From: Oscillospiraceae bacterium | GTDB taxonomy: Bacteria > Bacillota > Clostridia > Oscillospirales > Oscillospiraceae | Reading direction: 5' to 3' | NCBI GenBank assembly: GCA_902790375.1 | Contig: CADARY010000036.1 | Coordinates: 19,185-63,786 of the forward strand | Length of the DNA: 44,602 bases | In this document: in pieces, positions 1 to 44,602 of the stretch | How the letters are laid out: each line of letters starts with the position of its first letter | How positions within the stretch are numbered: position 1 is the stretch's first letter | Program-made: the position numbers and the translations under genes | The notes under the pieces: model-generated | What the model saw: the letters and a program-made list of their open reading frames with translations, nothing else | Databases searched by the model: none | Told to the model about the DNA's origin: nothing

Positions 1-3000
1 TTATTGCCTGCAATACACGGTCAGCACCTTCTCCATTCCGCCGCAGCGCACGGTGAGCTTGCAGGTCTGCGGCAGGCTCCCGTCGTCGGCGCAGGAGACG
101 CGCGCGGTGTCATAGTCTGTTGACTCCACGCGGAGAACGTCGGGGTGATCAGAACTCCAAGTAATCGGTACTCCCTGCCGCGTGACGTCTGCCCGCAGTT
201 CAATGGGATCACCGGGGTAAATCGTGAAATCAGTCTTGATCTCCGTCTCATAGAACAGTACCCGGATCCCCTCGGGCATCGGCGTGGGCGCTGCCGTGAG
301 CGGTACGGAGTAGACATACTGTGACAAACTCCCAAGACCCTGTGTGTCGCCCATGACGCGGGCGGCGTCGATGATCAGCGCCGTGACCTTGGGCGCGGCA
401 TTCGGATAGAAGGCAAAGCAGAGGGAGGAATCCAGCGCGGCATAGCCCCAGATGGTGGGAGCGGCGCTCTCAAGCTGCGCGTTTTCCACATAGCGGCGAT
501 ACGCGGCGTTCATGATCTGATCCAGCTCACGCGAGAGGAAGGTCTCCTTGTCCGGAATGTGGACATAGTTTGTTTCGTGCTTTTCGCTGGGGATGATGAT
601 CGTGAGGGGAAACGCCATGTTGTCCGCCAGGGTCTCCCAATCGCCCTGCGCAATGGCCTTTTGCATGGCAGACAGGAAAGCATATTCGGGACTGTCCGTC
701 GGGATGGAAACCACGGTTTCACCGTCCCCGCTCTCAATACCGCTTGTGACGAGCGCGCCGTTTTCGTCCACATCGTAGTCCCCGTTGAGACCGCTGATGG
801 CCTCTCCGTTCCAGGTTTTATCCCCGGACTCGTTGAAGCGCAGAGCGGGAGAGGGGACATCGTGGATGTCACAGTCGTCAAAGCGGATGCCGTCGGTCCT
901 GAAAAACTGCGCCGCGCCCTGGCTGCACTCGTAAATCTCGGTGCGCAGGATATCGAGGGAGCTGCACTGGTCCGCCTGAATGCCGAGGATGCCGCAGCCG
1001 AAGAGGCGCATTTTCTCCAGCCTGACCTGATGGCAGTTCTGGAAGCTCAGCACTCCCCCGGAGCAGGCGCCCGGCTCCTTCGTGTGGCCCGCCGTAAAGC
1101 CGCCGAGGAAGAGATTGTCGCAGTTGCGGAAAGAGATCACATCGGCGTAGCGCGGGATGGCGGCAAGGGTCGTGGCTCCGGATTCGGTGTTCTTCGCCTG
1201 GATCGCAAGGCCGTTCAGATCATGGATCACAAGCTGCGGGCCGTCTACATTCTCCATCCAGTAATAACAGTCTGTGCCGATCGCGCCGTAGTTGGAGGCT
1301 GTCGAGAGGTCAAAGAGCGTGCCGTCGAGAATGATCGTCCGGTCGGGGCCGAGGGCGGCGAGCAGCTCATCCACAGTCGTCACCGTGACCGAGCCGCCCT
1401 TTGCCACTTCAAGCGAGCCGGAGGGGGAAACGGGCGGAGCAATATCGTCCGGGTTGAGTTCCTGCAGCGTCATCTCCGCGAGCATGGCGCCCTCCAGAAT
1501 CTCGCCGTAGAGGTTCGAGGCATAGACGCCGCTGCCGCTGTACCAGCCATGGCTCACGTCGTTTCCTTCAAAGGCACAGCCGTCCACGGTCACGCTGTAC
1601 CCGGTGAGGGAGAAGACCTTGGCGGGGAAGCGGTTGTCGGTCACCTCGTTGGACAGGAAGAGGACGCGCCGCGCGTAATCGCTGTTCAGTAAATACTGGG
1701 CGCTGTTGGCGTGAATGCGGTTTCTGTTGAGGATGACATTGTCGCTGTAGTTCACGTCAAAGAGGAACATGGCGTCGCCCTCGCGTTTGCCGTGGTCATG
1801 GATGTCACAGCCCTCGATCTGCACATTGCGGCACTGGTGCAGGCTCACCGCGCCGTAGCTGCACTCGTAGATGTCGGAATTTTTCACGGTGAGGCCTGTG
1901 CAGTCGCGCGCCTGGACGCCGAGGATACCGCAGCCGTAGAGCCCGCAGGCGTCCACCGTGCTGTTTTCGCAGCCGTCGAAGTACAGCACGCCGCCCGTGC
2001 AGAAGCCGGGCTCCGTCGTGTGTCCGGCGGTGAGCGCTTCCACGCGCATGCCCTGGCAGCCGGAGAAGCGGAGCACGTTTGCGTAGCGCGGCACGGCGGT
2101 GAGTATGGTTTCGCCCGGGCCCGCACCGCGGATCGTGAGATTCTGCACGTTATACAGCACAAGCTCATAGCCGTCATAGACCTCGTTCCAGCTGTAATAC
2201 AGGCTGTGGGTGTCCTCGCCGTAATTCGAGGCGCTTGAGAGGTCAAAGGTGCCGGGCGCAAGCTCAATCACCGTGTCGGGCGCAATGGCGGCGAGCAGCT
2301 CGTCCACGGTGGAGACGCGGCCGGCGTTGTCCGCCGCAGCCGGGGCGGGGCCGGCAATGCCCCCGCAGCCCAGCAGCAGGGCCACGGTCAGCACGGCGGC
2401 GAGGATGTGCGCACGGCTTTGTTTGTAGTTCATGATCTGCTCCAATCTTTCTTTCAGGTTTCGCTTCTCGGTTGAGAAGGTGGTGGCCACCACACCCGCG
2501 GGCAGCGCCCCGGCAGAGGCCATGGTCAGAAGCGTGTTGCCGTAGGAGAGCTTGTCGGCCCGATCCATGCCCCGGAGCAGCATCTCGTCACAGCTCAGCT
2601 CACAGGCACGGTTCAGCTCCCGGCGTATGAGATACGACAGGGGGTTGAACCATTGGGTACTGAGCACCGCAACCGCGAACCACTTGTACAGCGTGTCCCG
2701 GCGGCGGTAGTGCATCAGCTCGTGCCGCAGGATATTGCGCAGCAGCTCCTCGTTATAGACCTGCTCCGGCAGGGTGATGAGCGGACGCAGAATCCCGAAC
2801 ATCAGCGGGGTGTTGTAAGCCGCGCAGCGGTAAAGCTGCGGCTTTTGCCCCGGCAGCGTGCGGTAGACCCGCCGATCCTCCGCCGTCGCGCCGCTGAGAC
2901 TCCGGCGCACCCGGGCTGTGAAAAGCATATAGCTTGCCAGCACCCACGCAAAGCTGATCGTTGCGCCGACAGCCCAGACGGAAGTCCAGAACGCGGGCGA

Positions 3001-3384
3001 TTTGAAGTTTACATAATTTTTGGCCGGCGCGGGAGCCTGCACGGGCGCGGTCTGAGCGGTCGGCTCCGCTTCCACTGTGCTCGCCGAAACCGGCGCAGGC
3101 TGGACATAGCCCTCCGGCGGAAGCGTTTGTACAGTCTGCTGCGCCTGTTCAGCAGGGGGAAGGGAAGAGGTGCTGACCGCAGGTCGGCTGAGCTCCTGCA
3201 CGGTCCGTTCCAGAGGTATAAGGCCGGGCAGCGGGAGTACAAAGCGCAGCAGCACCAGCAGCCACGCATAGTAATAGACCGTGCTAGGCATCTTTTTCAG
3301 CAGTACATAGCGCAGCGCGAGCAGCAGCAGCGCGAGCGCGCTGCCGCTCAGCGTCAGACTGAGGAGAGGGTAAAGCATCGTCAC
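1..3384 (-). CDS. BlaR1/MecR1-like M56 metallopeptidase with duplicated extracellular beta-helix region
   Basis: 1127 residues. The N-terminal part has several membrane segments and an M56 zinc protease domain with HELMH at residues 221-225, followed by the conserved NRACELSCDE region. A hydrophobic segment lies near residues 328-345. The remainder is probably outside the cell. Two similar blocks start at residues 357 and 668, 311 apart. Each opens with a TVDELLAA motif and carries NosD-like right-handed beta-helix coils. A mixed domain and an Ig-like module (ITWSSDHPDVLRV) end the protein. In the BlaR1/MecR1 family, ligand binding outside activates the protease, which relieves repression by BlaI. 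Here the penicillin-binding sensor domain is absent, so the ligand is unknown; a glycan is my guess. The start overlaps the blaI stop (ATGA), so the two genes are translationally coupled. Confidence 0.85.
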   Translation of the reverse strand: MTMLYPLLSLTLSGSALALLLLALRYVLLKKMPSTVYYYAWLLVLLRFVLPLPGLIPLERTVQELSRPAVSTSSLPPAEQAQQTVQTLPPEGYVQPAPVSASTVEAEPTAQTAPVQAPAPAKNYVNFKSPAFWTSVWAVGATISFAWVLASYMLFTARVRRSLSGATAEDRRVYRTLPGQKPQLYRCAAYNTPLMFGILRPLITLPEQVYNEELLRNILRHELMHYRRRDTLYKWFAVAVLSTQWFNPLSYLIRRELNRACELSCDEMLLRGMDRADKLSYGNTLLTMASAGALPAGVVATTFSTEKRNLKERLEQIMNYKQSRAHILAAVLTVALLLGCGGIAGPAPAAADNAGRVSTVDELLAAIAPDTVIELAPGTFDLSSASNYGEDTHSLYYSWNEVYDGYELVLYNVQNLTIRGAGPGETILTAVPRYANVLRFSGCQGMRVEALTAGHTTEPGFCTGGVLYFDGCENSTVDACGLYGCGILGVQARDCTGLTVKNSDIYECSYGAVSLHQCRNVQIEGCDIHDHGKREGDAMFLFDVNYSDNVILNRNRIHANSAQYLLNSDYARRVLFLSNEVTDNRFPAKVFSLTGYSVTVDGCAFEGNDVSHGWYSGSGVYASNLYGEILEGAMLAEMTLQELNPDDIAPPVSPSGSLEVAKGGSVTVTTVDELLAALGPDRTIILDGTLFDLSTASNYGAIGTDCYYWMENVDGPQLVIHDLNGLAIQAKNTESGATTLAAIPRYADVISFRNCDNLFLGGFTAGHTKEPGACSGGVLSFQNCHQVRLEKMRLFGCGILGIQADQCSSLDILRTEIYECSQGAAQFFRTDGIRFDDCDIHDVPSPALRFNESGDKTWNGEAISGLNGDYDVDENGALVTSGIESGDGETVVSIPTDSPEYAFLSAMQKAIAQGDWETLADNMAFPLTIIIPSEKHETNYVHIPDKETFLSRELDQIMNAAYRRYVENAQLESAAPTIWGYAALDSSLCFAFYPNAAPKVTALIIDAARVMGDTQGLGSLSQYVYSVPLTAAPTPMPEGIRVLFYETEIKTDFTIYPGDPIELRADVTRQGVPITWSSDHPDVLRVESTDYDTARVSCADDGSLPQTCKLTVRCGGMEKVLTVYCRQ

Positions 3385-3761
3385 GACTCCTCCAGCTTAA
3401 ACAGATCGCGCAGCTCGTCGATGTCGGCCTTGCTCAGCCCGTCAGAGCGAACCAGCGCCGCCACCAGATCCCGCGCTGAGCCGTGATAGACGCGGCTGAT
3501 CAGGTCATGGGTGGCCCAGTCGTTGTATTCTGCCTCGGTGATGAGCGGGGAGTAATAATACACCTGCCGCTTCTCCTGCCGCAGCACACCCTTTGTGACC
3601 AGGCGGGAGATCAGAGTCTTGACCGTGGTGGCCTCCCAGCCGCGGCTTTTTTGCAGACTCTCGCGGATCTCGGTGACGGGCAGGGCGTCCCCCGCGCGCC
3701 AGAGCACCCGCACGACCTCCAGCTCGGAATCAGAGATTTTCGGCGCCAGATCTTTGTACAT
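3381..3761 (-). CDS. blaI: BlaI/MecI/CopY family transcriptional repressor
   Basis: 126 residues, the usual length for the family. The N-terminal winged helix (ISDSELEVVRVLWRAGDALP through TVKTLISRLVTKGVL) and the C-terminal dimerisation region (YYYSPLITEAEY) match BlaI/MecI proteins, which are dimeric repressors cleaved by, or released through, their M56 partner. The start has an AAGGAGG site with good spacing. It is the first gene of a two-gene operon with the M56 peptidase, and matching half-sites overlap its own promoter, which indicates autoregulation. Whether it controls antibiotic resistance is not shown: no beta-lactamase lies in the window. Confidence 0.92.
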   Translation of the reverse strand: MYKDLAPKISDSELEVVRVLWRAGDALPVTEIRESLQKSRGWEATTVKTLISRLVTKGVLRQEKRQVYYYSPLITEAEYNDWATHDLISRVYHGSARDLVAALVRSDGLSKADIDELRDLFKLEES

Positions 3762-3794
3762 GGGTTGATCCTCCTTGCAAAGCAGAGATTACAT

Positions 3795-3842
3795 GTGTAG
3801 TCTTGATGAAACTACCATACCACAAGAGACTACACTTGTCAA
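3795..3842 (-). promoter_or_regulatory. blaI promoter with dyad operator
   Basis: Read on the minus strand: -35 TTGACA (3837-3842), 17-nt spacer, -10 TATGGT (3814-3819). GTGTAGTCT (3795-3803) and AGACTACAC (3827-3835) form a perfect inverted pair flanking the -10 element. A further ACTAC (3811-3815) pairs with GTAGT (3797-3801), giving a tighter dyad. The TGTA/TACA cores are those of BlaI/MecI/CopY operators, so this is the likely self-regulatory site. Confidence 0.75.
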
Positions 3843-3890
3843 CCGGAGAAAGAAAATTTTGGAAAGGTCATCGACGGAATCATACAACAA

Positions 3891-3918
3891 CGAGGGAGGC
3901 CCGGCGGGGCCTCCCTCG
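3891..3918 (-). terminator. Probable terminator of the c-di-GMP/phosphorelay operon
   Basis: A perfect 12-bp stem (3891-3902 with 3907-3918) and 4-nt loop lies just past the stop codon of the diguanylate cyclase gene. On the minus strand it is followed only by TTGTTGTATG, a weak U-tract. Confidence 0.55.
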
Positions 3919-3937
3919 AAAAAGCTTCTATTCGATT

Positions 3938-5317
3938 TTACGGAGTTAAATCCGGGCGGCGGAAGGGCTTTCTCGCGTGGTGATCGCGCTTGTTTTCGTA
4001 CAGGGCTTCGTCCGCGCGCTGAAAGACTTCACGGAAGCTGCTGTCCTCGCCCGGACGGTAGAAGGCGGAGCCCATGGAGAGCGAGAGCTCGGCCTCCGGG
4101 TGATTGGGCCGGGAATTGAAGGCGTCGATGGAATCCCGGATCTTCTGGCGCTTTTCCGCAAGCTCCTCCTCTGTGATGCCGAGGGGGATGGCAATGAACT
4201 CGTCTCCGCCGATGCGGAAGGTGCGCTCCTTCCCGAAGGCGCTCGAGATGGCCCAGGCCGCCCCGCGGATGATGCGGTCTCCGCAGGCATGGCCGTAAGC
4301 GTCGTTTGCGAGCTTGAGGTTGTCAAGGTCGAAGACGGCGGCGCAGAAGTCGGCCTTGCCGTCTTTGATCTGCTCGTTGAGGGTGCGCACCTCCTCCTGA
4401 TAGGCGTTGGTGTTGCCCACCCGGGTCAGGGAATCCGTATAGGCCTGGGCGCGCATGTAGCTCAGATAACGCCCCAGCTCCACCTGCATGGAGCGGATCT
4501 TGATACCGAGAGCCTCAAGCTCGTCCGACACATCGCCGTCCTCTTTCATCTCCGGTACCTGCGGCGCAGCGCCGAGGCTCTCCTTGTAGCCGGGATTCGA
4601 GGTGATCTCCCTGGTAAGCTCGTCCACATTCCCCGCGAGGGCGGAAAGCTCCCGGTCCAGGGCCAGGAACTTCTGGCGCAGCTTGCCGGTGATGAGCACC
4701 ATCACGAACGCGCCGAACAGGATCGAAAGGATGGACACCACGCTCACGGAGAGGGTGTGGCTTCTCAGTTCTTTCTCATACCAGTCGGCACCGAAGTCAA
4801 TGCCGACGATGGCAGCGACCTTGCCCCCGGAATCGAACACCGGGCTGTAGGTGCTGTAGAAATTGCCCCAGCGGTCTTCAGCCGGGGAATCGTCCACGGT
4901 GGCGATGCCCTTGCCGGCCTGGACCAGCGCATTCGTCACCAGGATCTCCTCTCCGAACTGGCCGGGGTCCACGGGGTCCGCGTCCAGGATGAAGACATAG
5001 CTGTTCTCACCGGTCTGGCGAACGGCGTAGATAAACTCGATATCGGCATTGTTCTGGAAGACACTGAGCTCCCTCAGCGCCTCCTGATACGCGGGAGAAC
5101 CTACGTCCTCCTCCGTAAAGGCTCCGACGGTATCCCCGTCGAGAAGGGCAGCCGCTGTGTTGGAGAGGTCCAGCATGTTCTTCTGGATCATGGTTTTCAT
5201 GGCAGCCTCGGACTGGTTCATCATGACGAGACCGAGAACAACATTGGCTGCAAACAGCAGCAGGCCGACGACAACAACATAGCGCGTTGTCAAACCGATG
5301 CCTCTGTGTTTATTCAT
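3938..5317 (-). CDS. Membrane diguanylate cyclase with extracytoplasmic Cache-like sensor and GGDEF domain
   Basis: 459 residues from the ATG at 5317. I chose this start because ACGGAG precedes it and a transmembrane helix (VVVVGLLLFAANVVLGLV) follows; the longer frame to 5410 adds residues with no recognisable feature and runs into the preceding gene. After the helix comes an outside sensor region (about residues 30-185) with the motif WGNFYSTYSPVFD and a DFGADWYE end, then a second helix near 195-215. The C-terminal GGDEF domain has RIGGDEF intact (GGDEF at 370-374), so it should make c-di-GMP from two GTP. I see no RxxD inhibitory site just before the motif. It is the last gene of the signalling operon and a paralogue of the cyclase at 25834-27147. 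Confidence 0.9.
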   Translation of the reverse strand: MNKHRGIGLTTRYVVVVGLLLFAANVVLGLVMMNQSEAAMKTMIQKNMLDLSNTAAALLDGDTVGAFTEEDVGSPAYQEALRELSVFQNNADIEFIYAVRQTGENSYVFILDADPVDPGQFGEEILVTNALVQAGKGIATVDDSPAEDRWGNFYSTYSPVFDSGGKVAAIVGIDFGADWYEKELRSHTLSVSVVSILSILFGAFVMVLITGKLRQKFLALDRELSALAGNVDELTREITSNPGYKESLGAAPQVPEMKEDGDVSDELEALGIKIRSMQVELGRYLSYMRAQAYTDSLTRVGNTNAYQEEVRTLNEQIKDGKADFCAAVFDLDNLKLANDAYGHACGDRIIRGAAWAISSAFGKERTFRIGGDEFIAIPLGITEEELAEKRQKIRDSIDAFNSRPNHPEAELSLSMGSAFYRPGEDSSFREVFQRADEALYENKRDHHARKPFRRPDLTP

Positions 5318-5406
5318 GGAATCAACTCCGTTCTGCAGGGCGCGCCGCTTATCATGCGGCCTCTCCCCAATCATAGCACAGCTTGCAGGAAATGATGCTG
5401 AAATTG

Positions 5407-8400
5407 TCACTTCCTGCGCTTTACCAGCTCGCGCAGGGTTTTATAGAGGTTCTCCGGCTCTACGGGCTTGGAGAGGTGCGCGTTCATGCCCACGTGCAGC
5501 GAGTTCTGCACATCTTCATCAAAGGCGTTGGCGGTCATGGCGATGATGGGGATCTCTTTGGCGTCGGGACGCGGGAGCGCACGAATCGCGGCGGTGGCCT
5601 TCAGACCGTCCATCACGGGCATGCGCACGTCCATCAAAATCGCGTCGTAGTAATCTGCCTCATGCTGCGAGAACATGTCCACGGCGATCTGGCCGTTTTC
5701 GGCATGCTCGGAGCGGATGCCCTCCATTTCCAGGAGATCCGTCAGGATCTCGGCGTTGAGGTCGATATCCTCCGCCATCAGCACGCGCAGACCCTCGAGA
5801 GAGTCCGGCTCTTCCTCAGCGGCGGGCTCCGGCTTCGGCGCGGCAATATCGCCGCGCTTGAGCAGGATGGAGTGCAGCTCGTTGAGCACACTGTCGGTAA
5901 AGAGGGGCTTGGAGACAATGCCGGAAATGCCGAACTGCCTGGCCGGCTCCTGAATATCGTCCCAGCTGTAGCCGGTGAGAATCAGGATGGAGGTCTGTCC
6001 CTTGTCGAACTTGCGCACACACTCGGCCAGCGCAAGACCGTCCATCCCGGGCATGTACATATCCGTCATCAGGATTTGATAGGGCTCGCCCCTGTCCCAG
6101 CAGGAGCGGATGCGGTTGAGCGCCTCGGGGGCGTCGGAGGCGGTGTCGGCCTCGATGCCGATGTCGTGCAGCACGATGCGCGCATGCTCCAGCGCCACCT
6201 CGTCATCATCCACCACCAGGATGCGCAGGCCCTTGGGGAGGCTTGCGTGCTGATCCTGGCTGAAGCTGCGCTCGGAGGGCTTGAGCGTTACCGTGACCGT
6301 GAAGGTGGTCCCGACGCCCTTCTCACTCTCCACGGAGATATCACCGTTCATCATCTCCACGAGATTTTTGGTGATGGCCATGCCGAGGCCCGTGCTGCCG
6401 TAGCGGTTGGCGGTGCCGGAATCCTCCTGGGAGAAGGTGTCGAAAATCTTCGGCAGAAATTCCTTGCTCATGCCGATGCCGGTGTCCTTCATGAGAAAGC
6501 GCAGGGTGCACTGCTCGGAGGTGCGGGCGATCTGCTCGACCGTAAAGGTGACGCTGCCGGAGGCGGGCGTGAATTTGACGGCGTTGCCGAGTATGTTGAT
6601 GAGCACCTGCTTGAGCTTCATGGAGTCGCCGATGTAAAAATCGCAGACCTGGCCGATGATGTTGCAGGAATAGTCCAGGCCCTTGTCCTGACACTGGCCG
6701 TTGATGATGACGTTGATCTGGTCGAGGAAGTCACGGAAGGCAAATTCCTCCTCCTTGAGGACCATACGCCCGGACTCGATGCGGCTCATGTCCAGAATGT
6801 CGTTGATCAGGCCCAGAAGATGCCGGGCGCTTGCGCCGATCTTTTCAAGATGCTCGCGCGTTCGCGGCGGCAGATCCGGCTCCTTCAGGGCGATATTGTC
6901 CAGGCCGATGATGGCGTTCATGGGAGTGCGGATCTCATGGCTCATATTGGACAGGAAGCTGGTTTTGGCGCGGCTGGACTCCTCGGCGAGGGCCTTTTCA
7001 CGCTCCACCTTCTTCTCACGCTTGTGGATCGTATCGTAGATGTTCACAAGCGTCACCACGGAGATGACCACAAAGGCGATCTGCACAAGGCTCTTCTGCC
7101 ACAGCGCATCGCTGACGCTCTCAAGCTGCGTGTCCACGTATTCCTCCGCCTTGAGCGGATCAGGCGTCGTACCGTCGTCGCTGTCGGTAAGCTGCTGCTC
7201 ATAATACTCATGGATATTGTTTACGGCATCGTATGCCACGGCCACGGAGCTCTGGCGCATCCAGACCAGGGAGGTGAAGAGCGTCAGCGACAGCATGACG
7301 ATCCACACAATGGTGGAGTGGCCCATGGACCGGGTCTGATCCTGTACAAGCAGCAAGCGGAACACGATCAGGCCCAGCACACTCCAGAGCGCGAGGATCA
7401 GGTAGGATTCCCTGGACAGCGCCGTCACGGCCAGCAGATTCGGGATCAGATAATACAGCAGGAAGATCAGCGAGATCACAACGCCGATGAGTCCGCAGGC
7501 GCTGACAAAGCTGTCCTTTCTTCTGCGCGCAAGCTTCAGCGCGCAGGCGGAGGTGTAGGCGTAGACGATGGCCGCGCCGACCGTGGTCACGTCCACGATC
7601 CAGCCCACAGCCGTCCGGCCGAAGAGCGGGATGAAGACGGAAACCAGGAGGATCAGCAGCACCGCGTATCTCGGCAGGCCGTTTTTGTCGAGCTGCCCGA
7701 GCTTCGCGGGCATCATCCCGTCCTTTGCCATGGCGTGGATCAGGCGGCTTGCGGCGATGGTGTTGCCCACAAGGCCGGTGATGACGCCGCCGAGCACCGT
7801 GAGGACCAGGACAGGCGTACCGACGGGCCCCATGGCCGTGCGCACCGCGTAGAAGGTGGGCGCCGCCTCGTCGATATCCAGATCCCCCAGCGCCGCGATA
7901 TACGCGGGCCAGCTTTCAAAGCCTGCCGGCTGAGTCGTCGCGGCGATGACCGCGAGCAGGGAATAGGCCGCAGCACCTGTGAGCAGGGCGATGCCCATGA
8001 CCGGCAGCGCCTTTGCCGTCGAAAAGCGGAACTCCGGCACCGAGTGGGAGATAGACTCAAAGCCCACAAAGGCCCAGGGGGCCATCGCAACGATGGTCAG
8101 CACCCCCGTGAGGGGGGATCTGCCTGGGGCAAAGGCGGGAGCAAGGGAGCGGAGCCCGCCCTCCAGCTTCGAGAAGACGGACACGGAGCAGACCAGGATC
8201 CCGCCGAAGAGCAGGAGAGCCATCACGATCTGCACACGCAGGGCCGCCCTGCCGCGCAGGCACAGCAGAGAGCAGATGACCAGCGCCCCGATCGCCAGCA
8301 TCAGCTCGCCCAGATAGATGTCAAAGCCCGCGATCCGATAGTGCAGGCCATGCTGGAAGATGCTGCCCAGCAGAAAACGGCCGATCAGCGGCAGGGCGGT

Positions 8401-8742
8401 GGCGTTGGCCCAGATGACGGCCACATAGGTCAGCAGCAGAAACCAGGCGGCCACAAAGCCGTGGTCGAGGTCAAAGCTGCGTTTGACATAGCTGTAGGCG
8501 CCGCCCGCGTCCGGATAGGTGCGGAGCATATAGGAATAATTGACGCCGACGAGGAGCATGATGAGCCCGCCGACGGCAATGCCGAGCACCGTGCCGAGAG
8601 GTCCCGCCACGGGCAGAAAGCTGTTGCCGGGCATCATAAACGCGCCCCAGCCGACAGCGCAGCCGAAGGACAGCGCCCAGGCGCCCAGCAGGGATATGCT
8701 GTGCGGGGCGTCGACGCCTGCGTTTGAAAGCTTTGTATTCAT
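5407..8742 (-). CDS. Amino acid permease (APC)-hybrid histidine kinase fusion with two receiver domains
   Basis: 1111 residues. Residues 1 to about 480 form an APC-superfamily permease: the first helix carries GWGAFMMPGN, and later segments include APWAFVGFESISHSVPEF and many hydrophobic helices. Two more membrane segments flank an approximately 70-residue outside loop. A coiled linker leads to a HisKA domain (NMSHEIRTPMNAI, His602), then a HATPase domain (DTGIGMS, GSTGLGMAI). Receiver 1 has Asp894 (MTDMYMPGMDG) and receiver 2 has Asp1038 (LMDVRMPVMDG), each with a KP lysine. Transporter-kinase fusions are known in CbrA-type kinases, which use an SSS/SLC5 transporter; an APC module is different. 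The likely role is sensing amino acids or their transport. The gene lies 49 nt after the Hpt gene and has its own AGGAGAGGAAGG site. Confidence 0.9.
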   Translation of the reverse strand: MNTKLSNAGVDAPHSISLLGAWALSFGCAVGWGAFMMPGNSFLPVAGPLGTVLGIAVGGLIMLLVGVNYSYMLRTYPDAGGAYSYVKRSFDLDHGFVAAWFLLLTYVAVIWANATALPLIGRFLLGSIFQHGLHYRIAGFDIYLGELMLAIGALVICSLLCLRGRAALRVQIVMALLLFGGILVCSVSVFSKLEGGLRSLAPAFAPGRSPLTGVLTIVAMAPWAFVGFESISHSVPEFRFSTAKALPVMGIALLTGAAAYSLLAVIAATTQPAGFESWPAYIAALGDLDIDEAAPTFYAVRTAMGPVGTPVLVLTVLGGVITGLVGNTIAASRLIHAMAKDGMMPAKLGQLDKNGLPRYAVLLILLVSVFIPLFGRTAVGWIVDVTTVGAAIVYAYTSACALKLARRRKDSFVSACGLIGVVISLIFLLYYLIPNLLAVTALSRESYLILALWSVLGLIVFRLLLVQDQTRSMGHSTIVWIVMLSLTLFTSLVWMRQSSVAVAYDAVNNIHEYYEQQLTDSDDGTTPDPLKAEEYVDTQLESVSDALWQKSLVQIAFVVISVVTLVNIYDTIHKREKKVEREKALAEESSRAKTSFLSNMSHEIRTPMNAIIGLDNIALKEPDLPPRTREHLEKIGASARHLLGLINDILDMSRIESGRMVLKEEEFAFRDFLDQINVIINGQCQDKGLDYSCNIIGQVCDFYIGDSMKLKQVLINILGNAVKFTPASGSVTFTVEQIARTSEQCTLRFLMKDTGIGMSKEFLPKIFDTFSQEDSGTANRYGSTGLGMAITKNLVEMMNGDISVESEKGVGTTFTVTVTLKPSERSFSQDQHASLPKGLRILVVDDDEVALEHARIVLHDIGIEADTASDAPEALNRIRSCWDRGEPYQILMTDMYMPGMDGLALAECVRKFDKGQTSILILTGYSWDDIQEPARQFGISGIVSKPLFTDSVLNELHSILLKRGDIAAPKPEPAAEEEPDSLEGLRVLMAEDIDLNAEILTDLLEMEGIRSEHAENGQIAVDMFSQHEADYYDAILMDVRMPVMDGLKATAAIRALPRPDAKEIPIIAMTANAFDEDVQNSLHVGMNAHLSKPVEPENLYKTLRELVKRRK

Positions 8743-8791
8743 TGCGCGAACCTTCCTCTCCTCTTACTGCCGGCGAACGGCCCGGAAAGCA

Positions 8792-9163
8792 TCAGAGACT
8801 CTGCTCATACGCGTGAATCCCGTCGATTGTACGCTGGTACATGTCGTTGATCCGGGCGAGCTTGTCCTTGATTTCGGCGTCTGTATATTTTCTCGGATTG
8901 CCGGGGCGAAACTCCTCGGTGATCTCCCCGACAGCCTCGGCGAGCTTGTCAAAGCCCATGTTGGCGCATACGCCCTTCATAGCGTGGGCGCGCTCAAAAA
9001 GCTGGGTGGGGTCCATGCTTCTGGCGGCTTCCATGAGGGAGCCGTTGAGATCGCTGCTGGGGAATTTCAAAACATAGCGGCTGATCAGCTTTTCCATTCT
9101 CATGATCTGAACGGCGTGGTCATAATTGCCGTCGATCCGGGTGTACAGCTCCTGCAGTGTCAT
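8792..9163 (-). CDS. Free-standing Hpt phosphotransfer protein
   Basis: 123 residues, all predicted helical and cytoplasmic. The Hpt signature AHAMKGVCANMGF contains the phospho-accepting His60, followed by the typical LAEAVGEITE helix. Hpt proteins carry phosphate between the receiver of a hybrid kinase and a final response regulator. Both hybrid kinases in this operon lack an Hpt domain of their own, and the REC-GGDEF-EAL gene overlaps this start by ATGA (9160-9163). The context therefore suggests it links the kinases to that regulator. Confidence 0.9.
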   Translation of the reverse strand: MTLQELYTRIDGNYDHAVQIMRMEKLISRYVLKFPSSDLNGSLMEAARSMDPTQLFERAHAMKGVCANMGFDKLAEAVGEITEEFRPGNPRKYTDAEIKDKLARINDMYQRTIDGIHAYEQSL

Positions 9164-10863
9164 ACTTTTCGCTCCTTTTTCATTTCGATTTCCTTGCGTA
9201 TCAGATTTTCAAACTCCTCCGCCGGCAGCGGACGGGAGAAATAATAGCCCTGTACATAGTCGCATCCGGCGTCCCGCAGCAGCGAAAGCTGGTGCTCGGT
9301 CTCCGCGCCCTCAGCCACGACCGGAACCTTCAGATAACGCGCAATGTCGAGGATCAGCTCCACAAGGCGAAAGTCCCGGTTGTTCTCCTCAATGTTCTGG
9401 ATGAACTTCATGTCCATCTTCAGCACATCAATCGGCAGGCTCGAGATGGTGTTGAGAGAGGAGTAGCCGGAGCCGAAGTCGTCCATCTCAATCTCAAAGC
9501 CCTTTTCGCGCAGCTTTTCGATGACGGCGACAAGCTGCTCGGCCTCATCCGTATAGGCAGACTCCGTGATCTCAAGCTTAAAGTCCTTTGTGCTCAGGCC
9601 GTTATCCTCAATGAGCTTCAAAAGCCCCTTCTCAAGGCCCGGATCAAATACCTCCGTGCGGGAGACGTTGACCGACAGCGGCACCGTCATGCCGAGCTTT
9701 TCCCGCCAGGCGGCGATCTGCCCGGCCGCCTCCGACCAGACATAGTTGTCCACCACATGGATGAGGCCGTTGCGCTCAAAGAGCGGGATAAAGTCGCCGG
9801 GACTGATAAAGCCCAGCTCCGGATGGACCCAGCGCACCAGCGCCTCGGCGCTGTTCAGGCGCGGGGGATCGGACTGAATGTCGTATTTCGGCTGGTAGTA
9901 GACCCGGAACTGCCGTTCCTCCACGGCCTGACGCAGGTCGTTGAGAAGACGCTGCGAATAGAGCTCGCGTTTATACATGTCCTCATTGTAGATCATGAGG
10001 TGGGTCTTGTAGCTGCCGCGCACCAGGTTGCAGGCTGTATGCGCCCGGTCAAAGAGCGTCACCAGGGAGACCCCGTCAAAGGCGGGGCATACGCCCATGC
10101 GCAGGCGCACGGAGACGCGGTGCGAAAGCTCGTTGAGCTTCTGCTGAAAAAACTGCAGCACGGTGTGATAATCCTCACAGTGCAGGCAGTAGAGGTCAAA
10201 ACGGTCGGCGTCCCTGCGGCAGGCAATGCCCTCGGTCCCGCGCAGAAACTCGCGGATGGCGTCGCCCAGGGTGCGCAGGATCGTGTCTCCGAACAAACGG
10301 CCGTTCAGGTCATTGACAGAGTGGAAGCGCTCGATATTCACGACGACGGCGTCCATGCTCCAGTGGGGGTGGTAGCGGTAGATCTGCTCGGCGTATTCAA
10401 AGAAGAAGCCCGGGTTATAAAGCCCCGTCAGCGAGTCGCGCTCGGCAGCGCGGATGAGCTGTCTGCCCTCGCTCAGTTCGATGATCCGCGCCACGCGGGC
10501 CAGGATCACCTCATGCGCGTCGTAGGGCTTGGCGATGAAGTCCGCCGCCCCGAGCTGCAGGGCTCTGAGCTCTGCCTTCTTCTCGGCGGTGAGCACAATG
10601 ATGGGGATGCGGCGCATCCGCTCATCGGCGCGCATGCGCTCAAGCACTTCAAAGCCATCCATCACCGGCATCATCAGATCCAGCAGGACAATGGACAGAG
10701 TGTTCAGATGGGTTTGAATGATCTCCAGCGCTTCCAGACCGTTTTCCGCATTTAAGATTTCGTAATCGTTTTCCAGGATCATGCCCAGAATATCACGGTT
10801 GAGCGCCTGATCTTCAACCACCAGTACCTGACGCTGGCGCTTGATCTGTCCTGACTTTATCAT
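9160..10863 (-). CDS. Response regulator with degenerate GGDEF and intact EAL domain (c-di-GMP phosphodiesterase)
   Basis: 567 residues from the ATG at 10863, chosen because AAGGAGG sits 7 nt upstream; 30 further in-frame residues upstream lack such a site. Domains: receiver, residues 10-130 (LLDLMMPVMDG, Asp62, with AKPYDAHEV as the lysine loop); GGDEF, about 145-300, whose signature has become RRDADRFDLY; EAL, about 320-560, with EALVRW (Glu340), KLEITES, MDDFGSGYSSL and VVAEGAETE intact. The protein should therefore hydrolyse c-di-GMP, and the dead GGDEF may bind GTP or serve as a scaffold. Phosphorylation at Asp62 by the Hpt protein would couple the kinases to c-di-GMP breakdown. Confidence 0.93.
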   Translation of the reverse strand: MIKSGQIKRQRQVLVVEDQALNRDILGMILENDYEILNAENGLEALEIIQTHLNTLSIVLLDLMMPVMDGFEVLERMRADERMRRIPIIVLTAEKKAELRALQLGAADFIAKPYDAHEVILARVARIIELSEGRQLIRAAERDSLTGLYNPGFFFEYAEQIYRYHPHWSMDAVVVNIERFHSVNDLNGRLFGDTILRTLGDAIREFLRGTEGIACRRDADRFDLYCLHCEDYHTVLQFFQQKLNELSHRVSVRLRMGVCPAFDGVSLVTLFDRAHTACNLVRGSYKTHLMIYNEDMYKRELYSQRLLNDLRQAVEERQFRVYYQPKYDIQSDPPRLNSAEALVRWVHPELGFISPGDFIPLFERNGLIHVVDNYVWSEAAGQIAAWREKLGMTVPLSVNVSRTEVFDPGLEKGLLKLIEDNGLSTKDFKLEITESAYTDEAEQLVAVIEKLREKGFEIEMDDFGSGYSSLNTISSLPIDVLKMDMKFIQNIEENNRDFRLVELILDIARYLKVPVVAEGAETEHQLSLLRDAGCDYVQGYYFSRPLPAEEFENLIRKEIEMKKERKV

Positions 10864-10936
10864 GGTGTTCCTCCTTGGGCAAGCGCTGATGCGCGGGTTC
10901 CCATCATCGCTCACCGTGAGGGCGCATTTACCCTCT

Positions 10937-10954
10937 TTTGCAGTCCTCTGCAAA
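10937..10954 (-). other. Intercistronic hairpin
   Basis: TTTGCAG (10937-10943) pairs with CTGCAAA (10948-10954) across a 4-nt loop, in the 111-nt gap between the first kinase gene and the REC-EAL gene. No U-run follows on the minus strand, so it could be an RNA-stability or processing element rather than a terminator. Confidence 0.35.
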
Positions 10955-10974
10955 CAATATTATGAATAATGTTG

Positions 10975-12450
10975 TTATGGCTTGATCAGTCTCCGCAGGG
11001 TATCGCACAGTATGTCGATATCGGCGGGCTTCGGCAGGTGGGCGTTCATCCCGGCCTCCAGGGAGCTTTGTACATCCTTTTCAAAGGCGTTGGCGGTCAC
11101 GGCGATAATGGGCACGGTCCCGGCGTCCGGCCGGTCCAGGGTGCGGATCTGCCGCGCGGCCTCCAGCCCGTCCATCACCGGCATGCGCAGATCCATGAGC
11201 ACGGCGTCATAGTAGCCGACCGCGCTGCGGCGGAACATGTCCACCGCGATCTGCCCGTTTTCGGCCCGCTCGGACAGCATTTCCTCCATCTCCAGCAAAT
11301 CCATCAGGATCTCGGCGTTGAGGTCGATGTCCTCCGCCACCAGGATGCGCCGACCCGCAAGCTCGACCTTCCCGGTCTCCTGCATCGGCGCTTCCTCCGC
11401 AGGCTGCGCGGACACCGCGCCGAGCGTCATAATAACCGTCACCGTGGTGCCGACGCCCTTCTCGCTCTGAATGTCGATGCTGCCGTTCATCAGCTCCACG
11501 ATGGTCTTGGTGATGGGCAGGCCCAGGCCGCTGCCGCCGCGGGGATTGGTTGGGCTTGCGTCCTCCCGGGAGAAGGGCTCATACACATGGGGGAGATATT
11601 CCGCCGACATGCCGATGCCGGTATCCTTCACGGTGAAGCGCAGGGTCCGCGTATCCTCGTCCGCGCCGATCTGCTCGACGCTGCATTGAATCCTGCCCGG
11701 GGCGTCGGTGTACATCACGGCGTTTTCCGCAATGCTCTGCAGGACATGCCAGATCTTGCCCTCATCCCCGATAAATTCATCGTCGATGCTGCCGATGCGC
11801 TCACAGTTGTACGCAAGGCCCTTTTCGTGGCACTGGGCGCTGATGGAGAAATTGAGCTGCATCATGAGCTGCCCGAAGGAAAAGCGCTCGTTCTTGAGCG
11901 TGAGCGTCCCGGAGTCGATATGCCCCATATCCAGCACATCGTTGATGAGGGTCAGCAGGTGCCTCGCGCTCGCGTCGATCTTGTCAAGCTGGGCGCGGCT
12001 CGCGGGCGGAATCCCCTTGTCCTCCTCCAGCAGGCGCAGCAGGCCCAGGATCGCGTTGAGGGGCGTGCGCATCTCATGGCTCATGTTGGAGAGAAAATCC
12101 TCCTTGGCACGGTTCGTGGCCTCCGCCGCCATCAGCTTTGCCTTAAGACGTTCGTTTTCGTAAATGTGGTTCGTAATGCGCCGCAGCAGATACACAACGA
12201 TGAAAACAAAAATGCTGCCGCCGAAGAGAATGCCGGACACCAGGAGATCCGGCTTGCCGAAAAAGGCGATCATGAGATAGCCGATCAAAAACAGGATCAG
12301 CAGAACAGCCGGGGTGAACAGGATCAGGCGCTCCCTGTCCCAGCCCCCGTGCCCGCTGAGCTCACGGGAAAAGCGGACGTAGCTGTAGATGTTGTACACC
12401 ATCAGAGCGCTGCCGAGATAAATCATCCCGTAAATCACAAGCTGAAGCAT
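10975..12450 (-). CDS. Membrane hybrid histidine kinase with C-terminal receiver domain
   Basis: 491 residues from the ATG at 12450, preceded by AAGGAGGG at 8-nt spacing. Four hydrophobic helices fill residues 1 to about 100 with almost no outside domain, so it senses within or near the membrane, or through a partner. A coiled linker leads to HisKA (NMSHEMRTPLNAI, His125), HATPase (NAVMYTD, DTGIGMS, GGSGLGLPI) and a receiver (LMDLRMPVMDG, Asp420). Its kinase-receiver part closely resembles that of the permease-kinase two genes downstream, including EDIDLNAEIL and the ENGQIAVDMF helix, which points to duplication within the operon. It is the promoter-proximal gene. Confidence 0.92.
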   Translation of the reverse strand: MLQLVIYGMIYLGSALMVYNIYSYVRFSRELSGHGGWDRERLILFTPAVLLILFLIGYLMIAFFGKPDLLVSGILFGGSIFVFIVVYLLRRITNHIYENERLKAKLMAAEATNRAKEDFLSNMSHEMRTPLNAILGLLRLLEEDKGIPPASRAQLDKIDASARHLLTLINDVLDMGHIDSGTLTLKNERFSFGQLMMQLNFSISAQCHEKGLAYNCERIGSIDDEFIGDEGKIWHVLQSIAENAVMYTDAPGRIQCSVEQIGADEDTRTLRFTVKDTGIGMSAEYLPHVYEPFSREDASPTNPRGGSGLGLPITKTIVELMNGSIDIQSEKGVGTTVTVIMTLGAVSAQPAEEAPMQETGKVELAGRRILVAEDIDLNAEILMDLLEMEEMLSERAENGQIAVDMFRRSAVGYYDAVLMDLRMPVMDGLEAARQIRTLDRPDAGTVPIIAVTANAFEKDVQSSLEAGMNAHLPKPADIDILCDTLRRLIKP

Positions 12451-12509
12451 AAGGACAGCCCTCCTTCCAACATCTTCCAGCACTCGCGGAAACCATACTT
12501 ATTTATGCT

Positions 12510-12538
12510 ATTATAATTTACAAGCGGGGAAATAGCAA
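12510..12538 (-). promoter_or_regulatory. Promoter of the phosphorelay/c-di-GMP operon
   Basis: On the minus strand: -35 TTGCTA (12533-12538), 17-nt spacer, -10 TATAAT (12510-12515), about 60 nt before the kinase start codon. It is the only good sigma-A-like promoter I see before the five-gene run. Confidence 0.65.
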
Positions 12539-12586
12539 GAATATTTTCCTGCATTTACAAGATCTGTTCACATTTGCAAGTGATGC

Positions 12587-12614
12587 TTGCAGGGGCAGGA
12601 GGCTCTGCTATAAT
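12587..12614 (+). promoter_or_regulatory. Promoter-like element ahead of the GH65 remnant
   Basis: TTGCAG (12587-12592), 16-nt spacer, TATAAT (12609-12614). It faces away from the kinase operon promoter and now drives only a gene fragment. Confidence 0.4.
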
Positions 12615-12622
12615 CGTATCAC

Positions 12623-12883
12623 ATGCTGCAGCGGCAACGGCCCATCGACTATGCGCGCCTGTGCGCTGCCATCGGCTATACGCCGAAGGAGGCGGAACAG
12701 TGGCGCGAGGCGGCGGATAAAATGTACTATCCTGCCCCGGTGGACGGCATCTACCCCCAGGACGATGATTTTCTCAACCGCAAGCCCTGGCCGCTGGATA
12801 CCATTCCCGCGGACAAGCACCCGCTGCTGATCCGCTCCCACGGCGAAAGCGTGGAGCTTATACTAAGTTTCGATAGAAAGTAG
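12623..12883 (+). pseudogene. Fragment of a GH65 family (maltose/kojibiose-type) sugar phosphorylase
   Basis: An 86-codon open frame. The segment YTPKEAEQWREAADKMYYP followed by GIYPQDDDFLNRKPW and PADKHPLL resembles an internal part of GH65 phosphorylases, which are normally about 750 residues and split alpha-glucosides with phosphate. After KHPLL the family similarity stops, and the last residues are read from an inverted repeat (12860-12918). Both ends of the gene are missing and no sugar genes adjoin it, so I call it a decayed remnant. A small expressed peptide cannot be excluded, because a promoter-like element precedes it. Confidence 0.75.
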
Positions 12884-12918
12884 GCAAAGACTGTCTTGTT
12901 TCTATTGAAAGTTAGTAT
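12860..12918. repeat. Inverted repeat with 20-bp arms at the GH65 breakpoint
   Basis: Arms 12860-12879 (ATACTAAGTTTCGATAGAAA) and 12899-12918 match with two mismatches around a 19-nt spacer. The position exactly where GH65 similarity ends suggests a mobile-element end or a small hairpin element inserted there. Confidence 0.6.
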
Positions 12919-12932
12919 TAAATAACGAACAG

Positions 12933-12962
12933 CCCCCGGCCAGCAGGCCGGGGGCCGTTTTT
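12933..12962 (+). terminator. Strong intrinsic terminator
   Basis: CCCCCGGCC (12933-12941), 4-nt loop AGCA, GGCCGGGGG (12946-12954), then CCGTTTTT. It ends any transcript coming from the GH65 remnant. Confidence 0.85.
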
Positions 12963-13020
12963 CCAGTGTGCCCGCCAGACAGGGGACGGTTTACGCCGGG
13001 CAACTGGGCAGAATTGGGAG

Positions 13021-13072
13021 CACAAAAGCTGATTTTCGTTAAGTCAAACAAAAATCAACCGTTTTGATTGTG
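13021..13072 (+). other. Nested dyad in the 319-nt gap before the MATE gene
   Basis: CACAA (13021-13025) pairs with TTGTG (13068-13072), and inside it TGATTTT (13030-13036) pairs with AAAATCA (13051-13057). It lies upstream of the proposed promoter, so it may be a protein-binding site rather than RNA. The rest of the gap (12884-13202) holds the inverted repeat, the terminator, the promoter and the leader listed separately; I see no gene in it. Confidence 0.3.
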
Positions 13073-13104
13073 CGCCATGCACAAAAGTTTGGGCAGATTA
13101 CCTC

Positions 13105-13132
13105 TTGCATTTTCCCGCCGGAGGACTAAAAT
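13105..13132 (+). promoter_or_regulatory. Promoter of the MATE exporter gene
   Basis: TTGCAT (13105-13110), 16-nt spacer, TAAAAT (13127-13132). Transcription would start near 13139, giving a leader of about 64 nt. Confidence 0.5.
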
Positions 13133-13148
13133 ATGGGCTCAAAAGTCG

Positions 13149-13191
13149 GGGGAGCCAGTTCGGCGCTTCCCAAATCCTCGGCTTTGGAAGG
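13149..13191 (+). promoter_or_regulatory. Leader RNA with two mutually exclusive hairpins, one masking the ribosome-binding site
   Basis: Hairpin 1: GGGGAGC (13149-13155) with GCTTCCC (13165-13171). Hairpin 2: CTTCCCAAA (13166-13174, one bulged C) with TTTGGAAG (13183-13190). The two share 13166-13171 and cannot form together. Hairpin 2 buries the GGAAGG ribosome-binding site (13186-13191). This layout fits a translational switch, possibly ligand-driven. I could not match it to a known riboswitch class. Confidence 0.45.
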
Positions 13192-13202
13192 TTGGTTTTA
13201 TT

Positions 13203-14579
13203 ATGACAAACGAAATGACGACAGGTTCTCCGCTGAAAAGCATCCTGCGCTTCTGCGCGCCGCTTCTGATCGGCAACCTGTTTCAACAATTCTATAATAT
13301 TGCGGACAGCATTCTGGTAGGCCGCATCCTGGGCCTGAATGCCTTTGCCGCCGTGGGCGCCACGGGGGCGCTGAACTTCCTGATCCTGGGCTTTGCCACG
13401 GGCAGCTGCTCCGGCCTTGCCATCCCCATCGCCCAGAGCTTCGGGGCAGGGGACACGGAGAGCGTCCGCCGCCGTACAGCCCAGCTCGTGTGGCTCGGCT
13501 TCGGGATCACGGCGGTGATCCGGCTCATCTGCTTTTTCTGGACGGACGATCTGCTCCGGCTCATGAATACCCCGGCGGAGATTTTTGAAGACGCATACCG
13601 CTATATCTTCATCGTGTTCATGGGCGTCGGCGCGACGATGCTGTATAACCTGAGCTCGGCCGTGCTGCGCTCCCTGGGCGACAGCCGCACGCCGCTGCAT
13701 TTTCTGATCGCCGCGGTGGCGGTGAACATCGTCCTGGATATCCTGTTTATGAAGTACCTCCACATGGGCGTGGAGGGCGCCGCGTGGGCGACGGTGCTGT
13801 CCCAGCTTGCCTCCGGCATTGCCTGCCTTATCTACATGGCAAAGAAGATCCCGATGCTGAACCTGCATCATGGCGATCTGCGTCCGGACCCGAAGCGCAT
13901 CCTCTACATGGCGGCCATCGGCATCCCCATGGGCCTGCAGTTTTCCATCACCGCCATCGGCAGCATCATCCTGCAGGGCGCGGTCAACGGCCTGGGGGCC
14001 AACGCGGTCGCGGCGGTCTCTGCCGCGAGCAAGGTCCACAACGTGGTGGCAGCGCCGCTTGAGACCTGCGGCATCGCCATGGCCACCTACTGCGGCCAGA
14101 ACCTGGGCGCGGGCGAATACGGGCGTATCCGTCGCGGCGTCTGGAGCACGGTGGGCGCGGCAATGCTGTACTGCGCGGCGGCCTTTCTCTTCAACTACGG
14201 CGCGGGGCGCAGCATGGCGACTCTCTTTGTCAGCCCCTCCGAGACTTTGCTGCTGCAGGATGTGCAGCGCTATCTCACCATTACCGGCGCCTTCTATCCG
14301 CTGCTCGCGCTGATCTTCATCTTCCGCAACAGCCTGCAGGGCATGGGCTTTTCCAACGAGGCCATGATGGCCGGCGTCTCGGAGCTCATTGCCCGCACCA
14401 TCGTGTCCTTCGGCCTTGTCGGCAGCCTCGGCTTTACGGCCGTGTGCTTCGCAAACCCCGCAGCCTGGTTCCTGGCCGATGCGGCGCTGCTGATGCTCTA
14501 TGCGCGGGAAATGCGCCGCCTCGACCCCATCCGGCCCGAGGATCTGCGGCGCAAGAAGCTTGCCCGTGCCCGCCGCTGA
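13203..14579 (+). CDS. MATE family multidrug/toxin exporter
   Basis: 458 residues from the ATG at 13203; the upstream in-frame stretch (from 13068) has no membrane segment and covers the leader hairpins. About twelve membrane helices are seen in two halves. Typical MATE features are PLLIGNLFQQFYNIADSILV near residues 20-40, NIVLDILFMKYLHMGVEGAAWAT near 180-200, and GIPMGLQFSITAIGSIILQ opening the second half. MATE proteins export drugs or metabolic cations in exchange for Na+ or H+. The gene stands alone between a leader switch and a convergent operon only 6 nt away. Its substrate cannot be read from the sequence. Confidence 0.93.
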   Translation: MTNEMTTGSPLKSILRFCAPLLIGNLFQQFYNIADSILVGRILGLNAFAAVGATGALNFLILGFATGSCSGLAIPIAQSFGAGDTESVRRRTAQLVWLGFGITAVIRLICFFWTDDLLRLMNTPAEIFEDAYRYIFIVFMGVGATMLYNLSSAVLRSLGDSRTPLHFLIAAVAVNIVLDILFMKYLHMGVEGAAWATVLSQLASGIACLIYMAKKIPMLNLHHGDLRPDPKRILYMAAIGIPMGLQFSITAIGSIILQGAVNGLGANAVAAVSAASKVHNVVAAPLETCGIAMATYCGQNLGAGEYGRIRRGVWSTVGAAMLYCAAAFLFNYGAGRSMATLFVSPSETLLLQDVQRYLTITGAFYPLLALIFIFRNSLQGMGFSNEAMMAGVSELIARTIVSFGLVGSLGFTAVCFANPAAWFLADAALLMLYAREMRRLDPIRPEDLRRKKLARARR

Positions 14580-14585
14580 CGGCTT

Positions 14586-15185
14586 TCATGCCGCGAAGCG
14601 CAGATACCAGGCGTAGGCCGCTTCTCCATATTGGGTGACCTGCTTCACATCCGCGTTATAGCGGGTGAAGATCAGCTTGAGCTCCTGCGGGGAGTAGCTG
14701 CCGAAGGCGAGGCGTCCGGTCATCTGCCAGGCGCAGTGGAGCAGGTTGAGGGCCGAGCAGCTCAGGTTGAAGACCTGATCCCGGTTGAGCCTTCGCCACA
14801 CAAGGCGCAGATCCTCCGGATTCTCCGGGGAGAGCTCCGGCTTGAGCTCGAGGAGCGCCGCACAGGAAATGCCGCGCTCTCTGGCAAAGCGGATGGCCTC
14901 GATGGCGACACGGGAAAAAATCTGCCCGTAGCCGGTGGAGCTGTCCAGCTTCTGCAGGGGATTGCCGGAGTCCGGCCCTGGATGCAGCAGGGGCGCGCCC
15001 AGCCAGTTGACGGCCACCACCGTGTCGGCCAGCGGGTCCAGAATGTCCATGCGCGTAAGCTCCATCATCAGCACGGCCTTGAGACAGGCCGGCGGCAGGC
15101 CGCACTCGGCGCAGATGCGGGCAATGTCGCTGCCGCAGCGCTCCAGCATCTGCAGGGCCTGGCCCTCTGAGTAAAGGTGTATCAT
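14586..15185 (-). CDS. Uncharacterised protein, possible lysozyme/transglycosylase-like fold
   Basis: 199 residues, no signal peptide and no membrane segment. I do not recognise the family. The pair LMMELTRMD (about residues 39-48) and STGYGQIF (about 83-90) resembles the spacing of the catalytic Glu and the GxxQI motif of lytic transglycosylases, but the match is weak and the lack of an export signal argues against a wall enzyme. A YNADVKQVTQYGEAAYAWYL tail follows. It is the last gene of the molybdenum-cofactor operon, and its start overlaps the NUDIX stop by ATGA, so it is co-translated with that gene. Confidence 0.75.
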   Translation of the reverse strand: MIHLYSEGQALQMLERCGSDIARICAECGLPPACLKAVLMMELTRMDILDPLADTVVAVNWLGAPLLHPGPDSGNPLQKLDSSTGYGQIFSRVAIEAIRFARERGISCAALLELKPELSPENPEDLRLVWRRLNRDQVFNLSCSALNLLHCAWQMTGRLAFGSYSPQELKLIFTRYNADVKQVTQYGEAAYAWYLRFAA

Positions 15186-15700
15186 ACCGTCACATTATAC
15201 ACGGGAAAGCGATATTCCCCATCCAGCCAGCCCAGCAGGAAGGCCTCCGCCAGACTGCCGGGCTTGATGGCTTTCCGGGCCTCCGGCAGAGAGAACCACT
15301 GCCAGTCATCCACCTCCCGGTTGGGGCGGGCGTCCTTCACCGGCACATGAACGGTGAAGTTCAGCATCAGGGTGTTGCTCGGCGCAAAATAGCGGCTGCG
15401 ATTGAAGCGCAGGGAAGTGAGCGGCAGGCTCAGCTCCTCCATGAGCTCGCGCCGGGCAGCGTCCTCGGCATCCTCACCGTGGTTTACATAACCTGCTACC
15501 AGAATATAATGGGGCTTTCCGTACTGGCGGATCAGGAGGATGTTCTCCTCCGCCTCGTCAACCACCAGCAGGCTCACCGCCGTGTTGAACACCGGGTAGC
15601 GGAACGCCCCGCAGGCATCGCACCAGGGGAAGACGCCCTCCTCCCCGTGGGATTTCGGGTGCAGCAGGGTGCCGCACTCCATGCAGTAGTTCATCTTCAT
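15182..15700 (-). CDS. NUDIX hydrolase with N-terminal zinc ribbon
   Basis: 172 residues. A zinc ribbon at the start has Cys6/Cys9 and Cys27/Cys30, as in NudC-type NAD pyrophosphatases. The NUDIX box runs GYVNHGEDAEDAARRELMEE, with the metal-binding REL-EE present and Ser replacing the usual Gly after EEL. Such enzymes split nucleoside diphosphate-linked compounds. It is shorter than NudC (about 260-300) and lacks its N-terminal domain. It overlaps the mogA-moaE gene and the following gene by ATGA at each junction, so it belongs to the molybdenum-cofactor operon; a direct role in that pathway is not shown. Confidence 0.9.
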   Translation of the reverse strand: MKMNYCMECGTLLHPKSHGEEGVFPWCDACGAFRYPVFNTAVSLLVVDEAEENILLIRQYGKPHYILVAGYVNHGEDAEDAARRELMEELSLPLTSLRFNRSRYFAPSNTLMLNFTVHVPVKDARPNREVDDWQWFSLPEARKAIKPGSLAEAFLLGWLDGEYRFPVYNVTV

Positions 15701-16596
15701 CCGCTGATCTCCGTTTCCGAGACGCAGTGCTGCTTGAGCTCGCCCACCAGGGCCTGCAGCGCGTCGATCACATGCGGGCGAATATCGCCGCCCACGAGCA
15801 CCAGCATGATATCGTCCCCGACCGTAAGCTCCCCGCTGTTGAGCCAGACGCAGACCGTGCGGATGCCGGGCATGGCGAGGGCCATGGCCTTGGCGGCCTC
15901 CACCTTTTCCGCGTCATAGGAAAAGCGCATGCCGCGCACCGGGGCGGTGTCCTTCGCGCCCTCGCGCACGGCGGCCTTTGCCGTCTCCCGCACCACGCCG
16001 TTATGGAAGAGATACATGCCGCAGCCCTTTGCCGCGGCCTCGCCCTTCGCCTCCTGAAGCCAAACATCCAGAGAGGGGACGGGCTTTTTATTCGGCGCGG
16101 CGCTTTCCACGCAGTCGGCGGAGCCTGCGGAGGCCAGCATATCCAGCCCGTGGGTCACCGCGTCCAGCACCGCGCTCAGATTCTCCCGGGCTGCCTTCTC
16201 GCTGCCGGGGAGATTGACGATCAGCGTCCTGCCGCGTATCCCCGCCGCGCCTCTGGAGAGACAGGCGCGCGGCGTGATGCGCAGGCTCTCGACCCGCATG
16301 GCCTCGGGAATGCCGGGCACGGCCCGGTCGATGACGGCCATGGTCGCCTCGGGCGTGATATCCCGGGGGGAAAAGCCCGTGCCGCCGGTGGTGAGCACCA
16401 GGGCGAGCTTTAACTCGTCCGCGCATTTTCTGAGCTGCGCCTGAATAAGCTCTGTCTCGTCGGGAACCAGGGCTGTATAACAGACCTCCATGCCCTTTTC
16501 CTCCAGCATGGCGCGCACCGCGGGGCCGCTGGTATCGACTCGTTCGCCCCGCCAGCCCTTGTCGCTGACCGTGATGACCGCTGCTTTGTAGCTCAT
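15697..16596 (-). CDS. MogA/MoaB-MoaE fusion, molybdenum cofactor synthesis
   Basis: 299 residues. Residues 1 to about 162 form a MogA/MoaB domain (SDKGWRGERVDTSGP, TTGGTGFSPRDITPEAT), which adenylylates molybdopterin for molybdate insertion. Residues 170-299 resemble MoaE, the large subunit of molybdopterin synthase (GCGMYLFHNGVVRETAK, MRFSYDAEKVEAAKAMA, SGELTVGDDIMLVLVGGD). The MoaE C-terminus is unusual: the PxWKxE segment with a catalytic lysine is replaced by HCVSETE, so synthase activity is uncertain. No moaD is present in the window. It overlaps moaC and the NUDIX gene by ATGA. Confidence 0.88.
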   Translation of the reverse strand: MSYKAAVITVSDKGWRGERVDTSGPAVRAMLEEKGMEVCYTALVPDETELIQAQLRKCADELKLALVLTTGGTGFSPRDITPEATMAVIDRAVPGIPEAMRVESLRITPRACLSRGAAGIRGRTLIVNLPGSEKAARENLSAVLDAVTHGLDMLASAGSADCVESAAPNKKPVPSLDVWLQEAKGEAAAKGCGMYLFHNGVVRETAKAAVREGAKDTAPVRGMRFSYDAEKVEAAKAMALAMPGIRTVCVWLNSGELTVGDDIMLVLVGGDIRPHVIDALQALVGELKQHCVSETEISG

Positions 16597-17078
16597 GCTT
16601 CCGCCATCCTTTCATAATCACCGTGTACGCCGCCTGTCTTCTGCAGCAGGCGGAGGTCCGATATGACCATATCCTTCTGCACGGCCTTGCACATGTCGTA
16701 GACCGTGAGCGCCGCCGTACTCACCGCCGTGAGAGCCTCCATCTCCACGCCGGTGCGCCCGGCGGAGGAGACCGTGGCCCGGATCTCCACAGCGCAGCTT
16801 TCCTCATCAAGGCGCAGCTCGAGGTCAATGCCGTCGAGCAGGATGGGGTGGCACATCGGGATCAGCTCCGGCGTGCGCTTGGCGCCCATGACGCCCGCGA
16901 TCTGGGCCACGGTCAGCACGTCGCCCTTTTTCATGCCCCCGCTTCGGATGAGGGCGAAGGTCTCCGGATTGACCAGCACCCGCCCGGCGGCGACGGCGGT
17001 GCGGACGCTGACGGGCTTTTCGCCCACGTCCACCATCTTCGCGCGGCCCTGCTCGTTGAAATGTGTGAAATCCTGCAT
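16593..17078 (-). CDS. moaC: Cyclic pyranopterin monophosphate synthase MoaC
   Basis: 161 residues, the normal length. Key motifs are MVDVGEKPVSVRTAVA, LIPMCHPILLDGID, SAGRTGVEMEALTAVS and YDMCKAVQKDM, which supply the active-site His and Lys. MoaC turns the MoaA product into cyclic pyranopterin monophosphate. It starts 3 nt after the moaA stop and overlaps the next gene by ATGA, consistent with coupled translation of the pathway. Confidence 0.97.
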   Translation of the reverse strand: MQDFTHFNEQGRAKMVDVGEKPVSVRTAVAAGRVLVNPETFALIRSGGMKKGDVLTVAQIAGVMGAKRTPELIPMCHPILLDGIDLELRLDEESCAVEIRATVSSAGRTGVEMEALTAVSTAALTVYDMCKAVQKDMVISDLRLLQKTGGVHGDYERMAEA

Positions 17079-17081
17079 GTC

Positions 17082-18035
17082 TCAGCCTCCGATCTGGTTC
17101 ATGCTCCGCCCGGCCCGGCTGTGGTTTTCCGCGTCCAGCACGCCGCGCCAGAGAGGTTTACATAATATAGCCCTTCTCAGCTCCTCCACCATGTCCTCAT
17201 ACGCCAGCCCCTTGAGAGAATATTCTTCCCCGGAGTGGAGGCAGGGCTTGATGATGCCGTCGGCCGTCAGGCGGATGCGGCTGCATGCGGCGCAGAAGTG
17301 GGCGCTCACGGGGCTGATGAGGCCGATGTTGCCCTGCGCGCCGGGGAGCCTGTAGAGCCTTGCCACGCCCCCGTCGGGGGAAACGGGCCTGAGCTCCGGA
17401 AGCTTCTCCAGTACGACCTTACATGGGATAAAGGCCTCGGGAGAGAAATCGCCGCTGTCTACCATGGGCATGAGCTCGATAAAGCGCAGATCGAGGGGAT
17501 AGCGCCGCGTGAGCTCTGCCAGGTCCGGGATCTCGTCGTCATTAAAGCCGCCGATCAGCACGGTGTTGAGCTTGACCTTCTCAAAGCCCGCCTCCAGCGC
17601 CGCGCGGATGCCCTCCGCCGCCTGCCGGAGCTCGCCGCAGCGGGTGATGGTGCGGAACTTCCGCGCGTCCAGGGAGTCAAGGCTGATGTTCACGCGGCTC
17701 ACGCCCGCCTCCCGCAGGGGCCTTGCAAGCGGCGGGAGGAGGATTGCGTTGGTGGTGATGCAGAGCTCCCGGATCCCGGGGACCTGGGACGCCCGGCGGC
17801 AGATGGAGAGGATGTTCTTCTTTACCAGCGGCTCCCCGCCGGTAATGCGCAGCTTTCGGATGCCGAGGGAGGCTGCCGCCCGGATGGCGGTGATCATCTC
17901 CTCCTCGGTGAGCATCTGATCATGCCGCTTTTTGAAGATCCCGTCCTCCGGCATGCAGTAGCGGCAGCGCAGATTGCACAGCTCCGTCACCGACACCCGC
18001 ATATAGGTAATGTCGCGGCCAAAGCGGTCGACCAT
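17082..18035 (-). CDS. moaA: GTP 3',8-cyclase MoaA (radical SAM)
   Basis: 317 residues from the ATG at 18035, preceded by GGGAGG at 8-nt spacing; ten further upstream residues are open but lie nearer the promoter and lack a site. The radical SAM cluster CNLRCRYC uses Cys20, Cys24 and Cys27. A second cluster lies in HFCAACSRIRLTADG followed by IKPCLHS. The protein ends in GlyGly (NQIGG), needed for activity in this family. It performs the first step of molybdenum-cofactor synthesis from GTP. It is the first gene of a five-gene overlapping operon, so the cell probably has at least one molybdo- or tungsto-enzyme elsewhere. Confidence 0.97.
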   Translation of the reverse strand: MVDRFGRDITYMRVSVTELCNLRCRYCMPEDGIFKKRHDQMLTEEEMITAIRAAASLGIRKLRITGGEPLVKKNILSICRRASQVPGIRELCITTNAILLPPLARPLREAGVSRVNISLDSLDARKFRTITRCGELRQAAEGIRAALEAGFEKVKLNTVLIGGFNDDEIPDLAELTRRYPLDLRFIELMPMVDSGDFSPEAFIPCKVVLEKLPELRPVSPDGGVARLYRLPGAQGNIGLISPVSAHFCAACSRIRLTADGIIKPCLHSGEEYSLKGLAYEDMVEELRRAILCKPLWRGVLDAENHSRAGRSMNQIGG

Positions 18036-18067
18036 GATGACGCCTCCCGTGTCAGAAGTACGCACTT

Positions 18068-18096
18068 ATTATATAGGTTTTAGCGCCGGGATACAA
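18068..18096 (-). promoter_or_regulatory. Promoter of the moa operon
   Basis: On the minus strand: -35 TTGTAT (18091-18096), 17-nt spacer, -10 TATAAT (18068-18073). The leader would be only about 25 nt, too short for a molybdenum-cofactor riboswitch. Confidence 0.7.
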
Positions 18097-18109
18097 GAGG
18101 GAATGCAAA

Positions 18110-18142
18110 GCACCCCGTCCGGCATGTCGATGGACGGGGTGC
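18110..18142 (-). terminator. Terminator of the metY-metA operon
   Basis: GCACCCCGTCC (18110-18120) pairs perfectly with GGACGGGGTGC (18132-18142) over an 11-nt loop, just past the metA stop. On the minus strand it is followed by TTTGCATT, a short U-tract. Confidence 0.65.
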
Positions 18143-18158
18143 GGTTTGAGCGCGGGGG

Positions 18159-19085
18159 TCAGCGCAGCGGCTCGATGGTCTCAATATCGTAGGGCGTGGA
18201 CTGGTAGACAAAGTAGTTGAGCCAGTTCATATACAGGAGATTGGCGTGGCTGCGCCAGTTGACCAGCGGCGGCCTCGCGGGGTCGTCGTCCGGGAAATAA
18301 TTCTCCGGCACGCGGGGGCTGAGGCCCTGCTTCAGATCGCGCAGGTACTCGTTTTTCAGGGTGTCCGCGTCATATTCGGAGTGCCCTGTGATGAAGATCT
18401 GCCGACCGCCCTCGGTGGCGGCGGCATAGAGCCCGGCCTTCTCCGAGGCGGCAAGCACCTTGAGCTTCTCGCAGGCGAACACATCCTCCAGCAGGACGGT
18501 GGTATTGCGGGAGTGGGGGACATAGAATACCTCGTCAAAGCCCCGCATCAGCATGGAGCTGCGCCGCACCACCCGGTGGGCATAGACGCCGGAGAGCTTT
18601 TCGGGCAGATCATATTTGGGAATGCCGTAGTGGTAGAAAAGCGCCGCCTGCGCCGCCCAGCAGATGTGAAAGGTGCTGTGCACATGGGTCTTGCTCCACT
18701 CCATGATGGCACAGAGCTCGTCCCAGTACTCCACGTCCTCAAAGGGCAGCTTCTCCACCGGCGCGCCGGTGATGACCATGCCGTCAAAGTAGCGGTCCCG
18801 GACATGGTCAAAGTCGGTATAGAACTTCAGCATGTGCTCCGGCGAGGTATTGCGGCCGATATAGGTGCTGGTCTGCATGAGCTCCAGCTCCACCTGCAGC
18901 GGCGTATTGCTCAAAAGCCTTGCAAGCTGCGTCTCGGTGGCGATCTTGGTGGGCATCAGGTTCAAAAGCAGCACCTGCAGCGGACGGATATCCTGGGTCA
19001 TGGCACGGCGCTCGGTCATGACAAAGATGTTTTCGCTCTCCAGCACCTGAGTCGCCGGGAGCAGGTTCGGGATCTTGATGGGCAT
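18159..19085 (-). CDS. metA: Homoserine O-acetyltransferase (MetA family)
   Basis: 308 residues, full length. The catalytic Cys142 lies in FHICWAAQAAL and the catalytic His/Glu pair in GHSEYD. Residue 111 is Glu (TGAPVEKLPFE); in MetA enzymes Glu111 favours acetyl-CoA while Gly111 favours succinyl-CoA, so O-acetylhomoserine is the likely product. This fits the neighbour MetY, which uses O-acetylhomoserine. The start has an AGGAGG site. The gap to metY (19086-19241) holds repeat R1 copy A and a 9-bp hairpin, so expression relative to metY may be tuned there. Confidence 0.95.
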   Translation of the reverse strand: MPIKIPNLLPATQVLESENIFVMTERRAMTQDIRPLQVLLLNLMPTKIATETQLARLLSNTPLQVELELMQTSTYIGRNTSPEHMLKFYTDFDHVRDRYFDGMVITGAPVEKLPFEDVEYWDELCAIMEWSKTHVHSTFHICWAAQAALFYHYGIPKYDLPEKLSGVYAHRVVRRSSMLMRGFDEVFYVPHSRNTTVLLEDVFACEKLKVLAASEKAGLYAAATEGGRQIFITGHSEYDADTLKNEYLRDLKQGLSPRVPENYFPDDDPARPPLVNWRSHANLLYMNWLNYFVYQSTPYDIETIEPLR

Positions 19086-19105
19086 GCAATAGCCTCCTGT
19101 TATCT

Positions 19106-19128
19106 GCTTGCAGAGCGCGTCTGCAAGC
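19106..19128 (-). other. Hairpin between metY and metA
   Basis: GCTTGCAGA (19106-19114) pairs perfectly with TCTGCAAGC (19120-19128) over a 5-nt loop, between repeat R1 copy A and the metA ribosome-binding site. It may affect mRNA stability or readthrough; no U-run follows. Confidence 0.4.
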
Positions 19129-19130
19129 TG

Positions 19131-19245
19131 TTAAGGCAATACCGCATAATTCGGCAAGAGCAGATCCTGAGAAAATTTGGGTTCTGATAAAGGCACTTTT
19201 TCGCAGATGTACTTTGTGTACCTCAAGAGTGCGGTGTTGCCTTAA
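19131..19245. repeat. Dispersed repeat R1, copy A (115 bp)
   Basis: Ends are inverted 16-mers TTAAGGCAATACCGCA (19131-19146) and TGCGGTGTTGCCTTAA (19230-19245), with one G-T mismatch. The inside shares a near-identical block of about 80 bp with copies B (33351) and C (34658). The right end runs into the metY stop codon (19242-19244), so the TAA of metY is supplied by the repeat. Confidence 0.85.
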
Positions 19246-20510
19246 GAAAGCGCCTGGTCAATATCGGCGATCAGGTCGGCGGCGTCCTCCAGCCCGCAGG
19301 AATAGCGGATCAGATCCGGAGAGACACCGGCGGCGGCAAGCTCCTCGTCGCTCATCTGGCGGTGGGTGGTGCTGGCCGGATGCAGGGTGCAGGTCCGGGC
19401 GTCGGCCACATGGGTCTCGATGGCGGCGATCTTCAGCCGGCCCATGAAGCGCTCGGCTGCGGCGCGCCCGCCCTTGACGCCGAAGCTCACCACGCCGCAG
19501 GTGCCGTTCGGCATATACTTGCGCGCAAGCTCGCAGTAACGGTCCCCCTCGAGCCCCGGATAGGTCACCCAGGCAACGCGGGCATCGTTCTTCAAAAACT
19601 GTGCGACCCTGAGGCCGTTTTCACAGTGGCGCGCCATGCGCACGTGCAGGCTCTCCAGGCCGAGGTTCAGATAGAAGGCGTTCTGCGGGGACTGGATGGA
19701 GCCAAAGTCACGCATGAGCTGGGCCGTGGCCTTGGTGATGAAGGCGCCGGCGAGGCCGAAGCGCTCGGTATAGGTGACGCCGTGGTAGCTCTCATCCGGG
19801 GTGCAGAGACCCGCAAAGCGCTCGGGGTATTTTGTCCAGTCGAAATTGCCGCTGTCAACGATCGCGCCGCCGACGCCGACGCCGTGCCCGTCCATGTACT
19901 TGGTGGTGGAGTGGGTCACGATATCCGCGCCCCATGCAAAGGGGCGGCAGTTGACAGGCGTGGCAAAGGTGTTGTCCACAATGAGCGGCACGCCGTGGGC
20001 ATGCGCGGCCTTTGCAAACTTCTCGATATCCAGCACGGTCAGGGCCGGGTTTGCAATGGTCTCGCCGAAGACGGCCTTGGTGTTGGGGCGGAAGGCGGCC
20101 TCCAGCTCCGCCTCCGTGCAGTCGGGGGAGACGAAGGTGAAGTCGATGCCCATGCGCTTCATGGTGACGGCAAAGAGATTATAGGTGCCGCCGTAGATGC
20201 TGGAGCTGGAGACGACGTGGTCTCCGCAGGAGGCGATATTGAAAACGGCGTAGAAGTTTGCAGCCTGGCCGGAGCTTGTCAGCATGCCCGCCGTGCCGCC
20301 CTCGAGCGCCGCGATCTTGGCCGCGACAGCGTCGTTGGTGGGGTTTTGCAGGCGCGTATAAAAATACCCGCTGGCCTCCAGATCGAAGAGCTTGCCCATC
20401 TCCGCGCCGGTGGCGTATTTGAAGGTCGTGCTCTGGACGATCGGGATCTGGCGCGGTTCGCCGTTGCCGGGCGTATAGCCGCCCTGTACGCAGGTGGTGC
20501 CGATACGCAT
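19242..20510 (-). CDS. metY: O-acetylhomoserine sulfhydrylase (aminocarboxypropyltransferase)
   Basis: 422 residues, typical for the Cys/Met-metabolism PLP family. The PLP lysine is in HSTTKYMDGHGVGVGG; other family motifs are TTFKYATGAE, YTRLQNPTND and SSGQAANFYAV. It makes homocysteine from O-acetylhomoserine and sulfide, the direct step after MetA. The length and the GVGVGG loop favour MetY over MetB/MetC. It is the first gene of a two-gene operon with a strong promoter. The stop codon lies inside repeat R1 copy A, which may have replaced the original end of the gene. Confidence 0.95.
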   Translation of the reverse strand: MRIGTTCVQGGYTPGNGEPRQIPIVQSTTFKYATGAEMGKLFDLEASGYFYTRLQNPTNDAVAAKIAALEGGTAGMLTSSGQAANFYAVFNIASCGDHVVSSSSIYGGTYNLFAVTMKRMGIDFTFVSPDCTEAELEAAFRPNTKAVFGETIANPALTVLDIEKFAKAAHAHGVPLIVDNTFATPVNCRPFAWGADIVTHSTTKYMDGHGVGVGGAIVDSGNFDWTKYPERFAGLCTPDESYHGVTYTERFGLAGAFITKATAQLMRDFGSIQSPQNAFYLNLGLESLHVRMARHCENGLRVAQFLKNDARVAWVTYPGLEGDRYCELARKYMPNGTCGVVSFGVKGGRAAAERFMGRLKIAAIETHVADARTCTLHPASTTHRQMSDEELAAAGVSPDLIRYSCGLEDAADLIADIDQALS

Positions 20511-20576
20511 AGTTCATTCCTTCCTTCCCGAATGGTTTTTCTCCCGTGCCGCCTCTTTCCGGGGCACAGAAGAAAG

Positions 20577-20637
20577 GACAGGCAGCGCGTGAGCGTCGCC
20601 TGTCTGGGATTTTAGCAATTTAGCGCGCTGTTGTCAA
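20577..20637 (-). promoter_or_regulatory. Promoter and leader hairpin of metY-metA
   Basis: On the minus strand: -35 TTGACA (20632-20637), 17-nt spacer, -10 TAAAAT (20609-20614), a near-consensus promoter. The leader begins with a hairpin formed by GACAGGC (20598-20604 as read) and GCCTGTC (20577-20583), followed by a GTGCC/GGCAC pair. I looked for a SAM riboswitch or T-box and could not recognise either. Confidence 0.7.
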
Positions 20638-20722
20638 TGAGCAGACAGCGCATGAAACGGGCCTGGCCGCGTTTTTGTCAAAAGCGATCAAAAAGCGGCG
20701 CAAAACGGGAGGATACACAGAT

Positions 20723-21979
20723 ATGCTCAAAAAACTGAAAGAAACCTGGGCGATGCTCAACCGCTCCATCTACAGGGGAGAGAGGCTGGAGCAGAACCTC
20801 CGCGCTCTCACCTATGTGAGTATGGTAACGGCAGCCCTGGGCCTTCTTCTCACGATAGCGAATATTATCTCCGGGGAAAAGATCATGCTGCTTGCCGCTA
20901 TCAACACCATGCTGGGCGGCCTTGGCTGCTGGTACTGCGCGGGGGTGCTGAAAAACCGCGAGGCCGCGGCGGTGATCCCCACGACCTTCTGTGCCATCGT
21001 CTTCACGATCTACACCGTTTTCGGTCTCGGACATGGGACGGCCATGCTCTGGTCGATCCTGATGCCCATCGGCATGTGCTATTTCGTGAGTGTGAAATAC
21101 GGCATCCTGCTCTCGTCGTATTACTCGCTGCTTTTCCTGGTCGTGTTCTACACGCCCCTGCAGGCGCGCATGGCGCAGTACTATTCCGAGGCGTTCATGA
21201 TGCGCTTCCCGCTGCTGTTTCTGTCCCTCACCATCTTCACGGCCATCGCCATGATCCAGTACCACCGTGTTTCCCTGGTCGAGCTTGACTATCAGGATGA
21301 GCTGAGCCGCGAGGTCGAGGAACAGACCCGCGTTGCAAACGAGCGGGCGGACAGCCTCGAGACCCTGAGCCGCGAGATCGTCCAGACCCTCGCCGTGACC
21401 ATCGACGCGAAGGACCGCTATACAAACGGTCATTCCTTCCGGGTTGCCCGGTATTCCGTGGCGCTTGCCGAGAAAATCGGGTGGGACGAGAAAGAGGTGC
21501 GCATCCTCGGAACGGAGGGCCTGCTGCATGACATCGGCAAGATCGGCATTCCGGACGCGGTGCTGAATAAGCCGGGCCGCCTCACCGACGAGGAGTTCAC
21601 CATCATCAAATCCCACACCGTTGTGGGCGACAAGATCCTGGGCCACTCCGGGAGCCTCACGGACGCGGCGAAGGTGGCCCGCCATCATCATGAACGCTTT
21701 GACGGCCGCGGCTATCCCGACCACCTGCAGGGGAAGGAGATCCCGCTGCACGCGCGCCTTGTCGCGATTGCGGACGCCTATGACGCCATGCGCTCCGACC
21801 GTATCTACAGAAAGGGTCTCGCCCCGGATGTGATCCGCGGCGAGATGATCAAGGGGCGCGGGACGCAGTTCGACCCCGAGCTGCTGGATCATTTCCTGGA
21901 GCTGATGGACACGACCGACGTCCTCGACAAGATCGCCGGGAGCGATGTGTTCCATTGGACCGAGCAGGATTTGGCCTGA
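20723..21979 (+). CDS. Membrane HD-GYP domain protein, probable c-di-GMP phosphodiesterase
   Basis: 418 residues from the ATG at 20723, which has GGGAGGA about 9 nt upstream. Six or so membrane helices fill residues 25 to about 190 with short loops, then a coiled linker leads to the HD-GYP domain. Its signature is complete: HSFRVARYS, LLHDIGKIGIPD (His269-Asp270), HTVVGDKIL, HHHERFDGRGYPD and DAYDAMRSDR. HD-GYP proteins hydrolyse c-di-GMP to GMP. It stands next to a small zinc-ribbon gene and is one of two HD-GYP proteins in the window. The signal it senses is unknown. Confidence 0.92.
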   Translation: MLKKLKETWAMLNRSIYRGERLEQNLRALTYVSMVTAALGLLLTIANIISGEKIMLLAAINTMLGGLGCWYCAGVLKNREAAAVIPTTFCAIVFTIYTVFGLGHGTAMLWSILMPIGMCYFVSVKYGILLSSYYSLLFLVVFYTPLQARMAQYYSEAFMMRFPLLFLSLTIFTAIAMIQYHRVSLVELDYQDELSREVEEQTRVANERADSLETLSREIVQTLAVTIDAKDRYTNGHSFRVARYSVALAEKIGWDEKEVRILGTEGLLHDIGKIGIPDAVLNKPGRLTDEEFTIIKSHTVVGDKILGHSGSLTDAAKVARHHHERFDGRGYPDHLQGKEIPLHARLVAIADAYDAMRSDRIYRKGLAPDVIRGEMIKGRGTQFDPELLDHFLELMDTTDVLDKIAGSDVFHWTEQDLA

Positions 21980-22018
21980 CGCCATGCGCGCTGATTGTAT
22001 AAGAAAGGCGGCCTGAAC

Positions 22019-22273
22019 ATGTGGAAAAAGCTTACGCTGAAGCTGCGCACGCAGCAGGGGAGCATCACAAGGACCTGCAAAAACTGCGGGAAGATCTTCA
22101 CCCTGCCGGAGAACGTGCAGGCCTGGCCGGATACCTGTCAGGCCTGCCGGGCAAAGCTGCGGCAGACGGAGACGGTCACGCGAAGATGCCGGAGCTGCGG
22201 GGAGAGCTTCACCTTCCCGTCGGCGCTCCGGCACTGGCCGAAGCTTTGCCCGGCGTGCCGGGGAAGGCGCTGA
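22019..22273 (+). CDS. Small double zinc-ribbon protein
   Basis: 84 residues from the ATG at 22019; a TTG at 21995 would add eight residues but has no better site. Two tandem CxxC-CxxC modules are seen: RTCKNCGKIFTLPENVQAW then CQACR, and RRCRSCGESFTFPSALRHW then CPACR. Both share the (F)T-P---W-(K/D)-C pattern, so the gene arose by internal duplication. Such ribbons bind zinc and often mediate protein or nucleic-acid contacts. It follows the HD-GYP gene by 39 nt and is likely co-transcribed. I do not recognise a named family. Confidence 0.75.
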   Translation: MWKKLTLKLRTQQGSITRTCKNCGKIFTLPENVQAWPDTCQACRAKLRQTETVTRRCRSCGESFTFPSALRHWPKLCPACRGRR

Positions 22274-22276
22274 GGG

Positions 22277-22912
22277 TCAGTCCAGCAGCGCCTTGTCGAT
22301 GATCTGGAAATTTGCGCGGTGGATGTAGAGAGCCATGCCGTCGATCATGAGCTTGGTAAAGCGCGGCAGATCGTCCTGAACCTCCCAATAGACCTTGTTG
22401 CCGGAGAAGGCATAGATGGGCGCGCCCATCTGGGATTTGATGACGACGACCATGGGCTTGCCGAATTTGTTCTTGATGTTGTTGACGACGCCGCTGATCA
22501 GGGCCGCGTCCATCACCCCGGAGGGGCCGCCCTCAATGTCGTCCAGATAGAACTCATGCTCCGGCGTAAGGCGCTTGTCATAGAAGATGCAGGTATCCCC
22601 GCAGGAGATGAGCTGCTTGCCGTTGATGGTGATCGTGATCACGGAGCTGAGTGTCTTGGTGGTGTACCACTCGTCGGTGGTGGAGGAATAGCTCCGCTCC
22701 TCGACGACGTTGTTGTCGATGTCGATTTTCTTTCCGTGGCTGCGCAGGGTGCGGACACCGGTGTTGTCGAAGATGTCGATGTTGTACTCGTTGCCGATGA
22801 TGCTGCCGTGCAGGTCATGGACCCCGCTTCTGAGTCTGGCACAGCCGGCCAGGCCGGTCATGACGATCAGAAGCAGCAGCAGGATCGCGAGCGCTCTTTT
22901 GCGTTTTTCCAT
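22277..22912 (-). CDS. Lipoprotein of the DUF5052 type
   Basis: 211 residues. A lipoprotein signal peptide ends in the lipobox LAGC with Cys24 as the lipidated residue. The mature part begins with ARLRSGVHDLHGSIIGNEYN and resembles the DUF5052 group of Firmicutes lipoproteins, for which no function is known to me. The soluble domain is predicted mainly beta and should sit on the outer face of the membrane. The gene is monocistronic, ends 4 nt from the convergent zinc-ribbon gene, and takes its promoter -35 box from repeat R1 copy D. Confidence 0.82.
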   Translation of the reverse strand: MEKRKRALAILLLLLIVMTGLAGCARLRSGVHDLHGSIIGNEYNIDIFDNTGVRTLRSHGKKIDIDNNVVEERSYSSTTDEWYTTKTLSSVITITINGKQLISCGDTCIFYDKRLTPEHEFYLDDIEGGPSGVMDAALISGVVNNIKNKFGKPMVVVIKSQMGAPIYAFSGNKVYWEVQDDLPRFTKLMIDGMALYIHRANFQIIDKALLD

Positions 22913-22946
22913 GGCGGTTACCTCCGTATAGACTGAATTCGACAGT

Positions 22947-22975
22947 ATTATAATCCAGACGCGGCCTTAAGGCAA
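22947..22975 (-). promoter_or_regulatory. Promoter of the DUF5052 lipoprotein gene, partly inside repeat R1 copy D
   Basis: On the minus strand: -35 TTGCCT (22970-22975), 17-nt spacer, -10 TATAAT (22947-22952). The -35 box is part of the inverted end of repeat R1 copy D. Confidence 0.6.
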
Positions 22976-23042
22976 CACCGCATCATTCGGCAAGAGCAGA
23001 TCCTGAAAAAAGATGCCGAAGGCGGATCGTGCGGTGGTGCCT
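22967..23042. repeat. Dispersed repeat R1, copy D (76 bp, short form)
   Basis: The left end TTAAGGCAACACCGCA (22967-22982) and right end TGCGGTGGTGCCT are inverted. Relative to copies A and C it lacks the central block (about 55 bp) but carries the segment ATGCCGAAGGCGGAT, shared only with copy B. Confidence 0.8.
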
Positions 23043-23113
23043 ATACGCAAGCGAATTGTCGAAAAAACCAAAACCCCGGCAAAAAACAGAAAGATATGTG
23101 AGAGGAAAAGAAA

Positions 23114-24079
23114 ATGGAACTTGTCGGCAATACCTTCTATTTTCAGTGGGAGGTTTCCCTGATCCTGTGGCTGCAGGCCCACATGGGCAGTTTCGGCACG
23201 GCACTGGCCTCGTTCATCTCCGCGTTTGGCGAGGAGCTTGCCTGCGTGATGGTGATCGGTTTTCTGTACTGGTGCTATGACAAACGCTTCGGCCGCTTTG
23301 TAGGCCTGAACGTCATGGTCGGCGTGGTGTTCAACGCCATGATCAAAAACATCTTTCTCCGCCGCAGACCCTATTTTGACAATCCCGACATCAAATGCCT
23401 CAAGCCTGTGAACGCGAAAGCGGATCTCTACAGCATTGCGGCTCAGGAATACTCTTTCCCGAGCGGGCACAGCACCAACGCGGTGGCCGTCTACACTTCT
23501 CTTCCGGTACACCGCAAGAACAGCAAGATCCTCACGGTGATCGGCGTGGTCATCCCGCTGCTGGTGGGCGTGTCCCGTTTCTGCCTGGGCGTGCACTATC
23601 CGACAGACGTGCTCTGCGGATGGCTGCTGGGCCTTGCTGTCATCGTGGTGATTCCCTGGCTGCGGCAGAAGATCAACAATGACCGGGTCGTTTACTGTGC
23701 GCTGCTCGTCATCATGCTGCCGGGCTTTTTCTATTGCAAGAGTCATGATTTCTTCACGGGCTATGGGCAGCTCCTGGGCTTCATCCTGGCAGATCTCTTT
23801 GAGCGGCGCTACGTGAGATTTGAGAATACCCGCGTTCCGCTGCGTGCGGTGCTGCGCGTCGTGGGCGGCGTCGCGGTCTTCTTCGGCGTCAACACGCTCT
23901 GCAAGCTGCCGTTCTCCACCGAGTATCTGGAATCCGGCGCCATGTCCTCCATGATGATCCGCATGGTGCGCTATACCATCGTCATGTTCGCGGCTATCGG
24001 CCTGTACCCGATGCTCTTCCGCTACACCGACAAATGGTTCAAGGAGCCGAAGAGCGCAGCGAAAGAGAAACACGCCTGA
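23114..24079 (+). CDS. PAP2 family membrane phosphatase
   Basis: 321 residues with about six to eight membrane helices. All three PAP2 motifs are present: KNIFLRRRP, PSGHS, and SRFCLGVHYPTDV with the catalytic His. These enzymes remove phosphate from lipid phosphates such as undecaprenyl or phosphatidyl phosphates on the outer face of the membrane. The C-terminal extension has two or three further helices, longer than the smallest family members. The gene lies alone downstream of repeat R1 copy D and shares a bidirectional terminator with the convergent HD-GYP gene. Confidence 0.92.
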   Translation: MELVGNTFYFQWEVSLILWLQAHMGSFGTALASFISAFGEELACVMVIGFLYWCYDKRFGRFVGLNVMVGVVFNAMIKNIFLRRRPYFDNPDIKCLKPVNAKADLYSIAAQEYSFPSGHSTNAVAVYTSLPVHRKNSKILTVIGVVIPLLVGVSRFCLGVHYPTDVLCGWLLGLAVIVVIPWLRQKINNDRVVYCALLVIMLPGFFYCKSHDFFTGYGQLLGFILADLFERRYVRFENTRVPLRAVLRVVGGVAVFFGVNTLCKLPFSTEYLESGAMSSMMIRMVRYTIVMFAAIGLYPMLFRYTDKWFKEPKSAAKEKHA

Positions 24080-24117
24080 TACGATTATCCGATAGAACAG
24101 TTTGAATCTTTCCGGCC

Positions 24118-24200
24118 GGATTTGTGCCAGGCTTCATGATCGGACTTGACCATACCAAAGTATGCTCTGCGTCCGCTGCTTTGCCTGAAGCAAATCTGCC
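24118..24200. repeat. Long imperfect palindrome (possible dispersed element)
   Basis: Nested pairs: GGATTTGTGCCAGGC (from 24118) with GCCTGAAGCAAATCTGCC (to 24200); CGGAC (24141-24145) with GTCCG (24171-24175); CATAC (24151-24155) with GTATG (24160-24164) around a CAAA loop. It fills most of the gap between the PAP2 gene and the terminator. No second copy was seen in this window. Confidence 0.5.
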
Positions 24201-24250
24201 TCATACTGTTTCTCAATTAAATTCTTTTAATATCGAACGATATCGGAAAA

Positions 24251-24292
24251 GGGCCTGAGATCTGCCTTGAGCAGATGTCAGACCCTTTTTTT
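24251..24292. terminator. Bidirectional terminator
   Basis: GGGCCTGAGATCTGC pairs with GCAGATGTCAGACCC (two mismatches) over CTTGA, flanked by AAAA on the left and TTTTTTT on the right. It can end both the PAP2 transcript and the convergent HD-GYP transcript; the HD-GYP stop codon abuts it. Confidence 0.85.
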
Positions 24293-25647
24293 CAGTCTCT
24301 TCCCGCTTCCGGATGATGCGGCGGGACGCTTGCCGTCAATGCCTCCGCCTCACCGCTGTCGATCATATGGATCATGATTTTCGCAAAGCGCGGGTCGAAC
24401 TGTTTCCCGCTGCCGCGCATCAGTTCGTCGCGCACAGTCTGCCGCGAAAGCTTGTCGCGGTAGCTCCTGCTGGAGCTCATGGCGTCGTAGGCATCCGCCA
24501 CGGCGATAATGCGCGCGATCTCCGGGATGGCCTCTCCCGCGAGGCCATCCGGATAGCCCTTTCCGTCAAAGCGCTCATGATGATAGTGCGCGCCGATGCT
24601 GAGGGAAGGGGACTGCCTGATGCTCGAGAGGATCTGGTACCCCAGGATCGGATGCATCTTGATCTGCGCAAATTCCTCGTCGGTCAGCTTTCCGGGCTTG
24701 TTGATGATGGTGTTGCTCACGCCGATTTTTCCCACGTCGTGCAGCAGCGCCGCAAAGTAAACCTGATCGCAGTCCTTGTCCGCAAAGCCGGCCTCCCTGG
24801 CGATCTGCCGGGAGAGGGCGGCTACCCGTGTGGAGTGGCCGTGGGTGTATGTGTCCTTGGCGTCGATGGCGCTCGCCAGGGCCTCGGCAGTCTGCTCAAA
24901 CATGGCGGAGACGCGGCGCTCGGCATCCTTGTAGGACTGCAGCTCGTTCATGCGCGAGCGCTTGACGGAGCGGCTCAGATCATCCAGGGCAAAGATGTGG
25001 AATATGATGACCGTGATGACCATGGTCATGTTGCTCAGCGAAACGCCGTAGGTGAAGATCTGCAAAAAGGCAGCGACGGTCGGAATGGCGATGGCCGTCA
25101 TGAGCGCGGCAAGGATGGGGCGGCGCAGACAATCCCGTCTTTGCAGGATGGTCATCTCCTGCAGCAGGACGATCAGAAGCGGGGAGAGATAGCTGAGAAT
25201 ATAGGTGGGTGAACGCTGATAGGTATTCTGCGCATCAAAGGTATAGTACAGCCCGGTGAACTGGGAGACTACGAGGAGCACAACGCCCAGGATAAACAGC
25301 GCGTCGCAGATTTTCAGCGAGAGCAGCGGCTTCTGAAGCCTGGACTCGTCCTGGAAAAGAAGCTTCAGATACTGCGTCACCAGATGCGGGATCATGATTG
25401 CGAGGAAAAAGACCATGCCGTTTGAGACGCGCACCATGACGTAGCCGGTATCGCTTGCGTTCCCGCGGTACATGTACGACCAGCGGTCGAACAGCAGAAG
25501 CAGCATCGCCGAAAGCTCCATCATGGAGAGGAACGAACGCTTCTCCTCTGGCAGGGCCTGAATGAAGAGCGTTGTGCAGGCGAGAATGGCACAGGTGCCG
25601 CTCATGAATAACATGAGGTCAAGTTGGTGTGTTCGCAGGAAAACCAT
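24292..25647 (-). CDS. HD-GYP c-di-GMP phosphodiesterase with 7TM-like membrane sensor
   Basis: 451 residues. Seven or so hydrophobic helices cover residues 10 to about 220, resembling the 7TM sensor region found on some kinases and cyclases. A linker leads to the HD-GYP domain with HGHSTRVAALS, LLHDVGKIGVSN (His303-Asp304), HPILGYQIL, HYHHERFDGKGYPDG and DAYDAMSSSRSYR, all conserved. It should degrade c-di-GMP. The start codon has a GGGGGG-rich site. The gene is transcribed divergently from the diguanylate cyclase at 25834, pairing one synthesising and one degrading enzyme at a shared 186-nt control region. Confidence 0.93.
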   Translation of the reverse strand: MVFLRTHQLDLMLFMSGTCAILACTTLFIQALPEEKRSFLSMMELSAMLLLLFDRWSYMYRGNASDTGYVMVRVSNGMVFFLAIMIPHLVTQYLKLLFQDESRLQKPLLSLKICDALFILGVVLLVVSQFTGLYYTFDAQNTYQRSPTYILSYLSPLLIVLLQEMTILQRRDCLRRPILAALMTAIAIPTVAAFLQIFTYGVSLSNMTMVITVIIFHIFALDDLSRSVKRSRMNELQSYKDAERRVSAMFEQTAEALASAIDAKDTYTHGHSTRVAALSRQIAREAGFADKDCDQVYFAALLHDVGKIGVSNTIINKPGKLTDEEFAQIKMHPILGYQILSSIRQSPSLSIGAHYHHERFDGKGYPDGLAGEAIPEIARIIAVADAYDAMSSSRSYRDKLSRQTVRDELMRGSGKQFDPRFAKIMIHMIDSGEAEALTASVPPHHPEAGRD

Positions 25648-25673
25648 GAGATCCCCCCTTTCCTGACAGGTTT

Positions 25674-25702
25674 ATTCTATCATAGAAAACGGCAGGAAAC
25701 AA
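25674..25702 (-). promoter_or_regulatory. Promoter of the HD-GYP gene
   Basis: On the minus strand: -35 TTGTTT (25697-25702), 17-nt spacer, -10 TAGAAT (25674-25679). Confidence 0.5.
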
Positions 25703-25721
25703 TAATGTACGCTATGTTTTT

Positions 25722-25751
25722 GTGGACAAACATGGCGTTTTTTGTTATCAT
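25722..25751 (+). promoter_or_regulatory. Possible promoter of the diguanylate cyclase gene
   Basis: TGGACA (25722-25727), 18-nt spacer, TATCAT (25746-25751), about 80 nt before the start codon. The match is weak. Confidence 0.3.
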
Positions 25752-25833
25752 AATCCTGCATAAACAGTTTTTTCAGCATACGATCCGTGTACCCGCATTG
25801 CTGTAACTGATCTGACAGAGGAGGAAGCTGGCT

Positions 25834-27147
25834 ATGAAGAGACTGAATCCGGCCGCACGATCGCTGATCCTGATATGCGCATTCCTTCTTGCGATGAATT
25901 TTTTGCTTGGCTTCGTTCTGATCCGGAACTCTCAGCGCGCAATACGGGAGCAGGTAGAAAGCCGTATGCTGGACGTTTCCAATACCGCCGCCGCCATGCT
26001 GGACGGGGATATACTGCGCACGCTTCAGGCGGAGGACGTCAATACGCCTGAATATCGGGCCATCCATAATATACTCTTCCGCTTTGAGCAGAATATTGAG
26101 CTTGCGTATATTTACTGTGTGCGCGCGCTCGAGGACGGCAGCTTTGTCTTTACGATCGACCCCGATCCGGAATCTCCCGGCGCTTTCGGGGATCACATTC
26201 CCTATACCGAAGCGCTGTACAATGCAAGCCTCGGCACTCCCGGCGTGGATAAGGAGGCCTATGTTGACCAGTGGGGACGCTTCTACAGCGCTTATTCTCC
26301 CGTCTTCGATTCCGATGGAAACGTCACCGATATCGTGGCGGTAGACTTTACGGCCGATTGGTATGACAGGCAGTTTTCCAACCAATTGAAAGCAATCGTG
26401 AGCATCAGCGGCATATCGATCCTTGTCGCTTCGATCATTATTCTTTTGATCGTCAACCGATACAGAAAACGCTTTGACCGCCTGTTTCAGGGGATGAATA
26501 ATGTCTCCGAGGGAATTGAGACGCTTGTACACGAAATCTCACCGGATGCAGTGCCTGTCGAACAGACGGAGCAGACGACGCGGAGCACAGACGAGATCGA
26601 CATGATGAATGAAAGGATTTCGTCCCTCCAGGAAAAGCTGAGCAAACAGATTCAATTGGTTCGCTCGCAGGCATACATTGACGGGCTGACGGGGCTGAAC
26701 AACCGCGCGGCCTATGAAGAGCATGTCGAACGGCTTGAGGATGAGATACGCGGCGGCACGGCGGATTTTGCAATTGCGCTTTTTGATGTGAACAGCCTTA
26801 AGGAGGTCAACGACAAGTACGGCCACAAGAAGGGCGACGAGGTCATCCGCTGCGCTGCTGCCGCGCTGCAAAGCGCCTTCCCGGAGGGAAAGGTGTACCG
26901 GATCGGCGGCGATGAGTTCCTTGTGATTCTTGAGAACAGCTATGCCGATCTCCTTCCGAAGCTTGCGTCCTTGCGGGAAAATCAGGGCGGCTTTTCAATC
27001 TCCGCGGGCAGCGTGGTCTATGATCGCGGGACAGACAGAGAATACCGCAGCGTTTTCAACAGGGCAGACACGGCGATGTACAACGACAAACGGGAATACT
27101 ATCAGACGCATGGAGAGCGAAGACGCGCGCTGCCGGTGAGCTGCTGA
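25834..27147 (+). CDS. Membrane diguanylate cyclase with extracytoplasmic Cache-like sensor and GGDEF domain
   Basis: 437 residues, start supported by GAGGAGG. One N-terminal helix, an outside sensor (about residues 30-185) with VSNTAAAMLDGD and WGRFYSAYSPVFD, a second helix near 190-210, a linker, then GGDEF with RIGGDEF intact (GGDEF at 358-362). No RxxD feedback site is visible before it. The sensor and layout closely match the cyclase at 3938-5317 (shared SNTAAA-LDGD and YSPVFDS motifs), so the two are paralogues probably tuned to related ligands. Codon use looks slightly less GC-rich than the first copy. Confidence 0.92.
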   Translation: MKRLNPAARSLILICAFLLAMNFLLGFVLIRNSQRAIREQVESRMLDVSNTAAAMLDGDILRTLQAEDVNTPEYRAIHNILFRFEQNIELAYIYCVRALEDGSFVFTIDPDPESPGAFGDHIPYTEALYNASLGTPGVDKEAYVDQWGRFYSAYSPVFDSDGNVTDIVAVDFTADWYDRQFSNQLKAIVSISGISILVASIIILLIVNRYRKRFDRLFQGMNNVSEGIETLVHEISPDAVPVEQTEQTTRSTDEIDMMNERISSLQEKLSKQIQLVRSQAYIDGLTGLNNRAAYEEHVERLEDEIRGGTADFAIALFDVNSLKEVNDKYGHKKGDEVIRCAAAALQSAFPEGKVYRIGGDEFLVILENSYADLLPKLASLRENQGGFSISAGSVVYDRGTDREYRSVFNRADTAMYNDKREYYQTHGERRRALPVSC

Positions 27148-27189
27148 GCATGGGAGCCTCGCTCGCAGGGGCAGTCTTTTATACGCACC

Positions 27190-27271
27190 GCAGGGGCCGA
27201 CCTCCGGATCGACCCGCCGAACAACGCAGCATGACGCTGAACGGCGGCCCGATGAGGGAATCGGCCCCTGC
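27190..27271. repeat. Dispersed repeat R2, copy 1 (about 82 bp)
   Basis: Perfect inverted ends CGCAGGGGCCGA (27189-27200) and TCGGCCCCTGCG (27261-27272). The inside shares GATCGACCCGCCGAA and a GGCGG-CGATG-GG pattern with copy 2 (39809-39887). The rest of the 187-nt gap (27148-27334) shows nothing else. Confidence 0.75.
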
Positions 27272-27334
27272 GGATTTGCATGCTTAACGGCAAGAGCGAA
27301 GCATTACTTGAACTCCTGTATCAGGAGGCTGCCG

Positions 27335-27541
27335 ATGGACATCAATGACTATACTCCTCATAGAGCCGGGACCTATGCGGAGTTCGTCTCAAGCGAGAAC
27401 GGCTGTAAGCATATTGGCCGCAATGATTCCCGACACTCTATACGTCAGTTTAAGATCGACGGTGAAGTAATTTCAAAAAATTCAGAGGCGGCCCGCTGTG
27501 ATTATCTACTATTAAACGATGATGCAAAAAGGGCCTATTAA
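27335..27541 (+). pseudogene. Truncated conserved hypothetical protein
   Basis: 68 codons from the ATG at 27335 (CAGGAGG upstream). The sequence MDINDYTPHRAGTYAEFVSS through ARCDYLLLNDDAKRAY looks like the first part of a longer family in which a hydrophobic F-E-K motif would follow, as in PD-(D/E)XK nuclease folds; that comparison is from memory and weak. Here the frame stops just after AY, exactly where integrase-like sequence begins in another frame. I read this as truncation at the edge of an integrated element. Confidence 0.6.
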
Positions 27542-27998
27542 CAAGAGCCAGCGCAAGGAAGGCGGCTACAGCTTCAATCCCACAAAGAACGGGAAAAGCC
27601 GTTTGATCGTACCCGCGCCCTATGTTATGGAGCTTCTCAGAGAGCAGAGAGACTTACAGGTCAAGTGGAAGAAAGACGCCGGAAGCGCATGGAACAACAA
27701 GGACAACCTGGTCTTTACCAATGAGCTTGGACGCTACGTTTCCTTTCGCGCCTTGTATGATTGCTTCAAGCGAATTGTAAAGGGCCTCGGTATGCCAAAC
27801 GTCCGCATCCACGACCTGCGTCACACCTACGCGGTCAATTCCCTTCGAGCAGGGGACGACATCAAGACTGTGCAAGAAAACCTGGGCCATGCAACGGCAG
27901 CGTTCACCCTGGATTTCTACGGCCACTGTACCGACGAAATGCGTCTTGCCAGTGCGAACCGGATGCAGGCGTTTATTTCTCAGCGCGTGAACACCTGA
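27519..27998 (+). pseudogene. C-terminal fragment of a tyrosine recombinase/integrase
   Basis: 159 codons. The region FNPTKNGKSRLIVPAP, IHDLRHTYAVNSL (HxxRH) and LGHATAAFTLDFYGH (catalytic Tyr) is the second half of a phage-type integrase catalytic domain. The N-terminal arm and core-binding domains and the first catalytic Arg are missing, so it cannot be active alone. It points towards the 3' end of tRNA-Val, a usual attachment position for such elements, and is followed by its own terminator. Confidence 0.85.
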
Positions 27999-28029
27999 AA
28001 CAGTGCCGCGTGGGAATAAGGGTCAGAAT

Positions 28030-28057
28030 AAGGGTCAAGCCAAAATTGGCCCTTTTT
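28030..28057 (+). terminator. Terminator after the integrase fragment
   Basis: AAGGGTCAA (28030-28038) pairs with TTGGCCCTT (28046-28054, one G-T pair) over a 7-nt loop and runs into TTTTT. Confidence 0.75.
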
Positions 28058-28102
28058 CTCATCACTTTTCCGAGCGAAAACAGATAGATTCACCATAAAA
28101 GC

Positions 28103-28134
28103 AAAAAAGAACCACACTTTTTAGTGTGGTTCTT
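28103..28134 (-). terminator. Terminator of the tRNA-Val gene
   Basis: A perfect 12-bp stem (28107-28118 with 28123-28134, AAGAACCACACT) and 4-nt loop. On the minus strand it is followed by TTTT, starting 2 nt after the tRNA 3' end. Confidence 0.85.
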
Positions 28135-28135
28135 A

Positions 28136-28211
28136 TGGTGGACGATACAAGACTCGAACTTGTGACCTCCCGCACGTCAAGCGGATGCGCTACCAGCTGC
28201 GCCAATCGTCC
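28136..28211 (-). tRNA. tRNA-Val (anticodon GAC)
   Basis: 76 nt with encoded CCA. Acceptor stem GGACGAT/ATCGTCC, D arm GCGC-AGCTGGTA-GCGC, anticodon loop TTGACGT giving GAC, T arm ACAAG-TTCGAGT-CTTGT. A consensus promoter precedes it and a strong terminator follows. The integrase fragment lies on its 3' side. Confidence 0.95.
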
Positions 28212-28229
28212 ATCCCTGAAAGCTTGCTC

Positions 28230-28258
28230 ATTATATATCGGCTTTCAAAAAATGTCAA
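28230..28258 (-). promoter_or_regulatory. Consensus promoter of tRNA-Val
   Basis: On the minus strand: TTGACA (28253-28258), 17-nt spacer, TATAAT (28230-28235), a perfect sigma-A consensus. Confidence 0.9.
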
Positions 28259-28341
28259 GCATTATTTTTCGCTTTTTCTCTGGCGGAATCGAAAAAGGGG
28301 AGAGGGAGCGAAAGGTTTTTTCACGGGAACGGGTAAATTGC

Positions 28342-28370
28342 TTGCTCGTGGTAATATACTGTGGTATAAT
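28342..28370 (+). promoter_or_regulatory. Promoter of the murT-gatD operon
   Basis: TTGCTC (28342-28347), 17-nt spacer, TATAAT (28365-28370), about 44 nt before the murT start. Confidence 0.6.
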
Positions 28371-28413
28371 ATTATTCAAACTTTTGCAATCCGGCTCAAG
28401 GAGATTCATTTCT

Positions 28414-29796
28414 ATGTCAATTCGTGCATTTCTCGCGATCTGCCTGTGCAAGCTGCTGCGGTTGATTTCACGCCTGCTTCACCGCGGCGGCACTGCCATG
28501 CCCGGGCAATGGGCGCTCAAGGTCTGTCCCGATCTGCTCTCGATCCTTGCGCGTGATGTAAAGAGCGTCGCCATCACCGGCACCAACGGCAAGACCACCA
28601 CAGCCCGCATGATCGAGCAGGGCTTCGCCGACGCCGGCCTGAACTACATGGCCAACCGCTCGGGCGCAAACCTCATCTCCGGCATCACGACGGAGTTTGT
28701 CATGAACTCCACGCTATTCGGCAGGTGCAAAAAGCAATACGCCGTCATCGAGTGCGACGAGGCTGCTGCGGTCAAGGTTTTCCCCCAGCTCAAGCCGAGC
28801 CTTGTGGTGGTCACCAATCTCTTCCGCGACCAGCTTGACCGCTACGGCGAGGTGACCCACACGCTGGAAAACATCCGCAAGGCGCTGGCCGGGATCTCAC
28901 AGCCGACCGAAGTCCTGCTCAATGCCGACTGCTCGCTGACTGCGTCCCTCGCAGAGGACACGCATCACAGCTACCTCTTTTTCGGCATTGACAAGGGGGC
29001 TGTCCCCTCGGGCAGAAAGAGCGAGCTTTCCGACGCAAGCCACTGCATCCGCTGCAAGAGCGAGTATGAATACGACTACATCACCTACGGGCATCTGGGC
29101 GGCTTCCGCTGCCCCAAGTGCGGCTATCACCGAACGGAGAAGCCGGAATACACCGTCACCGATGTGACCGAACAGCGCCCTGACGGCAGCACCATCGTCA
29201 TCGGCGGCGGGCGCATGGAGCCGCACGTCGTCGAGGTCAACCTGCCCGCGCTCTATAACATTTACAATGCCATCGGCGCCATCGCGGCCATGCGCGAGAT
29301 GGAGATCCCCGGCGAGACGGCGATGGCGGCGGTGGGCAAGTTCAAATGCGGCTTCGGGCGCATGGAAAATTTTGCCCTGGGCAAGGGCGGGGCCAAGGTC
29401 ATGCTGGTGAAAAACCCGGCCGGCTGCAACCAGGTGCTGGATTTCCTGCAGAATGTGAGAGAGAAATTCATTCTTGTCGTCTGCCTCAACGACCGTGGAG
29501 CCGACGGCACGGACATCTCCTGGATCTGGGATGCGGACTTTGAAAAGCTCTGTGAGCTCTCCGGACGGCTGGAGAAGGTGATCGTCTCCGGAGACCGTGC
29601 TCCCGACATGGCGGTGCGCGTGAAGTATGCCGGGATTGACCCGCGCTTTGTGGAAATGGAGCGCGACTACGAGAAGCTTGTGACAGAGCTGGAGGGGGAG
29701 CAGCGGCCCATTTATATGATCACCACCTACACGGCGCTGCTGGAGCTGCGCGAGGTTTTGGTCAAACACTGCGGCGGCGATGAATTCTGGGTTTAA
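28414..29796 (+). CDS. murT: Lipid II isoglutaminyl synthase, MurT subunit
   Basis: 460 residues from the ATG at 28414, which has CAAGGAGA upstream; the longer open frame reads through the tRNA region and is not coding. Mur-ligase ATP loop GTNGKTTT at residues 56-63, then CDEAAAVKVFPQLKP and VVVTNLFRDQLDRYGE. A zinc-ribbon insert, CIRCKSEYEYDY to CPKCGYHR, is typical of MurT. The C-terminal DUF1727-like part has NPAGCNQVLDFL and DRGADGTDISWIWD. With GatD it amidates the D-glutamate of lipid II, using ammonia from glutamine. gatD follows by 12 nt. Confidence 0.96.
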   Translation: MSIRAFLAICLCKLLRLISRLLHRGGTAMPGQWALKVCPDLLSILARDVKSVAITGTNGKTTTARMIEQGFADAGLNYMANRSGANLISGITTEFVMNSTLFGRCKKQYAVIECDEAAAVKVFPQLKPSLVVVTNLFRDQLDRYGEVTHTLENIRKALAGISQPTEVLLNADCSLTASLAEDTHHSYLFFGIDKGAVPSGRKSELSDASHCIRCKSEYEYDYITYGHLGGFRCPKCGYHRTEKPEYTVTDVTEQRPDGSTIVIGGGRMEPHVVEVNLPALYNIYNAIGAIAAMREMEIPGETAMAAVGKFKCGFGRMENFALGKGGAKVMLVKNPAGCNQVLDFLQNVREKFILVVCLNDRGADGTDISWIWDADFEKLCELSGRLEKVIVSGDRAPDMAVRVKYAGIDPRFVEMERDYEKLVTELEGEQRPIYMITTYTALLELREVLVKHCGGDEFWV

Positions 29797-29808
29797 GGAG
29801 GACGCACG

Positions 29809-30549
29809 ATGGAACTGAAAATCTGTCATCTTTATCCGGACGTGCTGAACCTCTACGGCGATGGGGGCAACATCCGCTGCCTGCGGCAGCGCCTTCAGTG
29901 GCGCGGCATGGGGGCGGAGGTCGTGAAAATGCCCATCGGCGCGAAGGAGAGCCTTGCGGGCTTTGACCTTGTGTTCATCGGCGGCGGGCAGGACTTTGAG
30001 CAGCAGGTGCTGCTGGAGGATCTGCACCGCGGGCGCGACAGAGAGCTTTTAGCGGCGGTCGAGGACGGTATGACGATCCTTGCCATCTGCGGCGGCTACC
30101 AGATGCTGGGAAAATCTTATGAGACCTACGACGGCAAGCGCTGTGACTTTGTGGGGGCGCTGGATCTGCATACTGTGGGCGCCAGAACGCGCATGATCGG
30201 AAACTATCTGTACCGGGTGCCTGAAAGTCTCGGGGGCTTCACGGTGGTGGGATTTGAAAACCACAGCGGCAAAACCCGTCTCGGCCCGAAGGTCGAGGCG
30301 CTGGGAACGGTCCTCGCAGGCTTCGGCAACAACGGCGAGGACGGCACGGAGGGGGCGCACTATAAAAACGTCTTCGGCACCTACAGCCACGGACCGCTGC
30401 TCCCGAAGAACCCGGCCTTTGCCGATCTGCTGATCAAAACCGCGCTGGAGCGCAAGTATGGCAGCGCGGAGCTGGAAGTTCTGGACGACAGCCTGGAGCG
30501 CATGGCCCATGACGAGATGTGCGCAAGGCTGGAAAGGAGGGGCAAATGA
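29809..30549 (+). CDS. gatD: Lipid II isoglutaminyl synthase, glutaminase subunit GatD
   Basis: 246 residues, normal length. A class I glutamine amidotransferase with nucleophile Cys94 in LAICGGYQMLGKSYE and catalytic His194 in FGTYSHGPLLPKNP. LYGDGGNI near residue 15 and FIGGGQDFEQ near 56 are typical of GatD. It supplies ammonia to MurT. AAGGAGG precedes the start, and the stop overlaps the next gene by ATGA. Confidence 0.96.
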   Translation: MELKICHLYPDVLNLYGDGGNIRCLRQRLQWRGMGAEVVKMPIGAKESLAGFDLVFIGGGQDFEQQVLLEDLHRGRDRELLAAVEDGMTILAICGGYQMLGKSYETYDGKRCDFVGALDLHTVGARTRMIGNYLYRVPESLGGFTVVGFENHSGKTRLGPKVEALGTVLAGFGNNGEDGTEGAHYKNVFGTYSHGPLLPKNPAFADLLIKTALERKYGSAELEVLDDSLERMAHDEMCARLERRGK

Positions 30550-31814
30550 TCCGTTTTTACAACGGGCGTGTGCTCCGCTTCGGCGGGGGTATGCGCGTGA
30601 CGCAGGACGAGGTGTGGACAGAGGGGGGAGAGATCCGCTACGTCGGAGAGACGCCGGAGACCCTGCCCGCCTTTGATCGGCAGATCGACCTGAAGGGCGA
30701 TTTGCTGCTGCCGGGCTTTAAAAACGCCCACACCCACACAGCCATGACCTTCCTGCGCTCCTATGCTGACGACATGCCCCTGCAGGACTGGCTTTACAAA
30801 CAGGTCTTTCCCCACGAGGCAAAGCTCACGCCGGACATGGTTTACACCTTCACCCGCCTCGGCATCCTCGAATACCTCTCCTCCGGCATCACGGCGAGCT
30901 TTGACATGTATGTGAAAAACGACGCCTACGCCGCTGCGAATATCGACAGCGGCTTTCGCACGGTGATCTGCTCGGGGCTGAATAATTTCGACGCAGATCC
31001 GGAGAATATCGAGAGGGAGTATCTCAAATTCAACGCCCTGCATGAGCTGGTGTCCTATCAGCTCGGCATCCACGCGGAGTACACCACAGGCATGGAGCGC
31101 ATGCGCTATGCCGTGGAGCTGGCCCACAAATACAAAGCGCCCTGCTACGCCCACCTGTGCGAGACAAAGGCGGAGGTGCAGGACTGCATTGAGCGCTGCG
31201 GCATGACGCCGCCGCAGCTTCTGGACAGCATCGGTTTTTTTGATTACGGCGGGGGCGGCTTCCACTGCGTGTGGATGAGCAGGGAGGACATTGCCCTGTT
31301 CGCGCGCAGGAAGCTCTGGGCGGTGACCAACCCCTGCTCAAACCTCAAGCTTGCAAGCGGCATCGCGCCGCTTGACGAGCTTGCAGCGGCAGGGGTTCCC
31401 CTTGCCATCGGCACTGACGGAGCAGCCAGCAACAACGCGCTGGACTTTTTCCGGGAGATGTACCTGGCAAGCACCTTGCAGAAGGTCACGCGGGAGGACG
31501 CCGCAGCCGGCGGAGCCGACCGGGTGCTGGAGATGGCCTGCGTCGGCGGGGCGCGCGCCATCGGGCTCAGGGACTGCGACGATATTGCCCCCGGCAAACG
31601 CGCGGATCTTACGGTGCTGAACCTGCGGCGGCCGAACATGCAGCCGCTGCACAATATCCTGCGCAACATCGTCTATGCGGGCTCCAAGGAAAATGTGCGC
31701 CTGACCATGGTCAACGGCCGGGTGCTCTATGAAGACGGAGAATTCTTCATCGGCGAGGAGCCGGAGAAGCTTTATGAGCAGGCCAATACCGCCTGCAGGC
31801 GGTGCTTTTCATGA
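30546..31814 (+). CDS. Amidohydrolase of the MTA/SAH deaminase (TrzA/AtzA) type
   Basis: 422 residues from the ATG at 30546, preceded by AAAGGAGG and overlapping the gatD stop. Metal-binding motifs are GFKNAHTHTAM near residue 60, YAHLCETKAE near 205, and AIGTDGAASNN near 295. Relatives deaminate 5'-methylthioadenosine, S-adenosylhomocysteine or guanine-like purines; the exact substrate is inference. It is translationally coupled to gatD and to the PHP gene on either side, so the operon mixes cell-wall and nucleotide salvage genes. Confidence 0.88.
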   Translation: MIRFYNGRVLRFGGGMRVTQDEVWTEGGEIRYVGETPETLPAFDRQIDLKGDLLLPGFKNAHTHTAMTFLRSYADDMPLQDWLYKQVFPHEAKLTPDMVYTFTRLGILEYLSSGITASFDMYVKNDAYAAANIDSGFRTVICSGLNNFDADPENIEREYLKFNALHELVSYQLGIHAEYTTGMERMRYAVELAHKYKAPCYAHLCETKAEVQDCIERCGMTPPQLLDSIGFFDYGGGGFHCVWMSREDIALFARRKLWAVTNPCSNLKLASGIAPLDELAAAGVPLAIGTDGAASNNALDFFREMYLASTLQKVTREDAAAGGADRVLEMACVGGARAIGLRDCDDIAPGKRADLTVLNLRRPNMQPLHNILRNIVYAGSKENVRLTMVNGRVLYEDGEFFIGEEPEKLYEQANTACRRCFS

Positions 31815-32686
31815 GAGAAATCGACCTGCATGTACATACCACGGCTTCCGACGGCACCTGTACGCCGCGGGAGACCGTGCGCCGTGCATCCGAGCTGGGC
31901 CTGCGCGGCATTGCAATCACCGACCACGACACGGTTTCCGGCCATGCCGAGGCATTGTCCGCCGGCATGGACTACGGTGTCGAGGTGGTGCCCGGCATCG
32001 AGGTCAGCACCAGATACGGCGTGTCGGTGCATATACTCGGCTATTATATCGAGAACCTGATCCCGCTGCTGGACAACCTCGTCAATGACCGGGACCGGCG
32101 CAACGAGCAGGTGGCGGCTCTCATGGCGGCCGACGGCCTGCCGGTGGACTATGCCCGGATGAAGGAGCGCTTCGGCAAGGCCATCGGCCGTCCGCACTTC
32201 GGACGAATCCTGGTGGAGCTGGGGCTTGCCGAGAGCGTCAATGACGCATTCAACCGCTATCTGGGCAAGGGACAGCGCTACTTTATCCCGCGCAGAACCA
32301 TTGAGATCGGCCCTGCCGTGGAGGGCATCGCGCTCTCCGGCGGCGTGCCGGTCCTGGCCCATCCCTTCCAGTACAAAAAGAATGACGGGGAGCTGCGGGA
32401 GCTGATAGACTGCTGCATGGATCATGGCCTCAGAGGGATCGAATGCCGCTACAGCGGATACGATCACGATCAGGTGCGCTACCTGGAGAGTCTTGCGGAG
32501 GAGTACGGCCTGCTCAAGACCGGCGGCAGCGACTTTCACGGAGACAACAAGCCTTACATCAGCCTCGGCACCGGCATGAGCGGCGAGCTGGACGTGCCCT
32601 GTGCCTGGCTGGAGCCCTTAAGGGAGGAAGCGGAGAAGCTTCATCGCCGGCTCGTAAGCCAGGAGCCGAGCTCTTCGGCAGAATGA
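31811..32686 (+). CDS. PHP domain phosphatase (nucleoside bisphosphate phosphatase-like)
   Basis: 291 residues from the ATG at 31811, which overlaps the preceding stop by ATGA. PHP metal motifs: EIDLHVHTTASDG at the start, AITDHDTVSG near 36, PGIEVST, VPVLAHPFQY near 180, and TGGSDFHGDN near 240. The closest described group removes the 3' phosphate from 3',5'-bisphosphonucleosides or trims RNA 5' ends (YciV/RNase AM type). The C-terminus overlaps the convergent HAD gene by 46 nt, and no terminator is seen between them. Confidence 0.9.
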   Translation: MREIDLHVHTTASDGTCTPRETVRRASELGLRGIAITDHDTVSGHAEALSAGMDYGVEVVPGIEVSTRYGVSVHILGYYIENLIPLLDNLVNDRDRRNEQVAALMAADGLPVDYARMKERFGKAIGRPHFGRILVELGLAESVNDAFNRYLGKGQRYFIPRRTIEIGPAVEGIALSGGVPVLAHPFQYKKNDGELRELIDCCMDHGLRGIECRYSGYDHDQVRYLESLAEEYGLLKTGGSDFHGDNKPYISLGTGMSGELDVPCAWLEPLREEAEKLHRRLVSQEPSSSAE

Positions 32687-33297
32687 AAGACGCGCCCCGC
32701 GCCCGCGGCCTGCAGCTCCTCCTCCGTGCGAAAGCCCCAGCCCACCGGGGCACAGTCGAGGCGGGCGTTTTCCGCTGTACGAAGATCCACCTCGGTATCG
32801 CCGACATAGACCGCCTCTTCCGGCGAAACATGCATCTCCCGCAGGGCGGCGAGCACGGCGTCGGGATTCGGCTTGCGCCGCACGGCGGCGCTTTCTCCCA
32901 CAGCGGTTTCGAGAAGACCGGGGAAGTGCGCTTCGGCAAGGCGCTTGACGGCGGAATCCTGTTTGTTGGAGATGACCGCCTGCTTCACACCTGCTGCCCG
33001 GAGCGTCTCCATCAGGGGCAGGATGCCGGGGTAGGGGGCTGTGAGGATGGCGCAGTGGCTGTCGTACCATGGCTGATAGACGCCCAGCATTTCCCGCAGC
33101 GTTTCCTCCGTGGTCCCGGGGATCACGGACATGCGCAGCAGGTGCGCCGCACCGTTTCCGAGAAAGTGGGCGACGTCCTGCCTGCTTCTCGGGGGCATGC
33201 TGTATTGAGACAAAACATGGTTGACGGCGTTGGTGAGATCGTCCAGCGTGTCGAGCACCGTACCGTCCATATCAAATAAAACCGCTTTATAACGCAT
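32641..33297 (-). CDS. HAD-superfamily phosphatase (phosphoglycolate phosphatase-like)
   Basis: 218 residues from the ATG at 33297, with AAGGAGG upstream; the open frame further upstream is repeat R1 sequence. HAD motifs: I, FDMDGTVLDT (Asp9, Asp11); II, VISNKQ; III, RKPNPD; IV, YVGDTEVDL. The cap domain is of the small alpha-helical type, as in Gph/PgmB/PpaX. The substrate is a small phosphate ester, not further resolved. Its 3' end overlaps the PHP gene by 46 nt on the other strand. Confidence 0.93.
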   Translation of the reverse strand: MRYKAVLFDMDGTVLDTLDDLTNAVNHVLSQYSMPPRSRQDVAHFLGNGAAHLLRMSVIPGTTEETLREMLGVYQPWYDSHCAILTAPYPGILPLMETLRAAGVKQAVISNKQDSAVKRLAEAHFPGLLETAVGESAAVRRKPNPDAVLAALREMHVSPEEAVYVGDTEVDLRTAENARLDCAPVGWGFRTEEELQAAGAGRVFHSAEELGSWLTSRR

Positions 33298-33350
33298 GTG
33301 CTTTCCTCCTTGATATGAGATGATCTTACCATAAAGAGCGGGAAAGCGCA

Positions 33351-33483
33351 AAGGCAATACCGCATAATTCGGCAAGAGCAGATCCTGAGAAAATTTGGGT
33401 TCTGATAAAGGCACTTTTTCGCAGATGTACTTTGTGTACCTCAAGAAAAGGAGATGCCGAAGGCGGATTGTGCGGTGTTACCC
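33351..33483. repeat. Dispersed repeat R1, copy B (133 bp, long form)
   Basis: Begins AAGGCAATACCGCA (33351-33364) and ends TGCGGTGTTACCC (33471-33483). It carries the central block of copies A and C and, after it, the AGATGCCGAAGGCGGATTG segment of copy D, so it is the most complete copy. It separates the HAD gene from the binding-protein-like gene. Confidence 0.85.
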
Positions 33484-33530
33484 AAAGACTTGTTTGCCGG
33501 GAGACCGCAGACCGGAAGGGGGATCGGCCC

Positions 33531-34601
33531 ATGAAAAAAAGAAGGCTCCGGCGTGTCCTGATCCTTGCCGCCGCGGCCTTGCTCTGCCTCGGGATGGTTC
33601 TGTTCTCCCGCAGCCGCGACCGTGAGGCGACCGGCCGCCTCACGCTCTGGTATACCGAGACGGATTATTCCCCCGCCGCGATGGCAAATCTGATTGCCCG
33701 CTGCCGGGCGGATACCGGTCTTCGCATCGAAGCCACGGTTTTTCCCGACGAGCAGGCCCTGGGCCTGGCCTTTGAGGAGGAGAGACCCGATCTGCTCTTC
33801 TGCAATCATTTTCGGGCCGCAAGACTCTCGGAGCTTGGAAGCCTCAGCCCTCTCCCCGGGGAGCGGGCCTTTCCCGTGACGCTCTCGTCGGCAGGGCAGG
33901 AGATCGGCAGCGCCTTCTTTCCGATCGGCGGGCGGCTGCCGCTGCTGCTGGTGAACACCGAACTTACCGACGAAGGCCTTGACAGCCTGGAGGATCTGCT
34001 TGACGCGGGGGAGGGGCCCTTCCTCGCATCGGACGACTGGGCGGATCTGCTGTTTACCGCGGCGCTCTCCAAGGGCTGCTGGATGCAGGGACTGATGGAG
34101 GCGGATGCCGCGAACGATGTGTACCGTTCGCTCTTCAACACACTGGCGGCGGCGGCCTTTCGCGGGCGTCTTGTGCCGACAAAGGCGGCGGCGGAGTATG
34201 TGCGGCAGGGGATGATCCCCTGCGCCGTCGTGCCCTCCACGGAGCTTGCGAACCTGAGCGGAGATAAGCTGCAGCTTCGGCTGCTGCCGCTGCCGGAGGG
34301 GGGAGAGCGGCTGCACCCGGCGGAGCTGATGGGCTTCGCGGTCCTGGAGGACTGCTATCTGCCGTCGGCAGAGCAGTTTGTCGACTGGCTATACAGCGGT
34401 GTGCAGGACAGCGCCCTTGCGCTCTCGGCGGGGCTCGTGCCGGTGCACGCCGGAGCCACGGCCCGAAGCGCGGCGGAGAAGAGCCTTGCAGACTTCGCCA
34501 TGAGCGGAACCGTCTGCTTTCTCGCCCCGGACACGGTTTTTTATTCCAATCGCGCCGCCTTTGAGCAGCGCATCGCCGCGGCACTTGATTTGCTCGCCTG
34601 A
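33531..34601 (+). CDS. Exported solute-binding-protein-like protein
   Basis: 356 residues from the ATG at 33531 (GGAAGGGGG upstream); the longer frame starts in repeat R1. An N-terminal KKRRLRR stretch and a hydrophobic helix (VLILAAAALLCLGMVLF) form a signal anchor without a lipobox Cys. The rest looks like a periplasmic-binding fold of the family that binds sugars or ions (LTLWYTETDYSPAAM, near 38, and a late AELMGFAVLEDCYLPS). No permease genes adjoin it, so an ABC role is uncertain; it may be a sensor. I do not recognise a named family. Confidence 0.75.
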   Translation: MKKRRLRRVLILAAAALLCLGMVLFSRSRDREATGRLTLWYTETDYSPAAMANLIARCRADTGLRIEATVFPDEQALGLAFEEERPDLLFCNHFRAARLSELGSLSPLPGERAFPVTLSSAGQEIGSAFFPIGGRLPLLLVNTELTDEGLDSLEDLLDAGEGPFLASDDWADLLFTAALSKGCWMQGLMEADAANDVYRSLFNTLAAAAFRGRLVPTKAAAEYVRQGMIPCAVVPSTELANLSGDKLQLRLLPLPEGGERLHPAELMGFAVLEDCYLPSAEQFVDWLYSGVQDSALALSAGLVPVHAGATARSAAEKSLADFAMSGTVCFLAPDTVFYSNRAAFEQRIAAALDLLA

Positions 34602-34657
34602 GTTGTGATATACTATATAATAATTTCACAGTGAAGCCGAGCAGGCCGATACGCATA

Positions 34658-34763
34658 AAGGCAATACCGCATAATTCGGCAAGAGCAGATCCTGAGAAAA
34701 TTTGGGTTCTGATAAAGGCACTTTTTCGCAGATGTACTTTGTGTACCTCAAGAGTGTTGCCTA
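34658..34763. repeat. Dispersed repeat R1, copy C (about 106 bp)
   Basis: Begins AAGGCAATACCGCA (34658-34671), ends GTGTTGCCTA (34754-34763), and shares the central block with copies A and B. The ends AGGCAATAC and GTGTTGCCT can pair, and AAAG then TTTTTTT follows, so on the plus strand it could act as an attenuator or terminator just before hypB. Confidence 0.85.
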
Positions 34764-34787
34764 AAGTTTTTTTATGAGAGGTGCCCT

Positions 34788-35462
34788 ATGGAAGGATACA
34801 GAATCCTTGAGATCAAACAGAGCGTTTTTGAGAATAACGACCGCGAGGCGGACAAGCTTCGCCAGGAGCTGAAGCGGGACAAGGTCTTTCTCCTGAACCT
34901 GATGAGCTCACCCGGCTCCGGCAAGACCACGACCCTCGGCAAGACCATCGCGGCGCTGAGGGATGAGTTTCGCATCGGCGTCATGGAAGCCGATATCGAC
35001 TCCGACGTGGATGCCGCCACGATCGAGAAGACAGGCGTCAAGGTCATCCAGCTCCACACCGGCGGCATGTGCCACCTGGACGCGGGCATGACCAGACAGG
35101 GCCTGAAGGGCCTCGGTGTGGAGGACGTGGATTTCGCCATCCTGGAGAACATCGGGAACCTCGTCTGCCCTGCGGAGTTTGACACCGGCGCCGTGAAAAA
35201 CGCCATGATCCTCTCCGTGCCCGAAGGGCACGATAAGCCCCTCAAATACCCGCTCATGTTCTCCATCTGCGACGTGCTGCTCATCAATAAGATCGACGTG
35301 CTGCCCTACTTCGACTTCGACATCGAAAAGTGCAAGGAGTATGTGCGGCGTCTCAATCCGAAAATGAAGGTCATCCCCATCTGTGCCCGCAGCGGCGAGG
35401 GCATTGACGAATTTGCCGATTGGCTGCGCACGGAGATCAAAGCCTGGAACGGCCAGGCGTAA
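34788..35462 (+). CDS. hypB: Hydrogenase nickel incorporation GTPase HypB
   Basis: 224 residues. Walker A SSPGSGKTTT (about 40-49), EADIDSDVDA switch region, metal-site residues in GGMCHLDAG and NLVCPAEFD, and INKIDVLPYFDFD as the guanine motif. HypB inserts nickel into [NiFe] hydrogenase together with HypA; the related protein UreG acts on urease, but the cysteine/histidine site favours HypB. It lacks the His-rich N-terminus of some homologues. No hypA or hydrogenase gene is nearby, so the partner genes must be elsewhere. Confidence 0.93.
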   Translation: MEGYRILEIKQSVFENNDREADKLRQELKRDKVFLLNLMSSPGSGKTTTLGKTIAALRDEFRIGVMEADIDSDVDAATIEKTGVKVIQLHTGGMCHLDAGMTRQGLKGLGVEDVDFAILENIGNLVCPAEFDTGAVKNAMILSVPEGHDKPLKYPLMFSICDVLLINKIDVLPYFDFDIEKCKEYVRRLNPKMKVIPICARSGEGIDEFADWLRTEIKAWNGQA

Positions 35463-35512
35463 AAAAGTTTGTCGCGGCGGCGGGCCTCAGGGACTGCCGC
35501 CCTTTCCCGTGC

Positions 35513-35540
35513 TTCTGCCAGCCGCTTTTTCCACTATAAT
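35513..35540 (+). promoter_or_regulatory. Possible promoter upstream of glgA
   Basis: TATAAT (35535-35540) with a poor -35 TTCTGC (35513-35518) at 16 nt. A GGCGGC/GCCGCC stem (35476-35501) just before it may end the hypB transcript. The rest of the 243-nt gap shows no gene. Confidence 0.35.
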
Positions 35541-35705
35541 TGTGCAAATTTTTTAATCTTCTGCTGGACATATCCGCTTCCTTATGGTATTTTTAATAAT
35601 GTCAACAACATAGGGAAATGCTGCTTGACGTACATTCGTTTTCTCATATCCATCATTCGCGCCGTCACACCGCAGGTGATCGCGCATTGAAAGGAGATTG
35701 CCATT

Positions 35706-38270
35706 ATGCCTGATAAGAAGACAAGCGCCGGGAAAACCGCGAAGGAAAAGCCCTCAAAGAAAAAGACTGTGAAAGAGACGGCCCCGGAAATCAAGGCGCA
35801 GGAGAGCGCGGCCCCGGTCGTGGAGCTGACAGCGCCCGCCGAAGAGAAGGCCGCCCCCGTCGAAGAGAAGAAAGCGCCTGCCGAGAAGAAGGCGCCCGCT
35901 GAGAAGAAAGCGCCCGCTGAGAAGAAGGCAACCGACGAAAAGAAGGCGCCCAAGGAGAAGAAAACGCCCGCCGCCAAAAAAGCGCCCGCCGAGAAGAAGG
36001 CGGAAAAGGCTGCTGCGGCTGTGGAGGCAAAGCCCGAAGAAAAAAAGAAGACCCCGGCCCGGAAAAAGACTGTGAAGAAGGCAGAGAAGGTCACAGAGGC
36101 GGACGTGAAAACCGCTCTGTCCGCTGTCGTCTCTGAAGTAAGCGCTGCCGCTGAAGCCGCCGCCAAGGAGGCTGAGGCTGAGAAAGCTGCGGTCAAGGCT
36201 GCCTATAACGAGACTGTGGCAGCCGTCAAGGCCGCCTATGAGGAGACTGCCGCCGCCGTCGAAGCCGCTGTCGATGAAGCTGCCAGGGAGGCAGCCGCAG
36301 AGGAGGCTGAGGCGAAAGCCGCTTATAAAGAAACTGCCGCCGCCGTCAAGACCGCTGTTACGGAAGCCGCCGAGCAGGCTGCCGCGGAGGAGGCTGAGGC
36401 CAAGGCCGCCTATAAGAAGGCCGCTGCCGCCGTCAAGACTGCTGTTAAGGAAGCCGCCGAGCAGGCCGCCGCGGAGGAGGCTGAGGCCGAGGCCGCCTAT
36501 AAAGAAGCTGCCGCCGCCATGAAGACCGCTTATAAGGAAGCGGAGGCGGAGGGAGCCAAGGCTGCCGCCGCTGCGGAGGCTGAGCTGGAAGCCGCCGTTA
36601 CGGAGGCTTATGAAGCCGCAGAGAGAGAGGCGGCCGGTGAAGAGATCATTTCCAAAGCTGCCGCCGGAGAAGCTGCCGCCGAGGAAACTGCTTATGAGGC
36701 GGCCGTTGCCGATACGCTCGTGGAGACTGCCAAAGCGATCGCTGCGGTTGCAGCCGCTGCCGAAGAACCCGTCAAGGAGGAAGTTATGGAAGAAGAACCT
36801 GTTGTTGAGCTGCCGCAGCCGCGCCGCAGCGTGGCCTTTATCGGCTCTGAATGCTATCCCTTTATCAAAACCGGCGGCCTCGGCGACGTGATGTACGCCC
36901 TGCCCCGTGCTCTTACCAAACAGAACTGCGATGTCAAGGTCATCCTGCCCCGCTACGCCTGCATCCCGCAGAAGTACCAGGAGAAGATGATCTACCGCGG
37001 CGAGTTCCAGATGGATCTCTGCTCCGACGGCCGCAGCTTCTATGTCGGCATCATGGAATACGTGTGCGACGGCGTTGTCTATGACTTCATCGACAACAAC
37101 GATTTCTTCAGCTGGGGCAATCCCTACACCGATCTCGTGCGCGATATCCCCAAGTACTGCTACTTTGCCAAGGCGGCTCTGGCTGCCCTGAACTATATGG
37201 ACTGGATCCCCGATATCATCCACTGCCATGACTGGCAGGCGGCGCTGGTGCCGGTGTATCTGCGCACCCTCTTTGCCGACTCTCCCGTTGGCCGCGCCAA
37301 GAGCGTCATTACCATCCACAACCTGCGCTTCCAGGGCATCTACAACATCCCGACCCTCAGCTACTGGACGGGCCTGCCCGGCTACGTGTTTGACTACGGT
37401 CATCTCAAGCAGGGCTATGAGGACGCCAACATGCTCAAGGGCGGCCTTGCGTATGCGGATATGATCACCACCGTCTCCAACACCTATGCCTGGGAGATCC
37501 AGACCGGCTTCTACGGCGAAGGGCTGGACGCCCACCTGCGCTTCCACTCCGGGAAGCTGCGCGGCATCGTCAACGGCATCGACGTGGAGCTCTGGAACAG
37601 CGCGACCGACAAGCTGCTGGCAGAGACCTATGATGTCCAAAACGCCGTGGAGAAGAAAAAGGCCAACAAGCTGGCCCTGCAGGCGGCCCTCGGCCTGGAG
37701 CAAAACGAGCACAAGATGGTCATCGGCCTCATCTCCCGTCTGACCGACCAAAAGGGCCTGGATCTTGTGAACGCTGTTTTCCAGCAGCTCATCGACGGCA
37801 ACACCCAGGTGGTGGTTCTCGGCACGGGCGAGAGGCGCTATGAGGATGCCTTCCGCTACTACGAGAATGCCAACCGCGGCACAGTCTGCTCTTACATCTC
37901 CTACAACGAGAACCTGGCCCACCAGATCTATGCCGGCGCGGACGCCCTGCTGGTGCCGAGCCTGTTTGAGCCCTGCGGCCTGACCCAGCTCATCGCCATG
38001 CGCTACGGCACGACGCCCATCGTGCGTGAGACTGGCGGCCTCAAGGATACCGTACAGCCCTATAACCAGTATACCAACGAGGGCAACGGCTTCACCTTTG
38101 ACCGCTATGAGGCGGGGCTGCTGCTGGATGCGATCAACCGCGCCAAGACCATCTACTTCACCGAGCGCGACCGCTGGGACGAAATGGTTGTACGCAATAT
38201 GGAGAAGGACGTTTCCTGGGAAAACTCCGCCCGCCAATACCGCGAGCTCTATCTGCAGCTCAGACCGTAA
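35706..38270 (+). CDS. glgA: Glycogen synthase (GT5) with a 360-residue Ala/Lys/Glu repeat extension
   Basis: 854 residues, against about 480 for usual GlgA. The GT5 domain starts near residue 375 (RRSVAFIGSECYPFIKTGGL, with the ADP-glucose-binding KTGGL) and continues through IHCHDWQAALVPVY, TIHNLRFQG, SRLTDQKGLD and FEPCGLTQLIAMRYGT. It extends alpha-1,4-glucan chains from ADP-glucose. Residues 1-130 are Lys/Pro/Ala-rich with KKAPAE hexads, and residues 130-360 are Ala/Glu-rich with four 29-residue units and likely form long helices or coiled coil. The start has AAAGGAGA. An internal AAGGAGG and ATG at residue 361 could give a second, canonical form of 494 residues. No other glg gene is in the window. 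Confidence 0.92.
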   Translation: MPDKKTSAGKTAKEKPSKKKTVKETAPEIKAQESAAPVVELTAPAEEKAAPVEEKKAPAEKKAPAEKKAPAEKKATDEKKAPKEKKTPAAKKAPAEKKAEKAAAAVEAKPEEKKKTPARKKTVKKAEKVTEADVKTALSAVVSEVSAAAEAAAKEAEAEKAAVKAAYNETVAAVKAAYEETAAAVEAAVDEAAREAAAEEAEAKAAYKETAAAVKTAVTEAAEQAAAEEAEAKAAYKKAAAAVKTAVKEAAEQAAAEEAEAEAAYKEAAAAMKTAYKEAEAEGAKAAAAAEAELEAAVTEAYEAAEREAAGEEIISKAAAGEAAAEETAYEAAVADTLVETAKAIAAVAAAAEEPVKEEVMEEEPVVELPQPRRSVAFIGSECYPFIKTGGLGDVMYALPRALTKQNCDVKVILPRYACIPQKYQEKMIYRGEFQMDLCSDGRSFYVGIMEYVCDGVVYDFIDNNDFFSWGNPYTDLVRDIPKYCYFAKAALAALNYMDWIPDIIHCHDWQAALVPVYLRTLFADSPVGRAKSVITIHNLRFQGIYNIPTLSYWTGLPGYVFDYGHLKQGYEDANMLKGGLAYADMITTVSNTYAWEIQTGFYGEGLDAHLRFHSGKLRGIVNGIDVELWNSATDKLLAETYDVQNAVEKKKANKLALQAALGLEQNEHKMVIGLISRLTDQKGLDLVNAVFQQLIDGNTQVVVLGTGERRYEDAFRYYENANRGTVCSYISYNENLAHQIYAGADALLVPSLFEPCGLTQLIAMRYGTTPIVRETGGLKDTVQPYNQYTNEGNGFTFDRYEAGLLLDAINRAKTIYFTERDRWDEMVVRNMEKDVSWENSARQYRELYLQLRP
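35871..35960 (+). repeat. 18-bp coding tandem repeat (KKAPAE units) in glgA
   Basis: Five 18-bp units starting at 35871, 35889, 35907, 35925 and 35943 encode KAPAEK-type hexads; the last two are degenerate. The peptide resembles Lys/Ala/Pro-rich tails of histone H1-like proteins, so it may bind polyanions, but that is inference. Confidence 0.8.
36231..36578 (+). repeat. 87-bp coding tandem repeat in glgA
   Basis: Units start at 36231, 36318, 36405 and 36492, exactly 87 bp apart, encoding 29-residue blocks of the form AAYKETAAAVKTAVTEAA then EQAAAEEAEAK. The last unit is degenerate. A shorter 33-bp step precedes the first (AAYNETVAAVK at 36198), suggesting an 11-residue helical period. Confidence 0.9.
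36774..36788 (+). promoter_or_regulatory. Internal in-frame ribosome-binding site and ATG in glgA
   Basis: AAGGAGG (36774-36780), 5-nt spacer, ATG (36786-36788) in frame with glgA, 14 codons before the GT5 domain. It would start a 494-residue protein of normal GlgA size. The strength equals the best start sites in the window. Confidence 0.6.
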
Positions 38271-38289
38271 TCGCCTGAAAGTGTACCGC

Positions 38290-38321
38290 AGACCGGGAGA
38301 CAGAAGCCTCCCGGTCTTTTT
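38290..38321 (+). terminator. Terminator of glgA
   Basis: AGACCGGGAG (38290-38299) pairs perfectly with CTCCCGGTCT (38308-38317) and continues into TTTT. Confidence 0.85.
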
Positions 38322-38350
38322 GTGATACTTCCGCAAAGGAATGGTGAGGT

Positions 38351-39115
38351 ATGGAAGAAAAGAAAACGCCCTGGACGTATAAGCTGGTCTATAAACTCGT
38401 ATGGCTCTTCTCCCCGAAGTATAAGCTGGTGGGGACGGAGAATCTGCCGCAGGAGCCCTGTGTCATCGTCGGCAATCACAGCCATATGTACGGCCCCGTC
38501 GCGGGGGAGATCTATATCCCCGGGGATCACTATGTCTGGTGCGCTGGACAGATGATGCACAGGGAGGAGGTCGCGGACTACGCCTTTCAGGATTTCTGGT
38601 CCGGCAGGCCGAAACGCACGCACTGGTTCTACAGGCGCCTGAGCCGTGCGATCGTACCGCTGTCGGTGCTGATCTTCAATAACGCCCATACGATTCCGGT
38701 CTACCACGACACCCGGCTCATCACCACCTACCGCGAGTCGATCGAGCTTCTACGGCAGGGGGCCAGCATGGTCATCTTCCCGGAATGCTATGACGAGCAC
38801 AACAACATCGTCCACGGCTTCCAGGACAAATTCATCGACCTTGCGCGCTTCTACTACAAAAAGACCGGCAAGGAGCTGAGCTTTGTGCCCCTCTATGTGG
38901 CGCCGAAGCTCAAGACGCTCTTCTTCGGCAAGCCCATCCGCTTCCGCGCCGACGTGCCCATTGCCGAGGAGCGCGCGCGCATCTGCGGGGAGCTGATGGA
39001 CGCCATCACCGACATCGCCGTGCATCAGCCGGAGCACACCGTCGTGCCCTACCCGAATGTGCCGGCTCGTGAGTATCCCAAGAACATTCCCCTGGAGGAC
39101 TATACCCATGAATAA
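38351..39115 (+). CDS. PlsC-like lysophospholipid acyltransferase with altered HX4D motif
   Basis: 254 residues. The acyltransferase order is kept: motif I near residue 42 (VGNHSHMYGPV), a middle WFYRRLSRAIVPLS block, motif III FPECYDEHN near 140, and motif IV FVPLYVAP near 180. In the family, motif I reads NHxxxxD; here His43 is present but Gly48 takes the Asp position, so acyl transfer may be weak or the family divergent. It would act at the membrane on lysophosphatidate-like lipids. It overlaps the following PAP2-like gene by 8 nt, so the two form a lipid-modifying pair. Confidence 0.82.
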   Translation: MEEKKTPWTYKLVYKLVWLFSPKYKLVGTENLPQEPCVIVGNHSHMYGPVAGEIYIPGDHYVWCAGQMMHREEVADYAFQDFWSGRPKRTHWFYRRLSRAIVPLSVLIFNNAHTIPVYHDTRLITTYRESIELLRQGASMVIFPECYDEHNNIVHGFQDKFIDLARFYYKKTGKELSFVPLYVAPKLKTLFFGKPIRFRADVPIAEERARICGELMDAITDIAVHQPEHTVVPYPNVPAREYPKNIPLEDYTHE

Positions 39116-39806
39116 ACAGCCGTATGATTACAGCGGCTTTTCCCTGAGTCGGCTCAACGAGCCGCGCTTTGCCCATGTGAAGCTCCTGGGCGGCTGGATC
39201 GTCTACTTTGCGCTGTACTTCGTCACGGAGAATCTGATCCCGGCCTCCCGCTGCCATCCTGTACACTGCTGGCTGGACGATGTGATTCCATTCAACGAGT
39301 TCTTTGCGATCTTCTATGTGGGCTGGTACTTCCTGGTGTTCGGCTCTCTGGCCCACACCTTCTTTTATGATGTGCCCCGCTTCAAGAAGCTGCAGACCTT
39401 CATCATGATCACCCAGGCCGTCGCCATGCTCTGGTATATCCTCTGGCCCAGCCGTCAGGATCTGCGGCCGACGGTCTTCCCGCGGGATAACCTCCTTACG
39501 GATCTCGTGAAGTTTATTTACGCCTTCGATACCAATACCGGCGTGTGTCCCTCTCTGCACGCGGCCTACTCGCTGGGCATCCTGTCGGTGGGCCTCAAGG
39601 ACAGAAAGCTCCCGCGCTTTTGGAAGGGGGCCCTCGTCTTCGCGGTCATCATGATCTGCCTTTCCGTCTGCTTTGTCAAGCAGCACTCGGCGGTGGACGT
39701 CTTTGCGGCGCTGCCCGTGTGCCTGCTCGCGGAATACCTGGTCTACGGAAAGAGCTACTGGCGGCCGCGCCTGAGAAGAGAAGAGAGAAAGCAGACGCAG
39801 AAATAA
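39108..39806 (+). CDS. PAP2-like membrane phosphatase/phosphotransferase
   Basis: 232 residues from the ATG at 39108, which overlaps the acyltransferase stop (ATGAATAA). Five or six membrane helices. The PAP2 active site is seen as CPSLHAAYSLGI (PSxH) and FVKQHSAVDVFAALP (catalytic His with Asp); motif 1 is replaced by LRPTVFPRDN, as in the divergent PAP2 branch that includes inositol-phosphoryl transferases and lipid phosphatases. Together with the preceding acyltransferase it probably processes a membrane lipid; the substrate is unknown. Confidence 0.85.
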   Translation: MNKQPYDYSGFSLSRLNEPRFAHVKLLGGWIVYFALYFVTENLIPASRCHPVHCWLDDVIPFNEFFAIFYVGWYFLVFGSLAHTFFYDVPRFKKLQTFIMITQAVAMLWYILWPSRQDLRPTVFPRDNLLTDLVKFIYAFDTNTGVCPSLHAAYSLGILSVGLKDRKLPRFWKGALVFAVIMICLSVCFVKQHSAVDVFAALPVCLLAEYLVYGKSYWRPRLRREERKQTQK

Positions 39807-39808
39807 AC

Positions 39809-39887
39809 CAGGGGTCGATGGCCTGATCGACCCGCCGAAAGCCGCACAGGGCTTCAAAGGGCGGAACGATGTGGGCTCGGCCCCCTG
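39809..39887. repeat. Dispersed repeat R2, copy 2 (79 bp)
   Basis: Ends CAGGGGTCGA (39809-39818) and TCGGCCCCCTG (39877-39887) are inverted with small differences; the inside shares GATCGACCCGCCGAA with copy 1 (27190-27271). A separate TGCTGCCTG/CAGGCAACA hairpin follows at 39886-39909. The rest of the 169-nt gap shows nothing clear. Confidence 0.7.
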
Positions 39888-39975
39888 CTGCCTGTTCATG
39901 CAGGCAACATCCACGCGAAACGGACATAGAATAGGACAGCAAAAACAAACTGCTGCCAAAACAGAGGTGAAACCC

Positions 39976-40863
39976 ATGATTCCGGAAAAGGATTTTGAAA
40001 AGGTCGCCACACGGGTCTCCGCCGTCAGCATCGCCGGGAACACGGCCCTCTCGCTTGTGAAGCTGCTGGTCGGCATCCTGGCCCACTCCGGAGCCATGAT
40101 CAGCGACGCGGTGCACTCAGCCTCGGACGTGCTCAGCAGCTTCATCGTCATCATCGGCGTGAAGCTCTCCCGCCGCGCAGCCGACCGGGAGCACCCCTAC
40201 GGGCATGAGCGCTTCGAGTGTGTAGCAGCCATCGTCCTGGCCGTCCTGCTGGCCATGACGGGCATTCTGATCGGCTGGCAGGCTGTGGACGTGATCCGCA
40301 CCGGCAATGTGGGGCAGACCCCGCCGGGCCTTGCGGCACTCATTACGGCGGCTGCGTCCATCGTGATCAAGGAGCTTATGTTCTGGTACACCCGGCACTA
40401 TGCCCGGCTCATCAATTCCGCCGCCTTGATGGCGAGCGCCTGGGATCACCGCAGCGACGCGCTCTCCTCCGTCGGCGCCCTGATCGGCATTGCCGGGGCG
40501 CGGCTGGGCTATCCGATCATGGAGCCACTGGCAAGCCTCGTGATCTGCGCCTTCATCCTCAAGGCCGCGCTGGACATTTTCCGGGACGCTACCGACAAGA
40601 TGGTGGACCGGGCCTGCGACAGGGAGACGGAGCGCCGCCTTGCCGACTGTGTGCGCGAACAGCCGGAGATCCTGGGCATCGATAGCCTGCAGACCCGCGA
40701 ATTCGGCAGCCGCATCTACGTGGATCTGGAGATCCGCCTGGACGGCAGCATGAGTCTCTATGACGCCCACGCTGTTGCCGAGCAGGTACACGACCGCATT
40801 GAGCGGGAATTTCCCAGCGTCAAGCACATTATGGTGCATGTGAACCCGGGCATAAAAAACTGA
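39976..40863 (+). CDS. Cation diffusion facilitator (CDF) metal exporter
   Basis: 295 residues from the ATG at 39976 (GAGGTGA upstream); the longer frame reads repeat R2 and the hairpin. Six membrane helices. The metal site uses DAVHSASD (helix 2) and DHRSD (helix 5), the pattern expected for Zn/Fe/Mn/Co exporters. A C-terminal cytoplasmic domain (about 210-295) ends in HIMVHVNPG. It likely exports divalent metal for H+. It lies convergent with the ferrous iron importer, which hints at a role in iron or manganese balance. Confidence 0.93.
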   Translation: MIPEKDFEKVATRVSAVSIAGNTALSLVKLLVGILAHSGAMISDAVHSASDVLSSFIVIIGVKLSRRAADREHPYGHERFECVAAIVLAVLLAMTGILIGWQAVDVIRTGNVGQTPPGLAALITAAASIVIKELMFWYTRHYARLINSAALMASAWDHRSDALSSVGALIGIAGARLGYPIMEPLASLVICAFILKAALDIFRDATDKMVDRACDRETERRLADCVREQPEILGIDSLQTREFGSRIYVDLEIRLDGSMSLYDAHAVAEQVHDRIEREFPSVKHIMVHVNPGIKN

Positions 40864-40887
40864 CCGTTCATGAACGGTCAGCTTTTT
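40861..40887. terminator. Bidirectional terminator between the CDF and feoAB genes
   Basis: TGACCGTTCATGAACGGTCA (40861-40880) is a perfect palindrome followed by GCTTTTTT and preceded by AAAAAAC. Both stop codons lie inside the stem: TGA of the CDF gene at 40861-40863 and TGA of feoB at 40868-40870. Confidence 0.9.
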
Positions 40888-43384
40888 TATGACTGTCGCA
40901 GGGGTGGGCGCAGTCTGCACAATTGTGATTACAGCTTGCGCAGTTGTGGCAGCTCCCGGTTTTGCCGGAGCGGATTGCCCGGACGGCGAAAAACACCATT
41001 GCCCCGATCGACAGAAGAATGAGAATGTTCCAGATGTTAATCCCACGATCAAACAGCGTGCCGAACAGGCGCACGAGCAGCGCCGCGACCCAGGCCAGCG
41101 CGCACTGCCAGAGCACCACATAGGCGGCCCACTTCCTGCCAAGCTCGCGCCTGATGGCGGAAATGGCCGCCACACAGGGTGTATAGAGCAGGCTGAATAC
41201 CAGAAGCGACGCCGCAGTGAGCGGGGTGAGGGCCGTGCGTATACCGCGGGCAAAGAGCAGCTCCATCGTGGAAACGACGCTCTCCTTGGCCATAAAGCCG
41301 CTGATCAGCGAGGTGACGATCCGCCAGTCGCCGAGACCGATCGGCTTGAAGAGCGGCACCAGCAGGCCTGCCGTGACGGCGAGGATGCTGTCCTGGGAGT
41401 TCGACACCATGTTGAAGCGGAAGTCGAAGCTCTTGAGAAACCATACCATGATGGTTGCAATCAGAATCACAGAAAAGGCACGCTGCAAAAAGTCCCGCGC
41501 TTTTTCCCACAGCAGCAGAAGGACGTTGTGCACGCTGGGCAGACGGTAGTTGGGCAGCTCCATCACGAAGGGGACAGCCTCGCCCTTGAAGAGCGTTTTT
41601 TTGTACAGCAGCGCCACCAGTATTCCCACCGCAATGCCGAGCAGGTACAGTCCGGTAATGATCAGCCAGGCGTTTTGCGGGAAGAAGGCGGCAACAAAAA
41701 AGCTGTAAATCGGCAGCTTTGCCGTGCAGGACATGAAGGGCGTCAGCAAAATGGTCATGTGCCGGTCACGGTCGCTGGGCAGCGTGCGCGTGGACATGAC
41801 CGCCGGCACCGTGCAGCCGAAGCCAATGAGCATCGGCACAATGCTGCGCCCGGAAAGGCCGATCCTGCGCAGCAGCTTGTCCATCACAAAGGCCACGCGG
41901 GCGATGTAGCCGCTGTCCTCAAGCTGGGAGAGGAAAAAGAACAGCGTCACGATCAGGGGCAGGAAGCTCACCACACTGCCAACACCCTCAAAGATGCCGT
42001 TGAGCACGAGACTCTGAATGGCCGGGTTCACATGGCCGGCCTGCATGGCCTGCTCGACGACACTGCCCAGGCGTTCGATCCCTCCGGCCAGAAGATCCTG
42101 CAGGAAGGGGCCGATGAGGAAGAAGGTCAGGAAGAACACGAGACCCATAATGCCGATGAAAACGGGGATGGCGGTGTATTTGCCGGTCAGGATGCGGTCA
42201 AGCTTCTCGCTGCGCAAATGCTCCTTGCTCTCACGAGGCTTGATGAGGCAGGCGTCGCAGACCTTGCGGATGTATTCAAAACGCATGTCCGCGATGGCGG
42301 CGCTGCGGTCGAGCCCGCGTTCGGTTTCCATCTGCACCGCGATGTGCTCCAGCAGTTCCTTCTCGTTCTGATCCAGCTCCAGCTGCTCCAGAATCCCGTC
42401 GTCGCCCTCCAGCAGCTTGCTGGCCGAAAAGCGCACGGGAAGCCCGACCCGTGCCGCGTGATCCTCTATGAGATGGCTCACCGCGTGCAGGGCTCTGTGC
42501 ACCGCGCCGCCGTGCTCCTCGGCGCCGCAGAAATCCTGCCGCAGGGGTCTTTCCTGGTATTTGGCGACGTGCACCGCGTGGCGCACCAGCTCGTCCACGC
42601 CCTGATCCTTGGCGGCGGAGATGGGCACCACCGGCACCCCCAGCATGGATTCCATGCGGTTGATGTCCACGGTGCCGCCGTTTCCGTTCAGCTCGTCCAT
42701 CATGTTCAGCGCCACCACCATCGGCACGTTCATTTCCAGAAGCTGCATCGTGAGATAGAGGTTTCGCTCCATATTGGTGGCGTCGACGATGTTGATGATG
42801 GCCTTCGGCTTCTCGTTGATCACATAGTCTCGGGAGACCAGCTCCTCGCTGGAATAGGGGGACATGGAGTAGATGCCCGGCAGGTCGGTAATGGAGGTGT
42901 CCGCATGACCGCGGATCACGCCGTCCTTGCGGTCCACCGTCACGCCGGGGAAGTTGCCCACGTGCTGGTTGGAGCCTGTGAGCTGGTTGAAGAGCGTGGT
43001 TTTGCCGCAGTTCTGGTTGCCGACCAGCGCAAAGCTCAGAACCGTCCCGTCCGGCAGGGGATCGCCCGTGCCCTTGGGGTGGAACTTGCCCTCCTCGCCG
43101 AGACCGGGGTGGGCGGCAGGACGGCGCTCGGCTGTTTGCTGAGGTCTTGCGGCGGCAGTCTCCAGCGCTTCGATCCCGATATTCTTCGCATCGTCCAGGC
43201 GCAGCGTCAGCTCATAGCCGCGCAGGCGCAGCTCCATCGGATCGCCCATGGGGGCGAGCTTGATGAGCGTCACCTCGGTGCCGGGGATCAAGCCCATGTC
43301 CAGAAAATGCTGGCGCAGCGCGCCCTCGCCGCCGATGCTTAAAACACGGGCGGACCGGCCCGCTTTCAATTCGTTCAGCTTCAT
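40868..43384 (-). CDS. feoB: FeoA-FeoB ferrous iron transporter fusion with Cys-rich FeoB-associated tail
   Basis: 838 residues. Residues 1-78 form a FeoA SH3-like domain (LIPGTEVTLIKLAPMGDP). A flexible linker reaches the FeoB G domain: G1 VGNQNCGKTT (from 121), VGNFPGVTVDRKDG, DLPGIYSMSPYSSEE, ALNMMDE. About eleven membrane helices follow, with the two Cys/Gate regions (VPMLIGFGCTVPAVMSTRT, LYTPCVAAISAIR). The last 60 residues add one helix and a tail with six cysteines (CHNCASC then NCADCAHPC), like the separate FeoB-associated Cys-rich proteins of other bacteria. It imports Fe(II). Confidence 0.94.
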   Translation of the reverse strand: MKLNELKAGRSARVLSIGGEGALRQHFLDMGLIPGTEVTLIKLAPMGDPMELRLRGYELTLRLDDAKNIGIEALETAAARPQQTAERRPAAHPGLGEEGKFHPKGTGDPLPDGTVLSFALVGNQNCGKTTLFNQLTGSNQHVGNFPGVTVDRKDGVIRGHADTSITDLPGIYSMSPYSSEELVSRDYVINEKPKAIINIVDATNMERNLYLTMQLLEMNVPMVVALNMMDELNGNGGTVDINRMESMLGVPVVPISAAKDQGVDELVRHAVHVAKYQERPLRQDFCGAEEHGGAVHRALHAVSHLIEDHAARVGLPVRFSASKLLEGDDGILEQLELDQNEKELLEHIAVQMETERGLDRSAAIADMRFEYIRKVCDACLIKPRESKEHLRSEKLDRILTGKYTAIPVFIGIMGLVFFLTFFLIGPFLQDLLAGGIERLGSVVEQAMQAGHVNPAIQSLVLNGIFEGVGSVVSFLPLIVTLFFFLSQLEDSGYIARVAFVMDKLLRRIGLSGRSIVPMLIGFGCTVPAVMSTRTLPSDRDRHMTILLTPFMSCTAKLPIYSFFVAAFFPQNAWLIITGLYLLGIAVGILVALLYKKTLFKGEAVPFVMELPNYRLPSVHNVLLLLWEKARDFLQRAFSVILIATIMVWFLKSFDFRFNMVSNSQDSILAVTAGLLVPLFKPIGLGDWRIVTSLISGFMAKESVVSTMELLFARGIRTALTPLTAASLLVFSLLYTPCVAAISAIRRELGRKWAAYVVLWQCALAWVAALLVRLFGTLFDRGINIWNILILLSIGAMVFFAVRAIRSGKTGSCHNCASCNHNCADCAHPCDSHKKADRS

Positions 43385-43427
43385 TGTTCTCTCTCGTCTC
43401 TTTCAGAGTGATTATCTGTTGTATCCC

Positions 43428-43456
43428 ATTATACTTTTCCAACCCGTCTTTGTAAA
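43428..43456 (-). promoter_or_regulatory. Promoter of feoAB
   Basis: On the minus strand: -35 TTTACA (43451-43456), 17-nt spacer, -10 TATAAT (43428-43433). A short dyad CAGA-(7)-TCTG with GATAATCA (around 43405-43420) follows and faintly recalls half of a Fur/DtxR-type iron box; this is weak. Confidence 0.65.
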
Positions 43457-43497
43457 GAAGTTCGGGAAGCGAACGTCGAGAAAAGTCGAAAAAAGAC

Positions 43498-43562
43498 TTG
43501 ACAGAGCGCCTCCTTTGTATTATTGTATTAATAGCTTAATACAATAATACAAAGGAGGCGCT
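43498..43562 (+). promoter_or_regulatory. Promoter and perfect 58-bp palindromic operator of the gntR-ABC operon
   Basis: -35 TTGACA (43498-43503), 17-nt spacer, -10 TATTGT (43521-43526). A perfect inverted repeat has 27-nt arms (43505-43531 and 43536-43562) around TAGC. It covers the -10 and the AAGGAGG ribosome-binding site (43553-43559). As DNA it fits a GntR/YtrA operator; as RNA it would fold into a 27-bp stem hiding the ribosome-binding site. Confidence 0.8.
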
Positions 43563-43567
43563 GCCCC

Positions 43568-43951
43568 TTGCAGTGGCATTTCAATCAGGAGCTGCCGATC
43601 TATTCCCAGCTTGTGGACGGGTTCAGGCGGGCCATCGCCGCCGGGGTTCTCGCGCCAGGCGCGCGCCTGAGCTCGGTGCGGGACCTGTCACTGGAGGCGG
43701 GGGTGAATCCCAATACGATGCAGCGGGCCATGCAGCAGCTTGAGCGGGAGGGCCTTGTTTATTCCCAGCGCAGCCTGGGCCGCTTTGTGACCGAGGATAC
43801 GGCGGTGATCGACCGGGCGCGGGAGACGCTTGCGGCGGAGCATGTGCGCCGCTATCGGGAGGCCATGCGCAGCCTCGGCTTTACCGGAAAAGAGATGATC
43901 GCGCTGCTCGAGAGCGGCGGAGAGGAGAAAGAGAATGGAGACCTATCTTGA
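43568..43951 (+). CDS. GntR family regulator, YtrA subfamily
   Basis: 127 residues starting at a TTG (43568) placed 8 nt after AAGGAGG; no ATG fits, and the N-terminus WHFNQELPIYSQLVDGF matches other YtrA proteins. Winged helix at about residues 10-75 (GARLSSVRDLSLEAGVNPNT, then MQQLEREGLVYSQRSLGRFV). A short C-terminal helix replaces the large ligand domain of other GntR proteins, as usual for YtrA. It overlaps the ABC ATPase gene by 17 nt, the standard arrangement in which the regulator represses its own transporter. Confidence 0.93.
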   Translation: MQWHFNQELPIYSQLVDGFRRAIAAGVLAPGARLSSVRDLSLEAGVNPNTMQRAMQQLEREGLVYSQRSLGRFVTEDTAVIDRARETLAAEHVRRYREAMRSLGFTGKEMIALLESGGEEKENGDLS

Positions 43952-44602
43952 ATGCAGAGAGCTCGGCAAACGCTTTGGGACGACTCAGGCGCTTGACGGT
44001 GTGAATCTCACGGTGATGCCGGGCCGGGTGGTGGGGCTGCTCGGCCCCAACGGCAGCGGCAAAACCACACTCATCAAGCTCATCAACGGACTGCTGACCC
44101 CGACGGCGGGAGAGGTGAGCATCTGCGGCCTGCAGCCCGGGAAGGAGAGCAAGGCCCTCGTAAGCTATCTGCCCGACCGGCCCTGCCTGCCCGAGTGGAT
44201 GAACGTGCGCCAGCTTATGGAGTACTACGCGGATTTCTTCGCTGACTTCGACCGGGCGCGCGCAGCCGATATGATGGCGCGCCTGAGCCTTCATGAGGAG
44301 CTTCGGATCTCCCAGATGTCCAAGGGCACGAAGGAGAAGGTGCAGCTCATCCTGGTCATGAGCCGGCGCGCCCGCCTCTACCTGCTCGATGAGCCGATCG
44401 GCGGCGTCGACCCCGCCACGCGGGACTATATCCTTGACACCATCATCCGCAACTATGACGAGAACGCCAGCGTCGTCATCTCCACGCACCTCATCTCCGA
44501 TGTGGAGAACGTGCTGGACGATGTGATCTTCCTGCGCGAGGGCAAGGTCAGCCTGCAGGCCAGTGTCGACGACCTGCGCGAGCAGTACGGCAAGAGCGTG
44601 GA
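43935..44602 (+). CDS. ABC transporter ATP-binding protein (partial, runs off the window)
   Basis: 222 codons are visible from the ATG at 43935; the 3' end is cut. Walker A GPNGSGKTT, Q-loop replaced by YLPDRPCLPEWM, signature MSKGTKEKVQ (a variant of LSGGQ, common in YtrB/CcmA-like exporters), Walker B LYLLDEPIGGVD, H-loop ISTHLISDVE. It energises export, for example of antimicrobial peptides, or a permease encoded beyond the window. It is co-transcribed with the GntR regulator. Confidence 0.93.
   Translation, partial: METYLECRELGKRFGTTQALDGVNLTVMPGRVVGLLGPNGSGKTTLIKLINGLLTPTAGEVSICGLQPGKESKALVSYLPDRPCLPEWMNVRQLMEYYADFFADFDRARAADMMARLSLHEELRISQMSKGTKEKVQLILVMSRRARLYLLDEPIGGVDPATRDYILDTIIRNYDENASVVISTHLISDVENVLDDVIFLREGKVSLQASVDDLREQYGKSV

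Follow-up and report, generated by a model that had tools for sequence, protein, structure and literature searches.

The locus considered here raises the question of whether a single gene for a glycogen synthase makes one protein or two, and of what a long, charged tail in front of the enzyme might do. Within the stretch of 44,602 nucleotides that was analysed (hereafter the window), a single 854-codon frame with an ATG start runs from 35706 to 38270 on the forward strand and encodes an 854-residue protein, in which a GT5 glycogen synthase (GlgA) is preceded by a 360-residue extension of Lys, Glu, Ala and Pro. A Shine–Dalgarno sequence for this long form, AAAGGAG at 35690..35696, ends 9 nt before the ATG, and the 243-bp gap upstream contains a promoter-like site on the same strand (35565..35593; TGGACA-17-TATTTT, with TG before the second hexamer), which is a consensus match only. 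The first part of the extension (residues 1–133, 35706..36104) consists of Lys/Ala/Pro/Glu repeats with an 18-bp unit and a net charge of +15; the second (residues 134–360, 36105..36785) is Ala/Glu-rich, acidic, nearly proline-free, built of 29-residue (87-bp) units and, judging from its composition, presumably helical. The 18- and 87-bp periods are among several tandem periods in residues 1–360. An internal AAGGAGG (36774..36780), which falls in Lys-Glu-Glu codons, is followed after 5 nt by an in-frame ATG (36786..36788), a candidate start for a predicted product of 494 residues. The catalytic region, placed by profile and alignment, comprises residues 376–854 (36831..38267), the Pfam GT5 match beginning at residue 376, 15 codons after the internal Met, and downstream lies an intrinsic-terminator-like hairpin (38290..38317, forward strand) with a 10-bp stem and then a T-rich tail. 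The initial annotation had described the in-frame extension with its ribosome-binding site, the Lys/Pro/Ala and then Ala/Glu repeats ahead of the GT5 enzyme, and the internal AAGGAGG and ATG just before it, and in all of this it was correct; the extended glgA is a real, unusual gene. An 860-codon antisense frame (35754–38336, reverse strand) covers nearly the whole of it, probably as a by-product of biased codon use in GC-rich DNA.

The best reading of the sequence is that the extended GlgA is a complete glycogen synthase of the ADP-glucose type and a working enzyme. Residues 376–851 score 540.2 bits against TIGR02095 (GT5 glycogen/starch synthase, ADP-glucose type; cut-off 328.45), whereas the score against NF001898 (GlgA equivalog) is 549.8 bits, below the curated cut-off of 603; by these profiles the extended GlgA is a divergent subgroup relative to NF001898. 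The KTGGL, HDW, SRLT-QKG and FEPCGLTQ motifs, which we take to contain the residues that matter for catalysis, align with those of solved GlgAs (2qzs, 1rzu) and, with small changes, with those of plant starch synthase 4 (SS4; 6gne). By sequence, the latter ranks first among PDB entries, with bacterial glycogen synthases also among the best. The full catalytic region and the active-site motifs of the bacterial GT5 enzymes (TIGR02095; 1rzu, 2qzs) are shared but, unlike 1rzu and 2qzs, where the alignment starts from residue 3, the extended GlgA adds a charged N-terminal extension of 360 residues.

The source genome, a draft of 3.1 Mb in 95 contigs that is 88.6% complete, also encodes a canonical GlgA paralogue (contig C5), which is 39% identical to the extended one, has an ATG after GGAGG approximately 23 residues before the KTGGL region and lacks the Lys/Ala/Pro tail; its gene adjoins those for a GH13-type enzyme and a NagB-like protein, and glmM. 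Contig C31 carries together glgC, a second glgC-family gene that is probably glgD, and the gene for glycogen phosphorylase, and glgB is found on contig C21. As glgC, glgB, glycogen phosphorylase and two GlgAs are all found, the ADP-glucose route is present, in dispersed form. Searching the same draft with a DNA pattern for KK-x-P-A-x-KK gave five matches, all five within the extended glgA, and no further copy of the tail was found among the 150 of 311 candidates scored, a count that should be read in the light of the insensitivity of low-complexity matching and the incompleteness of the draft.

There is good reason to regard the extension as part of the protein, as had been supposed. In 12 pairs of loci (with one locus used in two pairs, and with repeats that make the alignment uncertain and inflate dS), dN/dS in the 8 closest was 0.11–0.37 for the extension versus 0–0.05 for the enzyme, and in the more distant pairs it was 0.15–0.20 for the extension where computable. 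Because these values lie below 1, the extension is very probably translated. A reading in which the extension is untranslated and the internal ATG is the true start was rejected: the frame is kept in relatives, the dN/dS of the extension is below 1, and upstream starts are the more accessible, with a mean of 0.56 unpaired versus 0.42 internally (85 loci).

A match at E <= 1e-150 is present in 47 of 102 genomes of the genus, and 49 of the 50 places listed are at least 70% identical. Named relatives, among the top 80 out of 248 confirmed stretches, are mostly rumen or ruminant-gut metagenome bins, and their labels disagree (Ruminococcaceae, Oscillospiraceae or Lachnospiraceae). Besides the window record, 105 distinct loci carry the start motif of the enzyme; removal of 9 with a truncated frame left 96. 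Starts were taken as the most upstream ATG with a Shine–Dalgarno match of at least 5 bases, relaxed if there was none, a rule by which extension lengths may be off; with it, the distance from start to IGSE motif has a median of 151.5 codons (range 14–378), and 85 of the 96 loci have 60 or more extension codons ahead of the motif. Conservation of the extension in related GlgAs thus extends across the clade. Outside it, sister GlgAs of approximately 50% identity found in other parts of the class (L156–L182; 27 scanned, 17 readable) lack the extension in all 17 readable cases, each starting 8–9 codons before the Glu of the motif. A FastTree tree of the 96 loci and 10 outgroups groups the 96 together, with support of 0.53 at the node and 0.65 on the branch, and within this group 10 members with short tails (<45 residues) are scattered (L128, L137, L056, L094/L114/L117, L123, L087 and L057/L067). 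Since the 96 group together with short tails scattered among them, the most likely history is a single gain of the extension at the root of this GlgA clade, a node of low support, with shortening or loss on several later occasions. In L128, L137 and L056 the tail is almost nil (5–16 residues); it is therefore dispensable. The extension is the hallmark of a GlgA clade that is separate from the canonical GlgA of the genome.

Other extended GlgAs in the class were sought as long open frames in other families, with 17 stretches scanned (L188–L203 and L205), in 15 of which the start motif is visible (the exceptions being L201 and L205). One of the 15, L203, is an extended-type relative of the same family. 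The other 14 were rejected, having a Met 8–12 codons before the Glu of the motif, and their extra open frame would have to lie C-terminally; in L202 the open frame measures 93 codons, but an ATG with a 7-base Shine–Dalgarno lies 9 codons before that Glu. No conserved operon surrounds the extended glgA beyond the closest clade, and in most loci the neighbouring genes give no pathway link. In seven more distant loci (L143, at 7923–9701, with the same cluster in L100, L104, L127, L128, L132 and L148) the strand of the extended glgA also carries a GH13 alpha-amylase-type gene, which in L143, the one locus where the position was checked, is directly upstream.

Both the sequence and the repeat number of the extension vary between loci: aligned extensions in the 12 pairs are 0.38–0.95 identical, and proteins whose enzymes are at least 99% identical range from 799 to 872 residues in length. 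Across the 88 loci with at least 40 extension residues, Ala, Lys, Glu, Pro and Val make up a median of 82%; aromatic residues account for 0.43% of the extension. The median net charge over these loci changes from +7 in the first half to −8 in the second. Of the 88, 79 have a net positive first half (9 do not) and 67 a net negative second half (21 do not), and in 82 the first half is more positive than the second, leaving 6 without the basic-then-acidic order. Over 1000 shuffles the mean number of loci with this order was 41.4 and the maximum 56, and dereplication by enzyme identity leaves it in 63 of 67 loci at 95%, 53 of 56 at 90% and 35 of 36 at 85%. In the window, the basic segment (residues 4–125) has a net charge of +18 and the acidic segment (131–368) of −34; for the whole extension the value is −17, with a median of 0 across the 88 loci. 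The Ala/Glu repeats have an amphipathic periodicity of 0.51, which does not clearly exceed that of shuffles (mean 0.33, maximum 0.67), and a Pfam search of residues 1–360 at E up to 1 returned a single match, unrelated and far below its cut-off. From its composition, the tail is probably disordered to helical. The best explanation for these sequences would be that selection keeps the composition and charge order of the extension more than its sequence, and that it evolves by in-frame gain and loss of repeats.

A basic outer half, an acidic half beside the enzyme and fast change of sequence together lead us to expect a multivalent electrostatic tether. The account that we tentatively prefer, without rating it as high as even, is that a single protein is the main product of the gene: a second GlgA that is a complete glycogen synthase with a translated N-terminal tail. 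Selection would hold the basic end outward and the acidic segment next to the enzyme; the basic end would bind anionic components of the cell and/or the acidic segment would bind basic tails of partners, for example that of GlgB; and the multivalent tail would thereby gather and concentrate GlgA at sites of glycogen synthesis. The tethering and the partners are things that we infer from charge and composition. The suggestion that the extension acts as an anchor or scaffold is a plausible one.

GlgB is a possible partner of the GlgA tail, and a lead to follow. The GlgB of the window genome (L223:1283-3535, on contig C21) has a basic C-terminal tail of 65 residues. In this genome and nine near ones (L225–L233) the GlgB tails are 57–75 residues long with a net charge of +2 to +10, and all ten end, with variation, in a conserved helix-like segment, AILKAV..SGKS.DEI.AFL.K, which in the window genome reads AILKAVKKSGKSFDEIIAFLKK and was not found elsewhere in that genome. 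Sixty further GlgBs from the genus were read; their tails are nearly all basic, and 59 are shorter, at 6–52 residues, the exception (G106) having 82. GlgB tails are longer in genomes with an extended GlgA (medians 21 versus 11 in 23 versus 37 genomes; Mann–Whitney P = 0.0004), in a test that ignores kinship, takes one GlgB per genome from the 60 of 84 genomes with GlgB and leaves out the window clade of 10 loci. One member of that clade, G078, has a long GlgB tail and no extended GlgA detected.

The alternative that survives best, although we consider it unlikely, is that the extension is a low-complexity polyampholyte that keeps the enzyme soluble, or spaced on a crowded glycogen particle as an entropic bristle, with no specific partner. 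The weak constraint on sequence, the variable length and the near lack of aromatic residues would all suit such a tail. However, a tail of this kind alone would not require the basic-then-acidic order to be conserved, and the canonical paralogue and the readable sister GlgAs lack one.

The proposal of the initial annotation that two proteins are made now appears improbable; spelled out here, it would have an anchored scaffold as the long form and a soluble enzyme of 494 residues from the internal start, in the manner of the long and short forms of CcmM. Bacterial pairs of N-terminal proteoforms are known, one source naming CcmM, IF2 and CheA (PMC11005335), and these provide a precedent: like them, the extended glgA has an in-frame candidate internal start with a Shine–Dalgarno before a complete domain. 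Further evidence for dual translation is that the RNA around the AAGGAGG-5 nt-ATG (36774–36788) is 0.62 unpaired, with 1% of 400 synonymous shuffles as open. Ranked by openness among 85 loci, L149 is first, L032 (a 99% relative) fifth and L001 (the locus in the window) sixth, the same position also being open in L034, L037–L039, L149 and L150. Added to this is the presence of a Met 12–24 residues before the motif in 12 of 121 proteins (P0001–P0121; motif unreadable in P0110 and P0116), namely P0001–P0004 (99% identity; P0001 is encoded in the window), five of the six in P0006–P0011 (95%), P0005, P0017 and P0034. It is kept in nine of the ten proteins whose enzymes are at least 95% identical (P0001–P0004 and P0006–P0011, that of the window included), and the window and L032 share 37 consecutive identical codons around the site. 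Against this, P0009–P0011 are near-duplicates, the Met of P0006 lies farther from the Lys-Glu-Glu stretch, and identical runs of 29, 32 and 42 codons occur elsewhere in the extended glgA.

With so many Lys and Glu codons in the extension, an internal Shine–Dalgarno arises easily. When its synonymous codons were shuffled, a Shine–Dalgarno of at least 7 bases appeared at the internal ATG in 2220 of 5000 cases (44%), and the 378 codons from start to IGSE motif hold 13 GGAGG and two AAGGAGG. In the last 30 codons before IGSE, an ATG with at least 6 bases of Shine–Dalgarno is seen in 3 of 96 loci (L001, L032 and L149, two of which are one lineage) versus 2.0 expected from synonymous shuffling, and one with at least 5 bases in 5 versus 3.6. 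The largest excess, of about two standard deviations, concerns any start codon with at least 6 bases (9 loci versus 5.3 expected, sd 1.8); this favours dual translation. Across whole extensions of the 96 loci there is no excess (17 seen versus 18.7 expected). Seven of the nearest ten loci have some start codon with a match of at least 5 bases (P = 0.023), a count that becomes four of six (P = 0.14), no longer a clear excess, when near-duplicates are removed from the nearest clade; for ATG only, the corresponding values are P = 0.22 and P = 0.40. The 75 more distant loci give 5 versus 2.7 (P = 0.06) for any start with at least 6 bases and 1 versus 1.2 for ATG alone. Unlike in the CcmM, IF2 and CheA pairs, then, the site occurs near chance frequency and is not conserved in long-form orthologues beyond the nearest relatives, being missing in most of those with the extension. 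Its conservation in relatives that keep the extension was the check set beforehand; the result leaves two proteins as a conserved device unsupported. The most reasonable view of the internal ATG is that it arose as a side effect of Lys/Glu codons together with a recent Met, codon content probably explaining most of it, although in the closest lineage it may be leaky or in use. It should be noted that Glu/Lys-rich tails can yield good-looking internal ribosome-binding sites from codon content alone. L149, a distant orthologue from the uncultured Firmicutes SI.B24, has its own ATG and Shine–Dalgarno 20 codons before IGSE and the most open RNA of the 85 loci at the tested position, and is possibly an independent case of an internal start.

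Somewhat doubtful too, and to be given little weight, is a nucleoid tether, in which the basic end would bind DNA non-specifically and space glycogen granules, as has been proposed for PhaF with PHA and for AlgP with polyphosphate granules. Two sources link the Lys/Ala/Pro-rich tails of AlgP and PhaF to granule positioning and propose that they join a storage granule to a scaffold (PMC9239181; PMC13052382), and these proteins are the best functional comparison for the GlgA tail. The latter resembles these histone H1-like tails in being Lys/Ala/Pro-rich and of low complexity, with its basic segment at the free end. However, the whole-protein net charges are reported as +55 for AlgP and +35 for PhaF (PMC9239181), as opposed to the −17 of the window extension (+15 in residues 1–133) and the median of 0 over the 88 loci, and the repeats of the window are of the APAEKK and not the KPAA type. 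Moreover, unlike in AlgP and PhaF, the tail is mixed basic–acidic, N-terminal and borne by the synthesising enzyme itself. As charge balance and motif differ, we keep it apart from the AlgP/PhaF tails: by sequence it is like them in composition, yet no member of that family. Least of all do we favour a near-neutral expansion, very improbable in our estimation, in which slippage-prone Lys/Glu/Ala codons grow in a tolerant linker without function, since the spread of lengths among nearly identical enzymes and the short forms scattered in the tree are outweighed by a dN/dS well below 1, the charge order in 35 of 36 dereplicated lineages and retention in most of the clade.

Plant SS3 and SS4 are GT5 enzymes too, and SS4 has a long N-terminal region. 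The long N-terminal region of SS3 is reported to be sufficient for the SS3 localisation pattern (PMC8494965), but no starch-binding domain of the SS3 type, or other Pfam domain, was found in residues 1–360 of the extended GlgA. The word glycogen is absent by term search from the main text of a 2025 review on the positioning of bacterial organelles (PMC13052382), and according to a review from 2024 on the alpha-glucan enzymes of prokaryotes, bacterial glycogen lacks protein content that would cluster its particles (PMC11046441). Among top-ranked literature matches, with subscription journals thinly covered, we found no paper on a bacterial GlgA tail of this kind. The extension is the better finding than the internal start; this clade has probably given its second glycogen synthase a charge-patterned tail of its own. 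A GlgA with such a conserved tail is a concrete candidate for an organiser of glycogen particles, and the orthologues that have naturally lost it make the idea testable. The fullest version of the preferred tether, which we offer as speculation with rather low odds, is that in a clade of gut Clostridia the organiser tail on the second GlgA and the basic tail of GlgB would give organised, positioned or condensed glycogen, a counterpart for this polymer of granule positioning by PhaF and AlgP; the length of the tail would be adjusted through the number of repeats and also, in the closest lineage, through the internal start.

Some predictions among the relatives are irregular. In P0065 (873 residues), a related extended GlgA is predicted in one frame with an upstream GNAT acetyltransferase, either a fusion or a read-through of neighbouring genes, and P0005 and P0040 contain internally duplicated stretches that are probably assembly artefacts. 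Elsewhere in the window (40871–43384, reverse strand), one gene with FeoA and FeoB domains encodes a fused ferrous iron transporter.
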